A stretch of 64,000 nucleotides of DNA, from contig NZ_OX443569.1 of assembly GCF_947539375.1 (NCBI RefSeq), positions 1,488,001 to 1,552,000 on the forward strand. Direction: 5' to 3'. How positions within the stretch are numbered: the first letter of the stretch is position 1; each line of letters begins with the position of its first letter. A program made the translations under genes and the position numbers. Shown piece after piece: positions 1 to 64,000 of this stretch. The notes under the pieces were generated by a model that saw nothing but the letters and a program-made list of their open reading frames with translations, was not told where the DNA came from and ran no database searches. The DNA is from Lactobacillus isalae. GTDB lineage: Bacteria; Bacillota; Bacilli; Lactobacillales; Lactobacillaceae.

Positions 1-681
<681 letters not shown>

Positions 682-722
682 TTATATCTCTCCTTTTTTA
701 CACTAATCATTTTCATTATATA

Positions 723-736
723 TGAAATCGATTACA
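723..736 (-). promoter_or_regulatory. cre (CcpA) site in the promoter of the GH1 gene
   Basis: TGAAATCGATTACA fits the consensus TGWAANCGNTNWCA at every position. It lies between a TATAAT -10 box (715-720) and a weak -35 (TAGAAA at 738-743) read on the minus strand, a position where CcpA would block RNA polymerase. Confidence 0.7.
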
Positions 737-995
737 TTTTCTAAGTGGTTTATGATTTTTCATTAGTTGCTTCCTAACTAACACATTACGTATAAAATTT
801 CTCGGTCTACTTTAACCTTAAACTAGATTTCATTAATATCAAATTTAACTAGCTCATAGCCCTTGAATAGTTATTCTCGAATCAAGACTGGACTATTATT
901 AAATTTTTTAAGAAATATTATCCTACAAATTACCTTTTGTAGGATCTCAGCCCTGAACACATCAACAATATGCTCATTTACAGTACTTATACAAC

Positions 996-1028
996 AAAAA
1001 AAGAAGAGACCTTTACTCTCTTCTTTTT
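996..1028 (-). terminator. Terminator of the giant adhesin gene
   Basis: Stem AAGAAGAGA / TCTCTTCTT with a 7-nt loop, followed on the minus strand by a run of T, starting about 33 bp past the stop codon at 1061. Confidence 0.8.
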
Positions 1029-1060
1029 CGTCTATACTTAGAATTAAAATTTTATAATGT

Positions 1061-4000
1061 TTACTTATTTCTACGCTTCTTACTTGCACCTAGTCCGAAT
1101 AAACTACTTACTGCCGCAATAGCTAAACCTAATACACCAGCTGCATTTTCTGACTTAGCACCTGTTTGTGGCAAAGTAGCTTTTTCAGAATGCTTAATTT
1201 GTTGTGCTGGAGTTGCAGAAGCCTTCTTTTCATTAGTTTCTGCAACATGCTTAGTGATAACTTTAGCAGTATTGTTGCTATTGTTTTCCTTGGCGACAGC
1301 ATCGACATATACCTTAACTGTTAAGTCTACGCTTGAACCATCTGGATAAGTTACCGTAATGACACCAGTGTGTTCACCGACTGTATTGACATTTGGTACT
1401 TCTTTCCAAGTGTACTTAGTACCTGCTGGCATTTCATCCTTGTTCTTAATAGCATCTGCTGGGTTTGGAAGAACGCCTGGAGTAGTGTGAATTGGCTGTG
1501 TTTCTGGTGTTACATTGTTTGTATTAACAACTACCTTCACAGTTACTTCATCCTTTGAACCATCTGGGTAAGTTACTACAATCACACCAGTACTTTCACC
1601 TGGCTTAGTTACATCTGGGGTCTTCTCCCATGTGTACTTAGTGCCATCTGGTAAGTCACTCTTGTTCTTGATGCCTTCTGCTGGATTTGGTACAACGCCA
1701 GTCTTAGTGTCTACGTCTTGTCCTTCTGGAGTGTACTTGTCTGCATCGGTTGCTGGATTGGTTACGTGGATGGTTACTGGGACTTCGTCCTTTGAACCGT
1801 CTGGGTAAGTTACTACAATCACACCAGTACTTTCACCTGGCTTAGTTACATCTGGAGTGTCCTTCCAAGTGTACTTAGTGCCATCTGGTAAGTCACTCTT
1901 GTTCTTGATACCTTCTGCTGGATTTGGTACAACGCCAGTCTTAGTGTCTACGTCTTGTCCTTCTGGAGTGTACTTGTCTGCATCGGTTGCTGGGTTGGTT
2001 ACGTGGATGGTTACTGGGACTTCGTCCTTTGAGCCATCTGGGTAGCTTACAACAACAGTTGCTGGCTTGTCTCCTGCTGTAGTTACATCTGGGGTGTCTT
2101 TCCATGTGTACTTAGTGCCATCTGGTAAGTCACTCTTGTTCTTGATGCCTTCTGCTGGATCTGGTACAACGCCAGTCTTAGTGTTCACATCTTGTCCTTC
2201 TGGAGTGTACTTGTCTGCATCGGTTGCTGGGTTAGTTACGTGGATGGTTACTGGGACTTCGTCCTTTGAGCCATCTGGGTAGCTTACAACAACAGTTGCT
2301 GGCTTGTCTCCTGCTGTAGTTACATCTGGGGTGTCTTTCCATGTGTACTTAGTGCCATCTGGTAAGTCACTCTTGTTCTTGATGCCTTCTGCTGGATCTG
2401 GTACAACGCCAGTCTTAGTATTTACGTCTTGGCCTTCTGGAGTGTACTTGTCTGCATCGGTTGCTGGGTTGGTTACGTGGATGGTTACTGGGACTTCGTC
2501 CTTTGAGCCATCTGGGTAGCTTACAACAACAGTTGCTGGCTTGTCTCCTGCAGTAGTTACATCTGGGGTGTCCTTCCAAGTGTACTTAGTACCATCTGGT
2601 AAGTCACTCTTGTTCTTGATGCCTTCTGCTGGATCTGGTACAACGCCAGTCTTAGTATTTACGTCTTGGCCTTCTGGAGTGTACTTGTCTGCATCGGTTG
2701 CTGGGTTGGTTACGTGGATGGTTACTGGGACTTCGTCCTTTGAACCGTCTGGGTAAGTTACTACAATCACACCAGTACTTTCACCTGGCTTAGTTACATC
2801 TGGAGTGTCCTTCCAAGTGTATTTAGTGCCATCTGGTAAGTCACTCTTGTTCTTGATACCTTCTGCTGGATTTGGTACAACGCCAGTCTTAGTATTTACG
2901 TCTTGGCCTTCTGGAGTGTACTTGTCTGCATCGGTTGCTGGGTTGGTTACGTGGATGGTTACTGGGACTTCGTCCTTTGAGCCATCTGGGTAGCTTACAA
3001 CAACAGTTGCTGGCTTGTCTCCTGCAGTAGTTACATCTGGGGTGTCCTTCCAAGTGTACTTAGTACCATCTGGTAAGTCACTCTTGTTCTTGATACCTTC
3101 TGCTGGATTTGGTACAACGCCAGTCTTAGTATTTACGTCTTGGCCTTCTGGAGTGTACTTGTCTGCATCGGTTGGGTTCTTAGTTACAGTTACGGTAACT
3201 GGTACTTCAACAGGTGAGCCATCTGGGTAAGTTACAATAACTACAGCTGGTTTTTCACCTTCAGTAGATACATCTGGTGTTGTCTTCCATGAGTACTTAG
3301 TACCATCTGGTAAATCATCTTTGTTGGCAATACCTTGGTTTGCATCTGGTACTTCACCGACCTTAGTAGTTACATTTTGACCAGTTGGAGCTACTGGAGC
3401 ATATTTAATGTCAACAGTGACATTCTTAGTTTCAGCAGTAACTTCTTCAGCTGCTACTTTAGCTTGACTTGGAGTGTACCCTTTAACAGTTGGTGCATTA
3501 AATTCTGCCCAAGTACCATTTGCTTGGTTAAGTTCACCTGCCACATGCCATGCGTTCCAAGTAATCTTGCCAGTCACTGGATCAGTGTAACCGGCATTAC
3601 CTTGAGCATCTTCACGAGTAAAGTGAACGGTTTGCTCATGACTTACTGGATCTTGACCTGGTTCATGAACCACAATCGTACGAGTTACGTACTGGTTCAT
3701 GTCATCGTTTACGCCTTCTTGACCTGGCTTGTATGGTACTGGAGTATCAGCTTGCTTTTGGTAACTTACTGTGACGTTTGCACCATTTTGTGGTTCGCCA
3801 TCTTTTTCTGTTACTGCAGCTGCTGGTACTTCGGTTGACTTTGTACCATCTACGTATGAATCGTAACCTTTAATTTGTTCTACACTAGTTGAAGCAAATT
3901 CTGCTTTACCACTCTTAACGTGCCATGCGTTCCAAGTAATCTCGCCAGTCACTGGATCCTGGTAACCTGCGACGCCATTAACATCACGAGTGTAGTCTAC

Positions 4001-7000
4001 GGTTTGCGTTACTGGGGCAATTGCTTCATGTCCTGCTGGTACTTCGTAGTTAATGGTACGGGTTACTGACTTATTCATATCCTTATTTGAAGGATCATAT
4101 GGTACTGGAGTATCAGCTTGCTTTTGGTAACTTACTGTGACGTTTGCACCATTTTGTGGTTCGCCATCTTTTTCTGTTACTGCAGCTGCTGGTACTTCGG
4201 TTGACTTTGTACCATCTACATATGAATCATAACCTTTAATTTGTTCTACACTAGCTGAAGCAAATTCTGCTTTACCACTCTTAACGTGCCATGGGTTCCA
4301 AGTAATCTCACCAGTCACTGGATCCTGGTAACCTGCGACACCGTTAACATCACGAGTGTATTCTACAGTTTGTGTTACAGGGGCAATTGCTTCATGTCCT
4401 GCTGGTACTTCGTAGTTAATGGTACGGGTTACTGACTTATTCATATCCTTGTTTGAAGGATCATATGGCACTGGAGTTGCAGCTTGTTTTACATAAGTAA
4501 TGCTATCAGTAATATTGCTTGAATCCGGATTTACTGTTACTGCTGCTACTTCGGTTGCCTTAACACCATTTACATAGCTGTCATAGCCCTTTTGTTCTTT
4601 AATGTTGTAAACTGGGAAAGTTTCACTGTTTGAATTCCATGCATTCCAAGCAATATCACCAGTTACTAAGTCCTTCACACCAGTACGTTCAAATTCAACT
4701 GAAGCAGTTCTTACAACATGCATATCGGCATTAGTCTTGCCAGCTGGTACTTCTTGGATGGTTTGGGTAATCTTCCGGTAAGTATCTTTGTTATTCTTGT
4801 CAACAGGAACGACTTTAGTACCGTGTTCAACTTTGTAGTCTACAGGTTGTGGATCATTTGAACCGAACTTGTAAGATCCGATAACTTGTTGCTTTGGAAC
4901 TAATTTCCAGTTAGTTGGAACATGTCCAGGTACATCAACATTAACAGTTTCATCAGTCTTACCAGGAACATTGTAAGTACCTACTACAGTACCATTACCA
5001 TCAACATAATTAATTACTAAAGTATGTTCGTTAGCAGTGTAAGTTACATTAACAGTTTCATTTGATGAATCTGGAGTAATTGTTGCTGAAGCTGGAACAT
5101 ATTGCTTACCATTAACAGTTTCAATAGTTGCACCAGTTGCAGTAGCAGTGTAGCCAGGTTTAGTTACTTCATATTGTGGGAAGTTCGTTACTGCTTGACC
5201 TTCACTATTCTTAGAAGCTGCCCAATCAGTGTAACTGATTTGTTGATCTGCTGGCTTAGAAAGATCAGTTATCTTAGCACGACTGTAAATTACGTGTTGA
5301 ACAACTGGAGTACTTTCGCCTTCAACATTAATCGTACGAGTAATATCACGATAAATGTCGTGGTTAGTCTTATCATCAACACCTTGATCAACCTTGATTA
5401 CATTTACAGCTACTGGAACATCAAGATAACTACCATCAGTGAAGTTAATTCGTACTGTTGCAGGAGCCTTAGCATTAGCTTCAGCAAGACTTGGTAAAGT
5501 TTGCCAGTTAACTGAACTAATTTCAGAATTATGATCAGCAGTTAAATCATTAGTATTTACAAGCTTGGAAGCATCTCCTAAAGCAGTCTTCAAATCGCTA
5601 ACGTCGGAGTTAACGCTTGGAATAGTACCATTAGCTTCTGCACCATAAATGTAAACTGATGGGAATGGATAAGTTGATACTGGACCTTTTCCATAAATTG
5701 GCCAGTTTACACTTGAGCTGTTAACAACAGCTGAATACTTAGGATAACCAAATTGATTATTGACCCAGTTAGTATAAGTAATCGTCTTGGTTCCACCATT
5801 GTTGTCTGATACTAAGCTTGATGGTTGACCATTACCTTCGATTGCACCTAATGCATTATTGAATAGAACCTTGCCTGCTTCAGTCCAACTAATCTTAATG
5901 TCACTAGCATTAATAGTTTGTGGAGCATTAATAGTTACACCAGCCGGATTATCACCAGTTTGGGTAAGAACATATACAGTCTTGTCGGCATTCAAAGTGT
6001 AAATGTATGGCTTGCTGTAGTTTTGACCACCTTGGTAATAACTTAACTTGAAGTTTTCAATTACTGGTTCACCGATAATGTTCTTATCTGAGGTCTTGTG
6101 AGTTACTACATCATTAGCATGTAGACTGAAGACATGACCATTATCGATAACAGTAACATCTCCTTGACCATTTACAGCAACCGGAATTGTTACTGTTTCA
6201 GTAGTACCATCTGGATAAGTTACAGTTGCCGTACCAGTAGTTGCACCAGGCTTTGAAGTATCTGGTTTAGTAGTCCAAGTTGCAGCTGATGGATAACCGT
6301 CAACTGGAGTAGTACCACCATTATTCAAGTTGGCAATTCCTTCAGTGGCAGCTGGATTACCGCCAACAGTAGTAGTAATTGATTTAATCTCTGGCTTAGC
6401 ATTAACAACTACATTAGTTGGAACTTCGTCCTTAGAACCATCTGGGTAAGTTACTACAATAACTGCTGGTTTCTTACCTGGAGTATTTGTATCTGGAGTA
6501 TTTTCCCAAGTATAAGTTGTACCACTTGGTAAAGTATCTGGATTCTTAATGCCCTTTTTAGCATCAGGAACTTCTCCAACCTTAGTTGAAACATCTTGCC
6601 CTTGTGGATTATGGTTTTCTGCATCAGTAGTTACCTTGATTGAATTTGCTGGAATGTTAACGTTCAAGTAAGTTGGATTACCATTAGTATCCTTATCAGT
6701 AAAGGTGATCTTAATTACGCCGCCTTGACCTTGTTCATCAGGTTTAGTTGCCCAAGTAGTAGTTGCAATTTCGTCAGTTGGAATATTGTTTTCTACTAAT
6801 TGTCCAAATTGTTCACTAGTCAAATCTGAGCCAAGTTTAATATCAACTGGAGCAGTTACAGCCTTAGCACCAGCACCTTTAGCATCAATGGTAAATGGGT
6901 TAGTAGTTACAACACCATTCTTTGAGCCTAGGATGTTATTAGCGGCATCATTGTTAGTGAGGTCAATCTTAATAGTATTATTTTCAATTTGCTTACCAGC

Positions 7001-9964
7001 TGCAGTTGCTGTATCAACATTAGTATCTGGAGTTGTAGTCCAGCTAACAGTTGATGGATCAATCGTAATTGGCGTAGCAGTAGTTGAAATCTTACCATCT
7101 GTTAATTCGTAGCCTTCTGCAGTTACAACAGTTGCTGGAGAAAGTACTTGTGAATTTTCAGTAGTTTCGTGAGCGTTAAGTTTAGAAGTATCAACAGTAG
7201 TTACAACTGCACCATTATCACCCCAAGTTATAGTTTGTCCTGCCTTAGTAACAATTACTGGCACAGTAGTTTCATCAGTACTCTTGTCTGGGTAAGTTAC
7301 AGTTACTGGAATATTGTAAGCACCTGGAGTTACATCGGTATTTGGTTCAATAGTTACAGTACCATTTGATGGATCAATGGTTGCCCAATCAGGGGTATCA
7401 GTACCTGTAGTAAATGTAGTTCCAGTTGGCGCAGTAATATCCTTACCATCTTGATCAGTAAATGCTGGATCATCAGTAGCAGATTGACCTTGTTCAACAT
7501 TTACTGGCTTATATGATGGTGTGTAAAGGTTTGCATCAATCTGATTGGTTACAACAAATGGAACATCAACAAAGTCAATTGAACCATCAGCATAAACAAT
7601 TGTTGCAGTTTGATGTGCTGGAGTATCACCAGTTACTTCAAAATTACCATTACTACTTGTTGGAACCGATTTTGGTTGAATTAATGGATAATTCTTGTAT
7701 TGGTTGGTGAATTCAGCGCCATCGGTAGTAGCGTCGTACCAGTGAGTTTTTGTCCAATCTACCGTCTTATTGTTGTCCAAAGCATCTGCAACAATACCAT
7801 TTGGTCCTTGAATATTTTCAATACCATCTTTAACTGTAAAATCAGTTAACTTATGTTGCGTATTAGTATCAATTTCTTTTACTGTTGGTTGATACTTAAT
7901 ATTATCCTTAATGTTTTTATCTTGGTTCAACTTAGTACCCATTGCTAAACGCTGTGGTTGCCACCAGCTGAAGTTGTTGAGCAATTGGTTTAAGTAAAGC
8001 ATTTGAACTGTCTTATCAGATAAGTTACTCAAATCAATACCTGTAGTAACACTTTGACCACCTTGGTTCTTACCAAGAGTAACGCCATTAGTATTAGAGT
8101 TTATTAACTTGTCAGTTCCTTGCTTAGCTGCAGGATTACTAGTACCCGGAGTATAAGCATCAGCGTAGTTTCCCCATTGATTGGTTGTCATCAAGTTTTG
8201 TAAGTACCAAACAAATGATGGAGCATCGCTAGTATTACCTTGTTCCCATTGTGCAGTTGGAGTATTGTATTGGCCTGAAGCAGTTCCTGAGATCTTATTC
8301 TTATCGCTGTTAACTTTAACACCATTGTAATTCAAGTAGGCACCGTTAACCGTACCTTCAAGGCGGATAAAGTTACCAACAGTATCCTTACCTACCCGTT
8401 GGAAGTTTAAGTAATAAGGGTTAGTAATATCTAAGACAGCTTCATTGCTTGTCCCAAAGAGGCTAATTAAACCAGCTTTGGAAATCTTAGGATTATTTAA
8501 ACCAACAGAGTCCCAACCGGAAGGTACAGCTGCGTTATCTTGTAAGTCTAAGGTAGCGCCATCACCAACCTTAACAATATAGGTATTATTGTTAGCACCA
8601 CCAGAACCAAAGGCAATTAGTGGTTCTGCTGCTGGTAAGATGGTGCCACTGGCGTCAGTAGTATCACGTTTAATTGTTAAACTACCTTCGTTAATTAAGC
8701 TAGCATCATGGCTTGCTATATTACCGACATTACCAACTGCAATTGAAATTGGTGCATAGTGGTAACCATTGAAGTTTGTTACTCCGTTAGTACCTACAGC
8801 CACACCATTATTATCTTGCTTCGTATTAATATTAACGACACCAGTCTTACCAATGGCTACATTACCTGTAACAATAGCAGAGGAGTGACCATTACCCATG
8901 TTAGCATTAAGATTACCATTAATCGTAACAGTACCGTTTAACCCAAATTGGGTAGTGTTAGCAGGATTATCATTAGTCCAGATACCACGAACATCAGTTA
9001 CTGTAGCATCCTTATCTAAGGCAACTGCATTTAGGTTTAGGGTAGCACCTTCATTAATGGTAAAGGTACCCCTGTCGATTTCAAACATGTTACCACCAAA
9101 GTTATCTACATTGTTAGTCTTGTAAGTACCAACATTCATAGTGGTGGTACCAGATTCAACTGTTAAGGTACCAGTTTGAATAGTAGAACCATAGTTAACT
9201 AATTGACTGTTATCTGCGTTAACCCCATTATTGTTAATCGTGTTGTCACCCTTTAAGACAACATTAATCACTGCGTTATGACCACCACCAACTCTATGGC
9301 TATCACCTGCAATAAATGGTCCTTGCTTGATATTAGCAGTAACTCCATCTAAAGTAATAGTATCTTTTTGACCGTTCTCGGTACTTACATTACCAAAATA
9401 GAAAGTACCATATCCACCACCATAAATAGTCCGTTGATAACCATCACCATTAACAGTAATACCTTTTAAAGTTAAGTCCCATGCAGAATTATTAGTCCCT
9501 TGGTTAGCATTGGTAAATGCTAAAAAGTTAGTACCAAAGTCAATGGAATGTTGTCCTTGACCATCAATTGTCAGCTTACGAGCAATATTAGATGCAGTTA
9601 CATCCAATTCCCCGAAGTTGTCCTTAATAGCATTAGCCACGTTGCCATTAGCAGTGATGTTGTTTGTTAAAACAATATTACCAACATTGGGATTAATTAA
9701 AGCTGCACCAAATGAATTCCAGTCGGATACTTCTAGAGTTTGACCTTGGCTAGAATGAGCTGTAGGAACAGCTGCAAGACTTGAAGAAAGTGTAGTATGA
9801 GAATCTACCTTTTTATCACGAGATTGAGAACCATTTGTGTTAGTGTTATTAATAGCTAGGGTAGTAGTTTGAGGAGTACTTACATTATTGTCCCCAGCAT
9901 CTTCATGCTTAGTTTGTTCTATCTTATCGTTAGCAGTGGTAGTTTTTGATGAGTCTGAATCCAT
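1061..9964 (-). CDS. Giant LPxTG adhesin with Rib and mucin-binding-like repeats (main reading frame, separated from its signal peptide by a frameshift)
   Basis: A 2,967-residue frame that is really the body of one gene starting at 10314; the frame is open upstream as far as the G10 tract. From the N terminus: a S/T/N-rich region, a beta-helix 'pectate-lyase-like' adhesive region (about residues 75-500) rich in G-N-T-I-N repeats, several diverged Rib-like domains each ending in a TYPDGS-type strand, MucBP-like segments (LVINYVDGNGTVVGTYNVPGK), two near-identical 122-residue blocks, seven near-identical 79-residue Rib repeats, then LPQTG, a hydrophobic helix and a KKRRNK tail. It should be anchored to peptidoglycan by sortase and stand far out from the wall. 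Adhesion to mucus or epithelium is inferred from family. As sequenced, the protein cannot be exported, because the signal peptide is out of frame. Confidence 0.9.
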   Translation of the reverse strand: MDSDSSKTTTANDKIEQTKHEDAGDNNVSTPQTTTLAINNTNTNGSQSRDKKVDSHTTLSSSLAAVPTAHSSQGQTLEVSDWNSFGAALINPNVGNIVLTNNITANGNVANAIKDNFGELDVTASNIARKLTIDGQGQHSIDFGTNFLAFTNANQGTNNSAWDLTLKGITVNGDGYQRTIYGGGYGTFYFGNVSTENGQKDTITLDGVTANIKQGPFIAGDSHRVGGGHNAVINVVLKGDNTINNNGVNADNSQLVNYGSTIQTGTLTVESGTTTMNVGTYKTNNVDNFGGNMFEIDRGTFTINEGATLNLNAVALDKDATVTDVRGIWTNDNPANTTQFGLNGTVTINGNLNANMGNGHSSAIVTGNVAIGKTGVVNINTKQDNNGVAVGTNGVTNFNGYHYAPISIAVGNVGNIASHDASLINEGSLTIKRDTTDASGTILPAAEPLIAFGSGGANNNTYIVKVGDGATLDLQDNAAVPSGWDSVGLNNPKISKAGLISLFGTSNEAVLDITNPYYLNFQRVGKDTVGNFIRLEGTVNGAYLNYNGVKVNSDKNKISGTASGQYNTPTAQWEQGNTSDAPSFVWYLQNLMTTNQWGNYADAYTPGTSNPAAKQGTDKLINSNTNGVTLGKNQGGQSVTTGIDLSNLSDKTVQMLYLNQLLNNFSWWQPQRLAMGTKLNQDKNIKDNIKYQPTVKEIDTNTQHKLTDFTVKDGIENIQGPNGIVADALDNNKTVDWTKTHWYDATTDGAEFTNQYKNYPLIQPKSVPTSSNGNFEVTGDTPAHQTATIVYADGSIDFVDVPFVVTNQIDANLYTPSYKPVNVEQGQSATDDPAFTDQDGKDITAPTGTTFTTGTDTPDWATIDPSNGTVTIEPNTDVTPGAYNIPVTVTYPDKSTDETTVPVIVTKAGQTITWGDNGAVVTTVDTSKLNAHETTENSQVLSPATVVTAEGYELTDGKISTTATPITIDPSTVSWTTTPDTNVDTATAAGKQIENNTIKIDLTNNDAANNILGSKNGVVTTNPFTIDAKGAGAKAVTAPVDIKLGSDLTSEQFGQLVENNIPTDEIATTTWATKPDEQGQGGVIKITFTDKDTNGNPTYLNVNIPANSIKVTTDAENHNPQGQDVSTKVGEVPDAKKGIKNPDTLPSGTTYTWENTPDTNTPGKKPAVIVVTYPDGSKDEVPTNVVVNAKPEIKSITTTVGGNPAATEGIANLNNGGTTPVDGYPSAATWTTKPDTSKPGATTGTATVTYPDGTTETVTIPVAVNGQGDVTVIDNGHVFSLHANDVVTHKTSDKNIIGEPVIENFKLSYYQGGQNYSKPYIYTLNADKTVYVLTQTGDNPAGVTINAPQTINASDIKISWTEAGKVLFNNALGAIEGNGQPSSLVSDNNGGTKTITYTNWVNNQFGYPKYSAVVNSSSVNWPIYGKGPVSTYPFPSVYIYGAEANGTIPSVNSDVSDLKTALGDASKLVNTNDLTADHNSEISSVNWQTLPSLAEANAKAPATVRINFTDGSYLDVPVAVNVIKVDQGVDDKTNHDIYRDITRTINVEGESTPVVQHVIYSRAKITDLSKPADQQISYTDWAASKNSEGQAVTNFPQYEVTKPGYTATATGATIETVNGKQYVPASATITPDSSNETVNVTYTANEHTLVINYVDGNGTVVGTYNVPGKTDETVNVDVPGHVPTNWKLVPKQQVIGSYKFGSNDPQPVDYKVEHGTKVVPVDKNNKDTYRKITQTIQEVPAGKTNADMHVVRTASVEFERTGVKDLVTGDIAWNAWNSNSETFPVYNIKEQKGYDSYVNGVKATEVAAVTVNPDSSNITDSITYVKQAATPVPYDPSNKDMNKSVTRTINYEVPAGHEAIAPVTQTVEYTRDVNGVAGYQDPVTGEITWNPWHVKSGKAEFASASVEQIKGYDSYVDGTKSTEVPAAAVTEKDGEPQNGANVTVSYQKQADTPVPYDPSNKDMNKSVTRTINYEVPAGHEAIAPVTQTVDYTRDVNGVAGYQDPVTGEITWNAWHVKSGKAEFASTSVEQIKGYDSYVDGTKSTEVPAAAVTEKDGEPQNGANVTVSYQKQADTPVPYKPGQEGVNDDMNQYVTRTIVVHEPGQDPVSHEQTVHFTREDAQGNAGYTDPVTGKITWNAWHVAGELNQANGTWAEFNAPTVKGYTPSQAKVAAEEVTAETKNVTVDIKYAPVAPTGQNVTTKVGEVPDANQGIANKDDLPDGTKYSWKTTPDVSTEGEKPAVVIVTYPDGSPVEVPVTVTVTKNPTDADKYTPEGQDVNTKTGVVPNPAEGIKNKSDLPDGTKYTWKDTPDVTTAGDKPATVVVSYPDGSKDEVPVTIHVTNPATDADKYTPEGQDVNTKTGVVPNPAEGIKNKSDLPDGTKYTWKDTPDVTKPGESTGVIVVTYPDGSKDEVPVTIHVTNPATDADKYTPEGQDVNTKTGVVPDPAEGIKNKSDLPDGTKYTWKDTPDVTTAGDKPATVVVSYPDGSKDEVPVTIHVTNPATDADKYTPEGQDVNTKTGVVPDPAEGIKNKSDLPDGTKYTWKDTPDVTTAGDKPATVVVSYPDGSKDEVPVTIHVTNPATDADKYTPEGQDVNTKTGVVPDPAEGIKNKSDLPDGTKYTWKDTPDVTTAGDKPATVVVSYPDGSKDEVPVTIHVTNPATDADKYTPEGQDVDTKTGVVPNPAEGIKNKSDLPDGTKYTWKDTPDVTKPGESTGVIVVTYPDGSKDEVPVTIHVTNPATDADKYTPEGQDVDTKTGVVPNPAEGIKNKSDLPDGTKYTWEKTPDVTKPGESTGVIVVTYPDGSKDEVTVKVVVNTNNVTPETQPIHTTPGVLPNPADAIKNKDEMPAGTKYTWKEVPNVNTVGEHTGVITVTYPDGSSVDLTVKVYVDAVAKENNSNNTAKVITKHVAETNEKKASATPAQQIKHSEKATLPQTGAKSENAAGVLGLAIAAVSSLFGLGASKKRRNK
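1522..3180 (-). repeat. Seven tandem 237-bp Rib-domain repeats
   Basis: Seven direct repeats of exactly 237 bp (79 codons), marked by the TPEGQDV motif at each unit start. Two alternating versions of the second half exist (TTAGDKPATVVV and TKPGESTGVIVV), showing shuffling by recombination between units. One diverged Rib unit flanks each side. Copy number is expected to vary between strains. Confidence 0.92.
3734..4465 (-). repeat. Two tandem 366-bp repeats (122-residue MucBP-like block)
   Basis: Units 3734-4099 and 4100-4465 are almost identical at DNA level. Each encodes a block that begins VPYDPSNKDMNKSVTRTI and contains YTRDVNGVAGYQDPVTGE. A partial, diverged third block lies on each side. 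Confidence 0.85.
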
Positions 9965-10059
9965 CTTAGTATCAGCTGATACATCTTTAGAAGATTCTTG
10001 AATAGGAGATTGAGTAAGTTTGCTATCAGTAGCTGTTTTATTAGCTGTAGTGGCTGAGC

Positions 10060-10314
10060 TTACCCCCCCCCCATTTTGTCTGCTAGAGTAGCTCCAGCGC
10101 TACTTTGGCTTTGCTCATTATCTTTTGCATTTTGCACTACTGCTGGTTTTTCTTGTTGCTCAGCAGCTTGAGCTTTTTGATTTCCAGCTATACTCATAAA
10201 ACTAAAACCAATTAAAACAGAAGCAGCTCCAATAGAAAATTTTCTAATAGAGAAACGTTCTTTTCTTGGCTCCATTTTCCGAAGTTTTTCTTTATAATTA
10301 TTTTTTGATAGCAT
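10060..10314 (-). CDS. N-terminal exported stub of the giant adhesin (YSIRK-type signal peptide, ends at the G10 tract)
   Basis: An 84-residue frame starting at ATG 10314, preceded by a GGAG ribosome site. Residues 18-50 form a YSIRK-type signal peptide (ERFSIRKFSIGAASVLIGF), with likely cleavage after QAQA/KAQA. The frame enters a run of ten G and stops at TAA immediately after it (MGGG-stop). Adding one G, or removing two, joins this frame to the 2,967-residue frame downstream and gives a single protein of about 3,084 residues. In the sequenced state only a short secreted peptide would be made. This is either a phase-off variant or a homopolymer miscall; the paired promoter tract favours real variation. 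Confidence 0.85.
   Translation of the reverse strand: MLSKNNYKEKLRKMEPRKERFSIRKFSIGAASVLIGFSFMSIAGNQKAQAAEQQEKPAVVQNAKDNEQSQSSAGATLADKMGGG
10063..10072 (-). repeat. Intragenic homopolymer G10 (frameshift switch)
   Basis: Ten C on the plus strand, ten G in the coding sense, at codons 81-84 of the adhesin gene. With 10 G the frame hits TAA at once; with 8, 11 or 14 G it reads through into the main frame. Slipped-strand mispairing at such tracts is a classic phase-variation mechanism. Confidence 0.85.
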
Positions 10315-10603
10315 TATTTACTTTCTCCTTTAGTAAATCTAATATAACATTTACCTCATAAGCCTTATTATAGTTCTTTTTTTAAGAAAATAAAAGATTA
10401 AATAACAATATTAATATAAATATTCATATGTGATATGTTTATATGCGAAATTATTATTTTCTATATATATCGCTAATAAGTATTCATTATTTAGTGAATG
10501 CTTAATATATAATATAACGTAAAGTATAAATTATAATTCATATTACATAACAGCAGTTTGGATTTACATATATTAATATTAAAATAACGGTAAATGCAAG
10601 CCT

Positions 10604-10635
10604 ATTGTACCCCCCCCCTTAGATTTTTGTGTCAA
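10604..10635 (-). promoter_or_regulatory. Promoter of the giant adhesin with a G9 tract in its spacer
   Basis: On the minus strand: -35 TTGACA (10630-10635, perfect), an 11-nt segment, nine G (10610-10618), then -10 TACAAT (10604-10609). The spacer is 20 bp, 3 bp above the optimum, so G6 or G7 would give 17-18 bp. The 5' leader to the start codon is about 290 nt, AT-rich, and contains a stem-loop near 10478-10503. The same layout recurs at 57042-57073. Confidence 0.75.
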
Positions 10636-10647
10636 TACCACTTATAT

Positions 10648-10683
10648 AAAAAAGAGCTGCTATACCTAAGCAGCTCTTTTTTA
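10648..10683 (-). terminator. Terminator of coaA-efp
   Basis: AAAGAGCTGC / GCAGCTCTTT stem with a 9-nt loop and a T-run on the minus strand. It ends only about 13 bp before the -35 of the adhesin promoter, insulating that promoter from efp transcription. Confidence 0.85.
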
Positions 10684-10685
10684 TC

Positions 10686-11258
10686 TTATCTACTAATACT
10701 ATCAGCGCGACCTTTATAGTCGCCATTTTCAGTCCCGATAATTAATTCTTCGCCTTCCTTAATAAAGTCTGGCACCGTTACAACTAAACCAGTATCCATA
10801 GTTGCGGGTTTTCCACCACCAGCAGCAGTGGCTCCTTTGATTTCTGGTTGAGTTTCTTTAACAGTCATCTTTACAGTTGACGGTAAGTTAATTCCAATTA
10901 ATTTACCTTCGTCAGTAAACTTAAGATCAACATCAATATTTGGCATCAAGAATTTAGCTTCTGCTTCAAGATGTTCCTTAGGAATTAAGTATTGTTCATA
11001 AGTATCAGTGTCCATAAAGATAAAGTTAGCGTCATCATCATAGAGATATTGTGCTTTCTTCAGAGCAACATTAACTAACTCTACCTTTTCACTTGGACGC
11101 ATTGTTTTATGCACAACTGCTCCACTCATAACATCACGCAAATCCATTTGCATAACAGTATTGCCCTTACCAGGCTTGTGGTGATTGCTCTTTAATACTT
11201 CGATTAACTTACCATCTTGGCTAAAAATCATACCTTTTTTCAATTCAATTGCTTGCAT
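10686..11258 (-). CDS. efp: Elongation factor P
   Basis: A 190-residue EF-P with the three expected beta-barrel regions. It relieves ribosome stalling at polyproline stretches. The loop that reaches the peptidyl-transferase centre is HHKPGKGN, with the modifiable lysine at residue 31. The start is taken at ATG 11258, 9 nt after AGAGG; the GTG six bases upstream (11264) sits only 3 nt from that site and is unlikely. It follows coaA at 12 bp, so the two form an operon. Many lactobacilli carry two EF-P genes; whether this is the only copy cannot be seen here. Confidence 0.95.
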   Translation of the reverse strand: MQAIELKKGMIFSQDGKLIEVLKSNHHKPGKGNTVMQMDLRDVMSGAVVHKTMRPSEKVELVNVALKKAQYLYDDDANFIFMDTDTYEQYLIPKEHLEAEAKFLMPNIDVDLKFTDEGKLIGINLPSTVKMTVKETQPEIKGATAAGGGKPATMDTGLVVTVPDFIKEGEELIIGTENGDYKGRADSISR

Positions 11259-11270
11259 TAACACATACCT

Positions 11271-12122
11271 CTAAAATTTTTTAATATACATATCACTAAT
11301 TTCATGATTACCATACTTTTTAATAATCATGTCTGCTCGTTTTTTAGTTGGTTCAATATACTCGTGTAAGTTCTTTAAGTTAACATCCCGCCAAACTTTC
11401 TTAGCAAAAATATCTGCTTGTTCACGCGGTACATGAGCCCATTGATAAAAATAATTGTCAGGATTATTGCGATTAATTTCTAGCATTAAATGATAACGAT
11501 CAAGATACCATCTTTCTAAATCTTCTTCACTAGCATCAAGATAAATCACATAATCTAAGAAGTCACTTGGTGGTGCTTGGCCGTTAGGAGGAACTTCTAG
11601 TAAATTTATTCCTTCTACTACTAAGACATCTGGTTGTTCAACTGAACCAACTTCGTTAGGAACCAGATCAGAAATTTCCTGTGAGTATAGTCGATATGGT
11701 ACTCTTTCTTTACCAGCTTTAACACTTGCCAAAAAAGTAGAAAAGGCATCCCAATTAAATGACACTGGGAAGCCTTTTTGATCCATTAAGTTTTTAGCTT
11801 TAAGTTCTGCATTAGGCATCAAAAAGCCGTCTGTAGAAACTTGTGCAATCTTTTTATCAGGTTCAAGGCGTTCAAATAAGCGAGTTATTTTCTTAGCGAA
11901 GGTAGACTTACCAACAGCAACAGATCCCGTTACTCCAATTATAAAGGGGATCTTTGACCAATGTTCTTTATAAAATGTTTGTTGAGTGTGATAAACTGCA
12001 TTCTTTTGACTCATGATATATTGAAGATTTTTCATCATGAAAATTTCTGCGCTAAATTCATCACTTGGAGGAATTAAAGCCTGCCACTTTTCAGGTGTCA
12101 GGTGTAAAAATTGCTCTTGCAT
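11271..12122 (-). CDS. coaA: Pantothenate kinase, type I
   Basis: Phosphorylates pantothenate, the first and usually regulated step of coenzyme A synthesis. The P-loop GVTGSVAVGKST lies at residues 63-74, and the STDGFLMP and YRLYSQEISD segments typical of the CoaA fold follow. At 283 residues it is slightly shorter at the N terminus than the usual 300-316, which is common in lactobacilli. It starts with ATG after a purine-rich GAAGGAAGG site and is first gene of the coaA-efp operon, divergent from the SGNH hydrolase. Confidence 0.93.
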   Translation of the reverse strand: MQEQFLHLTPEKWQALIPPSDEFSAEIFMMKNLQYIMSQKNAVYHTQQTFYKEHWSKIPFIIGVTGSVAVGKSTFAKKITRLFERLEPDKKIAQVSTDGFLMPNAELKAKNLMDQKGFPVSFNWDAFSTFLASVKAGKERVPYRLYSQEISDLVPNEVGSVEQPDVLVVEGINLLEVPPNGQAPPSDFLDYVIYLDASEEDLERWYLDRYHLMLEINRNNPDNYFYQWAHVPREQADIFAKKVWRDVNLKNLHEYIEPTKKRADMIIKKYGNHEISDMYIKKF

Positions 12123-12209
12123 AAAAGCCGCCTTCCTTCTGCCTTGTTCCTAGTATTTTTACATTGTTCAGCCTATCATATATATTGAGAGAAAGAAAAG
12201 AAGATATCT

Positions 12210-12782
12210 ATGAAAAAATTAATTCTTTTTGGTGATTCCCTACTTGCAGGTTATATTGATGGACACGCAACTAATATTGTAACTCAAGGACTGCAAGAAA
12301 AATTACCTAAATTTACAATTATTAATAATTCTGTACCTGGCACAACTACTGAAGAAGCAATTGATTTTTACGAGCTAAGAGTCAAGCCTTTTGATTATGA
12401 CCTAGTTATTCTTTCTTTAGGTACTAATGATGCTAATATACACTTTGGCTTAAGCGCTGGTCGATATGCGCATAACTTACAAGTATTAGTTGACTTAATT
12501 GGAGCTGATAAAACATTATTAATGGGACCTTCCTATACTAATTGGAAAATCGCTCCAGATCAAGCCTGGCCTAAAACTTTGCAATTTGAGTTAGTTGCAG
12601 AAGAATGTCATTGTGAAAACAAGATTCCATTTTTAAATTTTGCTAAAGTCATGCGTAAAACAGGTTATCCTAATAAGCTATTACAAAAAGACGGAATCCA
12701 TTTGAATAAAGCTGGAAACAAATTATTAATTGAAAAACTAGCAGAACTAGTCGAAGAAAAAGAAATGGTTACTACATCATAA
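12210..12782 (+). CDS. SGNH/GDSL-family acylhydrolase
   Basis: A 190-residue cytoplasmic esterase-like protein with no signal peptide. The SGNH blocks are complete: GDSL with Ser10, a Gly/Asn region (LGTNDAN, residues 70-76), and DGIHL with Asp161 and His164 completing the triad. Substrate is unknown; relatives deacylate small esters or phospholipids. An AGAGAAAG-type site precedes the ATG. It ends in the first copy of the paired terminator and stands alone, divergent from coaA. Confidence 0.85.
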   Translation: MKKLILFGDSLLAGYIDGHATNIVTQGLQEKLPKFTIINNSVPGTTTEEAIDFYELRVKPFDYDLVILSLGTNDANIHFGLSAGRYAHNLQVLVDLIGADKTLLMGPSYTNWKIAPDQAWPKTLQFELVAEECHCENKIPFLNFAKVMRKTGYPNKLLQKDGIHLNKAGNKLLIEKLAELVEEKEMVTTS

Positions 12783-12813
12783 AAAGGCATCCTGTTTGTG
12801 GGATGCCTTTTTT
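12781..12813. terminator. Bidirectional terminator, left copy of an inverted pair
   Basis: Stem GGCATCC / GGATGCC flanked by A5 and T6, serving the SGNH gene (plus) and the PTS EIIC gene (minus). The whole 32-bp element recurs as its reverse complement at 15680-15711. Confidence 0.88.
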
Positions 12814-12831
12814 AGTAACATTTTTATTTCT

Positions 12832-14154
12832 TTACTCAACTGTCTCTTGTTTTCTTAATTCATTTTGTTCAGCAACTCTAAAGAACGGAAGATAAATAAA
12901 AATACCTATAATAATTAAAATTATTTCAAAAATGATATTTCTCCAATCCATTGAACTCATATATGCTTGAAAAAAGAATGGCGTAAATGAAGGATCAACA
13001 ATGTATCCCATTCCGATCCAGTGCAAATTTTCAGCAATATAAGTAAGAATAATATTAATAATTGGAGCAATCAAAAACGGAATGCCTAGAATAGGATTGA
13101 AACAAATTGGTGTACCAAAAATTATCGGTTCATTAATACTGCATATTCCAGGAATAATTGATAATTTTCCTAATGCACGATATTTTTCCACTTTGCTTCT
13201 CATCATTAAAATTACCAAAGCAAGTGAATTACCTGATCCACCTAAAACAGCAATTCTAAACATTTGTAAATTCATTAAATGAGTGGGTGCTAACCCTTTG
13301 GCTACTAAAGCTGCATTAGCACCAGTAGCTGCAATCCCTGTTGCAAAAACGATTGGAAAGATTACATTACTACCATTAACTCCGATTAACCATAATAAGT
13401 TTCCTAGAGTAACTATCAGGATATAGCCCCATAAACTGTTAGCCATAAACGTAGCTGGCGTCAGGTATTGCATAATAAATGTAGTAAAATCAGCGTGTGT
13501 TACACTAATTAGAATCAAATTAGCACCATAAAAGATAAAGATATTTGCTAAAAGCGGGATAAGAGAATTAATAAAGTTTGCTACCATTGGGGGAATTGAT
13601 GCCGGTAACTTTACCTTTAACTTACTCTTTTCAATCCCGCGGTTAATTTCAACAGCTAGTAATCCAATAATAATTGCTACAAATAGTCCATTTGTTCCTA
13701 AGTTATTAATACTGATCTTATTATTCTTATCAACAGTAGTGGCTACCATTAAAAATGTAACTAATGAAATCATGCCATCAGTAGCAGGATGAAGTCGACG
13801 ATACGACTTGCTTAGTTCATATGCAATACCAAATGCACAAATCATACCAAAAATTCCCATAGTCATATTGTACGGAACAGTTATTTGAGCATAGTGCGCA
13901 ACTGCCCAATATTTCCAGCCAGCAAGCCATTGCATAAAGCTATTAGCAGTTTGTGAATTATATCTATCAAGTACGATCGGTGGATTAGCAACAATCAAGA
14001 AGAACGAACCAATTACCAAAAATGGCAATCCGAAAAGCATACCATTTGAAATGGCTTGCAAATGCTTTTCATTTCCAAGTTTTTGTCCAATAGGCGTTAA
14101 AACTTTATCCAATTTAGTAATCAGTGAATCTTTTTTAGCAGTAGTTTCAGCCAT
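12832..14154 (-). CDS. PTS EIIC permease, lactose/cellobiose family
   Basis: A 440-residue membrane protein with about ten hydrophobic segments, matching the stand-alone CelB-type EIIC that carries beta-glucosides or related sugars. It opens with KLDKVLTPIGQKLGNEKHLQAI and has the family's INEPIIFGTPI motif near residue 340. No EIIA, EIIB or phosphoglycosidase gene lies beside it, so it must borrow those from elsewhere. It is cotranscribed after the RarA-C-like gene (39 bp gap) and lies in the module bounded by the inverted terminators. The sugar cannot be told. Confidence 0.9.
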   Translation of the reverse strand: MAETTAKKDSLITKLDKVLTPIGQKLGNEKHLQAISNGMLFGLPFLVIGSFFLIVANPPIVLDRYNSQTANSFMQWLAGWKYWAVAHYAQITVPYNMTMGIFGMICAFGIAYELSKSYRRLHPATDGMISLVTFLMVATTVDKNNKISINNLGTNGLFVAIIIGLLAVEINRGIEKSKLKVKLPASIPPMVANFINSLIPLLANIFIFYGANLILISVTHADFTTFIMQYLTPATFMANSLWGYILIVTLGNLLWLIGVNGSNVIFPIVFATGIAATGANAALVAKGLAPTHLMNLQMFRIAVLGGSGNSLALVILMMRSKVEKYRALGKLSIIPGICSINEPIIFGTPICFNPILGIPFLIAPIINIILTYIAENLHWIGMGYIVDPSFTPFFFQAYMSSMDWRNIIFEIILIIIGIFIYLPFFRVAEQNELRKQETVE

Positions 14155-14193
14155 TAGAGATCACCTATTTTCTTTACTAAAGATAAATACAAC

Positions 14194-14850
14194 TTAAATC
14201 TGATATGGATTGAACTTGAAAGCATTAGGTATGACTTTACTATCATCCCAATTTTCTCTAATCTTGTGATATTCATCCCAATAATCATTATCCACTTTTA
14301 GTTGCGGCGTAACTTTAGAATCTACTTCTAAAAAATGCATACTTCCTCTTCCCATTTTTTGACCACGAGTTGTATGTTTATCTAATGCATAATCTGGAAT
14401 TTCTGGTACATAACCTAGAGCAAAGTTCTTAATAATGATATTCTTAAGTAAATCAGAAGAACGATCTTTAGTTGATTCGCATAAGTAACGAATTGCATGA
14501 ACAAACATCATGGCGCGATCAGGTTCATTATAGCTAAAGTTCTGTCTCATTTGATTTAAACTGTTAATCAAAATCGGAGCTTGTGGATTTCCCATTCCTA
14601 TATCCTCAACCGAAATAGCCTGAAGGCGACGCCATAATTTTTCCTCCATTTGTGGTGAAGAAATGTACATTTCGTAGGCAAATTCACATGCTACACGTTC
14701 CTTACCTTTTCTGATTGACTTTTGTAATGCAGAGATAACTTCATCAGCTGCTAATCCGTTTCTGGTTCTAGTTCTAGCCCATGGATCAGCTAGAAATTCT
14801 TTATCTCTATTTTGTGGTACTTCATTTTTCTTAACATCTTTTTCTGACAT
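14194..14850 (-). CDS. RarA/MgsA C-terminal-domain-like protein lacking the AAA+ ATPase core
   Basis: A 218-residue protein. Residues about 35-150 resemble the helical region of RarA/MgsA (replication-associated recombination ATPase): ISALQKSIRKG, then WRRLQAISVEDIGMGNPQA, matching the family's ISALHKS...RRL..A.EDIGLADP pattern by eye. The P-loop and Walker B of the AAA+ module are absent. A C-terminal segment has HTTRGQKMGRG. It lies between EIIC and the divergent RpiR gene, so expression is tied to sugar uptake; no function is known to me. The start is ATG 14850, 7 nt after AAGGA, rather than the upstream ATG 14868, which has no site. Confidence 0.6.
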   Translation of the reverse strand: MSEKDVKKNEVPQNRDKEFLADPWARTRTRNGLAADEVISALQKSIRKGKERVACEFAYEMYISSPQMEEKLWRRLQAISVEDIGMGNPQAPILINSLNQMRQNFSYNEPDRAMMFVHAIRYLCESTKDRSSDLLKNIIIKNFALGYVPEIPDYALDKHTTRGQKMGRGSMHFLEVDSKVTPQLKVDNDYWDEYHKIRENWDDSKVIPNAFKFNPYQI

Positions 14851-14884
14851 TGTGAGTCCTTCTTTCAAATTACAGGAGAAAATA

Positions 14885-15568
14885 ATGAATATTCAAACCA
14901 TTAGCGAAAAGTTTCAATTGAATACTGATGAACAAAAAATCTTAATTTATATGAATCAACACCGTAATGAAATTAAAAATATCAATATTCGTGAACTAGC
15001 TAAAAGAACATTTTCTTCTCCTAGCTTTATCGTAAAGACTTGTAAAAAGATGAAGCTTTCAGGATATTCAGAACTAGTCTTTCTAATAGCAGATGCACCA
15101 AATTTTCCCAATAATACTGAAAACGACTTAAAAGTAGAGTCATACGTAAAGCCTTTTTCCAACTTGATGGATAAGCATAAAGACTCAATGATCATGATAT
15201 TGGGTAGTGGTTACTCTCAAAATATTGCTAATTACATGAGCGAATATCTCAACTTAAATGGTTTTCGTTGCACATCAAATTCACACCTAGAAATGCTCAG
15301 GAAACATAAGGATACTCTCGTAATCATTATCAGTAATTCTGGAGAAACAAAGCGACTTGCGGAACTTTGCACACAAGCTAAGAAAAATAATCGTGATGTT
15401 TTATCTTTTACTGGAGATAAAAATTCAACAATTGCAAAACATTCAACGCTTGCTATAAGTTCTGATACTTTTAATCCTACTTCTTTTGACAGCCATTACC
15501 CTCAGCTGTTTTTTGGTCTAACACTCATCTACTTTGAATTATTAATGAGTAACTTTTTGTCTAATTAG
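14885..15568 (+). CDS. RpiR/MurR-family transcriptional regulator
   Basis: A 227-residue regulator with an N-terminal helix-turn-helix (FSSPSFIVKTCKKMKLSGYSEL) and a C-terminal sugar-phosphate isomerase (SIS) domain (ILGSGYSQNIANY, then IIISNSGETKRL). It likely senses a sugar phosphate and controls the divergent PTS genes. ATG 14885 has AGGAGA 6 nt upstream; the frame could extend to 14852 but without a site. Only 34 bp separate the two divergent starts, so each promoter must lie inside the other gene. Confidence 0.88.
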   Translation: MNIQTISEKFQLNTDEQKILIYMNQHRNEIKNINIRELAKRTFSSPSFIVKTCKKMKLSGYSELVFLIADAPNFPNNTENDLKVESYVKPFSNLMDKHKDSMIMILGSGYSQNIANYMSEYLNLNGFRCTSNSHLEMLRKHKDTLVIIISNSGETKRLAELCTQAKKNNRDVLSFTGDKNSTIAKHSTLAISSDTFNPTSFDSHYPQLFFGLTLIYFELLMSNFLSN

Positions 15569-15679
15569 GTACCTTCTTAAGACAATTCTTATACTACTTT
15601 GGTTTTTAACATTTTTGAATACTTTTCCTTGTTTTGAAAACATGTTTCTATTTTGAAAAACATTTTATTCAGACATCAT

Positions 15680-15711
15680 AAAAAGGCATCCCACAAACAG
15701 GATGCCTTTTT
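15680..15711. terminator. Terminator, right copy of the inverted pair
   Basis: Exact reverse complement of 12781-12812, loop included. It serves the minus-strand C39 gene, which ends 8 bp away, and possibly rpiR, which ends about 110 bp upstream. Confidence 0.85.
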
Positions 15712-15718
15712 AATATAC

Positions 15719-16441
15719 CTATTCTACGTACAAAGCTTGTTTACCTTGCTGATTGTAACTGGCTTCTATTTTCTTTAAATCCACTTTTTTATTTTTAACA
15801 CCATAAGGATCATTTACGTAAACAATCCTCTTCTTTTTATTATATCCAGTAATTACGCATGCATGAGAAGAAGGCGTCACATTAACTTTTCCCTGCTTAG
15901 TCTGCCATGTCTGCATATCGTTGACATGATCGAATTTTAAAGTCGTAATGATCATTACCGGATGTCCCTTAGATACTAGCTTCAGTACTCTGATAAAATC
16001 ATTGCCAGAATAATTGCGAATTCTCTTAGTATATTTTCTAGCAACATTATATAGCGGCTCATTATAAACGCACCAACCTGCATTTTTGATACTCATGTAA
16101 CCAACAAAGCCAACATGAGGATTGCCACGATAATCATTTCCAATAAAAGAAGAAACATGCTTAATGTTAGAAGACAATTCTAGTTTACTTACATCAATAT
16201 CATAATAATTCAAAAGCATTGATAGTGAAGTGACTTCGCAGCCATTCGGTAAGTCTGGCAATTGTTTTTCTAAAGGAACATTTAACTTCTGTTCTGGTTT
16301 TAAAGTAAGCCAATCATATTCATCTTGAATCTTATCAAAATTAAGTACTAAAGCGACTACTCCTGCAGTAATTAATAGTAAAAATGTATATAAAATTCTT
16401 CTTCTACGCCGATATTTTCTAGCTCTACTTATTCTTTTCAT
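15719..16441 (-). CDS. C39-like papain-fold peptidase, membrane anchored
   Basis: A 240-residue protein: a very basic start (KRISRARKYRRRRR), one transmembrane helix (residues 16-34), then an outside domain of the peptidase C39-like family (often annotated C39_2). The triad is visible: NGCEVTS with Cys68, SSHACVITGY with His193, and VNDPYG with Asn210/Asp211. Such proteins in lactobacilli are surface cysteine proteases of unknown substrate. It is not an ABC-linked bacteriocin processor, since no transporter is fused. It is monocistronic, with the paired terminator immediately downstream. Confidence 0.82.
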   Translation of the reverse strand: MKRISRARKYRRRRRILYTFLLLITAGVVALVLNFDKIQDEYDWLTLKPEQKLNVPLEKQLPDLPNGCEVTSLSMLLNYYDIDVSKLELSSNIKHVSSFIGNDYRGNPHVGFVGYMSIKNAGWCVYNEPLYNVARKYTKRIRNYSGNDFIRVLKLVSKGHPVMIITTLKFDHVNDMQTWQTKQGKVNVTPSSHACVITGYNKKKRIVYVNDPYGVKNKKVDLKKIEASYNQQGKQALYVE

Positions 16442-16615
16442 GCTAAGTATTTTAACTATTATGTATTAAGTCTGTCAAAATGCATGAGAATTAAATAGAT
16501 TTAATTTATGTGTTAGTTTTTGCAAAAGAATGAAGTCTATTTAATTTATATACTAAATGATACTGCAAATTAAATAGAATTAACTTTAAATCCTTATCTG
16601 CTTACTTGAATAACG
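16442..16615. promoter_or_regulatory. AT-rich gap with three copies of AATTAAATAGA
   Basis: The 11-mer occurs at 16489-16499 and 16568-16578 on plus and at 16536-16546 on minus, each near a TGCA. It lies upstream of the C39 gene and downstream of helD. It could be an operator cluster, or decayed repeats. Confidence 0.35.
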
Positions 16616-16670
16616 AAAAATCCCTCTAAATCAAGGTTCTAATGATACCAAGATTCAAGAGGGATTTTAT
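16616..16670 (-). terminator. Terminator of helD
   Basis: Long imperfect stem: AAAATCCCTCTTGAATC pairs with GATTTAGAGGGATTTT on the minus strand, followed by T-rich sequence. Confidence 0.75.
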
Positions 16671-16672
16671 TT

Positions 16673-18967
16673 TTACTTATTTATGTAAGTTTTTTCATCT
16701 AAATTATCAAACAATGGACTCTTTTCACCTGTATAAATTAAATCAAGTTTATACATTGCACGTGACGTAATTGTATAAAGCAATTGTGTTTCGTCAAGTT
16801 GATGATAATTATCTTTTGAAACATCCCAAGCTACTACCGCATCAAATTCCAATCCTTTAGCTAAGTATGATGGCATAACTAAAGTTCCTGGTACTAAACG
16901 CTGATTAGCTGATCCAATCAAAGTTGCCTTGATTTTTCTTTCTTTCAAAACCTTAGCTACTTCCTGTGCTTCAGCTAATGTCTTCGTAATGATAGCAGTT
17001 GTTAACTTTTGTTCATCATTTTCCACTAAGATATCTTCTAAAGCCTTATATTCTTTTTCAAGACTATCACGCTTATAAAAGGCAGGCTTAGGACCACGGC
17101 GATCAAAGGCTTCAATCTTTTCGCCTTGTCTTAGAATTTGCTTAGTGAAGTTCGTCAATTCTTTAGTTGAACGGTAAGACTTCGTTAATTGAACAACGTC
17201 AGTCTTTTCTGGATCAAACAACTTAGAAATTTGACTTAACAGAGTCTTACTTTCATCTTTAGTAAAAATAGCCTGGTTCAAATCTCCCAGCATCGTAAAC
17301 TTAGCTCTTGGGAAGTTGTACTTAAGGTAAGCTAATTGGAATGGCGTATAATCCTGAATTTCATCAATAAAGGCATAACGCATTTCATAGTCAGTTCTGC
17401 GGCCTGTTACCAAGTCATACAAGTACAAGTATGGTGAAATATCAGCCATCTTGATCTTGCCATTTCTAAATCTTTCCTTAACTTTTTCAATATGTGCTTC
17501 CCACTCTTCTTGGCTGATATCCCACTTACTTAAGTCAATCAGCTTAGGAACAGCACGCAAGAAACGTAAATATTGCGCACGAATATTCAAGAAACGGTTC
17601 TGGTGGATCTTGCGGCTAACTTGCTTTAACTGCTTAATTACAATTTTACGAGCTAAGAAATGCTCTTCTTTAGCACTTGATTCAAACTCTTGGTCTGGAC
17701 GATCATACAACTTATTTAGCTGTTCTTGATCTAATGACTCAATTGTCTTATCAACCCATGCTTTCCTAGTTTCTGGCTCAATTCTTCTGTTTAAGCTATT
17801 AATTAAACTCTCTTTAGTAGCTTCAATTCTATTTCTTAGATGATAGTTTTCATTGAAACCATAGTATATTTCTTTAATTTTTTCTTTATCAAAAAATGGC
17901 TTCTTCTTACTCTTAAAGTAAATATTTTTAAAAATCAAACCATTCTTTTCAAGGTGCTTGGCATACCGAGTTACAGCATTAAAGAATTGAAGCGAATCCT
18001 TTAAGTTAACTATCTTGTCGTTTTGCTCATTGTCCTCAAATTGTTCAAACAAGTTTTCAACATTCATCCCTGGAACACGACGAGAAACAAACTGCCAGTA
18101 AGTCATCTGCACCATATTTTGTTCACCCATTTCAGGTAGAACATTTTTAACATAGTCATTAAATAATTGGTTAGGACTAAACATAATAACATCGCTAGAA
18201 GTCAAATTGCCACGATATCTGTAAAGCAAATATGCTACACGTTGCATAATAGCTGATGTTTTACCAGATCCTGCTGCCCCTTGAACAAATAAAAGATCGG
18301 CACTAGTATTTCTAATAATCTTATTCTGCTCACGTTGAATCGTCGTTACAATCGATTTCATTTGCGTAGAAGATTTTTCATTTAAGACGTTTAAGAGCAT
18401 TTGATCCCCAATTGATTCATTAGTATCAAACATATTAGTAATCTTGCCGTCTTCAATCAAAAATTGACGTTTTTTAGTCATATCAACTGTCTGAACGCCA
18501 TCAGGAGCATTATAAGAAACCTTGCCTAATTTACCATCATAGTAAATGGAAGATATAGGTGCACGCCAGTCATAAATCAAAAAGTGATCTTCTTTATCTG
18601 CAAAAGACCCCAAACCAATATAAATTGTTTCTGGATCTTCATTAGGTTCTTGAAAATCTACTCTAGCAAAGTAAGGTTTCTTTTCTAAACGCTGCAACGT
18701 TGATAATTGTTTAGCGGAATGCTGCCATGCATTTTGACGTTCTGCCAACATTTGTTGCTGTTGGTGAATCGATAGAGCGGTATCCATTGAAGTTGAATAA
18801 CCATCATAGTCTAATTTCACATCATCAAAAAAATGCGAATTAATATTTTGAGCTTCATTTTGTGCGTGTTCAATTGAATGATCTAATTCGCTTTCTTTCT
18901 TTTTAATTAAACCAAGAACCTCATCTAAATGTTTTTGTTCTTTTTGTTGTTCAGTTTCTTTTACCAA
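16673..18967 (-). CDS. helD: RNA polymerase recycling motor HelD (UvrD-like ATPase)
   Basis: About 764 residues. HelD binds stalled RNA polymerase and uses ATP to free it from DNA and RNA. An N-terminal antiparallel coiled coil (about 1-110) is followed by a split UvrD-like motor: P-loop VQGAAGSGKTSAIMQR near residue 235, DEIQDYTPFQ (Walker B region) near 535 and LTKSYRST. A TTG at 18967 lies 7 nt after AGGTGA and is the likely start; the ATG at 18991 has no ribosome site. This is the single-ATPase Firmicutes type, as in Bacillus. It stands alone, divergent from the matrixin gene. Confidence 0.9.
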   Translation of the reverse strand: MVKETEQQKEQKHLDEVLGLIKKKESELDHSIEHAQNEAQNINSHFFDDVKLDYDGYSTSMDTALSIHQQQQMLAERQNAWQHSAKQLSTLQRLEKKPYFARVDFQEPNEDPETIYIGLGSFADKEDHFLIYDWRAPISSIYYDGKLGKVSYNAPDGVQTVDMTKKRQFLIEDGKITNMFDTNESIGDQMLLNVLNEKSSTQMKSIVTTIQREQNKIIRNTSADLLFVQGAAGSGKTSAIMQRVAYLLYRYRGNLTSSDVIMFSPNQLFNDYVKNVLPEMGEQNMVQMTYWQFVSRRVPGMNVENLFEQFEDNEQNDKIVNLKDSLQFFNAVTRYAKHLEKNGLIFKNIYFKSKKKPFFDKEKIKEIYYGFNENYHLRNRIEATKESLINSLNRRIEPETRKAWVDKTIESLDQEQLNKLYDRPDQEFESSAKEEHFLARKIVIKQLKQVSRKIHQNRFLNIRAQYLRFLRAVPKLIDLSKWDISQEEWEAHIEKVKERFRNGKIKMADISPYLYLYDLVTGRRTDYEMRYAFIDEIQDYTPFQLAYLKYNFPRAKFTMLGDLNQAIFTKDESKTLLSQISKLFDPEKTDVVQLTKSYRSTKELTNFTKQILRQGEKIEAFDRRGPKPAFYKRDSLEKEYKALEDILVENDEQKLTTAIITKTLAEAQEVAKVLKERKIKATLIGSANQRLVPGTLVMPSYLAKGLEFDAVVAWDVSKDNYHQLDETQLLYTITSRAMYKLDLIYTGEKSPLFDNLDEKTYINK

Positions 18968-19135
18968 AATTAAGTCACCTATTTCTAGCATTAGTAAAAA
19001 CTTTGCATACTATTTTATCATATGTATACGCTTTCTAAAAGGATTTACAACTTTCAGAAAGTCTCAATTGTTATTTAGTCTTTTCTTAAATAATTAGTTT
19101 TATAATTAAATAAAATTACATAGTGAGATGAGAAA

Positions 19136-19780
19136 GTGAAACGATTTTTTAAAACAATTCTAGTTCTAGCCTTTCTGTTTATAGGACTGGACTTTGCTTA
19201 TCAAAAAGCCGCCCCAGAAATTGAAAAAACTTTTGGAACTAGAAACCCGCTCCCATATCTAACAGCCAAAGTCCAACAGTTTATTTCACCTGAAAAAATT
19301 CAAAATGACGATAAAAATGCCGATAGTGATAAAGGTCATACTTTCGAGACCAATACAGCAACAGTCTATCTCGACCTCTCTGATCCAACTCTCAAGCAAG
19401 CAGCGATGGATGGTATTAATATTTGGAATAATACAGGTGCCTTTACTTTCAAAACAACAAATGATAAAAATAATGCAAAAATAATTATTAAAGCGATGGA
19501 TGATGGTCAAACTAACGCTGCTGGTCTAACTGATACGCAATATAATTCTTTAACCGGTCATTTAATTAAGGCTACTGTTAATTTAAATTCATATTATCTC
19601 TTAAATCCAAGCTATGGCTATAATCACGGCCGAATCGTCAATACCGTTGAACATGAACTAGGGCATGCTATCGGTTTAGGACACAAAGATGGCATTTCAG
19701 TTATGTATCCTCAAGGATCTTTTTACACAATTCAACCAAGCGATGTTGAAGACGTTAGAAAATTATATAAAGAACAATAA
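19136..19780 (+). CDS. Matrixin-family zinc metalloprotease, secreted or membrane anchored
   Basis: A 214-residue protein with an N-terminal hydrophobic segment (residues 7-22) and a short C-terminal metzincin domain. HEHELGHAIGLGHKDG supplies zinc ligands His173, His177 and His183 with catalytic Glu174; the Met-turn is VMYP at about 190. It is an extracellular protease of unknown target. The start is GTG 19136 after a weak GAGATGAGA site. It shares a bidirectional terminator with the small membrane-protein gene downstream. Confidence 0.87.
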   Translation: MKRFFKTILVLAFLFIGLDFAYQKAAPEIEKTFGTRNPLPYLTAKVQQFISPEKIQNDDKNADSDKGHTFETNTATVYLDLSDPTLKQAAMDGINIWNNTGAFTFKTTNDKNNAKIIIKAMDDGQTNAAGLTDTQYNSLTGHLIKATVNLNSYYLLNPSYGYNHGRIVNTVEHELGHAIGLGHKDGISVMYPQGSFYTIQPSDVEDVRKLYKEQ

Positions 19781-19813
19781 GAGCGATTCTACTTTGAGAA
19801 CCGCTCTTATTTT
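19779..19813. terminator. Bidirectional terminator
   Basis: AAGAGCG-TTCT stem arms with a single mismatch, A-rich and T-rich flanks on either side, between two convergent genes. Confidence 0.8.
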
Positions 19814-19989
19814 GCATTTTTCTTTTTTAATTGATATTGCTTTTTAAAATATGGAATCCAAAAGGTTACTACATAACCAACTGCAATCCCTACAAAAGTC
19901 CATACCATAATATTTTTGACAAACAAACCGATAAATAGACCAATTAAGCCAAAGATTCCAATAATAAAAGATTGATCGAGTTGTTTCAT
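19807..19989 (-). CDS. Small two-helix membrane protein
   Basis: Sixty residues, with hydrophobic helices at about 8-25 and 28-46 and a basic C-terminal tail (KKQYQLKKKNAK). An AACGAGG-type site precedes the ATG. No family is recognised and the function is unknown. The reading frame looks real because it has a ribosome site, a terminator and clear membrane topology. Confidence 0.6.
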   Translation of the reverse strand: MKQLDQSFIIGIFGLIGLFIGLFVKNIMVWTFVGIAVGYVVTFWIPYFKKQYQLKKKNAK

Positions 19990-20184
19990 TTTTCTAACCT
20001 CGTTTCTATTCCAATCATAGCAAAATCATTTAATTATAAGCATATTTTTAGACTTAGTTTTCCTCTCAATTTATAGTATATATTATAAACTGATTTCAAG
20101 AAATTTTACTGATATATCAGTAAATATAAAGTCTATACAAGATAAATACAAATTTCAAATAAAGAAAGGAATGGTATATCCTTT

Positions 20185-22869
20185 ATGGATAATCAGAAAC
20201 AACCTCCCTCGTATTCTCAAACAATAAATGAGTTATTTTCGAATTTAGAAACAAATTCTTCTGGCTTAAGTGAGCCAGAAGCTGCGAGACGATTAAAGAA
20301 ATATGGTCCTAATGCTCTAGCCGAAAAGCCACCAAAATCAGTTTTAATGATGCTCAAAGAACAGATCATTGACCCTATGATTCTGATTTTACTAGGAGCA
20401 GCTGTTTTTTCTGCTATTTTAAACGAATGGGTGGAAGCAGGTGTGATTTTCTTTATCGTTGTAGTTAACTCAATCATTGGCATTATCCAAGAAAAGAAAG
20501 CACAGTCTTCTCTTGCAGCCCTTAAAACTATGAGTGCGCCAACAGCTACAGTTATTCGTGATGGCATGGATAAAATCATCCCTGCTAACGAATTAGTTAT
20601 TGGCGACCTTGTGAGCTTAGCTAGTGGTGACATGGTACCCGCGGACTTGCGATTAACTCAATCAGCTAACTTAAAAATTGCAGAAGCTTCTTTAACGGGA
20701 GAATCTATTGCTAGCGAAAAGAATGCGAATGCTGTTCTTTCACCAGACTGTCCCCTAGGAGATAGAAAAAATATGGCTTACACTTCTTCAATCGTTACTT
20801 ATGGTCGAGGAAGCGGAATTGTAACTAAAACCGGGATGGATACCGAGATCGGTCAAATTGCTGGCATGCTCGAAAATAATGATACTGACGATACACCACT
20901 TAAACGTAAACTTAATGCAGTAGGTAAAATTTTAACAATCATTGGTTTAATTATCTGCGTGTTAATTTTTGCAATTGGTGCCTTTTATGGTCGTCCACTT
21001 TTACCCCAATTTTTGGTAGCCATTTCTTTAGCTATTTCAATTATCCCAGAGGGTCTGCCAGCAACAGCAACAATCATTATGGCACTTGGCGTGCAACGAA
21101 TGGCAAAGCAACATGCCTTAATTAAGAAGTTACCAGCTGTTGAAACTCTAGGAAATGCGACGGTTATTTGTTCTGATAAGACAGGAACATTAACGCTAAA
21201 TAAAATGACTGTAACTCATTTGGCTAATGGTGATGATTTCCTTAATAAAAAAGTTCTAAGTGTAGAAAAAATAAGTAAAAATTCTAATTCATATAAGCAA
21301 TTAATTTATGCATCTAGCCTGTGTAATGATGCTAGCTTTAATTTAGATAATCCTAAAGAAGCAATCGGAGATCCAACTGAAAGTGCACTCCTTCCTTTAG
21401 CACAAGATTTAGGTTATTCAGCTCTTAACTTAAGAAAAGAATATCCAAGGCTTAGCGAATGTCCTTTCGATTCAATTAGGAAGAGAATGACTACGGTTCA
21501 TGAAATAAGCAATGAATATGTTGCATACACTAAAGGTGCTTTAGATGAATTACTACCACTTTGCGACTACATTCTCACAAGCAATGGTACGCGTAGGTTA
21601 ACTAAAGCTGATAAAGACAATATCCTTGCCTTATCACATAAAATGGCTGATCAAGCATTGAGAGTTCTAGGATTTGCAAGTAAAAACATTTTAAACTTAC
21701 CTCAAGAAGATGAAGATATAGAGCAGCAGTTAGTTTTCTTAGGTGCTGTTGGTATGATTGACCCTGCTAGAGATGAAGTTAAAGCATCTATTAAGATGGC
21801 TCGTGAAGCGGGAATTAAAACAATCATGATCACAGGAGATCATAAAAGCACAGCAGTCGCTATTGCTAAAAATTTAGGTATTTATATTAATGGAAACACT
21901 GTTATTTCAGGAACTGAACTAAATGAAATGACAGACAAGCAATTAGATCAAGCAGTTAAATCTACCACCGTTTTTGCCCGCGTTTCACCAAATGATAAAT
22001 TAAGAATTATCCAAAGCCTAAAGCGAAATGATGAAGTTGTAGCAATGACAGGCGATGGAGTTAATGACTCACCCGCCTTAAAAGCTGCTGATATCGGAGT
22101 TGCCATGGGGATTGGTGGTACAGATGTTGCCAAAGATGTTTCAGACATGATTTTACTTAATGACAGCTTTACAACAATTACAGCTGCCATTAAAGAAGGT
22201 CGAAAAGTATACCGCAATATTCAGAAAGTAATTCAATTCTTACTCGTTGGTAATATTGCAGAAATTACCACTCTATTTGTAGCTACAATCTTCAACTGGG
22301 ATGCACCCCTACTTGCCGTTCATATTCTCTGGGTTAACCTGGCTACCGCTAGCTTGCCTGCTTTAGCATTAGGGGTTGATCCAGCAAGTAAAAATATCAT
22401 GAAACATAAACCAGTAAAAACTGGAACCTTATTTGAAAGAGATCTTATCTGGCGCGTCATTAGTCAGGGAATATTTGTTGCCTTGATGACCTTGTTAGCT
22501 TACTGGATAGGCGCAACTTTCGATAATCCAATTGCTGGTCAAACAATGGCGTTCTGTGTTTTAGCCTTATCTCAAATGCTTCGGGCATTTAACCAGCATT
22601 CTAATACTGATCCAATTTGGGTTAGAGGAAATAAAATGAATGTTTGGCTAATAGTTTCTTTTATTGTTTCAGCCATTTTAATGGGAATTATTCTCTTTAC
22701 CCCTAACTTACAATCTATGTTTCACTTAACTGATCTTAGTGTCAGACAGTGGCTAGTAGTAATTATCCTTTCCTTATTCTCAATCTTACAAGTTGAAATT
22801 ACTAAGTTAATTAAGCGACTAAGTAGAGTTAGACAAAAAGATCGCAAATTACAAACAGCTACTGACTAA
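20185..22869 (+). CDS. Cation-translocating P-type ATPase (Ca2+/SERCA-like, type II)
   Basis: An 894-residue P2-type ATPase with an N-terminal cation-ATPase domain, TGES (about 171) in the actuator domain, the phosphorylated Asp of DKTGTLT (about 331) and TGDGVND (about 622). Membrane segments come in 2+2+6 order, with the PEGLP motif in M4. This fits the bacterial Ca2+ pumps that export calcium. Ion choice (Ca2+ or Mn2+) is inferred. The only upstream purine site, AAAGGA, is 14 nt from the ATG, so translation may be weak. Monocistronic, with a hairpin at 22963-22990. Confidence 0.88.
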
Positions 22870-22962
22870 TCCTAATATATTAACGTCACTTAGCTGAGCA
22901 TATTTTTCGACTTAATGACAATTAACTTATATAATATAAGTGTAAATTTAACACTTACAACT

Positions 22963-23001
22963 AGCATAAAGACTTAAAAATCTTTATGCTTTCCACTTTT
23001 T
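22963..23001 (+). terminator. Probable terminator of the P-type ATPase gene
   Basis: Perfect 10-bp stem AGCATAAAGA / TCTTTATGCT, 8-nt loop, then TTCCACTTTTT, so the T-run is interrupted. Confidence 0.6.
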
Positions 23002-23032
23002 AATAATCAAAATAATCGGTATCGTAGATACT

Positions 23033-23074
23033 AAAAAAGCCAAATTACTCACTTTTGAGTAGTTTGGCTTTTTT
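23033..23074 (-). terminator. Terminator of the RpiR-family gene
   Basis: An 18-bp stem with few mismatches (AAAGCCAAATTACTC / GAGTAGTTTGGCTTT) and T6 on both strands. Confidence 0.88.
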
Positions 23075-23079
23075 GTGCT

Positions 23080-23898
23080 CTAAATAGATTTTTTCATTAC
23101 TTCTGACAAAGCTCGCTCTTTAATTTTATCGACATCAACCTTGTTGAGCTTTTCATATTCCCTAGCTAAAACGTCGCACAAATATAATTGCGATACCTGT
23201 CCTGCTACTGTACCAATATTCATAAATTCGCTAACTGACGTCTGCAAACTTACATCCCCTAGTTGAGCAATCGGAGATGATAGATCGTTAGTAATTGAAA
23301 TAATTTTTGCTCCATATTTTTGAGCTACTTTTAAAGATTGGTAAGTATCTTTAGTATGACCTGAGAGAGACAATCCTACTACTACATCATCCTTATTTAG
23401 CAAGGTTGCAACTTGAACTTGAATATGAGGATCCGATTCAGCATTAGCAATTAATCCTATTCTAAGCCAAGTTCTCTCATAGTCTCGCGCCGATTCTCCT
23501 GAATGTCCCAGACCAAAAATATGAATTCTTTTTGCCTGTGCTAATAACCCCACAGCTTTATTGAGCGTCACCGGATTAATTAATTCTTCCGTTTTTTGAA
23601 TTGAAGCTACCAAAATTTTGCTACTTGATTCAAAAGTTGTTTCTTCTCCCTCATGCTCTTTTGCAGGGATCATCATTGAATCTTGTGCTAAAGCAATTTT
23701 TAGATCAGAAAAACCTGAATAACCTAGTTTTTTACATAATCTAACGATCGTTGCATCTCCAGTATTGGTTGCCTTTCCCAGTGACTTAATAGTGTCATAA
23801 ATCACGCGCTCAGTATGCGAAGCAATATAGTTAGCTAACTTGTTTTCTGACCTAGTTAATTTGTCTTTATTTTGGTTATAGATCTGTATAAATTCCAT
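23080..23898 (-). CDS. RpiR/MurR-family regulator of the amino-sugar locus
   Basis: A 272-residue regulator: helix-turn-helix at about 1-77 (TGDATIVRLCKKLGYSGFSDL), SIS domain at about 115-250 (HIFGLGHSGESARDYE, VVGLSLSGHTKDTY). It is divergent from nanE and a PTS permease, so it probably senses ManNAc-6P or GlcNAc-6P and controls them. A 26-bp palindrome lying over the nanE ribosome site is the obvious operator candidate. Full-length, ATG start. Confidence 0.9.
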   Translation of the reverse strand: MEFIQIYNQNKDKLTRSENKLANYIASHTERVIYDTIKSLGKATNTGDATIVRLCKKLGYSGFSDLKIALAQDSMMIPAKEHEGEETTFESSSKILVASIQKTEELINPVTLNKAVGLLAQAKRIHIFGLGHSGESARDYERTWLRIGLIANAESDPHIQVQVATLLNKDDVVVGLSLSGHTKDTYQSLKVAQKYGAKIISITNDLSSPIAQLGDVSLQTSVSEFMNIGTVAGQVSQLYLCDVLAREYEKLNKVDVDKIKERALSEVMKKSI

Positions 23899-23939
23899 TT
23901 TCTCACGTCCTGTCCTAATAACTATATCATGGTTTTATA

Positions 23940-24018
23940 AGAAAACGCTTGCATAATATTTAAATTCATTATATTATTTTCTTGGGAGGAAAACTCCAAA
24001 ATAATATTAATTTGGAGT
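23940..24018 (+). promoter_or_regulatory. nanE-PTS promoter with cre-like site and operator palindrome
   Basis: -35 TTGCAT (23949-23954), 17-bp spacer, -10 TATTAT (23972-23977). A cre-like site, AGAAAACGCTTGCA (23940-23953, first base off consensus), overlaps the -35. A 26-bp palindrome at 23993-24018 (arms ACTCCAAA / TTTGGAGT) covers the GGAG ribosome site, so a bound repressor or an RNA hairpin would also hinder translation. Confidence 0.65.
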
Positions 24019-24028
24019 ATATTTACAA

Positions 24029-24721
24029 ATGAACAAGGAAGAATTCATCAACAAAATCCACGGTGGCTTAATTATCTCATGTCAAGCTCTACCTGGCGAA
24101 CCACTTTATACAGAAGAAGGTGGCATTATGCCACTCATGGCAAAAGCTGCTCAAGAAGCTGGTGCAACAGGTTTAAGAGCAAATTCTGTTAGAGATATTA
24201 AGCAAATCAAAGAAGTAGTCGACTTACCAATGATTGGAATTATTAAGCGAGACTACCCGCCTGAAAAGCCATATATTACTCCAACTATGAAAGAAGTAGA
24301 TGAATTAGTTGAAACTGACGTTGAAGTAATTGCCCTTGATTGTACCTTGCGACCAAGACATGATGGCAAAACCGTAGCTGAATTTATTAAAGAAATTAAA
24401 GCCAAATATCCAAATCAACTTTTAATGGCTGACACTTCAAACTTCGAAGAAGCAAAAAATGCTTATGAGGCCGGTGTTGACTTTGTTGGTACTACTCTTT
24501 CTGGATACACTGAAGAAAGTCCTAAAACTGATCATCCAGACTTTGATCTAATCAAAGCCTTAGTTGACGCAGGTTTACCTGTAATTGCCGAAGGTAAAAT
24601 TCATAGTCCAGAACAATTAAAGCAAGTTATCGATATCAACCCAGCGGGAATTGTAGTTGGTGGCGCAATCACTCGTCCACTTCAAATTGCCAAAACTTTT
24701 ACTTCAGTCTTTGAAAAATAA
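24029..24721 (+). CDS. nanE: N-acetylmannosamine-6-phosphate 2-epimerase
   Basis: Converts ManNAc-6P to GlcNAc-6P in sialic acid and amino-sugar use. The 230-residue TIM barrel carries the family blocks [35 protein letters not shown] and [10 protein letters not shown], which hold the catalytic Lys and Glu. No sialate lyase or kinase is near; instead the next gene is a PTS permease, suggesting that ManNAc enters as ManNAc-6P and is epimerised directly. The two genes are 26 bp apart and share one promoter. Confidence 0.93.
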
Positions 24722-24747
24722 AAAGCATAACGAAATGAGGCTTAATC

Positions 24748-26823
24748 ATGTCTAAGAAATTCTCTCATATGGGGCAGGCCTTTTCCCAGCTAGGTCAAGC
24801 CTTCATGCTTCCAATTGCTATTCTACCGGTAGCTGGTCTACTTCTAGGACTAGGTGGCGCCTTAACTAATAAGGCAGCCGTTACTGCTTATCCTTGGCTT
24901 AACCAAGAATGGCTTCAAACAATTCTAAAAGTTATGAACTTTGCCGGTAGCGCGGTCTTTAACAACTTAGCACTTATTTTCTCAATTGGTTTAGCTGTCG
25001 GCCTAGCTAAAGGAGATAAAGGAACTGCCGGTCTAGCAGGCGGCGTTGCTTACTTAGTTTACACAGCTACAATTTCAGGTTTACTGCAAATGTTTTCACC
25101 TAAAAACACTATTGATACAGGTGTTTTAGGAGCAATTGTAATTGGATGCGTAGTTGCTTATCTTCACAACCACTATCGTAAAGTTGAACTACCTCAATTT
25201 TTAGGCTTCTTTGGCGGGTCAAGATTTATTCCGATTATCTCGTCACTTGCAGCCATTGTCATTGGTGCCATCTTCTTTATCATTTGGCCACCAATCCAAA
25301 GTGGATTAACCAGTGCAGGTTACGCAATTGCAAAAATGGGAAGCTTTGGTAGTTTCTTATATGGATTTTTACTCCGTTTAACTGGTGCAGTTGGTCTTCA
25401 CCATACTATCTATCCAATGTTTTGGTACACGGCCTTAGGTGGAACTGCCGATGTTGCAGGTAAAACTGTGGTCGGCGCGCAAAATATTTTCTTTGCACAA
25501 TTAGCTGACCCTAACCACCATGGCTTATTTACCTACGGTACAAGATTTTTTGCTGGTCGTTTTGCCACAATGATGTTTGGTCTTCCAGGGGCTGCCTTAG
25601 CAATGTACCTTTGCTTGCCTAAGAGAAATCGTAAGACGAGCGGCGGTTTATACCTTTCAGGTGGTTTAACTTCTTTCTTAACTGGTATTACCGAACCTAT
25701 TGAATATACCTTCTTATTCGTAGCACCTTGGCTATACGTTATCCATGCCTTTCTTGACGGTTGCTCATTCTATGTAGCCGATATCATGAATATTAGAATT
25801 GGTAACTCATTCTCTGGTGGTTTAATTGACTACTTGCTATTCGGTGTTTTACAAGGAAGAGATAAGACCAATTGGCCAAACGTCTTAATCATGGGAGTTA
25901 TTTGGTTCTTCCTTTACTTCTTTGTCTTTACTTTTTGTATTAAAAAATTCCATGTCGGCATTCCCGGAATGGTTGTCGAAGAAAATCAAGCTGCTGATCA
26001 AATTATGGCAGCAGGTCCTAAGACTGATGACAAGCTTTACAATGAATCATGTGAAATCATTTCAGCATTAGGCGGCTTAGATAATATTGAAACCGTCTCT
26101 GCCTGTGCTACAAGATTGAGAGTCTCCTTAAAAGATAATAGTTTAGTCAACGATGACGTCTTTAAGATGCTGGGTGCTCCTGGCGTATTGAAAGTTGCTG
26201 GAGGAGTTCAAGCAATCTTTGGTGGAAAAGCCGACCTTTACAGCCAAGAAATTAATGACATTATCACTCATCCTGACATGCAGCCAGCAAGTAATCCACA
26301 AGTGGATAAAGTCAATAAATCTACTTCTGTTAAAACAGAAGCTGTCCACAAATCAGAAAAAGTTATTTTTAAAGCTCCTGTAAAAGGAAAATTTGAAGAT
26401 ATTACTCAAGTTAAAGATGAAGTATTCTCGCAAAAAATGATGGGTGAAGGTTTCGCAATTGAACCAGAAAACGGCAAAATTTATAGTCCTGTTAATGCTA
26501 CAGTAGTCTCAATATTTAAGACTAAACATGCTATTGGACTTAAAACAGAATCAGGTCTAGAAGTAATGCTTCACCTCGGAATAGATACAGTTGAACTTCA
26601 AGGTAAACCATTTACAATGAAGGTAAAAGAAGGTGACAAAGTTACTCCTGATACTCAATTAATTGAAATGGATTTGAAACAAATTAAAGATACTGGAAAA
26701 GATCCAACTGTAATGACTTTAATTACTAATAGCAACGATAGAGTTTCACAAGTTGAAGATATTGTGACAAGTGGACAAATAGTTGAAGCACATAATGATG
26801 TCTACTCCGTTTTAACTAAATAA
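24748..26823 (+). CDS. PTS EIICBA permease, glucose/GlcNAc superfamily
   Basis: A 691-residue fused permease. The EIIC membrane domain (about 1-410) has GITEPIEYTFLF near 315. The EIIB domain (about 425-505) has the phospho-Cys in SACATRLRVS at about 453. The EIIA domain (about 540-690) has the phospho-His in MLHLGIDTVEL at about 609. Cotranscription with nanE suggests the substrate is N-acetylmannosamine or a related amino sugar; glucose itself is less likely but not excluded. Terminator at 26843-26874. Confidence 0.9.
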   Translation: MSKKFSHMGQAFSQLGQAFMLPIAILPVAGLLLGLGGALTNKAAVTAYPWLNQEWLQTILKVMNFAGSAVFNNLALIFSIGLAVGLAKGDKGTAGLAGGVAYLVYTATISGLLQMFSPKNTIDTGVLGAIVIGCVVAYLHNHYRKVELPQFLGFFGGSRFIPIISSLAAIVIGAIFFIIWPPIQSGLTSAGYAIAKMGSFGSFLYGFLLRLTGAVGLHHTIYPMFWYTALGGTADVAGKTVVGAQNIFFAQLADPNHHGLFTYGTRFFAGRFATMMFGLPGAALAMYLCLPKRNRKTSGGLYLSGGLTSFLTGITEPIEYTFLFVAPWLYVIHAFLDGCSFYVADIMNIRIGNSFSGGLIDYLLFGVLQGRDKTNWPNVLIMGVIWFFLYFFVFTFCIKKFHVGIPGMVVEENQAADQIMAAGPKTDDKLYNESCEIISALGGLDNIETVSACATRLRVSLKDNSLVNDDVFKMLGAPGVLKVAGGVQAIFGGKADLYSQEINDIITHPDMQPASNPQVDKVNKSTSVKTEAVHKSEKVIFKAPVKGKFEDITQVKDEVFSQKMMGEGFAIEPENGKIYSPVNATVVSIFKTKHAIGLKTESGLEVMLHLGIDTVELQGKPFTMKVKEGDKVTPDTQLIEMDLKQIKDTGKDPTVMTLITNSNDRVSQVEDIVTSGQIVEAHNDVYSVLTK

Positions 26824-26842
26824 TAAATATAGGATTACAATC

Positions 26843-26874
26843 AAAAAATGCACCCCATACGAGGTGCATTTTTC
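26843..26874. terminator. Bidirectional terminator between the PTS gene and the ExoIII-like gene
   Basis: AAAAATGCACC / GGTGCATTTTT stem with an 8-nt loop, between convergent genes. Confidence 0.85.
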
Positions 26875-26888
26875 TTTAACTGCTAAAA

Positions 26889-27656
26889 CTAATCTCTAGT
26901 TTTAATATCTAGATCTAATTCAATTGGGCAGTGATCAGATCCCATAATATTGCTTAAGATCTTAGCATTTGTCAATTTATCTTCTAGATTATTCGATACT
27001 AAGAAGTAATCTAATCTCCAGCCAATATTCTTTTCACGAGCATCTTCACGATAACTCCAATAAGTATATTGGACTTCATCTGGGTGGAAGTAACGGAAAG
27101 TATCAATAAAGCCTGCATTCAATAATTCATTAAATTCTTTTCTTTCAATGCCAGTAAAGCCAGCACGGTGACGATTGTCTTCAGGTTCAGCTAAATCAAT
27201 TTTCTTATCTGCTATTCCCATATCTCCGCCAATAATTACTGGTTTATATTGCATAAGCTTAGTTACATAGTTCCGAAATGCTTGTGCCCATAATTCTCTA
27301 AAGTCTAATCTCTGTAACTTTTCGCCAGAAAATGGAGCTTGAACATTAATAAAGTAAAAGTTAGAAAATTCTAATGTAATACTTCTACCTTCTCCATCAA
27401 CTTCTGGGACTCCAAAACCGTTAGCCACTGTAATTGGTTTTTCTTTGGTAAATACAGCAGTGCCAGCATAGCCTTTACGGTTTTTGGCATAATTCCAATA
27501 TTGATAATACCCAGGTAAGTCAACATGCACTTCGTTTGGTTCAAGACGAGTATCTTGAATTGCAAAGATATCTGCATTTAAATTTGTAAATGTATTAACA
27601 AAACCATGCCGTAAAGCTGCTCTTAAGCCGTTTACATTCCAAGACATTAATTTCAT
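26889..27656 (-). CDS. Exodeoxyribonuclease III-like (EEP family) protein with altered catalytic residues
   Basis: A 255-residue protein of the ExoIII/AP-endonuclease fold: SWNVNGLRAALR at the start, RLDYFLVS at 214-221 and SDHCPIEL at 240-247 are normal. Key positions differ: the metal Glu of QETK is Asp35 (QDTR), the catalytic Tyr of YTPNS is Gln106 (VQAPFS), and the Asn of GDFN is Gly147 (GDMG). Asp145, Asp216 and His242 remain. Activity may be weak or changed. ATG 27656 is chosen because the protein family starts here; the ATG and upstream codons to 27677 have no better site. Monocistronic. Confidence 0.8.
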   Translation of the reverse strand: MKLMSWNVNGLRAALRHGFVNTFTNLNADIFAIQDTRLEPNEVHVDLPGYYQYWNYAKNRKGYAGTAVFTKEKPITVANGFGVPEVDGEGRSITLEFSNFYFINVQAPFSGEKLQRLDFRELWAQAFRNYVTKLMQYKPVIIGGDMGIADKKIDLAEPEDNRHRAGFTGIERKEFNELLNAGFIDTFRYFHPDEVQYTYWSYREDAREKNIGWRLDYFLVSNNLEDKLTNAKILSNIMGSDHCPIELDLDIKTRD

Positions 27657-27742
27657 AATAATTCTTCTTTCCATCATAAAATAATAGGTCTCATCAACTC
27701 AATTGTACAAACTTACTTCACATAGATGAAATATTTCGAACT

Positions 27743-27783
27743 AAAAAATCAGATTAACGTAAAATATGTTAATCTGATTTTTT
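27743..27783 (-). terminator. Terminator of the small membrane-protein gene
   Basis: AAATCAGATTAAC / GTTAATCTGATTT, 9-nt loop and T6, immediately after the stop at 27785. Confidence 0.85.
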
Positions 27784-27784
27784 C

Positions 27785-28129
27785 TTATCTTGTTTTCAAA
27801 TGCCAAACAAAGAAACCTATTCCAATGATCAAAGCTAAAATTCCATTCCAAACTAAGCCAGCATAAGTACCACCAAAAAATCCTAAAATTCCAGCGACAA
27901 TCATCATAGCCAATCCTGCTATATCTCCACCTAAGCCATCGCTATTTTCAGTTGAAATATAAACAATTCCACTCGCCATAAATAAACCACAAAGTAAAAT
28001 TCCAATGATACCTGCTATCATATTTTTATCAGCAATTATCCCTAGGAATCCTCCTAATAAACCTTGAATAAATAGCCACACTGAATATACAATCATTAAA
28101 ATTCCGACAACTAATTTAGTAACTCTCAT
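27785..28129 (-). CDS. Four-helix membrane protein of unknown function
   Basis: A 114-residue protein with four hydrophobic helices (about 5-28, 36-56, 68-86, 91-110) and short loops. It is Gly/Ile rich and has no charged motif. The ATG at 28129 follows AAGAAGAGA at a good distance; the ATG at 28147 has no ribosome site. It recalls small DUF-type membrane proteins of lactobacilli but I cannot name the family. Divergent from another small membrane-protein gene. Confidence 0.65.
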   Translation of the reverse strand: MRVTKLVVGILMIVYSVWLFIQGLLGGFLGIIADKNMIAGIIGILLCGLFMASGIVYISTENSDGLGGDIAGLAMMIVAGILGFFGGTYAGLVWNGILALIIGIGFFVWHLKTR

Positions 28130-28227
28130 ATAAATCTCTTCTTTCATCTACTAAGGTAGTATACTTAGTCTTAATATTCAAAATTTTTGATACAATATTT
28201 CTATCATATGGAAAGACGAGAATCCTA

Positions 28228-28443
28228 ATGCAAATATTTGAAATGGTTGGTTTACTCATCTACTTAGTTTTAATTGTTATTATTGTAGGACGACAAATTA
28301 AAGTAAGTAGCGATTTTAGAAACAATAAGATTACTGAGCAACAACATCAAAAGTTAACTAAGAGAAACACTATTTTATTAGTTATAGTAGGAATTCTATT
28401 GATTTTATTTTTATACACACCTTTTAAGATTTTGATTTTTTAG
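28228..28443 (+). CDS. Small two-helix membrane protein
   Basis: Seventy-one residues with helices at about 5-22 and 47-70, joined by a charged cytoplasmic stretch (SDFRNNKITEQQHQKLTKRN). Only a weak GAAAGACGAGA site precedes the ATG. The next gene, a histidine phosphatase, starts 42 bp downstream with its own AAGGAG site, so they may be cotranscribed. Function unknown. Confidence 0.6.
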   Translation: MQIFEMVGLLIYLVLIVIIVGRQIKVSSDFRNNKITEQQHQKLTKRNTILLVIVGILLILFLYTPFKILIF

Positions 28444-28485
28444 GTTTGCTATAATCTAGTTAAGTAATTCAAGGAGATTTTTATA

Positions 28486-29136
28486 ATGAAAAGAATCTAT
28501 ATCGTCCGCCATGGTCAAACTTATATTAACCGCTATGATAAAATGCAAGGTTGGTGCGATACACCTTTAACTGATGAGGGAATTCAAGGTGCAAAAGATG
28601 CCGGTAAGGCTTTAAGTGACATTCCTTTTGATATTGCTATCTCAAGCGACTTAAAGAGAGCTAGCGATACGTGTGACTACATTATTAATGAAAATTGTAA
28701 CCGAGATGAATTGCAACATATCGCAACACCATTTTTCAGGGAACAATTCTATGGCTTTTTTGAAGGGATGAACTCTGACGAAGCTTGGCGTATGATCGGT
28801 GGTCCTCACGGCTATCCAAGAAGAGAGGACCTACTTAAAGAAGTTGATATTAATACTATTAAGGACTACATGAAAGAAGCAGATCCTTATCATGAAGCTG
28901 AAAATGCAGAAGAATATTGGAACCGTGTTACCAAAGGCTTTAACTTAATTAGTCAATTAGACGGTGCTGAAAATATTTTGCTTGTTACTCACGGTTTTAC
29001 CATTAGAAGTATCGTTTCTCGCTTTGCTCCTGGCGAATATAACTTAGCTCATGGTCCTAGAAATGCATCAATTACAATCATGAATATGACTGATAAAGAT
29101 ATGAAAATTGCTTCTTACAATAAAATGTCAGTTTAA
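28486..29136 (+). CDS. Histidine phosphatase family protein (phosphoglycerate-mutase-like)
   Basis: A 216-residue cytoplasmic phosphatase. RHGQTYINR near the start carries the phospho-accepting His9; SSDLKRASDT and VTHGFTIRS supply the second Arg and His. The branch is the broad-specificity phosphatase group rather than glycolytic GpmA, which is longer and has LNERHYG. Substrate unknown. A clean AAGGAG site lies 8 nt before ATG. Terminator at 29139-29175. Confidence 0.85.
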   Translation: MKRIYIVRHGQTYINRYDKMQGWCDTPLTDEGIQGAKDAGKALSDIPFDIAISSDLKRASDTCDYIINENCNRDELQHIATPFFREQFYGFFEGMNSDEAWRMIGGPHGYPRREDLLKEVDINTIKDYMKEADPYHEAENAEEYWNRVTKGFNLISQLDGAENILLVTHGFTIRSIVSRFAPGEYNLAHGPRNASITIMNMTDKDMKIASYNKMSV

Positions 29137-29138
29137 CG

Positions 29139-29175
29139 AAAAAAGACTTCACCATTTTTTTGATGAAGTCTTTTT
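29139..29175. terminator. Bidirectional terminator
   Basis: AAAAGACTTCA / TGAAGTCTTTTT stem between convergent genes. Confidence 0.82.
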
Positions 29176-29176
29176 C

Positions 29177-31045
29177 TTAATCTTCTTTTTGCAAAACAAT
29201 ATGTTGGTATAAAACCACTGTCAATAGGTAGTAAATTACGTAAAGCACACCGAAAATTGTAAATGGAATCCAAAGTTTATCATAGGTATTTGTCCCTAAA
29301 ATAGATTTAAATAATTGAAGTCCAAATAATACGTCTACTACACCTAAAACAGCTGGCAAAGCAAACAAAATTCCAATTTCTTTAGCAATTGAAGTTTTCA
29401 ATAAGCTCTTTCTTGTTCCAACTTTCCAAAGCATTTGATATCTTGGCTTATCGCTATTTGCACCTGACAAAACCTTAAACATCAAAGTTGAAGCAAGCAT
29501 TGCTAGAAATGCAAGTCCTAAGAAGAAGCCCATAAATTCAAAACCAGAAGTCATACTTGAAACTAAACGATATTGAGCTGATTTTGAATTAGAAAGATTT
29601 ACATTAATTGCTCCTTTTTCAGCTTCTGGTGAACTAATCATCTGATCTACTGATAACTTTTGCAACTTTTCAATATTATTGAAATTACTTCTAAAATTAT
29701 CAACTCTTAATAAATCAATTTTATTTACTTTAGCTTTAATTTGATCATATTGATCTTGCGGTACAACTTTAGCTTGAGCGTCAACATATGGAGTAAGAGA
29801 GACTAATTGATATTCGCCTTCCGCTGCAGCAGCTGATTTTTTATCTTTAAAGTCATTTAAGGTAATACGTCTAGTATCGTAGTGGCTCATATCATTTTTA
29901 CGTGAATAGTGCTGATACATAATCTTATTATTCTTGATCTGATTTTCAGGAATATAGATGATGCGGTTCTTTTCTTTTCCTTTACCCTCTACGACAATCT
30001 TATAGTTAAAGCTAGTAGTTGATCTTACAGAAACTTTTTTCAATTGATCGTCTACTTTTTTACTATGGTTGTACAAGACTACATCATAGTAAGTACTCTC
30101 CATAGCTTGTTCAGTCATATTGTTGAAATTCAAACCAACTGTAATAGCTCCTAAAGCAAGAGCGAAAAGTAAGGAAACAGTTGAAAGAATACGAGTGTAA
30201 TCACTTAATCTAAATTTTAGTTGACCTAAAGTAAAGGAATGAAGTTTTCTATATTTAAATGCTAAGTTCTTGCGAAGGAGATCAATAATTGCCGTAAAGA
30301 AGGAATCAAAAGTAAAGTAAGAACCAAAAACGATTGTAAAGAAGGCAATTGGAATAGTTTTAGTGCCTAATTTTGCTGCATGCATCATTGCCCAATAACC
30401 TACGGCAAGTAATACAATACCTAAAAGTGCCTCAATAAACTTCCATAATTTATTTCTGTGTAATTTAATTGGTTTTTGATCTTCATGAAGTAAGTTAATT
30501 ATGTTTGATTTAACTAACTTATGACGATTCCAAAAGGCAGCCAAGAAGAATAAAATTGCAAAAAATGCAACCGTCCAAAATAGTGCTGGTAAATAAAATC
30601 CGACAAATTTATGGATTTGCAATCCTAATTGTGAAATTAAAATGCTAGAAACGCCTTGCGTTAAAGCTACACCTAAAATTGTTCCTAATAAAGTAGCTAA
30701 TAAACCAACAACAAGTGTTTCAGTAAAAATCAATCTTCCAATTTTACTAGTCCTAGCACCTAGCATCATGTACATTCCATAGTCTTTTCGCCGCATACTT
30801 AACAAAAAGCTATTAGCATACACAATATAAACAAAAGTAATAATTGATAACAATGCAATTCCGAATCCAAAGGCAATTTGAGTAAGTTGGAATGCAATAC
30901 TCAACGAGCCCTTTAAGAAAGCAGGATTAGTTGCTAAAGTCATAAACATGTAAAAGATTGCACTAGCAAAAGTTAAGCCAGAAAAAAGAACTAAATAGTC
31001 TTTGAACCGGCTTTTAATTCCGGTTAATGATAATTTCCAAAGCAT
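29177..31045 (-). CDS. FtsX-family ABC transporter permease (BceB/VraG-like)
   Basis: A 622-residue permease with a ten-helix layout: one helix near 20-40, three near 55-165, then pairs near 200-300, a large extracellular domain (about 310-500) and three C-terminal helices. The LSMRRKDYGMYMMLGA segment is typical of FtsX/BceB permeases. With the ATPase upstream (19 bp) it forms a Bce-type peptide-antibiotic detoxification module. The usual BceRS sensor kinase and regulator genes are not beside it. Confidence 0.88.
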   Translation of the reverse strand: MLWKLSLTGIKSRFKDYLVLFSGLTFASAIFYMFMTLATNPAFLKGSLSIAFQLTQIAFGFGIALLSIITFVYIVYANSFLLSMRRKDYGMYMMLGARTSKIGRLIFTETLVVGLLATLLGTILGVALTQGVSSILISQLGLQIHKFVGFYLPALFWTVAFFAILFFLAAFWNRHKLVKSNIINLLHEDQKPIKLHRNKLWKFIEALLGIVLLAVGYWAMMHAAKLGTKTIPIAFFTIVFGSYFTFDSFFTAIIDLLRKNLAFKYRKLHSFTLGQLKFRLSDYTRILSTVSLLFALALGAITVGLNFNNMTEQAMESTYYDVVLYNHSKKVDDQLKKVSVRSTTSFNYKIVVEGKGKEKNRIIYIPENQIKNNKIMYQHYSRKNDMSHYDTRRITLNDFKDKKSAAAAEGEYQLVSLTPYVDAQAKVVPQDQYDQIKAKVNKIDLLRVDNFRSNFNNIEKLQKLSVDQMISSPEAEKGAINVNLSNSKSAQYRLVSSMTSGFEFMGFFLGLAFLAMLASTLMFKVLSGANSDKPRYQMLWKVGTRKSLLKTSIAKEIGILFALPAVLGVVDVLFGLQLFKSILGTNTYDKLWIPFTIFGVLYVIYYLLTVVLYQHIVLQKED

Positions 31046-31064
31046 AGTTATTTCCTTTCTAGTA

Positions 31065-31811
31065 TTAACGTCTACCTAATTCCGCAATAATTTCTTGATA
31101 AAATTCTTCTCGACTCTTATCGTCTTTTTTAATTTCTTTACCAATCTTACCGTCCTTAATGAAAAGAATGCGGCTAGCGTATGAAGCAGAATATGGATCG
31201 TGAGTTACCATTAAAATCGATACTCGATCTTTTTCATTTAATCCCTTCATAGTTTCAAGAAGTTCTGTTGCACTCTTTGAATCAAGTGCTCCAGTTGGTT
31301 CATCCCCATAAAGAATAGCAGGCTCATGAACTAAAGCTCTAGCTGCTGCAACACGTTGCTTTTGACCACCAGATATTTCTGCTGGATATTTATTTAAAAT
31401 ATGATCAATTCCTAAACGTTTTGCAATCTTATCCACTTTTGGATTAATCTCACTAGTTTTTACATTTTGTAAAGATAATGGTAAAGCAATATTTTCGCGG
31501 TTAGTTAAATTTTCTAATAAGTTAAAATCTTGAAAAATAAATCCAATCTCTTGCCCACGAAAATCCGCCATTTGATTCTTATTTAAGCCAGTAATATCAC
31601 GACCATTAATATAAACGTTTCCAGTTGTTGGTTGATCTAAAGTTGAAAGAATATTCAATAAAGTTGTTTTACCTGAGCCAGAAGCCCCCATTATTCCAAC
31701 AAATTCGCCACGTTCTACATCAAAGCTAATCCCTTTTAATGCTTGGTATTGCTTCTCACCTTTTTTACCATAAGTCTTGGTAATATTTTGAACTTGAACT
31801 ACTTCACTCAT
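31065..31811 (-). CDS. ABC transporter ATP-binding protein (BceA-like, MacB family)
   Basis: A 248-residue ATPase with all motifs: Walker A GASGSGKTTLL (about 42-52), Q-loop FIFQDFNLLE, signature EISGGQKQRVAAARAL, Walker B ILYGDEPTGALD and the H-loop VTHD. It powers the adjacent BceB-like permease, most likely for resistance to peptide antibiotics acting on the envelope. A palindrome just after the promoter -10 suggests repressor control. Confidence 0.92.
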   Translation of the reverse strand: MSEVVQVQNITKTYGKKGEKQYQALKGISFDVERGEFVGIMGASGSGKTTLLNILSTLDQPTTGNVYINGRDITGLNKNQMADFRGQEIGFIFQDFNLLENLTNRENIALPLSLQNVKTSEINPKVDKIAKRLGIDHILNKYPAEISGGQKQRVAAARALVHEPAILYGDEPTGALDSKSATELLETMKGLNEKDRVSILMVTHDPYSASYASRILFIKDGKIGKEIKKDDKSREEFYQEIIAELGRR

Positions 31812-31829
31812 AGTTGTTCCTCTTTTCGT

Positions 31830-31887
31830 TATAGTGTATTACATACCTGTTACACTATATAATACAGACACCAATAAAAAAAGTAAA
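31830..31887 (-). promoter_or_regulatory. Promoter and operator of the Bce-like operon
   Basis: On minus: -35 TTTACT (31882-31887), 17 bp, -10 TATTAT (31859-31864), then the palindrome TATAGTGTA-N12-TACACTATA (31830-31859) over the transcription start. AGTGTA/TACACT half-sites resemble operators of GntR/YtrA-type repressors; no such gene is in the window. Confidence 0.6.
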
Positions 31888-31964
31888 GTATGTTTTTCAT
31901 TATTTTTCTGTCTTAAATCAAACTAAATTGAACTATTTAGGATTATTAGGAAGAAAACATGGGT

Positions 31965-32160
31965 ATTTTTATATGCACAAAAACTAATCTGATCTGTAAT
32001 TGCATTAATGGATTTTGGCGCAACTCTTGGTATCGTTTCAATTGATGCTAAAACCAGTTCAATACCTCCTGGCATATGCTAATCCTAAATATTGTCGAAT
32101 AACTTTTAATGATTGGTTTAGGAACTGCATTACCATTAATTGCTAAATGGCAAAGATAAA
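31965..32160 (+). pseudogene. Possible decayed gene remnant
   Basis: Short pieces read like a membrane protein but are split by stops and a frame change: one piece gives ALMDFGATLGIVSIDAK, and a second, after stops, gives LMIGLGTALPLIAKWQR then stop. A terminator-like hairpin follows at 32184-32216. I do not recognise the parent family. Weak call. Confidence 0.3.
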
Positions 32161-32183
32161 AAATTAAGTATTAATTCTATTAC

Positions 32184-32216
32184 AAAAAAAGCCAAGTCAT
32201 AATGATTTGGCTTTTA
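32184..32216 (+). terminator. Hairpin with T-run after the remnant
   Basis: AAAGCCAA-TCAT / ATGA-TTGGCTTTT. It supports the idea that an expressed gene once ended here. Confidence 0.6.
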
Positions 32217-32694
32217 TTATGTTTCAATAACATAACAATCTATGAAAGTTCTTTTATTTGCTATTATTTTATTAAGGTCTTATATTTATAAGTGAAGACA
32301 GTCTTCATAGAGAAGCAATAAATAACAATATATTTAGTTGCTATTACTTTATATAAATATCTAGTAAATACTATTAAGAAGAAATTTTTGATATTCTGAA
32401 TCATAATAACTATTCACTATTTTCACTACTTTTTCCCGTCTATAGTTCAATAAAATTGAAAATAATGAAACTTATTGTTAGTAAAATACAGTTTAACTAA
32501 ATTCTTCAGGAAGCTGAAACGTATCTTAATATAATTTGTTTCAGTTTAAACGATGTATTACAAAGATAATAAATTTGTCACCCTATATACCCTTAAGTCG
32601 TGAGCTTTCCTATTCCCCCATAAATTATGTATGGCTTAAGTGATTTTCTTAATTAACTACCTTTGATACAGTCAGTTTAATTTTATTTATAAGT
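32217..32694. other. AT-rich non-coding stretch
   Basis: No coding frame is supported. A CTGAAAC...GTTTCAG inverted repeat occurs near 32513-32548. Otherwise I see nothing clear until the leader promoter at about 32663. Confidence 0.5.
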
Positions 32695-32838
32695 GTAAAA
32701 TTTATTATGAGATCAAAATATCAACTATATACTCCACTTATATTTATGTGCACGGTTAATTAAAGTAATTATCTCTATTTGGATATTACCGTGTTCAAAT
32801 ATCCTAAGGTCACTTCGAGTTCGAAGTGGCCTTTTTTT
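32663..32838 (+). ncRNA. Terminated leader/small RNA upstream of hflX, with an 18-codon ORF
   Basis: Promoter-like TTGATA (32663-32668) lies 19 bp before TATAAG (32688-32693). An ORF at 32707-32763 encodes MRSKYQLYTPLIFMCTVN. Next come alternative stems, CACGGT/ACCGTG (32751-32756 with 32788-32793) and GGATATT/AATATCC (32781-32787 with 32798-32804), then a strong intrinsic terminator (32806-32838). CCACTT inside the ORF (32734-32739) can pair with AAGTGG in the terminator arm. This looks like ribosome-mediated attenuation or a small RNA. The ORF lacks a clear ribosome site. Confidence 0.5.
32806..32838 (+). terminator. Strong intrinsic terminator before hflX
   Basis: GGTCACTTCGA / TCGAAGTGGCC stem followed by T7, on the plus strand only. 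Confidence 0.85.
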
Positions 32839-32848
32839 GCCTTTAAAA

Positions 32849-32877
32849 TTGATTTTCATTAAAAAAGAAATTATAAT
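32849..32877 (+). promoter_or_regulatory. hflX promoter downstream of the leader terminator
   Basis: -35 TTGATT (32849-32854), 17-bp spacer, perfect -10 TATAAT (32872-32877). The transcript would contain a very short ORF (MMIF) after AAAGGA near 32891-32918, before the hflX start. Confidence 0.65.
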
Positions 32878-32968
32878 TTTCATACTATCAAATAAAGGAA
32901 TGGTTATGATGATTTTTTAAGCTATTAATCTTAAATAAAAAGTTAATTTATGAAAGCAGGTGAATTAT

Positions 32969-34249
32969 TTGATCGACAATCAACCAAAAAAGCTTAAAGC
33001 CTTTATCGCTGGCGTAAATTTAAATGATCCTAATTTTGACTATTATATGACAGAACTAAGAGAATTAGCTCTTGCAAACAACTTAGATGTTGTCGGGCAA
33101 GCAAGTCAAAAGGCTGAAAATATTGTCGCAGGCACATACTTTGGTGTTGGTAAACTTAACCAAATTAAAAATATGGCACGTGAGTTACATGCTAAAATCT
33201 TAATTATCAATGATGAATTGTCTCCAACTCAAATTAGAAATATTGAGAGTATGACAAAGTTAAAAGTTTTAGATAGAACAGAGTTAATTTTAGAAATTTT
33301 CTCTAATCGCGCACGTAGTCGACAAGCTAAATTACAGGTTCAACTTGCAAGATTACAGTATGAATTACCTCGACTCCATCCTTCTGAAAACAATCTAGAC
33401 CAGCAACGTGGATCTGGAGGAGCAAGCGGTGGTTTCGCAAACCGTGGTTCCGGAGAAACTAAACTTGAATTAAATAGACGTACCATTGGCAAGCAAATTA
33501 GTGCAATTAAAAAGGAACTAAAAGATATTAGCAAACAAGAAGAAATTAAGTCCGCTAGAAGAAACAACTCTCGTTTGCCACAAGTTGCCTTAGTTGGCTA
33601 CACCAATGCTGGAAAATCAACAACAATGAATGAATTGCTAAATGTCTTTAGTGATGAAGCCAATAAAAAACAGGTTTTTGAAAAAAATATGCTTTTTGCT
33701 ACTTTAGATACTAGCGTCAGACGAATTGATTTGAAGGATGATTTAAGTTTTATTCTTTCAGATACTGTCGGTTTTATTTCTAAACTCCCTCATAATCTAA
33801 TTGAATCATTCAAAGCTACATTACAAGAAGCAAAAGATGCTGACTTGCTCATCAATGTGGTAGATGCATCAGATCACAATATGGTACAAATGATTAAAAC
33901 CACGCAAAAAGTTTTAAATGAACTAAACATCACTGATGTTCCAATGATTACTGCTTATAATAAAGCCGACTTAACAGAGCGCAATTACCCTCAAATTGAA
34001 GGAAATGATATTCTATACTCTGCTAAAGATCCTGAATCAATTAAGCAGTTGGCCAATTTAATTGTCAAAAAAGTATTTGATAATTATGAAAAGATAAACT
34101 TAGTACTGCCACTTTCAGATGGTAAAAACTTAGCTTATTTACATGAATATGGTCAAATTTTAAATGAAGATTTTAAAGATGACGGAGTCCATGTGACCGT
34201 ACGACTATCTCCGAAAGATCTAGAAAAATTTAAGACTAATGTTATCTAG
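32969..34249 (+). CDS. hflX: Ribosome-associated GTPase HflX
   Basis: About 426 residues. HflX splits stalled or heat-damaged ribosomes. It has an N-terminal HflX domain with glycine-rich GSGGASGGFANRGSGETK, then G1 GYTNAGKST, G3 DTVGFI and G4 NKAD. TTG 32969 is chosen because AAGCAGGTGA, close to the perfect ribosome site, ends 5 nt before it; GTG 32960 lies inside that site. The leader region has a terminator and small ORFs, so expression may respond to translation stress. Confidence 0.92.
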   Translation: MIDNQPKKLKAFIAGVNLNDPNFDYYMTELRELALANNLDVVGQASQKAENIVAGTYFGVGKLNQIKNMARELHAKILIINDELSPTQIRNIESMTKLKVLDRTELILEIFSNRARSRQAKLQVQLARLQYELPRLHPSENNLDQQRGSGGASGGFANRGSGETKLELNRRTIGKQISAIKKELKDISKQEEIKSARRNNSRLPQVALVGYTNAGKSTTMNELLNVFSDEANKKQVFEKNMLFATLDTSVRRIDLKDDLSFILSDTVGFISKLPHNLIESFKATLQEAKDADLLINVVDASDHNMVQMIKTTQKVLNELNITDVPMITAYNKADLTERNYPQIEGNDILYSAKDPESIKQLANLIVKKVFDNYEKINLVLPLSDGKNLAYLHEYGQILNEDFKDDGVHVTVRLSPKDLEKFKTNVI

Positions 34250-34250
34250 C

Positions 34251-34284
34251 AAAAAAAGAGTAGATTTAAAATCTACTCTTTTTT
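34251..34284. terminator. Bidirectional terminator
   Basis: AAAAAAGAGTAGATTT / AAATCTACTCTTTTTT, near-perfect stem between convergent hflX and the transpeptidase gene. Confidence 0.88.
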
Positions 34285-34288
34285 CATA

Positions 34289-35497
34289 CTATTTATAGAT
34301 AATTACTGCTTCATTTTTCTCTACATTGTTCCAAACCTTTGGAGCATCACTAGGTCTTAAGTTCACGCATCCATAAGAACCATCATTCAAGTAAGCAGTC
34401 TTTGACCAGTTCTTACGCCAACTATTATCGTGGAAACCACACCCAGTTAAGGTAAACGGCATCCAGTATTTAACATCAACTGCGTACTTAGAGCCATCAT
34501 CATTTGTTCCCTTCAAGACACTTGGAGATTCCTTATAGTGAATATACCAAACTCCCGTAGGTGTTTCTAAATTATTATGAGCAATTTTGGTTTCAACTGT
34601 TCCAGTAACAATCGTATCTAATGTAACGACACATTTGCCATTCTTATATATCCACAACTTTTGATCAGTTAAAGAAACAACAACATAATTATTACCAATC
34701 CCATTATTGCTTAGGCCATAACCAGTTCCATAAGTACTAAAACCTTCACCATAGATATAGTTCTTACCATTAAGCTTTTGAATATTATTAGCTAACGCAT
34801 TTTCAACAGCTGTAATTAATTTCTTCTCATCGATAGCCCATCCATAGCTTTCATTTTTTACTTTTGTAACTTGTCCATTTGGCAGTTGGAAGTCATAAGA
34901 CTTATGAAGTGTGGATACTTCCTTATTAATGGTACTAATCTTATCTGCTAAGATTTTTGTATCTGAAAATACATATTGATTATTTTTATAAGCTACAGTT
35001 GGAAAGATTTCTGATCGTTTGAATACATATGATTTGCCACTTACAGTATATTTCACCTGTCGATCTTTAATCTGATTCAGTTTATCCTTTGCCTTCAATA
35101 AAGCAGTATTTTCAAAGTTCCACTTTTTATGACTTGGATAGCGAGTATGCTGCTCTTCAAAGTAAGATTGAACTTTTTTCTTCGTAATTACTTTATCGTC
35201 AGTCTTCTTTAAAACAACCTCGCTACCTTCTAAAACTGCACTATTTTTAGCTTTTTCATTTATTTTAGCAGTTGCTTTTTTAACAGTCAGTTTACCAACA
35301 GGAACGTCATAAATCACAACATTAGAATTAAAGTGACTGGCATTAAATTTTTCTGCTTCGGCATTCCTTTTCGATTGAATATGTCCGAAAATTAACCAAG
35401 CTATCAAAATAATTACTAAGCCACTTAAAATACCTATTAGCCACTTACGATAGTTATTTGTGGGATGGGTATTTTTTTCTACATTTTTGTTACTCAT
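34289..35497 (-). CDS. L,D-transpeptidase (YkuD), membrane anchored
   Basis: A 402-residue protein: one N-terminal helix (about 19-42), a putative peptidoglycan-binding region (about 60-260), then a YkuD domain. The active site is SYGCVNLR, with the catalytic Cys, and the upstream His is in GFHDNSW. It makes 3-3 or related crosslinks in peptidoglycan outside the cell. The order and length fit lactobacillar YkuD proteins. ATG start; shares the terminator with hflX. Confidence 0.9.
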   Translation of the reverse strand: MSNKNVEKNTHPTNNYRKWLIGILSGLVIILIAWLIFGHIQSKRNAEAEKFNASHFNSNVVIYDVPVGKLTVKKATAKINEKAKNSAVLEGSEVVLKKTDDKVITKKKVQSYFEEQHTRYPSHKKWNFENTALLKAKDKLNQIKDRQVKYTVSGKSYVFKRSEIFPTVAYKNNQYVFSDTKILADKISTINKEVSTLHKSYDFQLPNGQVTKVKNESYGWAIDEKKLITAVENALANNIQKLNGKNYIYGEGFSTYGTGYGLSNNGIGNNYVVVSLTDQKLWIYKNGKCVVTLDTIVTGTVETKIAHNNLETPTGVWYIHYKESPSVLKGTNDDGSKYAVDVKYWMPFTLTGCGFHDNSWRKNWSKTAYLNDGSYGCVNLRPSDAPKVWNNVEKNEAVIIYK

Positions 35498-35540
35498 TAA
35501 AAATACCTGTTTCCTAAAAAATTTCTTTTCATTATAACAT

Positions 35541-35573
35541 AAAAAAGAAGGTTAATCTTACGATTAGCCTTCT
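35541..35573 (-). terminator. Terminator of the NlpC/P60 gene
   Basis: AGAAGGCTAATC / GATTAACCTTCT with a 4-nt loop and T6 on the minus strand. Confidence 0.85.
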
Positions 35574-35599
35574 AAAATAACTATCTTTATTTCAAATAA

Positions 35600-36829
35600 T
35601 TAGTTTACGCGGATTGCGTAATCTGGCATGAAGTAACTTGAGATAGTAGCTTGAGTTACATTTTGACCTGGTTGTGGTGCGTGTACGTATTGGTTGTTAC
35701 CTACGTAAATAGCATCGTGGTAGTCACCCCACATTAAGATGTCACCAGCTTGTGCTTGGCTAACTGAAATGTGTTGACCTGCACCAGCTTGTTGGTAAGT
35801 AGTACGTCCAACGTTCTTACCAGCTTGGCTGTATGCGTATTGAACTAAACCAGAGCAATCGTATGCGTTAGGACCAGTTGCACCCCATACGTAAGGCTTA
35901 CCAATTTGTGATTGTGCTGCGCTAACTACAGTTTGAGCAGTGCTGCTGTTTGATTGAGTTGAAGCTTGTGGCTTAGCAGTTTGAGTAGTTGCTGCTTGGC
36001 TTGAAGCTTGTTGAGTTTGTTGTTGTGCTGGCTTAGCAGCAGTGTTGTTTTGTGCAGGTGCACTGTAAGTAGTAGCTGGACGGCTAGCTGCTTGTTGAGT
36101 TGAAGCAGTTGATACTTGTTGAGTCTTAACTGCAGTATTAGTTTGTACGTAGTTAGTTTGTGCTGGAGCTACTTGAGTGTTAGTTGAAGCAGTGTTGTTT
36201 GCACTTTGTGCTACTGGAGCTTGTACAGATGCTGAAGCTTGTTGTACGTTTGCAGCAGTATTAGTTTGTACAGGTGCAGTTGCAACAGATGCATTGTTAG
36301 TAGTTGCTGCTTGAGTGTTAGCTTGTGCTACTGGAGCAGTAGCTTGTTGTGCGTTGTTAACGTTAGCTACAGCAGTTTGTGCATCAGCAGCAACGTTGTT
36401 GTTTGCAACGTTAGCTGCAGGAACTTGGCTTACAGCAGCCTTAACAGCAGATAAATCAGCAGTAACTGCAATAGGAGCTTCTTCTTCGACATCATCAGCT
36501 GAGATCCATTGATCTCCACCTAAGTTGTACCAAGTTTCACCCTTGACAGTCTTAACTTTCTTGTATGTCTTCCAGCTTGATTCGTGTGGTAAGTACTTAC
36601 CAGTTTGTTGCTTACTGTCTTCGTAGCTGTTCCAAACGGCAACACTTTCACCGGTCTTAGAATTTACCTTTACAACACCAATTTCTTTTGCAGGAGCTTG
36701 GATAGTTGAAGCTTGTGCAGTGTTGTTAAATGATAATGAGTTTAACTTAGCTGCACTTAAAGTTGCGATACCTGCAACAGCGAATGAAGCAGCAGTAGTA
36801 AGTTTGATTACTTTAGATTTGATAGTCAA
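35600..36829 (-). CDS. Secreted NlpC/P60 peptidoglycan endopeptidase
   Basis: A 409-residue secreted hydrolase. A signal peptide (about 1-40, ending AQA) is followed by an SH3-like wall-binding segment (about 50-115), a 190-residue linker made almost only of A, Q, T, N, V, S, P, and a C-terminal NlpC/P60 domain (about 295-409). Catalytic Cys lies in YDCSGLVQYAY, with His in DYHDAIYVG and a third polar residue in YVHAPQPG. It cuts peptide stems in the wall, probably for cell separation. The start is TTG with a perfect GGAGG 8 nt upstream. The linker codons are repetitive and likely vary among strains. Confidence 0.92.
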   Translation of the reverse strand: MTIKSKVIKLTTAASFAVAGIATLSAAKLNSLSFNNTAQASTIQAPAKEIGVVKVNSKTGESVAVWNSYEDSKQQTGKYLPHESSWKTYKKVKTVKGETWYNLGGDQWISADDVEEEAPIAVTADLSAVKAAVSQVPAANVANNNVAADAQTAVANVNNAQQATAPVAQANTQAATTNNASVATAPVQTNTAANVQQASASVQAPVAQSANNTASTNTQVAPAQTNYVQTNTAVKTQQVSTASTQQAASRPATTYSAPAQNNTAAKPAQQQTQQASSQAATTQTAKPQASTQSNSSTAQTVVSAAQSQIGKPYVWGATGPNAYDCSGLVQYAYSQAGKNVGRTTYQQAGAGQHISVSQAQAGDILMWGDYHDAIYVGNNQYVHAPQPGQNVTQATISSYFMPDYAIRVN

Positions 36830-37023
36830 AGGTTATTCCTCCATAAAATTCATTTTCTTAATTATCAACATAGCCGTCATTAATTAACTAAAAAGTTATG
36901 CTATGTGTCTCTTTTTTTAATTGACAATGGTTATTGTAGGGCATTAATATTACAAGCCTGTTACAAAGCTAAATCATTGTCGTTACATTTAGCTTATTAT
37001 CAGCCTTTTTCAATATTCAAAAC

Positions 37024-37581
37024 CTAATTATTTTCTAGTTTTTTTACGATTTTGTCGAGCTCTTTGACTGTCTTTTTCCAGTTATCGTTATTCAATACAT
37101 GAGCTTTTTTAGATAGTTCATCTGACAAATGGAGATCACGCTTAAATTCGTAGCTATTTAATCTCTTATCAATTTCACTTACTTTGTCTCCACGTGCTAG
37201 TAATCTTTTCTTTAAAACTGAAAAGTCTGAAACAGTTAAATAAATAAAATATACTTGCTTCCCCAATTTATCTAAATAAGACTGAACTCCATCTGTTTCA
37301 ACGATTAACGAGACTAAATCATTCTTCTTCCAGGCCTTTTCTAACGCTTCCTTGCTTGAACCATATTGGTATTCTCCATACTTTACATGTTCAAAAAAGT
37401 GCAACTTCTTAAAGCTTTCATTACTTTCAAAATAATATGACTTGCCAGGAATTTCTCCCTGTCTAATTGGCCTAGTAGTATGAGTTACTACACGAGGAAT
37501 ATTATATTTTTCTGTTAAGTATTTTGAGACTGTGGTCTTTCCTACACCGCTTGGACCAGCAATTATGATAATTCTTTGCAA
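37024..37581 (-). CDS. Guanylate-kinase-like P-loop kinase
   Basis: A 186-residue Gmk-fold protein: P-loop AGPSGVGKTTV (8-18), nucleotide-binding TTRPIRQGEIPGKSYYF and the YGEYQYGSS block. The lid and C terminus are divergent from housekeeping Gmk, so this may be a paralogue with another role. The frame is open to ATG 37701, but GGGAGAG lies 7 nt before TTG 37581, directly before the P-loop strand, and that is the likely start. Longer starts would add an implausible F/Y-rich tail overlapping the divergent gene. Confidence 0.75.
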   Translation of the reverse strand: MQRIIIIAGPSGVGKTTVSKYLTEKYNIPRVVTHTTRPIRQGEIPGKSYYFESNESFKKLHFFEHVKYGEYQYGSSKEALEKAWKKNDLVSLIVETDGVQSYLDKLGKQVYFIYLTVSDFSVLKKRLLARGDKVSEIDKRLNSYEFKRDLHLSDELSKKAHVLNNDNWKKTVKELDKIVKKLENN

Positions 37582-37671
37582 AATATTACTCTCCCGCTTG
37601 AAATCGACTATTATATATAATAGTATTTCACTATTGTAAAACATTTCTGTACAGAAAAGGGAGTTTTTTAA

Positions 37672-37965
37672 ATGAAAAAAGCTGACGTAAAAATTGGTCA
37701 AATTTTAGCTGCTACTTCTGAAGAAGAGCTTAAGCATCCTTTTCAAGGAAAAGTAGAAAAAATTTACGAAAATTCTGCTTTGCTAGCTATTACTTCATAC
37801 GATCCAGAAGACGAATCTTCAGTTAATGAATTAAACAATAAAATGGTTATTAACTTTAAGAACTTAAAGAAAGTAAAATCGCCTGCACGCGGAAAGACTG
37901 CTGCAACAAACGATGTCAAAATTTCTAAAGTGGAACCTGACCAAAAAGCCAAAGACGCAAAATAA
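37672..37965 (+). CDS. Small basic protein, DUF2187-like
   Basis: A 97-residue cytoplasmic protein. Residues 3-67 resemble the KOW/SH3-like DUF2187 (YkvS) fold: ADVKIGQILAATSEEELK, FQGKVEKIYENSALL, MVINFKNLKKV. The tail is Lys/Asp rich. A GGGAG site lies 8 nt before the ATG. The family call is tentative and function unknown. The next gene starts 42 bp downstream. Confidence 0.6.
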   Translation: MKKADVKIGQILAATSEEELKHPFQGKVEKIYENSALLAITSYDPEDESSVNELNNKMVINFKNLKKVKSPARGKTAATNDVKISKVEPDQKAKDAK

Positions 37966-38007
37966 GCCTAAATAAATTTTAGTTTTAACAAGGATACCTA
38001 AAATCAT

Positions 38008-39546
38008 ATGAAAAAACGGCTTCGAATATTCTTATTTTGGTTCATTTTAATTCAGCCATTTTTGGACATTTATTGGTTATCTAGACCTCCACTTCTAAGA
38101 TTCTCAATTCCTACTATTTTGAGAGTTTTAGGAGTTTTTATTGCAATTATTTTATTCTTTAGCATCAAAAATAATTGGCAAAGATTTAGAAAACAATGGT
38201 GGATTATTACTTATGTTGCAATTTTAATCCTATATTCAATTTGCCATTTAATTTCGGTTAGGAATTTTACTGGAGTAGATCCAACTGGCTTTCACTATTC
38301 ACCAATAGTTGAAATTCTTTACCTAGTTCGCTGTTGTCTACCTCTAATAGTTATTTATATCACCTCATATAGTGATTTCAAGACTAAGTATTTCTTCAGA
38401 GTAATTCAAGGAATTTCTGGCCTATATTCTCTAACCATTGTGTTCTCAAATATATTCGTCTTTTCTTTAACCTCATACCATACCGGTGAAGCTAAACGAA
38501 TTAGTGCTAATATTTTTGCTTGGTTTCGTCAGTCAGACTATCCTTTTAATGCGTTAGCTTCTAAAGGGATTTTCTATCAAGCTAATACCTTGTCGGCTAT
38601 TTTGTTTATGCTGATGCCGATTATGCTATATATTCTCTACAAAGAGTTCAATCTCTTAAACATAATTTTAGTAAGTGCCCAAGCGTTAGCAATGCTAATG
38701 CTCGGAACAAAGGTAGGAAACTTTGGTTTAATTATTAGCTTAGTAACTTTCTTAATTATCTTCTTAATTCATACTTTAATTTTGAAAAATACTAAGTTCT
38801 CAGCTAAATTCTTGATTGCATTAATTTGCATTTTAGCAGCTTCTACTGCTGTTTTTCCTTATAGTCCGACACTTAGACGCTCTTCTCTTGAAAGTGGCGT
38901 AGCTAAGAAAAGAAGCAATCTTGGCGACAAAAAAAAGCTTGATTCTGAACTTAATGCAGAACTAAAAAGGTACAAAGGACAAAAGCAAGAAGAATACCTC
39001 AAAAAGTTCATCAAGAAAAATTACTGGGTCTATTCTTTAAAACATGATCTGGTTTTAGATCATTATTCTTATCAAAATGATCCTTACTATTGGCTTGAAG
39101 TTATGAAGAGTCCAGCAAATGAACGACTGAATTATCGACAGCTTGAAAAAGATATTCTAAGCCGCGTAATGAAAAACGACAAAAATAAACTAAATAAACT
39201 GTTTGGTATTTCTTTTAGCCGTGAAAATAATATTGCCCCACTTGAGCGAGACTTTTTAGCACAGTATTACTCAATGGGATTACTCGGAACTATTTTGCTA
39301 ACAGGAATCTATTTAGTTGTCCTTGGTTATGGTATCTTTTATTGGTTACGGGATAAGAAGTCAAGAAGTTTTCTAAATTCTTCACTATTGCTATCAACTG
39401 GCTTTATTCTCTTTGCTGCTTTTTATGCAGGAAATGTACTTGAATATTTATCTGCAACCTTAGTAATGGCATTTATTTTAGGGTTCTTATTACAAAATAT
39501 TCGCTATAGCCGAAAATCAAAAGATTTAGCAGACAATTTAACCTAA
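38008..39546 (+). CDS. O-antigen-ligase-like polytopic membrane protein
   Basis: A 512-residue protein with about eleven hydrophobic helices, and a large charged loop (about 285-405) between late helices where O-antigen ligases/polymerases (Wzy/WaaL family) carry their catalytic loop. In lactobacilli such proteins are thought to act on cell-wall polysaccharide. No polysaccharide genes are nearby, so substrate and acceptor are unknown. ATG start with a loosely spaced AAGGA. Terminator at 39545-39588. Confidence 0.7.
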   Translation: MKKRLRIFLFWFILIQPFLDIYWLSRPPLLRFSIPTILRVLGVFIAIILFFSIKNNWQRFRKQWWIITYVAILILYSICHLISVRNFTGVDPTGFHYSPIVEILYLVRCCLPLIVIYITSYSDFKTKYFFRVIQGISGLYSLTIVFSNIFVFSLTSYHTGEAKRISANIFAWFRQSDYPFNALASKGIFYQANTLSAILFMLMPIMLYILYKEFNLLNIILVSAQALAMLMLGTKVGNFGLIISLVTFLIIFLIHTLILKNTKFSAKFLIALICILAASTAVFPYSPTLRRSSLESGVAKKRSNLGDKKKLDSELNAELKRYKGQKQEEYLKKFIKKNYWVYSLKHDLVLDHYSYQNDPYYWLEVMKSPANERLNYRQLEKDILSRVMKNDKNKLNKLFGISFSRENNIAPLERDFLAQYYSMGLLGTILLTGIYLVVLGYGIFYWLRDKKSRSFLNSSLLLSTGFILFAAFYAGNVLEYLSATLVMAFILGFLLQNIRYSRKSKDLADNLT

Positions 39547-39588
39547 AAAGGCCTTACCCCGATTTAAATTCGGAGTAAGGTCTTTTTC
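39545..39588. terminator. Bidirectional terminator
   Basis: AAAAGGCCTTACCCCGA / TTCGGAGTAAGGTCTTTTT stem between convergent genes. Confidence 0.85.
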
Positions 39589-39598
39589 TATACAGATA

Positions 39599-40225
39599 TT
39601 ATTTCAATTCTCTCACAAAAGTACGATCCGGTACTCTAATCAAGTAGTATCTAGTCGCAGTTTTCCCTGCATGCATTCTTAAACCGTTGTACCAATTTTT
39701 CTTGTAAGTTGCAGTATAGGTAGCTACATATGCATTCTGGTAGCGTCCATCCGCTTGACTTAATTGCTTAGCTGAATACGGAATGGCTGCTGCTTGCACT
39801 GACATCGGATTTTTGCCATCAGAAATTGTTGCATAGTTACTCTTAACAGTTACTCTATTTCCATTACTATAAAAAGTATAGGTCTGAATTGGAGTCTTTT
39901 TATTGTCAGATCTAGCAGTAACATAATATGACCGTTTATTACCTGCAGTTAAAATTAATGGCTGATAGTCAATTCGACTAGACAAAACTTTTTTATTTTC
40001 TAAATTAGGATTGTAAAACAAAGTGATGCTAAACATATAGATCGCACCACATAAAAGAACTAGAACTTCTAAAATATCTAATAAAGTAGTCTTCCATTCA
40101 AATCGTTTACGATCTTTTACAATCATCATTAGGTGACGTTTACGAATATTTTGTACAATAAAAATTAAGTATAGAACAAGTATTAACCAGGCCAAAATAC
40201 CTAAAATATTCCATCCGAGTGTCAT
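39599..40225 (-). CDS. Two-helix membrane protein with extracellular domain, unknown function
   Basis: A 208-residue protein: helices at about 4-25 and 50-72 with a basic loop between, then an extracytoplasmic domain of about 135 residues rich in Y, T and K (YYVTARSDNKKTP, YVATYTATYKKNW). I recognise it only as a protein type found in lactobacilli; no enzyme motif is visible. AGGATTC-type site before the ATG. Divergent from nrdI. Confidence 0.6.
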   Translation of the reverse strand: MTLGWNILGILAWLILVLYLIFIVQNIRKRHLMMIVKDRKRFEWKTTLLDILEVLVLLCGAIYMFSITLFYNPNLENKKVLSSRIDYQPLILTAGNKRSYYVTARSDNKKTPIQTYTFYSNGNRVTVKSNYATISDGKNPMSVQAAAIPYSAKQLSQADGRYQNAYVATYTATYKKNWYNGLRMHAGKTATRYYLIRVPDRTFVRELK

Positions 40226-40368
40226 AAAGAATCCTCCATTTTTCTTTAAGTTAAGTATACGGTACTTATGATAGTTTTTAAAACTTTTTTTAATTTGACT
40301 TTATGATAAAAAGTCGCGACAATTGAATATGTAGAAGGTAGTTTTGGTATATAGCGTTAGGCAAAACT

Positions 40369-40830
40369 ATGGTAAAAATAGCTTTTTATACAATTACAGG
40401 ACAAACGCAACGATTCATAAATAAAACGGGCCTTGATGCACATCGGATTGAGGATGCTCATCCTCAATATCAAATGAACGACAAATATATTTTGATTTTG
40501 CCGTCATATCAGGATTTTATGATGGATTCCGTTGTTGATTTTTTAACATATAAAGATAATAAAGAGAACCTTTTAGGATTAATTGGCTGCGGTAATCGTA
40601 ACTTTAATGATCTCTTTGCTCAGACTGCAAAAAAGATCTCAGTTACATTACACGTGCCTATTCTTTATTTACTTGAACTTAGTGGCAATTCGACAGATGT
40701 CAAAAACGTTCGTCAAATTGTTAAAGAAGCCCGTAAAAAAGAACGAGGCATGCAAAAGGATTTGCCAATTAAAAATCCATCTCTTAGCAATATTAGTTTC
40801 TTAAGTGACTTCAGGCAGAAAAATGAATAA
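40369..40830 (+). CDS. nrdI: NrdI-like flavodoxin
   Basis: A 153-residue flavodoxin-like protein of the NrdI family, which supplies oxidant to activate class Ib NrdF. The FMN phosphate loop reads TITGQTQRF, and the isoalloxazine-side loop GCGNRNFND corresponds to the usual GNxNFG. The PTYGGG-like loop is replaced by PSYQDF, so flavin chemistry may differ. Its stop overlaps the ATG of the NrdF-like gene (8 bp), indicating translational coupling. No nrdE or nrdH lies nearby. An inverted repeat (AGTTTTG 40340-40346 / CAAAACT 40362-40368) abuts the start codon. Confidence 0.8.
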   Translation: MVKIAFYTITGQTQRFINKTGLDAHRIEDAHPQYQMNDKYILILPSYQDFMMDSVVDFLTYKDNKENLLGLIGCGNRNFNDLFAQTAKKISVTLHVPILYLLELSGNSTDVKNVRQIVKEARKKERGMQKDLPIKNPSLSNISFLSDFRQKNE

Positions 40831-41764
40831 AAAACCTTATTATAAAGCAAGTAACTGGAATGCTGTCGAAGATCAAGTAGATCGTTCTGCTTGGGCGAGA
40901 TTAAATGATATTGTTTATGAACCTCGCCGTGTTCCAATTCACGAAGACCGCGATGAATTTTCACGCCTCCCTAAAAATGAACAAACTATGCTTTTGCACA
41001 GTTTTGGTTCTTTAACTCTTTCATCTACTCTCCAAATGAAAGTAGCACTCTCCAAAATCAAGCAGGATGCCAAAAATTCTGAAGAAGCTGCTGTATATAA
41101 TGCATTGCAATATTTGGAGTCGATTAATAATAAAGCCTATAGTCATGCACTAGCAGAATTTTCTAATTCTAAAGAACAGAAAGAAGCATCTGAGTGGGCA
41201 AGTAAAAATCCTTATTTACAAAAGAAAATGAAACTGTTTAATACAGTTTATCAATCTGGAAATCCCATTCAGAAAAAAGCAGCTCATGTTTTTCTCTCAA
41301 CTGGCCTTTATCATTCATCATTTTTTGGTCCACTTTATTTGTTTGGACAACATAAATTACCGCGAACTGCAGAATTAATAAAGTATGCTCTTCGCATAAC
41401 CACATTAAATGGTATCTACACAGGAATTAAGTTCCGTCGGGACTTTTTTACATTATCTAAAGAAGAACAAGATAAGATCCATCACTGGGTATATGATTTG
41501 TGTGATAAATTATACGATAACGAACTCAATCATATAAAACTTCTATATCAGCATACCAGCCTAGAAGATAAAGTAGAGCATTACATTCGCTATACTTTAA
41601 ACAAGGCACTAATGAACTTAGGTCAGGAACCAAAATATCCTGAAAATATCGAAATTCTAGATCCTATTCTTACAACAGGTCTAATGGAAAGTGCAATGAT
41701 TGAAGATTTCTTCTTTTATACAAACGCACATCCCATTCTTAAAATGCGTGAAATAAAAAAATAA
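40823..41764 (+). CDS. NrdF-like ribonucleotide reductase small-subunit homologue lacking metal ligands
   Basis: A 313-residue class Ib R2-like protein, clear from WN..ED, LTL.ST.Q, KAYSHA, KLPRTAELIKYALR, YDNEL and NKALMNLGQEP. Aligned by eye with E. coli NrdF, the six metal ligands become Ser68 (D67), Glu99 (E98), Asn102 (H101), Ser159 (E158), Thr193 (E192) and Asn196 (H195): only one remains. The radical-site Tyr106 is kept. The Trp of the radical path (NFWLPE) is Tyr32. The C-terminal acidic/aromatic NrdE-docking tail is missing; the protein ends ILKMREIKK. It cannot hold a normal dimetal centre. ATG 40823 overlaps nrdI's stop; GTG 40805 is an alternative. Confidence 0.85.
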   Translation: MNKKPYYKASNWNAVEDQVDRSAWARLNDIVYEPRRVPIHEDRDEFSRLPKNEQTMLLHSFGSLTLSSTLQMKVALSKIKQDAKNSEEAAVYNALQYLESINNKAYSHALAEFSNSKEQKEASEWASKNPYLQKKMKLFNTVYQSGNPIQKKAAHVFLSTGLYHSSFFGPLYLFGQHKLPRTAELIKYALRITTLNGIYTGIKFRRDFFTLSKEEQDKIHHWVYDLCDKLYDNELNHIKLLYQHTSLEDKVEHYIRYTLNKALMNLGQEPKYPENIEILDPILTTGLMESAMIEDFFFYTNAHPILKMREIKK

Positions 41765-41793
41765 GGAGTTGAAATTCAACTCCTTATTTTTTT
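41761..41793. terminator. Bidirectional terminator after the NrdF-like gene
   Basis: ATAAGGAGTTGAA / TTCAACTCCTTAT then T7, overlapping the stop codon. Confidence 0.85.
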
Positions 41794-42272
41794 GCTGTTT
41801 TAGCTTTTGTTTCAGGTTTTTGATAGTTGCGAATAAATTCTATTTTTTCCTCAATTGCTTTAACTAGTAGCTCGCTGTACTTTTCTGGATCAGCTACAAT
41901 TTCATCACTTGAACCTAAAATATCGATTCTAAAGTGAGAAACATTTACATACTCAGAAATAGTTTCAAAATAGATATTTACTTCATATTCATCTTCATCA
42001 TTACAGAAATTGCTAATCTTTTTATAGTTAGCAAACGGAAGATTAATGATGTTACTCTCAAGTGCAAAAGTCATTGGTCTTCTTCCACTGATTGCAAGTT
42101 GCGTTTGAATCAATGAATCATGCTTAAATGCCTGAGCAGATTCACTAATCATTTTAGTCGCAATCTTTTTTAATTTTGTCTTTGTTATTTCACTATATTT
42201 AATTGTTTCAAGATCTTGCAAATAATCTTGATCTTCTATTTTTTTAGTTATTTCTTCTTGTTTAATTTTCAC
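41784..42272 (-). CDS. Conserved-looking cytoplasmic protein, unknown function
   Basis: A 162-residue acidic protein without membrane segments or a recognised domain. Predicted helices at both ends flank a beta-rich centre (EYEVNIYFETISEYVNVSHFRIDIL). The tail is Lys/Thr rich. It starts with ATG after GAAGGAA. It stands between the NrdF-like gene (convergent) and MazEF; nothing ties it to either. Confidence 0.55.
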   Translation of the reverse strand: MKIKQEEITKKIEDQDYLQDLETIKYSEITKTKLKKIATKMISESAQAFKHDSLIQTQLAISGRRPMTFALESNIINLPFANYKKISNFCNDEDEYEVNIYFETISEYVNVSHFRIDILGSSDEIVADPEKYSELLVKAIEEKIEFIRNYQKPETKAKTAKK

Positions 42273-42347
42273 GATAAAATTCCTTCATGTATCCTTTTTC
42301 ATTACTAAGATACTCAATAAATCTTCTTCATGCAACTGAAAATTCGA

Positions 42348-42689
42348 TCAATCAAACTGCAAAGCAAAACTAAGTAATTCCATTACCTTAAGCATATCTT
42401 CCGGTCTAAGGTGATCGGCAGGTTTTTCATCTAGCAAACGCATCCTAGAAAAAGTTTGAATTTGCGCTGCATTTACTCGGCCATGAATCCGATATCCTAA
42501 CAAATCTAAATAAGTAGGAAAATGATTACCATGTGAAGTAATGGGACAAACCATTAAGTAATTTGTTTTTTCATTATATGCATTAGAAGATACTACTACA
42601 GCGGGATGTTTCCCCTTCATTTCTTGTCCAACTGAAGGTGAAAAATCTGCCCACACAATATCTCCTTGTTTAAATTTAATCTTCGGCAT
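42348..42689 (-). CDS. MazF/PemK-family mRNA endonuclease toxin
   Basis: A 113-residue toxin of the MazF fold: KFKQGDIVWADFSPSVGQE with the conserved GDIVWAD strand, KGKHPAVVVSS and VCPITSH. MazF toxins cleave mRNA at short motifs. ATG 42689 lies after GGAGG, within the antitoxin gene's end; the longer frame to 42761 has no site. It overlaps the antitoxin gene by 14 bp, the usual order (antitoxin first) and coupling. Confidence 0.88.
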   Translation of the reverse strand: MPKIKFKQGDIVWADFSPSVGQEMKGKHPAVVVSSNAYNEKTNYLMVCPITSHGNHFPTYLDLLGYRIHGRVNAAQIQTFSRMRLLDEKPADHLRPEDMLKVMELLSFALQFD

Positions 42690-42927
42690 GACGCAACTCC
42701 TCCATAGCCAAATTTTCCCAAGCTTCCCGTTCTGGTCCTGGTACATCTTCAAATTTAGCATCGGAGGTATAAGGATTAGAAATTTTAGGTATTAAGATCA
42801 AACTTCCATCAGATTTTTGATGAATTGCATACTCAGTCCCCACTTCAACCTTAAAAGAAGCGGGAAGTGAAAAGCCAACTGAATTACCGACCTTTTGAGT
42901 TACAATATGATGAATAGATATTTTCAT
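42676..42927 (-). CDS. MazE/PemI-family antitoxin
   Basis: An 83-residue antitoxin with an N-terminal AbrB-like swapped-hairpin DNA-binding domain (VTQKVGNSVGFSLPASF) and an acidic C-terminal tail that would wrap the toxin (FEDVPGPEREAWENLAMEEL). It should neutralise MazF and repress the operon. Confidence 0.85.
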   Translation of the reverse strand: MKISIHHIVTQKVGNSVGFSLPASFKVEVGTEYAIHQKSDGSLILIPKISNPYTSDAKFEDVPGPEREAWENLAMEELRHAED

Positions 42928-42971
42928 AAGTTTTTACCTCATTAAGTTACTTTCAAAAATATTGTAGTACT

Positions 42972-43009
42972 AAAAAAGACTAACTTTCAAAAGAAAGCTA
43001 GTCTTTTTT
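42972..43009 (-). terminator. Terminator of the structured ncRNA
   Basis: AAAAGACTAGCTTTC / GAAAGTTAGTCTTTT stem, 4-nt loop, T-run on the minus strand. Confidence 0.85.
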
Positions 43010-43161
43010 GCGAGAAACATACAAAAGTATGTCAGGGTCTTTGTTTCACAGCCAAAGTAGCCCATCATCAGCACTTCCCGTGCTTTGACTTCTAAAGTCT
43101 AGATGATCTCTGTCAAAGAACGCATCTCGCGTTTTCCTCGACTCGTCGCATTATTATTATA
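42972..43161 (-). ncRNA. Structured non-coding RNA, unidentified (about 177 nt)
   Basis: A perfect TATAAT -10 at 43156-43161 overlaps the ThrE stop codon, with TAGAAA 17 bp upstream. The RNA would start near 43149 and end at the terminator 42972-43009. Helices (plus coordinates): closing stem 43142-43149 with 43010-43016; hairpins 43119-43133, 43083-43118 (CTTTGAC/GTCAAAG), 43071-43083 (GCAC/GTGC), 43039-43057 (CTTTG/CAAAG) and 43018-43031; a possible pseudoknot 43102-43107 with 43064-43069. GC content is above its surroundings. It is not tRNA, tmRNA, SRP RNA, 6S or RNase P as I know them. Confidence 0.65.
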
Positions 43162-43627
43162 CTAAATTTTTCTTATTTTTTCTATTCTTACGCGTCTTAA
43201 AAAGAATTTCTCCAATCAACTGCGCCAGCATAAATCCCATCGCAATCGCAATTGTTACAATTGCTACTCGTAAGATTAAATCTTCGGCGTCAGATAATTG
43301 TCCCTCCACCATCGCACGTACTGCTTGATAAGCTGGCACACCGGGCACAAGTGGAACAACTCCAGGAATATTAAAAACTGTCACAGGGCATTTCTTAATC
43401 CTAGCAAATACCAAACCTAAAATTCCGACACAAAGTGCTCCTAGAAGATTAGAGCCTAAACGACCAACGCCAATTTTATTCGCTAGCCAATATAAAATCC
43501 AACCTGCACTTCCACTGATACCACATAAAACTAAAGCACGGTGTGGAACATTAATAATTAGACCAAAACCTACAGAGGCAAGCCAAGCAAATACTAAATT
43601 AATTACTATTTCTAACCAAAAAGGCAT
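43157..43627 (-). CDS. Threonine/serine exporter, ThrE small subunit (DUF3815-type)
   Basis: A 156-residue membrane protein with about five helices, matching the C-terminal half of the ThrE exporter (PGVVPLVPGVPAYQAVRAMVEG). It starts at ATG 43627, overlapping the previous gene's stop as TAATG, so the two halves are coupled and form one exporter. Its stop codon lies inside the -10 box of the ncRNA. Confidence 0.87.
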   Translation of the reverse strand: MPFWLEIVINLVFAWLASVGFGLIINVPHRALVLCGISGSAGWILYWLANKIGVGRLGSNLLGALCVGILGLVFARIKKCPVTVFNIPGVVPLVPGVPAYQAVRAMVEGQLSDAEDLILRVAIVTIAIAMGFMLAQLIGEILFKTRKNRKNKKNLV

Positions 43628-44409
43628 TACATCACACCCCATAATAACTTAATGGCAATACCAATTCCGCCGCCTAAAGCGATAGCCGTTAAAACTGCTT
43701 CAGTCGTTCTTGCCATACCAGATAGTAAGTCACCGCCAAAAAGATCGCGCAAGGCGTTAGTTATTGCTACGCCAGGCACAAGAGTCATTAAAGACCCAAT
43801 CAAGATATTATCAACTACAAGTTTAGGGAAGATTTTGCAAGCCATAATCGTAATTACTCCCATAAAAATTGCAGTCACCATTTCGGCTAAAAAACGAATG
43901 TTAGTATAGCGTTTAATGGCTAAATATACAGCATATGATAATCCACCAATCACAGCAGCTGCTGGAAAATCAATCCAGTCATAGTCATCCATAAACAAAA
44001 CCATTAAAGTCGGACTTAAAATTGCAGCCCCGATAATTTGAAGCCAAATTGGAAAGTCAGGAATCGAAATTGAAATCTGTTTCAATCGCTCTTGCAATTC
44101 CTTTAAGCTTATTTCCTTAGCCGCAAATTCACGTGATAGTTCATTAACTCGATCTACTAATTCCAAGTTAATATTTCTTTTCTTAACTTGCGTTACCTGG
44201 GTATAAGAATGCTCACCCAAACTCATAAATATTCCGGTTGGAGTTGTAAAACATCTAGCACCAGCAATGCCAGCATTGCGTGCTATTCTCATCATCGTAT
44301 CTTCAACACGATAAGTTTCGCTACCGCCTTCGATCATTAATCTGCCCGCTTTTAAACAGGTATCCAGCACTTCAGCAACATAATCTTGGCTCACATGCTC
44401 TTTATCCAT
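43627..44409 (-). CDS. Threonine/serine exporter, ThrE large subunit (DUF1212-type)
   Basis: A 260-residue protein: a soluble N-terminal region (about 1-115, with ARCFTTPTGIFMSLG) followed by five helices. LVPGVAITNALRDLFGGDLLSG is the conserved pore-like motif. Together with the downstream small subunit it exports threonine/serine or small dipeptides by proton exchange, by family knowledge. It lies 17 bp after the ABC-F gene, so the run 46375-43157 is one operon. Confidence 0.88.
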   Translation of the reverse strand: MDKEHVSQDYVAEVLDTCLKAGRLMIEGGSETYRVEDTMMRIARNAGIAGARCFTTPTGIFMSLGEHSYTQVTQVKKRNINLELVDRVNELSREFAAKEISLKELQERLKQISISIPDFPIWLQIIGAAILSPTLMVLFMDDYDWIDFPAAAVIGGLSYAVYLAIKRYTNIRFLAEMVTAIFMGVITIMACKIFPKLVVDNILIGSLMTLVPGVAITNALRDLFGGDLLSGMARTTEAVLTAIALGGGIGIAIKLLWGVM

Positions 44410-44426
44410 TTTTAATCCTCTAAATA

Positions 44427-45974
44427 CTATTCATTATTCATCTTTTCAATATCGATCGTTTTATCAACCCAATTTCCTCTAAAGAAATCTCGCTCGTGGC
44501 TTACAATAATTACTCCACCTTTAAATTCAACAATTGCTTTACGTAAAGAATCTTTTGTTGCGATATCCAAGTGGTTAGTAGGCTCGTCTAAAAATAGTAA
44601 ATTTGATGGCTCAAATTGCATCTTAGCTAACTTCACTTTTTCCTGTTCTCCACCAGAGAGTTCCTTTAAAGGGCTCATTGCTTGCTGAGCAGTTAACCCC
44701 ATTCGAGCTAAAGCCTGACGCAACTCTCTAGGACGTAGGCGTGGAAATTCTTCTTGTAAATACTGTAAAGGCGTCATATTTTTATTTGGCCAAACCAAAT
44801 CCTGCTGGAAGTAGCCAAGCTTAGCAGTTGAAGATAATTCAAAACTACCATAAATTGGCTTCAATTTTCCTAACAAGGTTTTTAGAAGCGTAGTTTTTCC
44901 AATTCCGTTAAATCCAGTTACTGCTACTTTTTCACCATTCCCAACAGAAAAGTTAAAGGCAGATTTGACTAAAGCTTGATCATAACCAATTACTAAATCT
45001 TGAGTTTGTAGAAGTAGATTTGAAGCTGTATCAACATATGGAAAGATGACATGCGCTTTCTTATTATTTTGTGGTGGAGTCAAAATATCCATCTTTGCAA
45101 GTTGTTTTTCACGGGATTTGGCACTCTTAGATCTCGATCCAGCCTTATTCTTTCTAATGTATGCCTCAGTTTTTTTTATTTTTCTTTGCTGGTTCGCATA
45201 TGCCTTTAAGTAACTTTCACGATCAGCTTCCTTTTGACGCAAAGCGTGCTTTAAATCACCTGTATAACGGGTAATCGTTCCAAAATCTATATCAATAATA
45301 CAGTTTGTAATTTGGCCTAGGAAATCATAGTCGTGAGAAACTACAATAAAAGCTCCCTCAAAATCATTCAAATAATCAGCCAACCAATCAATATGGTTAA
45401 CATCCAAATAGTTAGTTGGTTCATCTAAGACTAAAACATCTGGATTTTGTAAAAGCAGCTTAGCCAAAATCAATTTAGACCGTTGTCCACCAGACAGTTT
45501 TGATACATCCCGATCATAACCTAGATCAGCTAATCCTAAACCTGTCGCTACTCGGTCAATCTTAGTATCAATATCGTAAAATTCTTTTTCTTCTAGTAAA
45601 GTTTGAATCTTACCAGCTTTTTCTAGGAGAGATTCATCCCCATTTTCGCCATATTTCACATAAAGATTATTTAATTCTTTTTCTTTTGCAAAAAGATCAC
45701 TGAATGCCGTCTGTAAAAACTCTTTAATTCCCATGCCTGCTTCAAGCTTGGCATATTGATCTAAATAACCAACGTGAAGTTTATTCTGCCATTTAACTTC
45801 ACCTTCATCTTGGGTAATTTCACCAGTTAAAATCTTAATTAAAGTTGATTTTCCAACTCCGTTTTGACCAGTTACCCCCATATGGTCTTCTTTATTTAAA
45901 ACAAAATTTGCATCTTCATATAAAGTTTTATCAATAAATGTTTGGCTTAAATTTTTAACTGTTAGTAAACTCAT
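44427..45974 (-). CDS. ABC-F family ATPase
   Basis: A 515-residue protein with two ABC domains and no membrane part: Walker A GQNGVGKSTLIKIL and GFNGIGKTTLLKTL, signatures KLSGGQRSK and ELSGGEQEK, and Walker B LVLDEPTNYLD and LFLDEPTNHLD. A charged linker (about 240-290) lies between the domains. ABC-F proteins bind the ribosomal E site and rescue stalled or drug-bound ribosomes. The subgroup cannot be fixed by eye. It overlaps the upstream small gene by 4 bp. Confidence 0.9.
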   Translation of the reverse strand: MSLLTVKNLSQTFIDKTLYEDANFVLNKEDHMGVTGQNGVGKSTLIKILTGEITQDEGEVKWQNKLHVGYLDQYAKLEAGMGIKEFLQTAFSDLFAKEKELNNLYVKYGENGDESLLEKAGKIQTLLEEKEFYDIDTKIDRVATGLGLADLGYDRDVSKLSGGQRSKLILAKLLLQNPDVLVLDEPTNYLDVNHIDWLADYLNDFEGAFIVVSHDYDFLGQITNCIIDIDFGTITRYTGDLKHALRQKEADRESYLKAYANQQRKIKKTEAYIRKNKAGSRSKSAKSREKQLAKMDILTPPQNNKKAHVIFPYVDTASNLLLQTQDLVIGYDQALVKSAFNFSVGNGEKVAVTGFNGIGKTTLLKTLLGKLKPIYGSFELSSTAKLGYFQQDLVWPNKNMTPLQYLQEEFPRLRPRELRQALARMGLTAQQAMSPLKELSGGEQEKVKLAKMQFEPSNLLFLDEPTNHLDIATKDSLRKAIVEFKGGVIIVSHERDFFRGNWVDKTIDIEKMNNE

Positions 45975-46375
45975 TGTTTCCTCTCATCTTGCTCGTTTTC
46001 TTGATCGGTTATCTTACTTTTTTGTTCTTGGTCGTATTCTTGTAGTGCATTTAATACTCTTGGCCATTGCCTTTTTGGAATAATTAATTGAAGTTTATTG
46101 TGATAAATCGGGAAGTCGCTTGCCTTCATGCCTGTTATCTCAGCTAATTCTTGGTCTGTTAAGTTATACCTAGCAACAATTGCTTTAATTTCATAGGAAG
46201 CGTGTCCTCTAAAATATGAAAGAACATAAAAGAATGCCGCAAAAACTCCAGCACTTAAAGTAGCCATTGGCAAAGATAAATGGAAGGTTCTTTGCGCAAT
46301 AAAAAACACTGCAATAAATGCAATAAGTGCAGAAATTACCCCATAAACAACTGGAAAATACTTAGTTTGCTTCAT
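45971..46375 (-). CDS. Two-helix membrane protein, unknown function
   Basis: A 134-residue protein with helices at about 9-28 and 32-52 and a cytoplasmic C-terminal domain (IVARYNLTDQELAEITGMKASDFPIY). The tail is rich in E, Q, D and K. The ATG at 46375 is preceded by AAGGA; the frame to 46411 lacks a site. First gene of the operon with ABC-F and ThrE. Function unknown. Confidence 0.65.
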   Translation of the reverse strand: MKQTKYFPVVYGVISALIAFIAVFFIAQRTFHLSLPMATLSAGVFAAFFYVLSYFRGHASYEIKAIVARYNLTDQELAEITGMKASDFPIYHNKLQLIIPKRQWPRVLNALQEYDQEQKSKITDQENEQDERKQ

Positions 46376-46600
46376 TTTTTCATCATCCTTTTTATTACAC
46401 TGATTTTTCAAATATTACATTCAATTTACGTAATTGAATTTTTTGTAAAAAAATGTAAATTTCGTTTTATTTTACTGCAATAATCCTCTTATATAATACA
46501 GTTTGTTAAGTAAATTAAAAACGACTTTTTAAATATCCACTAGTGTAACACGATTCATATTCAATTATTATTAAATTTAGACTTAAAAGGAGTAAACACT

Positions 46601-46870
46601 TTGACACATAAGAAGGGAATTTCAGTAGCACTTATTGCATTATTAGGCTTTGGTTTTCTTACAAATTCAGTTACATCACAGGCAGCTGATCAAGATACTA
46701 ACTTTAACGTATCTAAAAGCCTAGTTGAAAATACAATTAAGCCAACTCTTCTCAGCAAAAAGTTCAAAGAAGAACAACTTCAAGAAGATAAAGAAAATAA
46801 ATTAGCTGATATCAAATTTGAAGAAAAAAGACTAAATCACGAAAATCCTAATACACAACTTAGCAACTAA
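46601..46870 (+). CDS. Small secreted protein
   Basis: An 89-residue precursor: signal peptide (KKGISVALIALLGFGFL, cleavage likely after SQA, residue 28) and a 60-residue very charged mature part, probably helical. TTG start at 46601 with AAAGGAG 9 nt upstream. A terminator follows about 70 bp later. No family recognised. Confidence 0.65.
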   Translation: MTHKKGISVALIALLGFGFLTNSVTSQAADQDTNFNVSKSLVENTIKPTLLSKKFKEEQLQEDKENKLADIKFEEKRLNHENPNTQLSN

Positions 46871-46936
46871 AACTTTTACGATAGGAGTTGCAGTTGGCAG
46901 CCAAAATCACTAAGATAGAATCATCAACAGATATAC

Positions 46937-46974
46937 TAAAAAAAGCAGCTAGCGCTTCGCTAGTTGCTTTTTTC
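46937..46974. terminator. Bidirectional terminator
   Basis: AAAAAAGCA-CTAGCG / CGCTAG-TGCTTTTTT stem between convergent genes. Confidence 0.85.
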
Positions 46975-48099
46975 TTAATTTCCATCCCATGGAATAGTAT
47001 CTGAATTTTTATCGTAAATTACATAATTTCTAAAATCTTCAGGATCATCCCAGTCTAATCCCTGTTGCAAACTGTTCTGTCTAGTTTCTTGGTTACGCAG
47101 TTTTTCTTTCTCTAACCCTAAGCTAGAGCGAACCAAGTCTGACACTCGCTGTAATTCCTTAGTAGGGGCTACCTGCATGGCAGCTGCTCCAATCCAGACA
47201 TTATGTCCATGAATATAGCCACTCTTAATGTCTTGCGTACATCCCCGATAATTCATTGCAATTGAGAGCATATCATCAAAAGTTAGGTTAGTTTTAACAT
47301 ATTTGGCAAAGACTTTGAGGATTTTACGGTAATTAGTAATGGAATTAACCGACATTCCTTTACGCACAATATCGTTAATTACCTGTCTTTGACGCATCTG
47401 GCGGCCATAATCTCCTCGTGGATCTTCCTTACGCATCCGGACATAGTCTAAAGCTTCTTTACCATTTAAATGTTGTTTTCCTTTCTTAAAATGGGTGTGG
47501 TAAGTAAATGTAAATGGGACATTCACATCTACCCCTCCTAGAGCTTCTACCATGCTCTCTAAGGCCTTCATGTTAACTTCCATGTAATAGTTAACCGGCG
47601 TATTTAAAAGCGCACTAACTGTTCTTGTAGCTCCTTTACTGCCACCAACTTGATAAGCTGAATTCACCCGGAACATATAATATTTTCCTTCTCCGCTTCC
47701 GTCTCCCTTAATATCGGCTAACAGGTCACGGGGAATTGATGTCATTGTTGCTTCTTTTTTTTGCGGATTCATTGTCGACAAAATCATCGTATCGGAATTT
47801 CCACGATCATGCCTACCTTCAATTCCTTGATCAACCCCAAGAATTAGAATCGAAATTGGCTTTTTCTGAGATATTAACTGCGAAGTTTTTCCAGTTCCAC
47901 GATAAGCTTGCTGTACTGAACTCATAGCAGAGAAATATGCATGAGCAAAATAAGCTACGCTTCCGCATACAAGCAAAATTGTTAGGAGACCTACCAAACG
48001 AGCAAAGCTATTTCCATCTTTAATGTCTTTTTTATTCGCCGCAAAAACGTTATTTCTTTTCAGTTTTTTACTTGGTTTATTAGGTGCATCCGGTCTCAT
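46975..48099 (-). CDS. LCP (LytR-CpsA-Psr) family wall glycopolymer ligase
   Basis: A 374-residue protein: a cytoplasmic basic start, one helix (about 36-58), then an extracellular LCP domain with SILILGVDQG, DTMILSTMNPQKKEATMTSIPRDL, and DYVRMRKEDPRGDYGRQMRQRQ, which supply the pyrophosphate-binding Arg and Asp residues. LCP enzymes transfer teichoic acid or polysaccharide from lipid carrier to peptidoglycan. Lactobacilli often have several; this one is monocistronic. Confidence 0.92.
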   Translation of the reverse strand: MRPDAPNKPSKKLKRNNVFAANKKDIKDGNSFARLVGLLTILLVCGSVAYFAHAYFSAMSSVQQAYRGTGKTSQLISQKKPISILILGVDQGIEGRHDRGNSDTMILSTMNPQKKEATMTSIPRDLLADIKGDGSGEGKYYMFRVNSAYQVGGSKGATRTVSALLNTPVNYYMEVNMKALESMVEALGGVDVNVPFTFTYHTHFKKGKQHLNGKEALDYVRMRKEDPRGDYGRQMRQRQVINDIVRKGMSVNSITNYRKILKVFAKYVKTNLTFDDMLSIAMNYRGCTQDIKSGYIHGHNVWIGAAAMQVAPTKELQRVSDLVRSSLGLEKEKLRNQETRQNSLQQGLDWDDPEDFRNYVIYDKNSDTIPWDGN

Positions 48100-48262
48100 T
48101 AATTTTTGACTCCTCTGACTATTTGCTTACCTTTTCATATTACAAAAATCACTGGTTAAGCGCATTAGTTTCATTATTAAAAAATTTTTATTTTTTAGCA
48201 AGCGAAATAATGTTCTATAATGGTGATTAATAAAATTTGTATCACAGAAAGAAGGAAAAAAT

Positions 48263-50074
48263 ATGACTCTTCCAACAAGAAATGAAGTATCTGATGACCT
48301 CAAATGGGACTTAAGTCGTGTTTTTAAAAACGATCAAGAATGGGAACAAGAATATAATCAAGTCGCTAAAGAAATCAAAAATCTAAATAAATTCAAAGGA
48401 ATGCTAGCTAAGTCTGGTAAAAATCTTTACGAAGGAATCACAGAAATCCTAGCAGTAAATCGACGCCTTGAAAAGGTGTATGTTTACGCTACAATGTCAA
48501 GCGACGTCGATACAAAAAATACTCATTACCTTGGTTTAGTGGCTAAAGCTCAAAGCTTAGCTAACCAAATGAGTGCTGCGATTGCTTTCGTTGATCCTGA
48601 AATCTTATCTATTCCAGAAGAAACACTTGCCACGTTCATGCAAGACGAACCACGTTTAGAAAATTATCGGCACCGTCTTGAGCAAATTACGCAAAAGCGT
48701 CCTCATACTCTACCAGCAAATGAAGAAAAAATCATCGCTGACGCCGGAGATGCAATGGGTACATCTGCTAACACCTTCAATGTCTTAACTAATTCTGATA
48801 TGGAATATGGGTATGTACAAGACGAAGATGGCGAAATGGTTCAATTATCTGACGGCTTATATTCGCTTTTAATCCAATCTCAAGACCGTAATATTCGTAA
48901 AAATGCCTTTGACGTAATGTACGCAAGCTACGGTCAGTTTGAAAACAGTCTCGCTTCAACTTTATCAGGTGAGGTAAAGGCTCACAATTTTAATGCTCGA
49001 GTACACAAATATAATTCAGCTAGAGAAGCTTCTTTAAGTGAGAATGGTGTTCCAACAACCGTTTACGACACATTAATTAAAGAAGTAAATAGTCACCTTA
49101 ATTTACTTCACCGCTACGTTTCATTAAGAAAGAAAATTTTGGGCTTAAAAGATCTTCAAATGTACGATATGTATGTTCCGTTAACTGGTGAACCTGTCCT
49201 TTCTTATAACTTTAACGAAGCAAAAGAAGAAGCTAGAAAGGCCTTAGCTCCACTAGGAGAAGACTATTTAAAGCACGTTGATTACATTTTTAATAACCGC
49301 GTAATTGATATAGTTGAAAGTCAAAATAAAGTAACTGGTGCATATTCAGGTGGTGCCTACGATACTGATCCATACGAACTACTTAACTGGGAAAATAACC
49401 TTGATTCACTCTATACTCTAGTTCACGAAACTGGTCACTCTGTCCACTCTTGGTATACAAGAAACACTCAACCTTACGTCTACGGTGATTATCCAATTTT
49501 TGTTGCTGAAATTGCTTCAACTACTAACGAAAATATTTTAACCGAGTATTTCTTAGACAAGATTACTGACCCTAAAACTAGGGCTTTTGTCTTGAACCAT
49601 TATCTTGATTCATTTAAGGGGACTCTTTTCCGTCAAACTCAATTTGCGGAATTTGAACAATTTATTCATGAAACTGATGCTAATGGACAACCATTAACTG
49701 CTGATGTACTTGATGAATTTTATGGCAACTTAAACCAAAGATATTATGGAGATAGCGTAGAACCTGGTGGAGAAATTGCTATGGAATGGGCACGTATTCC
49801 TCACTTCTACTACAACTTCTACGTTTACCAATACGCAACAGGTTTTGCGGCTGCAACTGCTCTTGCCAATAAAGTTGTTCACGGCACTGACAAAGAACGT
49901 GATGCTTATATTAATTTCTTAAAATCAGGTTCTTCGGATTACCCAACAGAAATTATGAAACGAGCTGGCGTTGATATGACTAAGGCTGATTACTTGAGGG
50001 ATGCTTTTGATACTTTTGAAAAGCGTCTTAATGAATTTGAAAAAATTGTAGATGAATTAAACGCTGAAAAGTAA
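48263..50074 (+). CDS. pepF: Oligoendopeptidase F
   Basis: A 603-residue cytoplasmic M3 family zinc peptidase that cuts peptides of about 7-17 residues. HETGHSVHSWY carries the HExxH zinc site, with the third ligand Glu in the segment after it (IASTTNENI). Full length for PepF. AGAAAGAAGGA precedes the ATG. Terminator at 50091-50127. Confidence 0.95.
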   Translation: MTLPTRNEVSDDLKWDLSRVFKNDQEWEQEYNQVAKEIKNLNKFKGMLAKSGKNLYEGITEILAVNRRLEKVYVYATMSSDVDTKNTHYLGLVAKAQSLANQMSAAIAFVDPEILSIPEETLATFMQDEPRLENYRHRLEQITQKRPHTLPANEEKIIADAGDAMGTSANTFNVLTNSDMEYGYVQDEDGEMVQLSDGLYSLLIQSQDRNIRKNAFDVMYASYGQFENSLASTLSGEVKAHNFNARVHKYNSAREASLSENGVPTTVYDTLIKEVNSHLNLLHRYVSLRKKILGLKDLQMYDMYVPLTGEPVLSYNFNEAKEEARKALAPLGEDYLKHVDYIFNNRVIDIVESQNKVTGAYSGGAYDTDPYELLNWENNLDSLYTLVHETGHSVHSWYTRNTQPYVYGDYPIFVAEIASTTNENILTEYFLDKITDPKTRAFVLNHYLDSFKGTLFRQTQFAEFEQFIHETDANGQPLTADVLDEFYGNLNQRYYGDSVEPGGEIAMEWARIPHFYYNFYVYQYATGFAAATALANKVVHGTDKERDAYINFLKSGSSDYPTEIMKRAGVDMTKADYLRDAFDTFEKRLNEFEKIVDELNAEK

Positions 50075-50090
50075 GGTTCACATTTAAATA

Positions 50091-50127
50091 GAAAAAGCTG
50101 GTAGAAATAAAATCTACCAGCTTTTTC
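50091..50127. terminator. Bidirectional terminator
   Basis: GAAAAAGCTGGTAGA / TCTACCAGCTTTTTC with a 7-nt loop. Confidence 0.88.
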
Positions 50128-50132
50128 GTTAG

Positions 50133-50660
50133 CTATTTTATTTTATACATAGCGACGATCTTTTCTAGCTCTTTATCAGAAATCAGTTTCAAGGTACTGC
50201 CATTATCCATTAGTTTCGCCCTATCCTGATCAAAATATATATGATAAGAGTCATAAAATTTATCATCTTTCTTAGGTTTAAAATTACAGAGAAAAAGAAT
50301 ACAGGCGTCTTTCAAATTTCGATAGGTCTTACCCTTATTTAAAGTATAGCGTAAATCAATCCTTGAAAGATAGTAACGCATACGTCTACCAATATCGTCT
50401 TGGTCTGTTGTCTGCATTTCGATATTAAACACACGTCCTTCATGGTTTGTGACTAAAACATCAAGTCTAACTTCTTTAGCCTCGTTTTTACGCTCAAGAT
50501 TATTAATCTCAACTTGCTTATCTAGCCAGTCTATCTTTTTAATTTTTAAATCTGAAATAATGATTTCAAGCAAATACTTGCAAAAATCCTTGTTTTCCCT
50601 CACCATCCCAAAAACTTTATCTTCCGTGAACCCAAACCAAGGTCCAATCTTTTTAACCAT
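50133..50660 (-). CDS. Rpn-type PD-(D/E)XK nuclease, C-terminally short
   Basis: A 175-residue protein. The RLDVLVTNHEGRVFNIEMQ block has the D...ExQ catalytic pattern of the Rpn/PD-(D/E)XK family often labelled 'transposase'. Full-length relatives are about 280-320 residues; here the protein stops shortly after ISDKELEKI, so the C-terminal helical part is lost. ATG 50660 follows AGAGAGGA; the frame to 50753 has no site. No terminal inverted repeats are seen, so it is not an insertion sequence. It may be nonfunctional. Confidence 0.7.
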   Translation of the reverse strand: MVKKIGPWFGFTEDKVFGMVRENKDFCKYLLEIIISDLKIKKIDWLDKQVEINNLERKNEAKEVRLDVLVTNHEGRVFNIEMQTTDQDDIGRRMRYYLSRIDLRYTLNKGKTYRNLKDACILFLCNFKPKKDDKFYDSYHIYFDQDRAKLMDNGSTLKLISDKELEKIVAMYKIK

Positions 50661-50742
50661 ATGAAGTAAATCCTCTCTAAAGATATTTGAGGAGTAATCC
50701 CATATGTTTATTACGCAAAGTGGTGCTTTTTTTTGAAAAGCA

Positions 50743-50787
50743 AAAAAATACATTATTACTGCAATTTTGCAATAACAATGTATTTTT
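50743..50787 (-). terminator. Terminator of the truncated acyltransferase
   Basis: AAAAATACATTATT / AATAACAATGTATTTTT stem with inner TGCAATTTTGCA, T-run on the minus strand. Confidence 0.8.
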
Positions 50788-51390
50788 CTACTTCTTGACT
50801 GGCGTCTTTTCTGAACGAGCTAAAGCATCTTTAATACAATCAAGGTATAACTTACTTATATCATCTCGTCCGCAAAAATGAGTTCCATCAGTTCCTGAAA
50901 ATAGATTTTGGTGTTTCCGGGCCACTTTATCCCAATCACCAATTGTAATAAATTTATACTTATTAGGGAGCGTTCTTTCCCATACTGCAAGCTTATACGA
51001 ATTATAAGAAGAATCTGCATGACCATCATGTGGAGTAATAAAGATTAGATGATGGCCTGGCTTCAAATCATGAATAACCTTTTCAGTCTGCTTTTGATAA
51101 TCATCTAAAGAGTTAGTTCCAATACAAATAACAACATTCTTAGATAGTTGTCCTGAATTTTGCAAATTTATTAATACGTTATAGGCCTTATCCATCGTAC
51201 GATTACCTTCGGCATCAATTTGAACATTTTTCATATGGTCTAAAAGATATTGCCGACTACCTAGAGTTACACTATCACCAATAATTGTTGCAGCTTCTAA
51301 ATTATTAGAATTTTGCTCATCAGAACCAGTTCTTTGCTCAGATTTTTTAGGAACTGCTTGCGCGTAAGCTATATTCAGTCTATCTGCATC
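50788..51390 (-). pseudogene. Truncated OatA-like O-acetyltransferase (only the SGNH domain remains)
   Basis: The open frame continues upstream of ATG 51234 to 51390, where TGA blocks it. It encodes a linker, then IIGDSVTLGSRQYLLDH (GDS block), IGTNSLDD and GTDGTHFCGRDD (Asp/His block). This is the C-terminal extracellular SGNH domain of peptidoglycan O-acetyltransferases. The N-terminal acyltransferase-3 membrane domain, about 380 residues, is gone, and starting at ATG 51234 would also lose the GDS serine. Therefore a remnant, though its terminator is intact. Confidence 0.75.
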
Positions 51391-51421
51391 TCATTTTCAT
51401 ATTATTTATGACGCAGAATAG

Positions 51422-51826
51422 TTATTGATCTTTCCTCAGTGTCACACCTTTCCACAATATGTCTTCTACATTTTTATCGCCAGAAGTAAACGTTATCTTT
51501 TTCCGGTTATCTTTTAATTTACCGTATAAAGAATCTTTTCCCTTAAAGTTTAGAGTTAACTTATCGCCAGAAATTTCATAGGTTCCTTTTTCTTTAGACT
51601 TTCTTCCGTCTTCCAATGTAGTAATAGAAGTAAAAGTCTTATTCCTTGAAAACTTCATATCTACTTTTTCTTTCCAAAATAAGAAAGTTACCGTACCCTT
51701 ATAACTTCCATCTAGTCGATGAGCATTATAGTTATTCCAGGCAAATAAGGAAATAATTAGTATTAGAAGAATAACTCCACCAGTAATCCAACCCTTTTTA
51801 TGTTTTTTTAAATTTTCGTAATCCAT
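51422..51826 (-). CDS. Membrane-anchored small beta-rich protein, unknown function
   Basis: A 134-residue protein with one helix (about 13-30), then a beta-rich outside domain with a lipocalin-like repeat of strands (LDGSYKGTVTFLFWKEKVDMKF, KGTYEISGDKLTLNF). It is paralogous to the next gene upstream in layout and motif (DG/NG-Y..TV, KGTYE/Q.S..KL.L). Part of a four-gene minus-strand run 53747-51422. No function known. Confidence 0.6.
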   Translation of the reverse strand: MDYENLKKHKKGWITGGVILLILIISLFAWNNYNAHRLDGSYKGTVTFLFWKEKVDMKFSRNKTFTSITTLEDGRKSKEKGTYEISGDKLTLNFKGKDSLYGKLKDNRKKITFTSGDKNVEDILWKGVTLRKDQ

Positions 51827-51841
51827 CTCTTATCCTTTTTC

Positions 51842-52297
51842 TTATTCATCAATTTTAAAAGTTAATCCGGTTCTTAAATGGCTTGTGACTGGTGTAATTA
51901 CCGACGAACGCTCCTTCTTTGTTTTCCTTATAGTAAAACTTTTTCTGTCTTCCGAAAGTTTTCCTTCTGCCTTAATTCGTTTACTCTTAAGCTTTAACTT
52001 ACCTTTCGAAAGCTGATATGTTCCTTTCTCTTTAGGAACTCCCACTTCCCAATACTTTTGCCCCTTATCCCTATATTTATCGGTATAGACAAAAGTTTTA
52101 TTATCTTTAAATTTAAAACTCCATTTTTCCGTCTGATCATCGTGTTTCACTATACAAACATAATTTCCATTTAAATCGTGAGAATTCAAATAGTTAAGCT
52201 TATGGACTACTCCATGAATAATACCTATTAATGCAATTACTATAATAACCGCAATAGCGATTAGATTTTGTTTATTACTCTTTATTTTTTCCTTCAT
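51842..52297 (-). CDS. Membrane-anchored small beta-rich protein, paralogue of its neighbour
   Basis: A 151-residue protein with one helix (about 10-30) and a beta-rich domain sharing LNGNYVCIV and KGTYQLSKGKLKLKS with the downstream gene. Gap of 15 bp to that gene. The pair looks like a tandem duplication that has diverged. Unknown function. Confidence 0.6.
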   Translation of the reverse strand: MKEKIKSNKQNLIAIAVIIVIALIGIIHGVVHKLNYLNSHDLNGNYVCIVKHDDQTEKWSFKFKDNKTFVYTDKYRDKGQKYWEVGVPKEKGTYQLSKGKLKLKSKRIKAEGKLSEDRKSFTIRKTKKERSSVITPVTSHLRTGLTFKIDE

Positions 52298-52311
52298 TAA
52301 TTTTCTTACCT

Positions 52312-52369
52312 TTATTATTATTCTTCTTCAAAAACTTCAGTTATTATTATTCTTCTTCAAAAACTTCAG
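52312..52369. repeat. Tandem 29-bp duplication at the end of the lipoprotein gene
   Basis: Two adjacent 29-bp copies (52312-52340 and 52341-52369). The upstream copy in gene sense holds the last codons (TEVFEEE) and stop; the second copy repeats them after the stop. Confidence 0.8.
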
Positions 52370-53051
52370 TATAGTTATTACTACTTACCCAAATAGCTAT
52401 TAGATTTTTAGAAACAGGTGCTTGTTTTTCACCGTCAATAACAACACTTTGTGAATTTGCTGGATAGAATGTTACACTCCAGTTATATTGAGAATCATGG
52501 TCATCAGCATTCAAGATGTTTAATGCGTCTCCAACTCTTTTAACTTCAATCGGATGTGTATCATTACTATCTGTTAACCCATCTTTTGATAATTCTATAC
52601 TGCTCGTTTTTAAAAGTGACGGAGTAATAGTTAAAGTAGAATCTGTTCTGTCAGTTACATCTTTATGTTGACCAACGGCTTTAATTAACTTCCAGTTACC
52701 AACTAAACTGCTGTAGTCACCATTTTGAATTTGGTCAAAATTCATTTTCTTAGTAGCTACTTTGTTAGTGCTACTAGTACTACTTTGACTAGACTTTGAG
52801 CTTTCACTTGAGTTGCTATTTTCGCTACTTGAGCTAGAAGATTCAGAATTTTCTGTAGAGCTTGATTTACTTTTCGCACCATCATCCATCCTATCTGAAT
52901 CATTCTTTTTGCTAGTTTTCTTCTTACTTGAAACTACGCTACTCTTACTACTTTCTTGAGAAGCAGTTGAATTAGATTTACTTTGGTTACTGCAACCTGC
53001 TAGTAATAATAAACTTAATAATCCTGTTGCTATACTTATACTTTTCTTCAT
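52347..53051 (-). CDS. Lipoprotein with Ser/Lys-rich linker
   Basis: A 234-residue lipoprotein: signal peptide with lipobox LLAGC (Cys about residue 20), a 75-residue Ser/Lys/Asn-rich linker, then a domain (about 105-234) with a lipocalin-like start (SLVGNWKLIKAVGQHKD). ATG 53051 follows GAGGGAAAG; the frame to 53075 has no such site. Same cluster as the two beta-rich proteins, so probably a shared envelope role. Confidence 0.75.
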   Translation of the reverse strand: MKKSISIATGLLSLLLLAGCSNQSKSNSTASQESSKSSVVSSKKKTSKKNDSDRMDDGAKSKSSSTENSESSSSSSENSNSSESSKSSQSSTSSTNKVATKKMNFDQIQNGDYSSLVGNWKLIKAVGQHKDVTDRTDSTLTITPSLLKTSSIELSKDGLTDSNDTHPIEVKRVGDALNILNADDHDSQYNWSVTFYPANSQSVVIDGEKQAPVSKNLIAIWVSSNNYTEVFEEE

Positions 53052-53078
53052 GTTTCTTTCCCTCAAATTTTCCATTCC

Positions 53079-53747
53079 TTATTTTTTAACAATTATACGA
53101 GGGGAGTCACTTGTAACATGACCGGTATGACGAACAGTCCCACTCACTTCTACCTTTCGTGGACGAGAAGCTGCTGCGGCAGCAGCTCCAGCGGCTTCTG
53201 CCGCAATTCTTGCATTTCTAGCAATATCTTCTTGAGCTGCTCTAATTTGTTTCTGAATCTCCATTTGACTTTCTTGGAACTGTTGTGTTTCAAGCAAATT
53301 AAATGCATCTTGTAATGTAGTAGCACGATTTTCATTAACTAAGTTCCAAAGACGATAAACATCAGCGTAATTATAGAACTTCTTTGGAAAACCATTCATT
53401 CCTTGCTTATACGTAGGGGCATCGTATTCAGCATTTAACTCTTGTCTTTTTTGAGCAACAACACCTTCGGCTGGTTTAACATAGTTAACTTGTTTCCAAT
53501 ACTTCAAACCAATTGCAATTGCTAATACGAATAACGCACCCCAAATATCATTTAGAGAATTATTCAATATATCAAAAATCATGGCGCATATTCCAAATCC
53601 TCCAACCCATAGAATTGTTTTATGCCATTTATCTTCTGCATTACTCAAACTTCTCTTCGCTGATGATAAATTAGCTTGAGCATTTGCAACACCAGCTGTT
53701 GCATTTCTTTTTTCTTGAAGGTAGTTTAATAATTCATTTCTATCCAT
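53079..53747 (-). CDS. Coiled-coil membrane protein, unknown function
   Basis: A 222-residue protein: an N-terminal coiled coil (1-40), two helices (about 44-62 and 67-84), then a long helical cytoplasmic region rich in Q, E, A and R (about 145-200, with an AAEAAGAAAAAA run), and a TVRHTGHVTSDSP tail. First gene of the cluster. No family recognised. Confidence 0.6.
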   Translation of the reverse strand: MDRNELLNYLQEKRNATAGVANAQANLSSAKRSLSNAEDKWHKTILWVGGFGICAMIFDILNNSLNDIWGALFVLAIAIGLKYWKQVNYVKPAEGVVAQKRQELNAEYDAPTYKQGMNGFPKKFYNYADVYRLWNLVNENRATTLQDAFNLLETQQFQESQMEIQKQIRAAQEDIARNARIAAEAAGAAAAAASRPRKVEVSGTVRHTGHVTSDSPRIIVKK

Positions 53748-53832
53748 TTATTTGTATCCCCTCTTTTGATTAAAATTTTTACGTAGAAAGTTTTCTAAGT
53801 GAAACTTAATACTACCTGTATTCTAAATACAC

Positions 53833-56800
53833 TTACTCTTTCCGATCCCTACTTCTGTCTGCTCCAAAAATTCCTAGACCTAAAGTTGCAAGAAACATAC
53901 CTAGTAAACTTGCAAAAAATCCTTGTTTCTCACTAGTCTGTGGCAATTTAACTTTATTTGTAGTTACACCTTTTTCATTGCTTGTTTGATCATGTTTAGA
54001 AAAATTCGAGACTTGTGAATTGTTCTTACTATTAATTACTTGATTATTAAATTTGTTATTTTCATTTGTAATAGTACTTAACTTTGCTTGATTGCCTTTC
54101 ATACTATTGTACTTAGAAAGAATAGGAGTACTTGATGATCTATTAACAGTGACCTCTACCTTATTATTTTCACTATAGTTATTTTGTTTATTAATTTTGA
54201 CGATGTCACTTAGTTTAGTATCTTCGTTTTCACTACTATTATTTTTAAGATTACTAATTGGACGTTCTTTTATATCATCATGCTTAGAAATGATAAGAAC
54301 ATTCGATTTTCCGTTAACAACTGTTTCAATCTTGTTAACTTTGTTGTTTTTATTTTGACTATTTTCTTTCGTCTTAATAATTTCACTTAATTTAGTAACT
54401 TTAGCTTGCGCTTCATTAATATCATTTTTAAGATTACTAATTTGGCGATCTAGCTCAATAATTTGATTGTTAGTTGTCTGATAATCAGTATTAGCAGTAT
54501 CGTAGTTACCCTTAGCTTTTTTAAATTCTTCAGCTTTAGTTGCTAAATCTATTTTTGCTTTCTTCAGCTTATTGTCAGCATCCTGATAAGCAGCTAAATA
54601 ATTATTAAAAGCAGTTTGTGCTCTTAGTAGATTTTCGTTAGCAACAATTTGAGAGTTTTTTGCACTTGATACTTTTGCTTCTAAATCCGTCAATTGTGTA
54701 TTAACAATATCTAACTCTTTATTAATTTGTCCCAATTTGTCCTGAGCTTGTTTGAGATTTTGAGTAGCACCAATTTTATTGTTATTAGCTAATTTAAGAT
54801 CATCATTTACTTTATCTAATTGAGTTTTAGCCTTTGAATAATCCTTAATTGCATCAGCATGTTTTTGTTGGTATGCATTTAGATCGTTGGTAGCTTTATT
54901 CTGGGCTTGTATCAATACAGGTTGAGAAGATTTTAAATCAGAAATATGCTTTGAAATAGTATTAATGCTGTCCTCAACTTCATGTTTTTGCTGTTTAGCC
55001 TTTGCAAGTTCATTAGATAAGTTACTAATTTTTACCGTTAAATCATTAATAATATGTTGATTATTCTTAATTTGGTCATTAATGTTTTGAATCTGGTTAT
55101 TTAGGTTGTTCTTTTGTGCAGTTAAATTATTAACTTCATCTGCAGCTTGATTATAAGCTTGTTGCACCTTGGAGTTATCAGCACGGTCCAATGAAATATT
55201 ATCCTCTGTGTCAAATTTACTTTTGTCACCAATATATCGAGGTAATAGACTCAACTCTCCATCTTTTGTCTGAATATCCCCTGGAACATCAATAAAGTGG
55301 AATAATACCTCATAAGTGTCTTGCCCAGTTCCATCATCATATTTATCTGGTTGTATACTCATACTCATCCCGGCATAGATAGGCCGATTTTTGTGAGTAC
55401 CCCATTTGTCGTAGTCAGACATGTATCCCATAGTCAATAAACCTTGTGCATGATTCCATTCTTTCTGACTGAAAATCATTAATTTAATGGCGTTGTAAAT
55501 ACCTTCTTTTAACTTATCCATACTCATTGATACGGCGTCGGCATTTTTGGCATTTTTCGGCACAACAAATGAGTCAGCCATATCTTCATAATAATTTTTC
55601 GTAGGATCTAATCCATATTGTTGGGCAGCTAAGCTAATTGCAGGAGTATCATGTCCCCGATAACGATCATATTTAGGATCATCCATCATAAATCTATCTT
55701 TTATATAATTCTTAGCAATTTCATCAGCAAAAGCCATAGCACTTCTATTTAAATTTACAGGCTTTTTTCCCATCTGAACGCGGATCTGGTTAATCAAGCG
55801 AGTGCTAAATTTATTAAGTTCAAGTTTTTCATTTTCAGTCATGTGATTAACATTAACCATACGTTTTTCATCTTGTGTATTGTGCTTAAAGTTATTTAAC
55901 TTTTCTCCCTCTGAAGACACTAGACGCATTTCATTTTCATATTGCTTGTAATTAAATTTGACACCGCCATCTTTTATTACTAGTCCATCGACGCCGTCAA
56001 TACCTAACCACTTAATAAAAGTATTTTTATAATTTTCTGGCACAACAAATGAAGATTGATTATAACTATCTAGTTTTGTTTTAGCACCGTCTCTTTTATC
56101 AACTGCTTCTGTTAATTTAATATTTACATTATTTATTTTTTTTTGAATATCATTTGCCTTAGTTTGAATACCGCTCAAATTACTTTGGGTATTAGTCAAT
56201 TCAATATTTGCAGTACTCAAGTTATTTTGAATACTATTAACAGCCTTATCTAAGTCATTGTTATTAGTTTGTAAATCAGATAGTGCTTTTTGACTTTTAG
56301 CTAAATCAGATTTATTTTGCTCTAAATCTTGTGTTGCTTTATTTGTAGCAGATTTCTTAGCTTCATATTCTTCTTGAATTTGTGCATAATGTTTTTGTAC
56401 ATTACCAAAATTCTTTTGAGCTTGTATCTGATTTTCTTGTACTTTAGCTAAATCTTCATTAGCTTTATTTAAAGTTTCAGTATTAGCTTTAATTTCACTA
56501 TCAGCAGTATTTTTTTGGTCAATTAAATCATTTTGCTTATTTTTAGAATCTTGTACTTGATCTTCAAGATCTTTTTCATTTTTATCTGCATTATCTTTAT
56601 CTACTTGCGCAGATTTTACATTATTTTCAAATGATGAATCATATTTAGTAGCATATTTATTTTGAACATCTTGTGCAATTTCTAAGTTACCTTTTGCTTT
56701 ATCTAAAGCTTTTTTGGCTTGTTCAGCAGTTGCTTGCTTTTGTTCTAAAGTCGCAGTTAATTCTTTTTTAGAGTCTTCAGCTTTAATTTTATCTGCCTGC

Positions 56801-56997
56801 TTATTAGTTAAATCCTCTTGTACTTTGCGCAATTCTGCCTTATCCTTAGCACTACTTTCTTGAATTGCATTACTATCGTCTTGGATTTTATCAGCAGGTT
56901 GCTTTACTACTGTATCTGCTTTAGCAGTATTACCATTAATTGCAAACGCACCAGCTACAAACAATGCTGACATTAACATCGTTGTTCTTCTTCTCAT
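53833..56997 (-). CDS. LPxTG surface protein with SEC10/PgrA surface-exclusion-like domain between coiled coils
   Basis: A 1,054-residue wall protein: signal peptide (1-28, ending AKA), a long coiled coil rich in Q, N, K and D (about 35-310), a CAP-like SEC10/PgrA domain (about 315-620; LINQIRVQMGKKPVNLN, WGTHKNRPIYAGMSMS), a second coiled coil (about 630-920), a Ser/Asn linker with a repeated LSDIVK/LSEIIK-type segment, and LPQTS (about 1018) before a hydrophobic helix and RSRDRKE. PgrA relatives affect aggregation and conjugation on pheromone plasmids; here the gene is chromosomal and the role is likely adhesion. ATG 56997 follows GGAGG. The promoter carries a G9 tract. Confidence 0.88.
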   Translation of the reverse strand: MRRRTTMLMSALFVAGAFAINGNTAKADTVVKQPADKIQDDSNAIQESSAKDKAELRKVQEDLTNKQADKIKAEDSKKELTATLEQKQATAEQAKKALDKAKGNLEIAQDVQNKYATKYDSSFENNVKSAQVDKDNADKNEKDLEDQVQDSKNKQNDLIDQKNTADSEIKANTETLNKANEDLAKVQENQIQAQKNFGNVQKHYAQIQEEYEAKKSATNKATQDLEQNKSDLAKSQKALSDLQTNNNDLDKAVNSIQNNLSTANIELTNTQSNLSGIQTKANDIQKKINNVNIKLTEAVDKRDGAKTKLDSYNQSSFVVPENYKNTFIKWLGIDGVDGLVIKDGGVKFNYKQYENEMRLVSSEGEKLNNFKHNTQDEKRMVNVNHMTENEKLELNKFSTRLINQIRVQMGKKPVNLNRSAMAFADEIAKNYIKDRFMMDDPKYDRYRGHDTPAISLAAQQYGLDPTKNYYEDMADSFVVPKNAKNADAVSMSMDKLKEGIYNAIKLMIFSQKEWNHAQGLLTMGYMSDYDKWGTHKNRPIYAGMSMSIQPDKYDDGTGQDTYEVLFHFIDVPGDIQTKDGELSLLPRYIGDKSKFDTEDNISLDRADNSKVQQAYNQAADEVNNLTAQKNNLNNQIQNINDQIKNNQHIINDLTVKISNLSNELAKAKQQKHEVEDSINTISKHISDLKSSQPVLIQAQNKATNDLNAYQQKHADAIKDYSKAKTQLDKVNDDLKLANNNKIGATQNLKQAQDKLGQINKELDIVNTQLTDLEAKVSSAKNSQIVANENLLRAQTAFNNYLAAYQDADNKLKKAKIDLATKAEEFKKAKGNYDTANTDYQTTNNQIIELDRQISNLKNDINEAQAKVTKLSEIIKTKENSQNKNNKVNKIETVVNGKSNVLIISKHDDIKERPISNLKNNSSENEDTKLSDIVKINKQNNYSENNKVEVTVNRSSSTPILSKYNSMKGNQAKLSTITNENNKFNNQVINSKNNSQVSNFSKHDQTSNEKGVTTNKVKLPQTSEKQGFFASLLGMFLATLGLGIFGADRSRDRKE

Positions 56998-57041
56998 TCT
57001 TACATCCTCCAAGTATATTAAATAACGGCATATACAAGGCT

Positions 57042-57073
57042 AGTTTACCCCCCCCCATTTTTACTTTAGTCAA
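57042..57073 (-). promoter_or_regulatory. Promoter of the PgrA-like gene with a G9 tract in its spacer
   Basis: Minus strand: -35 TTGACT (57068-57073), 11 nt, nine G (57048-57056), -10 TAAACT (57042-57047): a 20-bp spacer, identical in layout to the adhesin promoter. The start of the transcript shares a GCCGTTATTT-type box (57018-57041). The leader is short (about 40 nt) and ends in GGAGG. Confidence 0.75.
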
Positions 57074-57135
57074 GTTCTTTTACACAATTAATTGCACAAA
57101 TATGCCACAATTTATAAATCATAAATTTCTAAACA

Positions 57136-57185
57136 AATAAAAAAGTTCCTGATCTCATCAAGTGAAATCAGGAACTTTTTTATTT
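57136..57185 (-). terminator. Terminator of the lactate permease gene
   Basis: AAAAAAGTTCCTGAT / ATCAGGAACTTTTTT stem with a 13-nt loop; T-runs on both strands. Confidence 0.88.
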
Positions 57186-57254
57186 TATTACATACATTTA
57201 AAGCTAAAGAAAATCTAACAATTTTTCTTAATTACAACCAACACAAACAAGCAA

Positions 57255-58778
57255 TTACACCAATTTAGCAAACAAACCAACTAAATAAAGAAATACACAA
57301 GTAATCAACAAGTATAAGCTTCCCCACTTAACAGTTTCTTTCAAAATCTTTCCTTCTAAGCCTTCTTTATTAATCGCACCAGTAGCTACTGCAATATTCT
57401 GCGGTGATAGCATCCCTGCAGTCGCACCAGTCATGTTTGACGCTACAATCCAATACTTGCTTACACCTAAAGATTGAGCAGCTGAGTATTGTAAATTACC
57501 AAACAAGACATTAGCCGAAGTAGCAGACCCTGTTAAGAATGTCCCGAGTGCTCCAATTAATGGTGCAAATAACGGATAAGCTGGGCCAAGCAAACTTACT
57601 AAAGCTAAAGCCAAAGCGTTTGTCATCCCTGCATAAACCATTACCTTAGCTAGACCAACAATTGCACACACCGTAATAGTCGTCATGCCAATTGTCTTTA
57701 ATACATTAACCAAAACTTTGAACATCTTGCTAAAGCTCAATCCCTGGATTTTTCCACCAATTAAACCAGCTAATAAAATTAATGTTCCTGGAGAAGAAAG
57801 CCAGTTAATCGGAAGATCATTTGGATTCTTTCCTAAATAAACATGTAAATGCGTAGTTACACTAGTTAAGAAGTTATTCACAGGTGGACAAAGAGATGAA
57901 GCAAGTAAAACAAAAATAAAGACTAAGATAAAAGGCGAGCAAGCCTTTATAATCTCGCTAACACTTTCATTTTCTACTTCTTCTACCGCACCAGTCTTTC
58001 GCTTCGTGAGCCACACTGTAATCAAAATTGAGAACAATGAACCAACTAAAGCTGGAAGTTCTGCACCCGTAAACTTAGCAATAATAACTTGCGGAATTGC
58101 CATTCCCACCCCAGACATTAAAGTAATAAAGACAATACCTTTAAGTGCTTTAACACTTTTACCAGTAAGAATTACCAAGATAAAAGGTACTAAAATAACC
58201 AAAATAACCAATTGCAAAGTTACAATAAAGCCTAGTTGCACATCATTAAGATTAGTCACTTCAGCTAATGTCAAAACCGGCAAGCCAATTGCTCCAAAGG
58301 CTGTTGCCGTACTATTAGCAACTAAGCAAATTACAGATGCTTGAATTGGCTCTAAACCTAATGAAATCAAAATACCGGCACAGATTGCCACTGCTGTTCC
58401 AAAACCAGCAATAGATTCAAGAAAACCACCAAAGCCCCAGGCAATTATTAAAACTAGAATTCTTTTATCAGTTGTAATAGACGATAATAACTTTTCAATC
58501 GTCTGCATACTTCCCGACTCAGTTGTAATCTGATAAACAAAAAGTGCCGCCAGAATTACATACATAATCGGCCAAATTCCCATTATAATACCTTCTAAAG
58601 CACCAGAAAGAGTATTAATTAGGGGTTGTTTAAACATTAAAACAGCATCAGCAATTGTAATAATTAATCCAATTGTACATGCTCTTGAAGCAGGCATACC
58701 AACTATTCCAAGAGAAATTATTAACCATAGAATTGGTATCAATGCCCATAAAAAATTTATCCACATAGTTTTCCTCAT
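57255..58778 (-). CDS. lctP: L-lactate permease
   Basis: A 507-residue permease of the LctP/LldP family with 12-14 helices; conserved blocks include GGFLESIAGFGTAVAICAG and the LTGSATSANVLFGNLQ segment. It moves lactate with protons (or other 2-hydroxy acids), here most likely exporting or exchanging fermentation lactate. Monocistronic with its own terminator. Confidence 0.93.
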   Translation of the reverse strand: MRKTMWINFLWALIPILWLIISLGIVGMPASRACTIGLIITIADAVLMFKQPLINTLSGALEGIIMGIWPIMYVILAALFVYQITTESGSMQTIEKLLSSITTDKRILVLIIAWGFGGFLESIAGFGTAVAICAGILISLGLEPIQASVICLVANSTATAFGAIGLPVLTLAEVTNLNDVQLGFIVTLQLVILVILVPFILVILTGKSVKALKGIVFITLMSGVGMAIPQVIIAKFTGAELPALVGSLFSILITVWLTKRKTGAVEEVENESVSEIIKACSPFILVFIFVLLASSLCPPVNNFLTSVTTHLHVYLGKNPNDLPINWLSSPGTLILLAGLIGGKIQGLSFSKMFKVLVNVLKTIGMTTITVCAIVGLAKVMVYAGMTNALALALVSLLGPAYPLFAPLIGALGTFLTGSATSANVLFGNLQYSAAQSLGVSKYWIVASNMTGATAGMLSPQNIAVATGAINKEGLEGKILKETVKWGSLYLLITCVFLYLVGLFAKLV

Positions 58779-58839
58779 TTAAAAAAGTAATACTATTTAA
58801 TTTTATCCTTTTTCCACATTTTAAGGAAATTTAAAAACA

Positions 58840-58877
58840 AAAAACCTACAAAAGCAACTCCTGCTCTTGTAGGTTTT
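58840..58877 (-). terminator. Terminator of the zinc ABC operon
   Basis: AAAACCTACAA-AGCA / TGCT-TTGTAGGTTTT stem, 6-nt loop, just past the permease gene's stop. Confidence 0.8.
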
Positions 58878-58888
58878 AACCAAGTCTA

Positions 58889-59680
58889 TTATTTTTTAAT
58901 AGCATGTACACCGTAAACAAATAAATAAATTCCAACTTCAATAATCGAAATAAAGAAAGTCACCGGTAAATTAGTTACATATCCCAAAACTAATCCAACC
59001 CAAACTCCAAATAAGGCAATTCCAACTGACCAACACAACATAGAAGAAATTGTTTTGCCTAAATAGCGGGCACTTGAAGATGGCAAAGTTAATAAAATAA
59101 ATACTAATAATGATCCAACAACTTGTGCACCAATTGAAACAGCTAAAGCTAAGGCAATTAAGAATACCACTGAAACTAAACTAGTATTAATATGGTGGCT
59201 AATTGCTCCAACATGATCAAACGAATCATAGTTCAATTGTCTTAAAACTAAGAAAATGATTGCTAAAACAAAGAGAGACAAGATAACTAATTGAATAACT
59301 CCCTCTTTATCAACCCCAATAATTGATCCAAATAAGATGTTAGTGGCGTAGCGACTATTACCACCTGCAATCGCTAAAAACAGCACACCTAATCCAATAA
59401 ATAAGGCTGAAATTGCACTAATTGCGGATTCCTTCTGGTCGCTTCTCATTGATAATTCACCAACGCTAATTGAACCAAGCAGGGTAAAGAGAACCATCCC
59501 CCATAGAGGAACCCAGCCAATCCAGACTGCAAAAGCAGCACCAGCGAACCCAATTTCTGAAAGTGTGTGGGCTAGAAATGAAAATCCTCTAGCTACAACA
59601 TATACACCAACTATTCCACAAGTAATTGCAATAAAGGTACTAGCTAGAAATGCATAACGCATAAAGTCATATGCAAACAT
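58889..59680 (-). CDS. Zinc/manganese ABC transporter permease (ABC-3 family)
   Basis: A 263-residue permease with eight or nine helices and the ABC-3 family segments RGFSFLAHTLSEIGFAGAAFA and VVGSLLVFILLTLPSSSAR. It imports the ion handed over by the binding protein encoded upstream. Start overlaps the ATPase stop as TAATG. Zinc is inferred as substrate. Confidence 0.9.
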   Translation of the reverse strand: MFAYDFMRYAFLASTFIAITCGIVGVYVVARGFSFLAHTLSEIGFAGAAFAVWIGWVPLWGMVLFTLLGSISVGELSMRSDQKESAISAISALFIGLGVLFLAIAGGNSRYATNILFGSIIGVDKEGVIQLVILSLFVLAIIFLVLRQLNYDSFDHVGAISHHINTSLVSVVFLIALALAVSIGAQVVGSLLVFILLTLPSSSARYLGKTISSMLCWSVGIALFGVWVGLVLGYVTNLPVTFFISIIEVGIYLFVYGVHAIKK

Positions 59681-60339
59681 TATTCTTCACCCACCTCCTC
59701 AGTTAAATCCTTAATTTTACCAGCTACTAAGCCCTTGTCTTTAAACAAAAGATAGTCCTTCATATACTTCTTTGCTAAAGGAATATCATGAGTTGTAAAT
59801 AACACAGTCATTGCATGCTTTTCATTCAAGTGCTTAATTAATGACATTAATTCTTCTTTAGCAACTGGGTCTAAACTAGCAGTTGCCTCGTCTAAGATAA
59901 TAAAATCAGGTTTATCTAATAGAGCCTGAGCTAAATATGCACGCTGCTTTTGACCACCAGAAGCTTCACCCATTCTGGTATTTTGAATATCGAGTAGATG
60001 AGTTTCTTTTAATATCTGATTTACTCTAGCCTTTACCTGGGCATTCTTAAATAAGGGAGTATTAAGCTCCACAAATGCCCTAATTGAAAGTGGATAGTCC
60101 GCATCCAAATTTCTAAATTGAGGTACATAACCAACTTTAGTATCAGCTGCAAACTTAAATGAGCCCGTTGTTGGTTGCAGCATCCCCATCAAAATTCTAA
60201 TTAAGGTTGTTTTCCCCGTACCATTTGCACCAAGTAAAGCCGTCATTGACCCCTTAGCTAAGGTAAAATTCAAATCTTTAAAAATCACCTTATCTTCAAA
60301 TTTCATCCCAAGGTCTTTAACAGTTAATATATCAGTCAT
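59680..60339 (-). CDS. Zinc/manganese ABC transporter ATP-binding protein
   Basis: A 219-residue ATPase: Walker A GANGTGKTTLIRIL, Q-loop VPQFRN, a variant signature EASGGQKQRAYLAQAL (A replaces the usual L), Walker B FIILDEATASLD, and the H-loop TTHD. Middle gene of the operon; starts 33 bp after the binding-protein gene. Confidence 0.9.
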   Translation of the reverse strand: MTDILTVKDLGMKFEDKVIFKDLNFTLAKGSMTALLGANGTGKTTLIRILMGMLQPTTGSFKFAADTKVGYVPQFRNLDADYPLSIRAFVELNTPLFKNAQVKARVNQILKETHLLDIQNTRMGEASGGQKQRAYLAQALLDKPDFIILDEATASLDPVAKEELMSLIKHLNEKHAMTVLFTTHDIPLAKKYMKDYLLFKDKGLVAGKIKDLTEEVGEE

Positions 60340-60372
60340 CTCACCCTTCCTCTCTTCATCCTATAAATGATC

Positions 60373-61272
60373 CTATTTATTTTCGATATTAGCTAAATTC
60401 TGATAGTTTTCTTTCATCCAAGCTAAGTAAGTAGTGTTGTTTGGAATAGTTTCACGAACATTTAAAACTGGAACATTGTTCTTTTTAGCTAGTTTAACAA
60501 ATGTTTTAACAGTTGAACTACTTGCCTGCGTATTGTTAACGAAAAAGGCAATCTTCTTTTCTTCAATTTCAGTGTTCATCTTGTTAATCATTTTTGGACT
60601 AGGATCTGTGCCATTTTCAATAGCTTCTTCAAATTCCTTATCGCCCACCTTATAGCCAGCTTCTTCTAAAGCATAGTCAAAAACAGGTTCACTTACATAA
60701 ACTGGCTTTTTATTGCTTTTATCAGTCTTAACTAAATTCTTAATTTTATCAACTTTAGCTAGATACTTTTCACCGTTCGCCTTAAAGTAAGCAGCATGCT
60801 TCTTATCTAACTTAGATAGACGTTTAACTAAATAATCAACATACTTAGTTGGCATATTTAAATTGTACCAAATGTGAGGATTATCGCCCTTCTTTAATCC
60901 CATTAGATCTTCGCCAACTAAAACTGGCTTTTTATCAACAGATTTAGCTAACTTATTCATCCATGAATCATACCCTAAGCCATTAGCAACAATAATATTT
61001 GCCTTAGTTAATTTCTTGGCATCAGCCGTTGTTGGGTTAAAGTCATGTGGATCAATACTACTTTTATCAATAATTGCCGTAGCTGTACCATATTTTCCAA
61101 CAATATTTTTAGCAATGTCTGAATAGACATTAGTTGTTGTAACAATCGAAATTTTATCTGATTGGTTAGTTGCTTCTTTTTTATCAGCACATGCTGTAGT
61201 CACAAGTGCTAAAAGCCCCACTAGCCCAATAATAGAAATAAATTTTGTAATTTTAGATTTAAAATTTTGCAT
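60373..61272 (-). CDS. Metal-binding lipoprotein of the zinc ABC transporter (ZnuA/AdcA-like)
   Basis: A 299-residue lipoprotein: lipobox LVTTAC (Cys about 28), then a cluster A-I solute-binding fold. Metal ligands are readable: DPHDF and NPHIW (two His), with Glu in SEPVFDY and Glu in RETIPN. The usual third His is replaced by Glu in SEPVF, so ion choice (Zn or Mn) is not settled. No His-rich loop. AGGAGGAT site before the ATG. Confidence 0.87.
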   Translation of the reverse strand: MQNFKSKITKFISIIGLVGLLALVTTACADKKEATNQSDKISIVTTTNVYSDIAKNIVGKYGTATAIIDKSSIDPHDFNPTTADAKKLTKANIIVANGLGYDSWMNKLAKSVDKKPVLVGEDLMGLKKGDNPHIWYNLNMPTKYVDYLVKRLSKLDKKHAAYFKANGEKYLAKVDKIKNLVKTDKSNKKPVYVSEPVFDYALEEAGYKVGDKEFEEAIENGTDPSPKMINKMNTEIEEKKIAFFVNNTQASSSTVKTFVKLAKKNNVPVLNVRETIPNNTTYLAWMKENYQNLANIENK

Positions 61273-61301
61273 ATTTTTATATCCTCCTGTGCAAAATAAA
61301 A

Positions 61302-61375
61302 AAGCATTAAGTTAGAAAATTCAGCATAAGTTCTAACTTAATGCTTAGATTAAGCTACTTTTTTTATTATGTCAA
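61302..61375 (-). promoter_or_regulatory. Promoter of the zinc ABC operon with 16-bp inverted repeat
   Basis: -35 TTGACA (61370-61375), 17 bp, -10 TAATCT (61347-61352), then a perfect 16-bp inverted repeat (61302-61317 and 61331-61346, 13-nt spacer) directly at the expected start site. It ends in TTTTTTATTTTG, so it may also work as a terminator for transcripts from upstream. A partial inverted copy lies at 61445-61472. Confidence 0.65.
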
Positions 61376-61577
61376 TATTTTTTAGATAGACAAATAGCAC
61401 CAAGACGTCTCAGACTTGATGCTACCAATAAGTGCTAATAATAAAAATTTTGCTGAATTTTTAATTTAATGCTTTTCTCTAAAATTACATCTTTATATAA
61501 ACATATTTTTATATGTTTGTCAAAGCCGATCATGAAAAAAAGATGCTTAAACTTTATAAACTATTCAAATACCTAAA
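61376..61577 (-). promoter_or_regulatory. arsR-znuA gap with extra palindromes
   Basis: Holds a second inverted repeat (61387-61416, TAGCA.CAAG / CTTG.TGCTA), a TTGACA with an AACATAT-AAAA-ATATGTT palindrome in the spacer downstream of it (about 61503-61528), and a TTATAT -10. This may be a second promoter with an operator for an ArsR-type repressor. Confidence 0.45.
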
Positions 61578-61865
61578 CTAAAAATCTTCCTTAACATGTT
61601 GTCTTAAGACGTCTAAAATCTTGATCACATGCTTATCTTCTAAGCTATAATAGCGCTCTTGCTTCACTTGCTCGCTTTTAACGAGCTTTGCTTCCTCTAG
61701 TATCCGTAAGTGCCGAGAAATAGCTGGCTGACTTACATCGAACTGCTTAACTAAATTATTTACACTACTTTTTTCATTGTCATTTAAATAATAAAGAATT
61801 TGTATTCGAATGGGATGATTTAAAGCCCTGGTAACCCGAATAATTTGCTCATTCACCTTTTTCAC
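61578..61865 (-). CDS. ArsR/SmtB-family metal-sensing repressor
   Basis: A 95-residue winged-helix protein with recognition helix SQPAISRHLRILEEAKLV. The C-terminal helix has Asp77-x-His79-x10-His90-x2-Glu93, the alpha-5 zinc-sensing motif of SmtB/CzrA; the alpha-3 Cys site (ELCVCD) is absent. So it should bind zinc at the dimer interface and leave DNA. GTG start 61865 or GTG 61856, the latter with AGGTGA at better spacing. It sits 21 bp after the HAD gene (cotranscribed) and before the zinc transporter. Confidence 0.85.
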   Translation of the reverse strand: MKKVNEQIIRVTRALNHPIRIQILYYLNDNEKSSVNNLVKQFDVSQPAISRHLRILEEAKLVKSEQVKQERYYSLEDKHVIKILDVLRQHVKEDF

Positions 61866-61886
61866 CTATTTCAATTTACATTTTTA

Positions 61887-62672
61887 TTATGAAAGTAATT
61901 CAAGAATCTTCTTTTGAACGCTTGATTCTTCACTAGAGCCAATAATTTGATTAGCTGCTTTTTTGGCATCTGGAAGAGCAGTTGCTGTAGCAAAACTTGT
62001 TCCAGCAAATTTGAGCATCCCAACATCATTACCACTATCACCAAAAGTAACCATTTCACTTGATTTAATTTTAAGTTTTTTACCTAAATATTCTAGCCCA
62101 ACAGCTTTATTCATTCCCTTAGTTTGCATATCAATAGCTGTACTGGCTCCTGAAACAAAGCCAATCTGTGGATAATCTTCACGCAACTTATCTAAAACCT
62201 TAGGCATTTCGTCTTCTGGAACACGTAGACTAACTTTAAAAATTCGATCATCAATTTCGTTAAAGCTATCCACAACTTGAATTTTCTTAACGTATTTTTT
62301 CAAATCTTCCGCAAATTCTTTTCCACTACTTTTTTCAACGTATGCACTAGTCACTCCAGCTACAATAGCCTTATATGGGAGTTTTTCCACAATTTCAAGC
62401 ATTGTTTGGTAGTCTTTATCAGACAAATCAGAAATTTGAAGAATTTCATTTCCATGGGCTACTAAAGCACCATTTTCAGCCACAAAGTACATATGTTTAT
62501 TGGCTTCTGGAAAACGATCTAAAATATTTTCGTATTGGTTACCACTGGCAATAACAAATTTTATATTGCGATCTTGCATAATTTGGAATTCTTTTTCAAA
62601 AAGTTCCTTATCATAAGTCTTATCTTCTCTTAGCCAAGTACCATCCATATCAGTTGCAATAAGCTTAATCAT
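61887..62672 (-). CDS. Cof-family HAD phosphatase
   Basis: A 261-residue HAD hydrolase (class IIB cap) with DMDGTWL (nucleophile Asp8), SGN motif (IASGNQYEN), Lys in TKGMNKAVGLEYLG, and GDSGNDVGML. It removes phosphate from sugar phosphates or similar; exact substrate unknown. ATG 62672 opens the conserved MIKLIATDMDGT; the frame extends to GTG 62684 without support. Confidence 0.88.
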   Translation of the reverse strand: MIKLIATDMDGTWLREDKTYDKELFEKEFQIMQDRNIKFVIASGNQYENILDRFPEANKHMYFVAENGALVAHGNEILQISDLSDKDYQTMLEIVEKLPYKAIVAGVTSAYVEKSSGKEFAEDLKKYVKKIQVVDSFNEIDDRIFKVSLRVPEDEMPKVLDKLREDYPQIGFVSGASTAIDMQTKGMNKAVGLEYLGKKLKIKSSEMVTFGDSGNDVGMLKFAGTSFATATALPDAKKAANQIIGSSEESSVQKKILELLS

Positions 62673-62716
62673 TTCCAGTCTCACTTTCCACTTTTATTAT
62701 CCACACTCCACTATAC

Positions 62717-62747
62717 TAAAAAGCGCCACCCAGAGGTAGCGTTTTTC
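62717..62747 (-). terminator. Terminator of the fructose-type PTS gene
   Basis: AAAACGCTACC / GGTGGCGCTTTTT (one mismatch) with a 3-4-nt loop. Confidence 0.75.
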
Positions 62748-62759
62748 ACAAAACTATTT

Positions 62760-64000
62760 TTATTCATCTGGATCTTCAGAAACAGGTTTCTTCCAGAAAC
62801 TCATAATTAGACCAGCCACAATAGAACCAACAATTGTAGCAACGAAGTAAAGTAAAATGTGGTTGGATAATGGTGATACCCATAGGCCTCCGTGAGGAGC
62901 TGGTACTTGAATATGCCATAATCCAACAAGTAAACCACCAACTGCTGAACCAATTACGCAGGAAGGAATTACACGACCTGGGTCAGCTGCAGCAAATGGA
63001 ATAGCACCTTCAGTAATGAATGAAAATCCTAAAATCCAATTTGAAACACCAGCACGACGTTCTTCTTTAGTGTAACGCTTCTTAAAGAAAGTAGTACCAA
63101 TTGCAGTAGCAAATGGAGGAACCATACCACCGACCATAACAGCAGCCATCATAACAGCAGCAGTTGCAGAATGTGGGTCGTTAGCAAAAGCTCCCGAAGC
63201 AAATACGTAAGCAGCTTTGTTGAAAGGACCACCCATATCAATAGCCATCATACCAGCTAAAATCATAGTCAAAATTACAAGATTACCAGTACCCATACTG
63301 TTTAAGAAGTGGGTAATAGCAAAGTTAATTGAACTAAAGATTGGGTTGATGATGTAGAACATAATCAAAGCAATGAATAGCAAGCCCAAGATTGGGTATA
63401 GCAACATTGGTTTCATACCTTCTACAGATTTAGGAAGTTTAGCAAATAACTTCTTCAAGCCAATCATCATGTATCCAGCAATAAAACCAGCAGCAATACC
63501 GCCTAAGAAACCAGCCGGAGATACAGCATGAGCTTGAACGTTAACTTGTAAACCATTAGTACCATTAACAATGGCTGCCATGTATCCACCAACGAAACCT
63601 GGCATCAAAGCAGGTAAATCGCCGATTGATTCAGCAATATAAGCAGCTAAAACCGGAACCATGAAAGCAAAGGCTAAATTACCAGCACTGTTTAAGAAAA
63701 TAAATGCAGGGTTCTTAGCACCACCAGCCATGTAGTTTTCAACGATAAAGGAAATGGCCATTAAGATACCACCACCGATAACGAATGGAAGCATGTGGCT
63801 AATACCACTCATTAAGTTCTTGTAGATGGAAGCCCATAAACCTTGTTTTTCTTTAGCACTATCGTCGCTTGCACTGGCATTACTATCAGCGTGATAAATT
63901 GGAGCCTTGTTTTCTAAAATGTCTTCAATTAATTCTTGTGGGTGGTTAATACCATCTACAACTGGCTTCATCACAAGTTCTTTACCGTCAAAACGTGGCA
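62760..64000 (-). CDS. PTS fructose-type EIIC domain (5' part beyond window)
   Basis: Open to the window edge at 64000, so the N-terminal part (EIIA and/or EIIB) is not seen. The visible 413 codons include a linker (HPQELIEDILENKAPIY) and a nine-helix fructose-family EIIC with MSGISHMLPFVIGGGILMA, DMGGPFNKAAYVF and FITEGAIPFAAADPGRV. It transports and phosphorylates fructose or a related sugar. The ATG at 63974 is internal. Terminator at 62717-62747. Confidence 0.88.
   Translation of the reverse strand, partial: PRFDGKELVMKPVVDGINHPQELIEDILENKAPIYHADSNASASDDSAKEKQGLWASIYKNLMSGISHMLPFVIGGGILMAISFIVENYMAGGAKNPAFIFLNSAGNLAFAFMVPVLAAYIAESIGDLPALMPGFVGGYMAAIVNGTNGLQVNVQAHAVSPAGFLGGIAAGFIAGYMMIGLKKLFAKLPKSVEGMKPMLLYPILGLLFIALIMFYIINPIFSSINFAITHFLNSMGTGNLVILTMILAGMMAIDMGGPFNKAAYVFASGAFANDPHSATAAVMMAAVMVGGMVPPFATAIGTTFFKKRYTKEERRAGVSNWILGFSFITEGAIPFAAADPGRVIPSCVIGSAVGGLLVGLWHIQVPAPHGGLWVSPLSNHILLYFVATIVGSIVAGLIMSFWKKPVSEDPDE

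What the first reader, a model, noticed from the sequence alone, without database searches (positions are those of the whole stretch)
57042..57073. Second promoter of identical design 46 kb away, before the PgrA-like LPxTG gene
TTGACT, 11 nt, nine G, TAAACT: same 11+9=20-bp spacer as the adhesin promoter. Two unrelated surface genes with the same slippery promoter imply a dedicated switching module. Each could flip independently, giving four surface states.
Basis: seen in the sequence. Interest (0 to 1): 0.9.

Follow-up and report, generated by a model that had tools for sequence, protein, structure and literature searches.

The report
Slippery poly-G promoters of Lactobacillus surface genes
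A run of nine Gs sits between the two control boxes of a surface-protein gene's promoter in a Lactobacillus, and the same design recurs before other surface-protein genes here and in related species, so it probably works as a slippage switch that turns surface proteins up and down at random, although no switching has been measured.

Summary
In detail: on the minus strand, TTGACT-N11-G9-TAAACT lies upstream of a SEC10/PgrA LPxTG gene, and the same design precedes the Rib/YSIRK adhesin 46 kb away. It is not chance. The host chromosome holds a third copy before an SH3/PgrA-domain gene. A genus scan finds the design in 14 of 75 genomes; the reversed pattern hits 5, a poly-C version 2. Eighteen of 22 sites have seven or more Gs (12 genomes): 16 precede secreted or wall-anchored proteins, 2 predicted membrane proteins. 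Two genomes with 3 mismatches in 9,880 aligned bases differ in one such tract (G9/G8), as slippage predicts. Best reading: a family of promoters whose spacer changes length by replication slippage, giving heritable graded expression. The mechanism is known from Neisseria opc; I found no report of it in lactobacilli. Sequenced spacers are mostly 19-20 bp, probably low-expression states. Switching was not observed.

The parts
57068..57073 (-). -35 hexamer TTGACT
   Evidence: sequence
57048..57056 (-). nine-G tract in the promoter spacer (spacer 57067-57048 = 11 + 9 = 20 bp)
   Evidence: sequence
57042..57047 (-). -10 hexamer TAAACT, followed by the conserved AGCCTTGTAT start region
   Evidence: sequence; start region compared over 20 sites
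53833..56997 (-). SEC10/PgrA surface-exclusion-domain protein with LPQTS sorting motif; ATG at 56997 after GGAGGATG (ORF listed as 53833..57012 from a TTG)
   Evidence: TIGR04320, 164 bits, cut-off 70; ATG position; LPQTS
57137..57183 (-). terminator-like hairpin between the upstream permease-like gene and the poly-G promoter (that the promoter is the only one of the gene is inference)
   Evidence: scan: 2 overlapping sites, shuffle mean 0.0
10604..10635 (-). first copy of the design: TTGACA-N11-G9-TACAAT
   Evidence: sequence
10063..10314 (-). YSIRK signal-peptide start of the Rib adhesin, ending at an in-frame stop just after a coding G10 tract (10072-10063)
1061..9964 (-). rest of the Rib/RibLong/Muc_B2 LPxTG adhesin, in another frame from the signal peptide in this assembly

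Best explanation
The feature is one member of a family of housekeeping-type (sigma-A) promoters whose spacer contains a run of 7-9 G next to the -10 box. Replication slippage in the run lengthens or shortens the spacer by single base pairs; because RNA polymerase prefers about 17 bp, each step changes transcription of the downstream surface-protein gene in a heritable, reversible and graded way. The constant part of the spacer is 11 bp in 17 of 20 sites, so alleles with G7-G9 give 18-20 bp; the sequenced alleles, mostly 19-20 bp, are probably weak or off, with shorter tracts as the stronger states. The promoter occurs before several surface-protein families, so it behaves as a portable cis element. 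Shown: anatomy, recurrence, genes downstream, one tract difference between near-identical genomes. Inferred: use by RNA polymerase, effect of length on expression, population switching.
For: Design at three places in the host chromosome. 14 of 75 genus genomes against 5 of 75 for the reversed pattern and 2 of 75 for poly-C; of the two poly-C sites one is antisense inside a kinase-like frame and the other lies upstream of a GlmS-like gene without the layout (names by eye). Of 22 distinct genus sites 18 have seven or more G (12 genomes): 16 precede secreted/anchored proteins (PgrA-type, Rib/YSIRK adhesins, LPxTG proteins, a GH68 levansucrase, a small secreted protein), 2 precede membrane proteins (the small secreted and the membrane proteins, and two close homologues, judged by eye). 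N11 in 17 of 20 and tract abutting the -10 in 17 of 20. G058 and G059: 9,880 aligned bases, 3 mismatches, 2 internal single-base indels, one of them this tract (G9/G8). Of 39 G8+ tracts in nine related genomes, 13 are in this design and 6 in the exopolysaccharide-type promoter, all 19 with G on the non-template strand (sorted by my reading).
Against: No expression data and no length polymorphism within one strain. 17 of 20 spacers are 19-20 bp, longer than optimal, which would also fit a promoter needing an activator. G058 is a metagenome assembly, so its one-base difference could be a homopolymer error; a second close pair (99.3% identical) has equal tracts. Most PgrA-type genes examined lack the element. 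The four genus sites with only G6 do not follow the pattern: two lie inside coding frames, one overlaps the start of a hydrolase-like gene, and one (L027) is a plausible 17-bp-spacer promoter before an ABC-transporter gene. The 18 sites are not independent, several being homologous. A promoter core with a similar start region but no G-run exists before a lipoprotein-like gene in G053 (L204; the other three non-G matches lie inside coding frames). Outside the genus 10 of 372 genomes match against 4 of 372 for the reversed pattern, and of those ten sites only L059 and L060 look like the design before a surface protein.
Confidence: 0.75

Rival explanations
1. A regulated promoter: the long 19-20 bp spacer is fixed and needs an activator that binds or twists the G-rich spacer (as MerR-type activators do at 19-20 bp spacers, recalled), so expression follows a signal rather than slippage.
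For: Spacers cluster at 19-20 bp in 17 of 20 sites, and the start region AGGCTTGTATC-NACC is conserved beyond what a bare promoter needs. An orthologue keeps 19 bp with an interrupted tract GGGAGGGG.
Against: Tract length varies 7-9 between sites and 8/9 between two near-identical genomes; a G-run is not the dyad that MerR-type proteins bind (recalled); the interrupted allele stands before a gene that is itself split between two frames, which fits decay better than function.
Confidence: 0.13
2. Shared descent without switching: the promoters are copies of one ancestral promoter that happens to contain a G-run, kept by recent duplication and gene exchange.
For: Start region, leader and in some cases signal peptide are similar between copies; the L. 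taiwanensis locus is a mosaic of neighbours of two host-genome loci.
Against: The run is kept while flanks diverge to about 67-75% identity in four pairs; a neutral run would be expected to shorten or be interrupted; sites with little other similarity (levansucrase, G021, G044) have the same N11 geometry.
Confidence: 0.09
3. Homopolymer sequencing or assembly artefact.
For: Homopolymers are error-prone; draft genomes and metagenome assemblies are among the hits.
Against: The tract is in a single-contig genome and recurs in single-contig and draft assemblies, with matching -35 and -10 boxes.
Confidence: 0.03

Closest known systems
Neisseria meningitidis opc promoter (poly-C tract; Sarkari et al. 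1994, as cited in PMC3960869, passages seen)
   Same: Homopolymer of variable length in the promoter region of a surface adhesin, giving transcriptional phase variation.
   Different: Gram-positive host; G rather than C; several genes of different families share one promoter design; switching not yet shown here.
N. meningitidis porA promoter and Mycoplasma hyorhinis vlp promoters (recalled, no call)
   Same: Homopolymer between -35 and -10 changes the spacer (porA, poly-G); several surface genes share one homopolymer promoter design (vlp, poly-A).
   Different: Different base or host; no sequence relation tested.
Bifidobacterium breve pilus G-tracts (PMC9187656, passages seen)
   Same: Gut commensal, G-tract slippage controlling sortase-dependent surface structures.
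   Different: There the tract lies between the signal-peptide and anchor reading frames; here in the promoter. The coding G10 of the adhesin at 10063-10072 is the closer parallel.
Gardnerella homopolymer tracts (PMC11287997, passages seen)
   Same: Gram-positive, many tracts of 8 bp or more upstream of genes, with length variation seen between colonies.
   Different: No conserved promoter family was described in the passages seen.
Lactiplantibacillus plantarum msa promoter inversion (PMC8493755, passages seen)
   Same: Heritable on/off state of an adhesin promoter in a lactobacillus.
   Different: Works by DNA inversion, not slippage.

Membership tests
Promoter-spacer homopolymer phase-variation loci (opc type) | homopolymer of at least 7-8 nt between recognisable -35 and -10 boxes | tested here: met
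Promoter-spacer homopolymer phase-variation loci (opc type) | tract length differs between otherwise near-identical genomes | tested here: inconclusive
   one pair, G058/G059: one of two internal indels in 9,880 aligned bases; assembly error not excluded; a second close pair, L033/L043, has equal tracts; both pairs are other genes of the family than the window's
Promoter-spacer homopolymer phase-variation loci (opc type) | tract length changes transcription | not testable with these tools
   no expression data
Promoter-spacer homopolymer phase-variation loci (opc type) | reversible switching within a clone | not testable with these tools
   no reads; one genome per species held
Promoter-spacer homopolymer phase-variation loci (opc type) | controls a surface-exposed product | tested here: met
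   16 of 18 G7+ genus sites precede secreted/anchored proteins; that the promoter drives them is inferred from position
SEC10/PgrA surface exclusion proteins (TIGR04320) | domain score over the curated cut-off, and LPxTG anchor | tested here: met
   164.4 bits, cut-off 70; TIGR01167 16.7 bits, cut-off 15.9; LPQTS motif
MerR-type long-spacer promoters | dyad-symmetric operator in a 19-20 bp spacer | tested here: not met
   by eye only: the spacer is an A-rich stretch plus a G-run, no dyad

The most novel reading that the evidence does not exclude
A group of gut lactobacilli carries a portable poly-G promoter cassette (promoter plus leader, sometimes with the signal peptide) that has been placed in front of unrelated surface genes, and that together with a poly-G promoter of an exopolysaccharide-type operon and coding tracts forms a slippage-driven contingency network over the whole cell surface - a layer of heritable heterogeneity for which eight searches of the open library gave no report in this genus.
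Probability: 0.5. Interest if true: 0.75.

Novelty: new member of a known kind. Interest (0 to 1): 0.62.

Why it matters
L. johnsonii and its relatives are commensals, some of them used as probiotics (recalled). If their adhesins and exopolysaccharide switch by slippage, one strain is a mixture of surface types, which could affect adhesion, phage sensitivity and host response and could explain strain and batch variation. It would also make phase variation by promoter slippage testable in a harmless Gram-positive.

Tried and rejected
The search for related loci with the PgrA-like protein in genome contigs: 20 stretches matched a pattern, none confirmed as a relative. The plasmid collection gave no match.

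The idea that PgrA-type genes in general share the element was rejected. The 39 regions were my choice of long frames (three of them below the family cut-off) from a capped list; the window gene, the third host gene and the G014 gene, which carry the tract, were not among them. One region (L129) is an SMC-like wrong pick, L107 is cut by a contig end, and several starts are uncertain (L106, L116, L118, L121, L127). L102 has unread bases just after its tract.

A fixed-spacer version of the promoter was looked for in 20 genomes: of 14 matches 10 have the G-run, 3 lie inside coding frames, and 1 (L204, G053) may be such a promoter before a lipoprotein-like gene. A poly-C version was rejected. The five reversed-control sites and the four were not inspected. 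Whether the exopolysaccharide-type promoter in the three related genomes without a G8+ tract has a shorter run was not looked at. PHROGs, PADLOC, structure prediction and RNA tools were not used, as they do not bear on a promoter; no trans-acting factor was searched for.

Literature: eight searches aimed at lactobacilli listed no report of poly-G or slippage promoters in Lactobacillus; two more sought Neisseria precedents. Subscription papers are mostly not held. Passages only were seen of PMC3231926, PMC9187656, PMC8493755, PMC11287997, PMC3711429 and PMC3960869; other papers were seen as listings.

Full report
Observation. On the minus strand at 57073-57042 the window reads TTGACT, 11 nt, nine G, TAAACT; the adhesin promoter at 10635-10604 has the same layout with TTGACA and TACAAT. 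Both spacers are 20 bp. The PgrA-like gene begins at ATG 56997 behind GGAGGATG, and a terminator-like hairpin at 57183-57137 separates it from the upstream permease-like gene, so the poly-G promoter may be its only promoter (inference; other, weaker hexamer pairs exist). The product has the SEC10/PgrA domain (TIGR04320, 164 bits, cut-off 70) and an LPQTS motif.

More copies in the same chromosome. The host genome (2.12 Mb, one contig) holds 14 tracts of seven or more G and eight of eight or more. Three of the eight have the TTGAC design: the two in the window and one at 1883583, before a protein with SH3 domains and a PgrA domain (134 bits) whose N-terminus is 64% identical over 45 residues to that of the window protein. 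A fourth poly-G promoter of another layout (TTGATT-4 nt-G8-6 nt-TATACT, spacer 18) precedes a gene pair that looks like the start of an exopolysaccharide operon (LytR/CpsA/Psr-type protein, then a chain-length-determinant-like protein; names by eye).

Controls. In 75 genomes of the genus the pattern TTGAC-N10-13-G6-N0-7-TANNNT occurs in 14 genomes; the same pattern reversed in 5; with C in place of G in 2. After merging overlapping matches I count 22 sites. I set aside four with only G6: two inside coding frames, one overlapping the start of a hydrolase-like gene, one a plausible ordinary promoter before an ABC-transporter gene. Of the 18 left, in 12 genomes, 16 precede secreted or anchored proteins and 2 membrane proteins. 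Of the 16, 13 are supported by a family match to the gene or its full-length locus; L043 and L037 were judged from their likeness to L033 and L192, and the small secreted protein of L031 by eye. The L. johnsonii gene behind L037 is split between two frames in its assembly. The two membrane proteins (L024, L029) have no family match and were judged by eye. In a family-wide sample of 397 genomes with a G7 pattern, 17 match (7 of 25 in the genus, 10 of 372 outside) against 4 for the reversed pattern, all 4 outside the genus. Of the ten outside sites, which I read one by one, only L059 and L060 look like the design before surface proteins; L060 has the PgrA domain (161 bits), L059 a weak match (20.8 bits, cut-off 70); the same sequence as L060 is found in a record named Candidatus Ligilactobacillus excrementigallinarum.

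Geometry. Over 20 sites (the 18 plus L059 and L060) the stretch between -35 and tract is 11 nt in 17, the tract touches the -10 in 17 and is 1 nt away in 3; tracts are G7 (5), G8 (9), G9 (6); spacers are 20 (6), 19 (11), 18, 16 and 15 bp. The start region after the -10, about AGGCTTGTATC-NACC, is also conserved, and I do not know why. The sequenced alleles are thus mostly longer than the 17 bp that sigma-A promoters prefer (established knowledge), which suggests weak or off states; this is inference.

Slippage. G058 (identical over 6,000 bases to the metagenome assembly MGBC166701) and G059 align over 9,880 bases with 3 mismatches and two internal single-base indels; one indel is the tract before a PgrA-type gene, G9 against G8, the other a poly-A run. 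L033/L043 (99.3% identical) have equal tracts. The exopolysaccharide-type promoter has a G8 or G9 tract in six of nine related genomes, with spacer 18 in five and 19 in one; the other three were not examined there.

Spread of the element. Its adhesin orthologue lacks the poly-G promoter: the upstream alignment shows a gap there. So copies have been gained, lost or exchanged. Among 39 chosen regions upstream of long PgrA-type genes of the genus, 5 have a G8+ tract, 1 the interrupted tract and 33 no run of six or more G within 400 nt.

Wider contingency picture. Of 39 G8+ tracts in nine related genomes I sort 13 into this promoter design (one has unread bases where its -10 should be), 6 into the exopolysaccharide-type promoter, 5 into a short frame upstream of murC, 4 into coding regions of surface proteins, and 11 elsewhere. 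The window adhesin thus has two tracts, one in its promoter and one in its coding region; in this assembly the coding tract leaves the frame interrupted, and in L. taiwanensis it also does with another length.

Reading. The most likely mechanism is spacer-length phase variation by replication slippage, as in Neisseria opc (PMC3960869, passages). Commensal parallels are the G-tracts of Bifidobacterium pilus genes (PMC9187656, passages) and homopolymers in Gardnerella (PMC11287997, passages); in lactobacilli a promoter inversion is known (PMC8493755, passages). Eight searches of the open library aimed at lactobacilli listed no slippage promoter there. The step that remains unproven is switching itself.

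Changed on checking: the statement that no G-free version of the core stands before a surface gene was withdrawn (L204), the G6 sites are told one by one, the length-difference test is marked inconclusive, and confidence was lowered from 0.76 to 0.75.

Noticed in passing
window 10063-10072: G10 tract inside the coding region of the YSIRK/Rib adhesin, directly followed by an in-frame stop; the L. taiwanensis orthologue has G7 at the same place and is also out of frame.
   Followed up: partly
L130 / L141 (host genome 946277-946285): G8 between TTGATT and TATACT before a LytR/CpsA/Psr-type and exopolysaccharide-type gene pair; a G8 or G9 tract in six of nine related genomes, spacer 18 in five.
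   Followed up: partly
L196 (host genome about 1250434): G8-G10 tract in a short reading frame between a CutC-like gene and murC (names by eye); length differs between species.
   Followed up: partly
L166 (host genome 1460157): G8 near the 3' end of an RpiR-like regulator gene (name by eye).
   Followed up: no
L149 and L157 (G014): G8 inside a PgrA-type gene and G9 inside a YSIRK-like signal peptide, both splitting the frame in the assembly.
   Followed up: no
L160 (G033) and L185 (G014): G8 and G9 tracts at the same place in a D-alanyl-D-alanine-carboxypeptidase-like gene, splitting the frame in both assemblies; name by eye.
   Followed up: no
window 57041-57027 (minus strand) and the same place at the other promoter sites: Conserved AGGCTTGTATC-NACC start region just after the -10, with no known role.
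   Followed up: no
L028 (G035): The same promoter design with G8 before a GH68 levansucrase/invertase-family gene.
   Followed up: no
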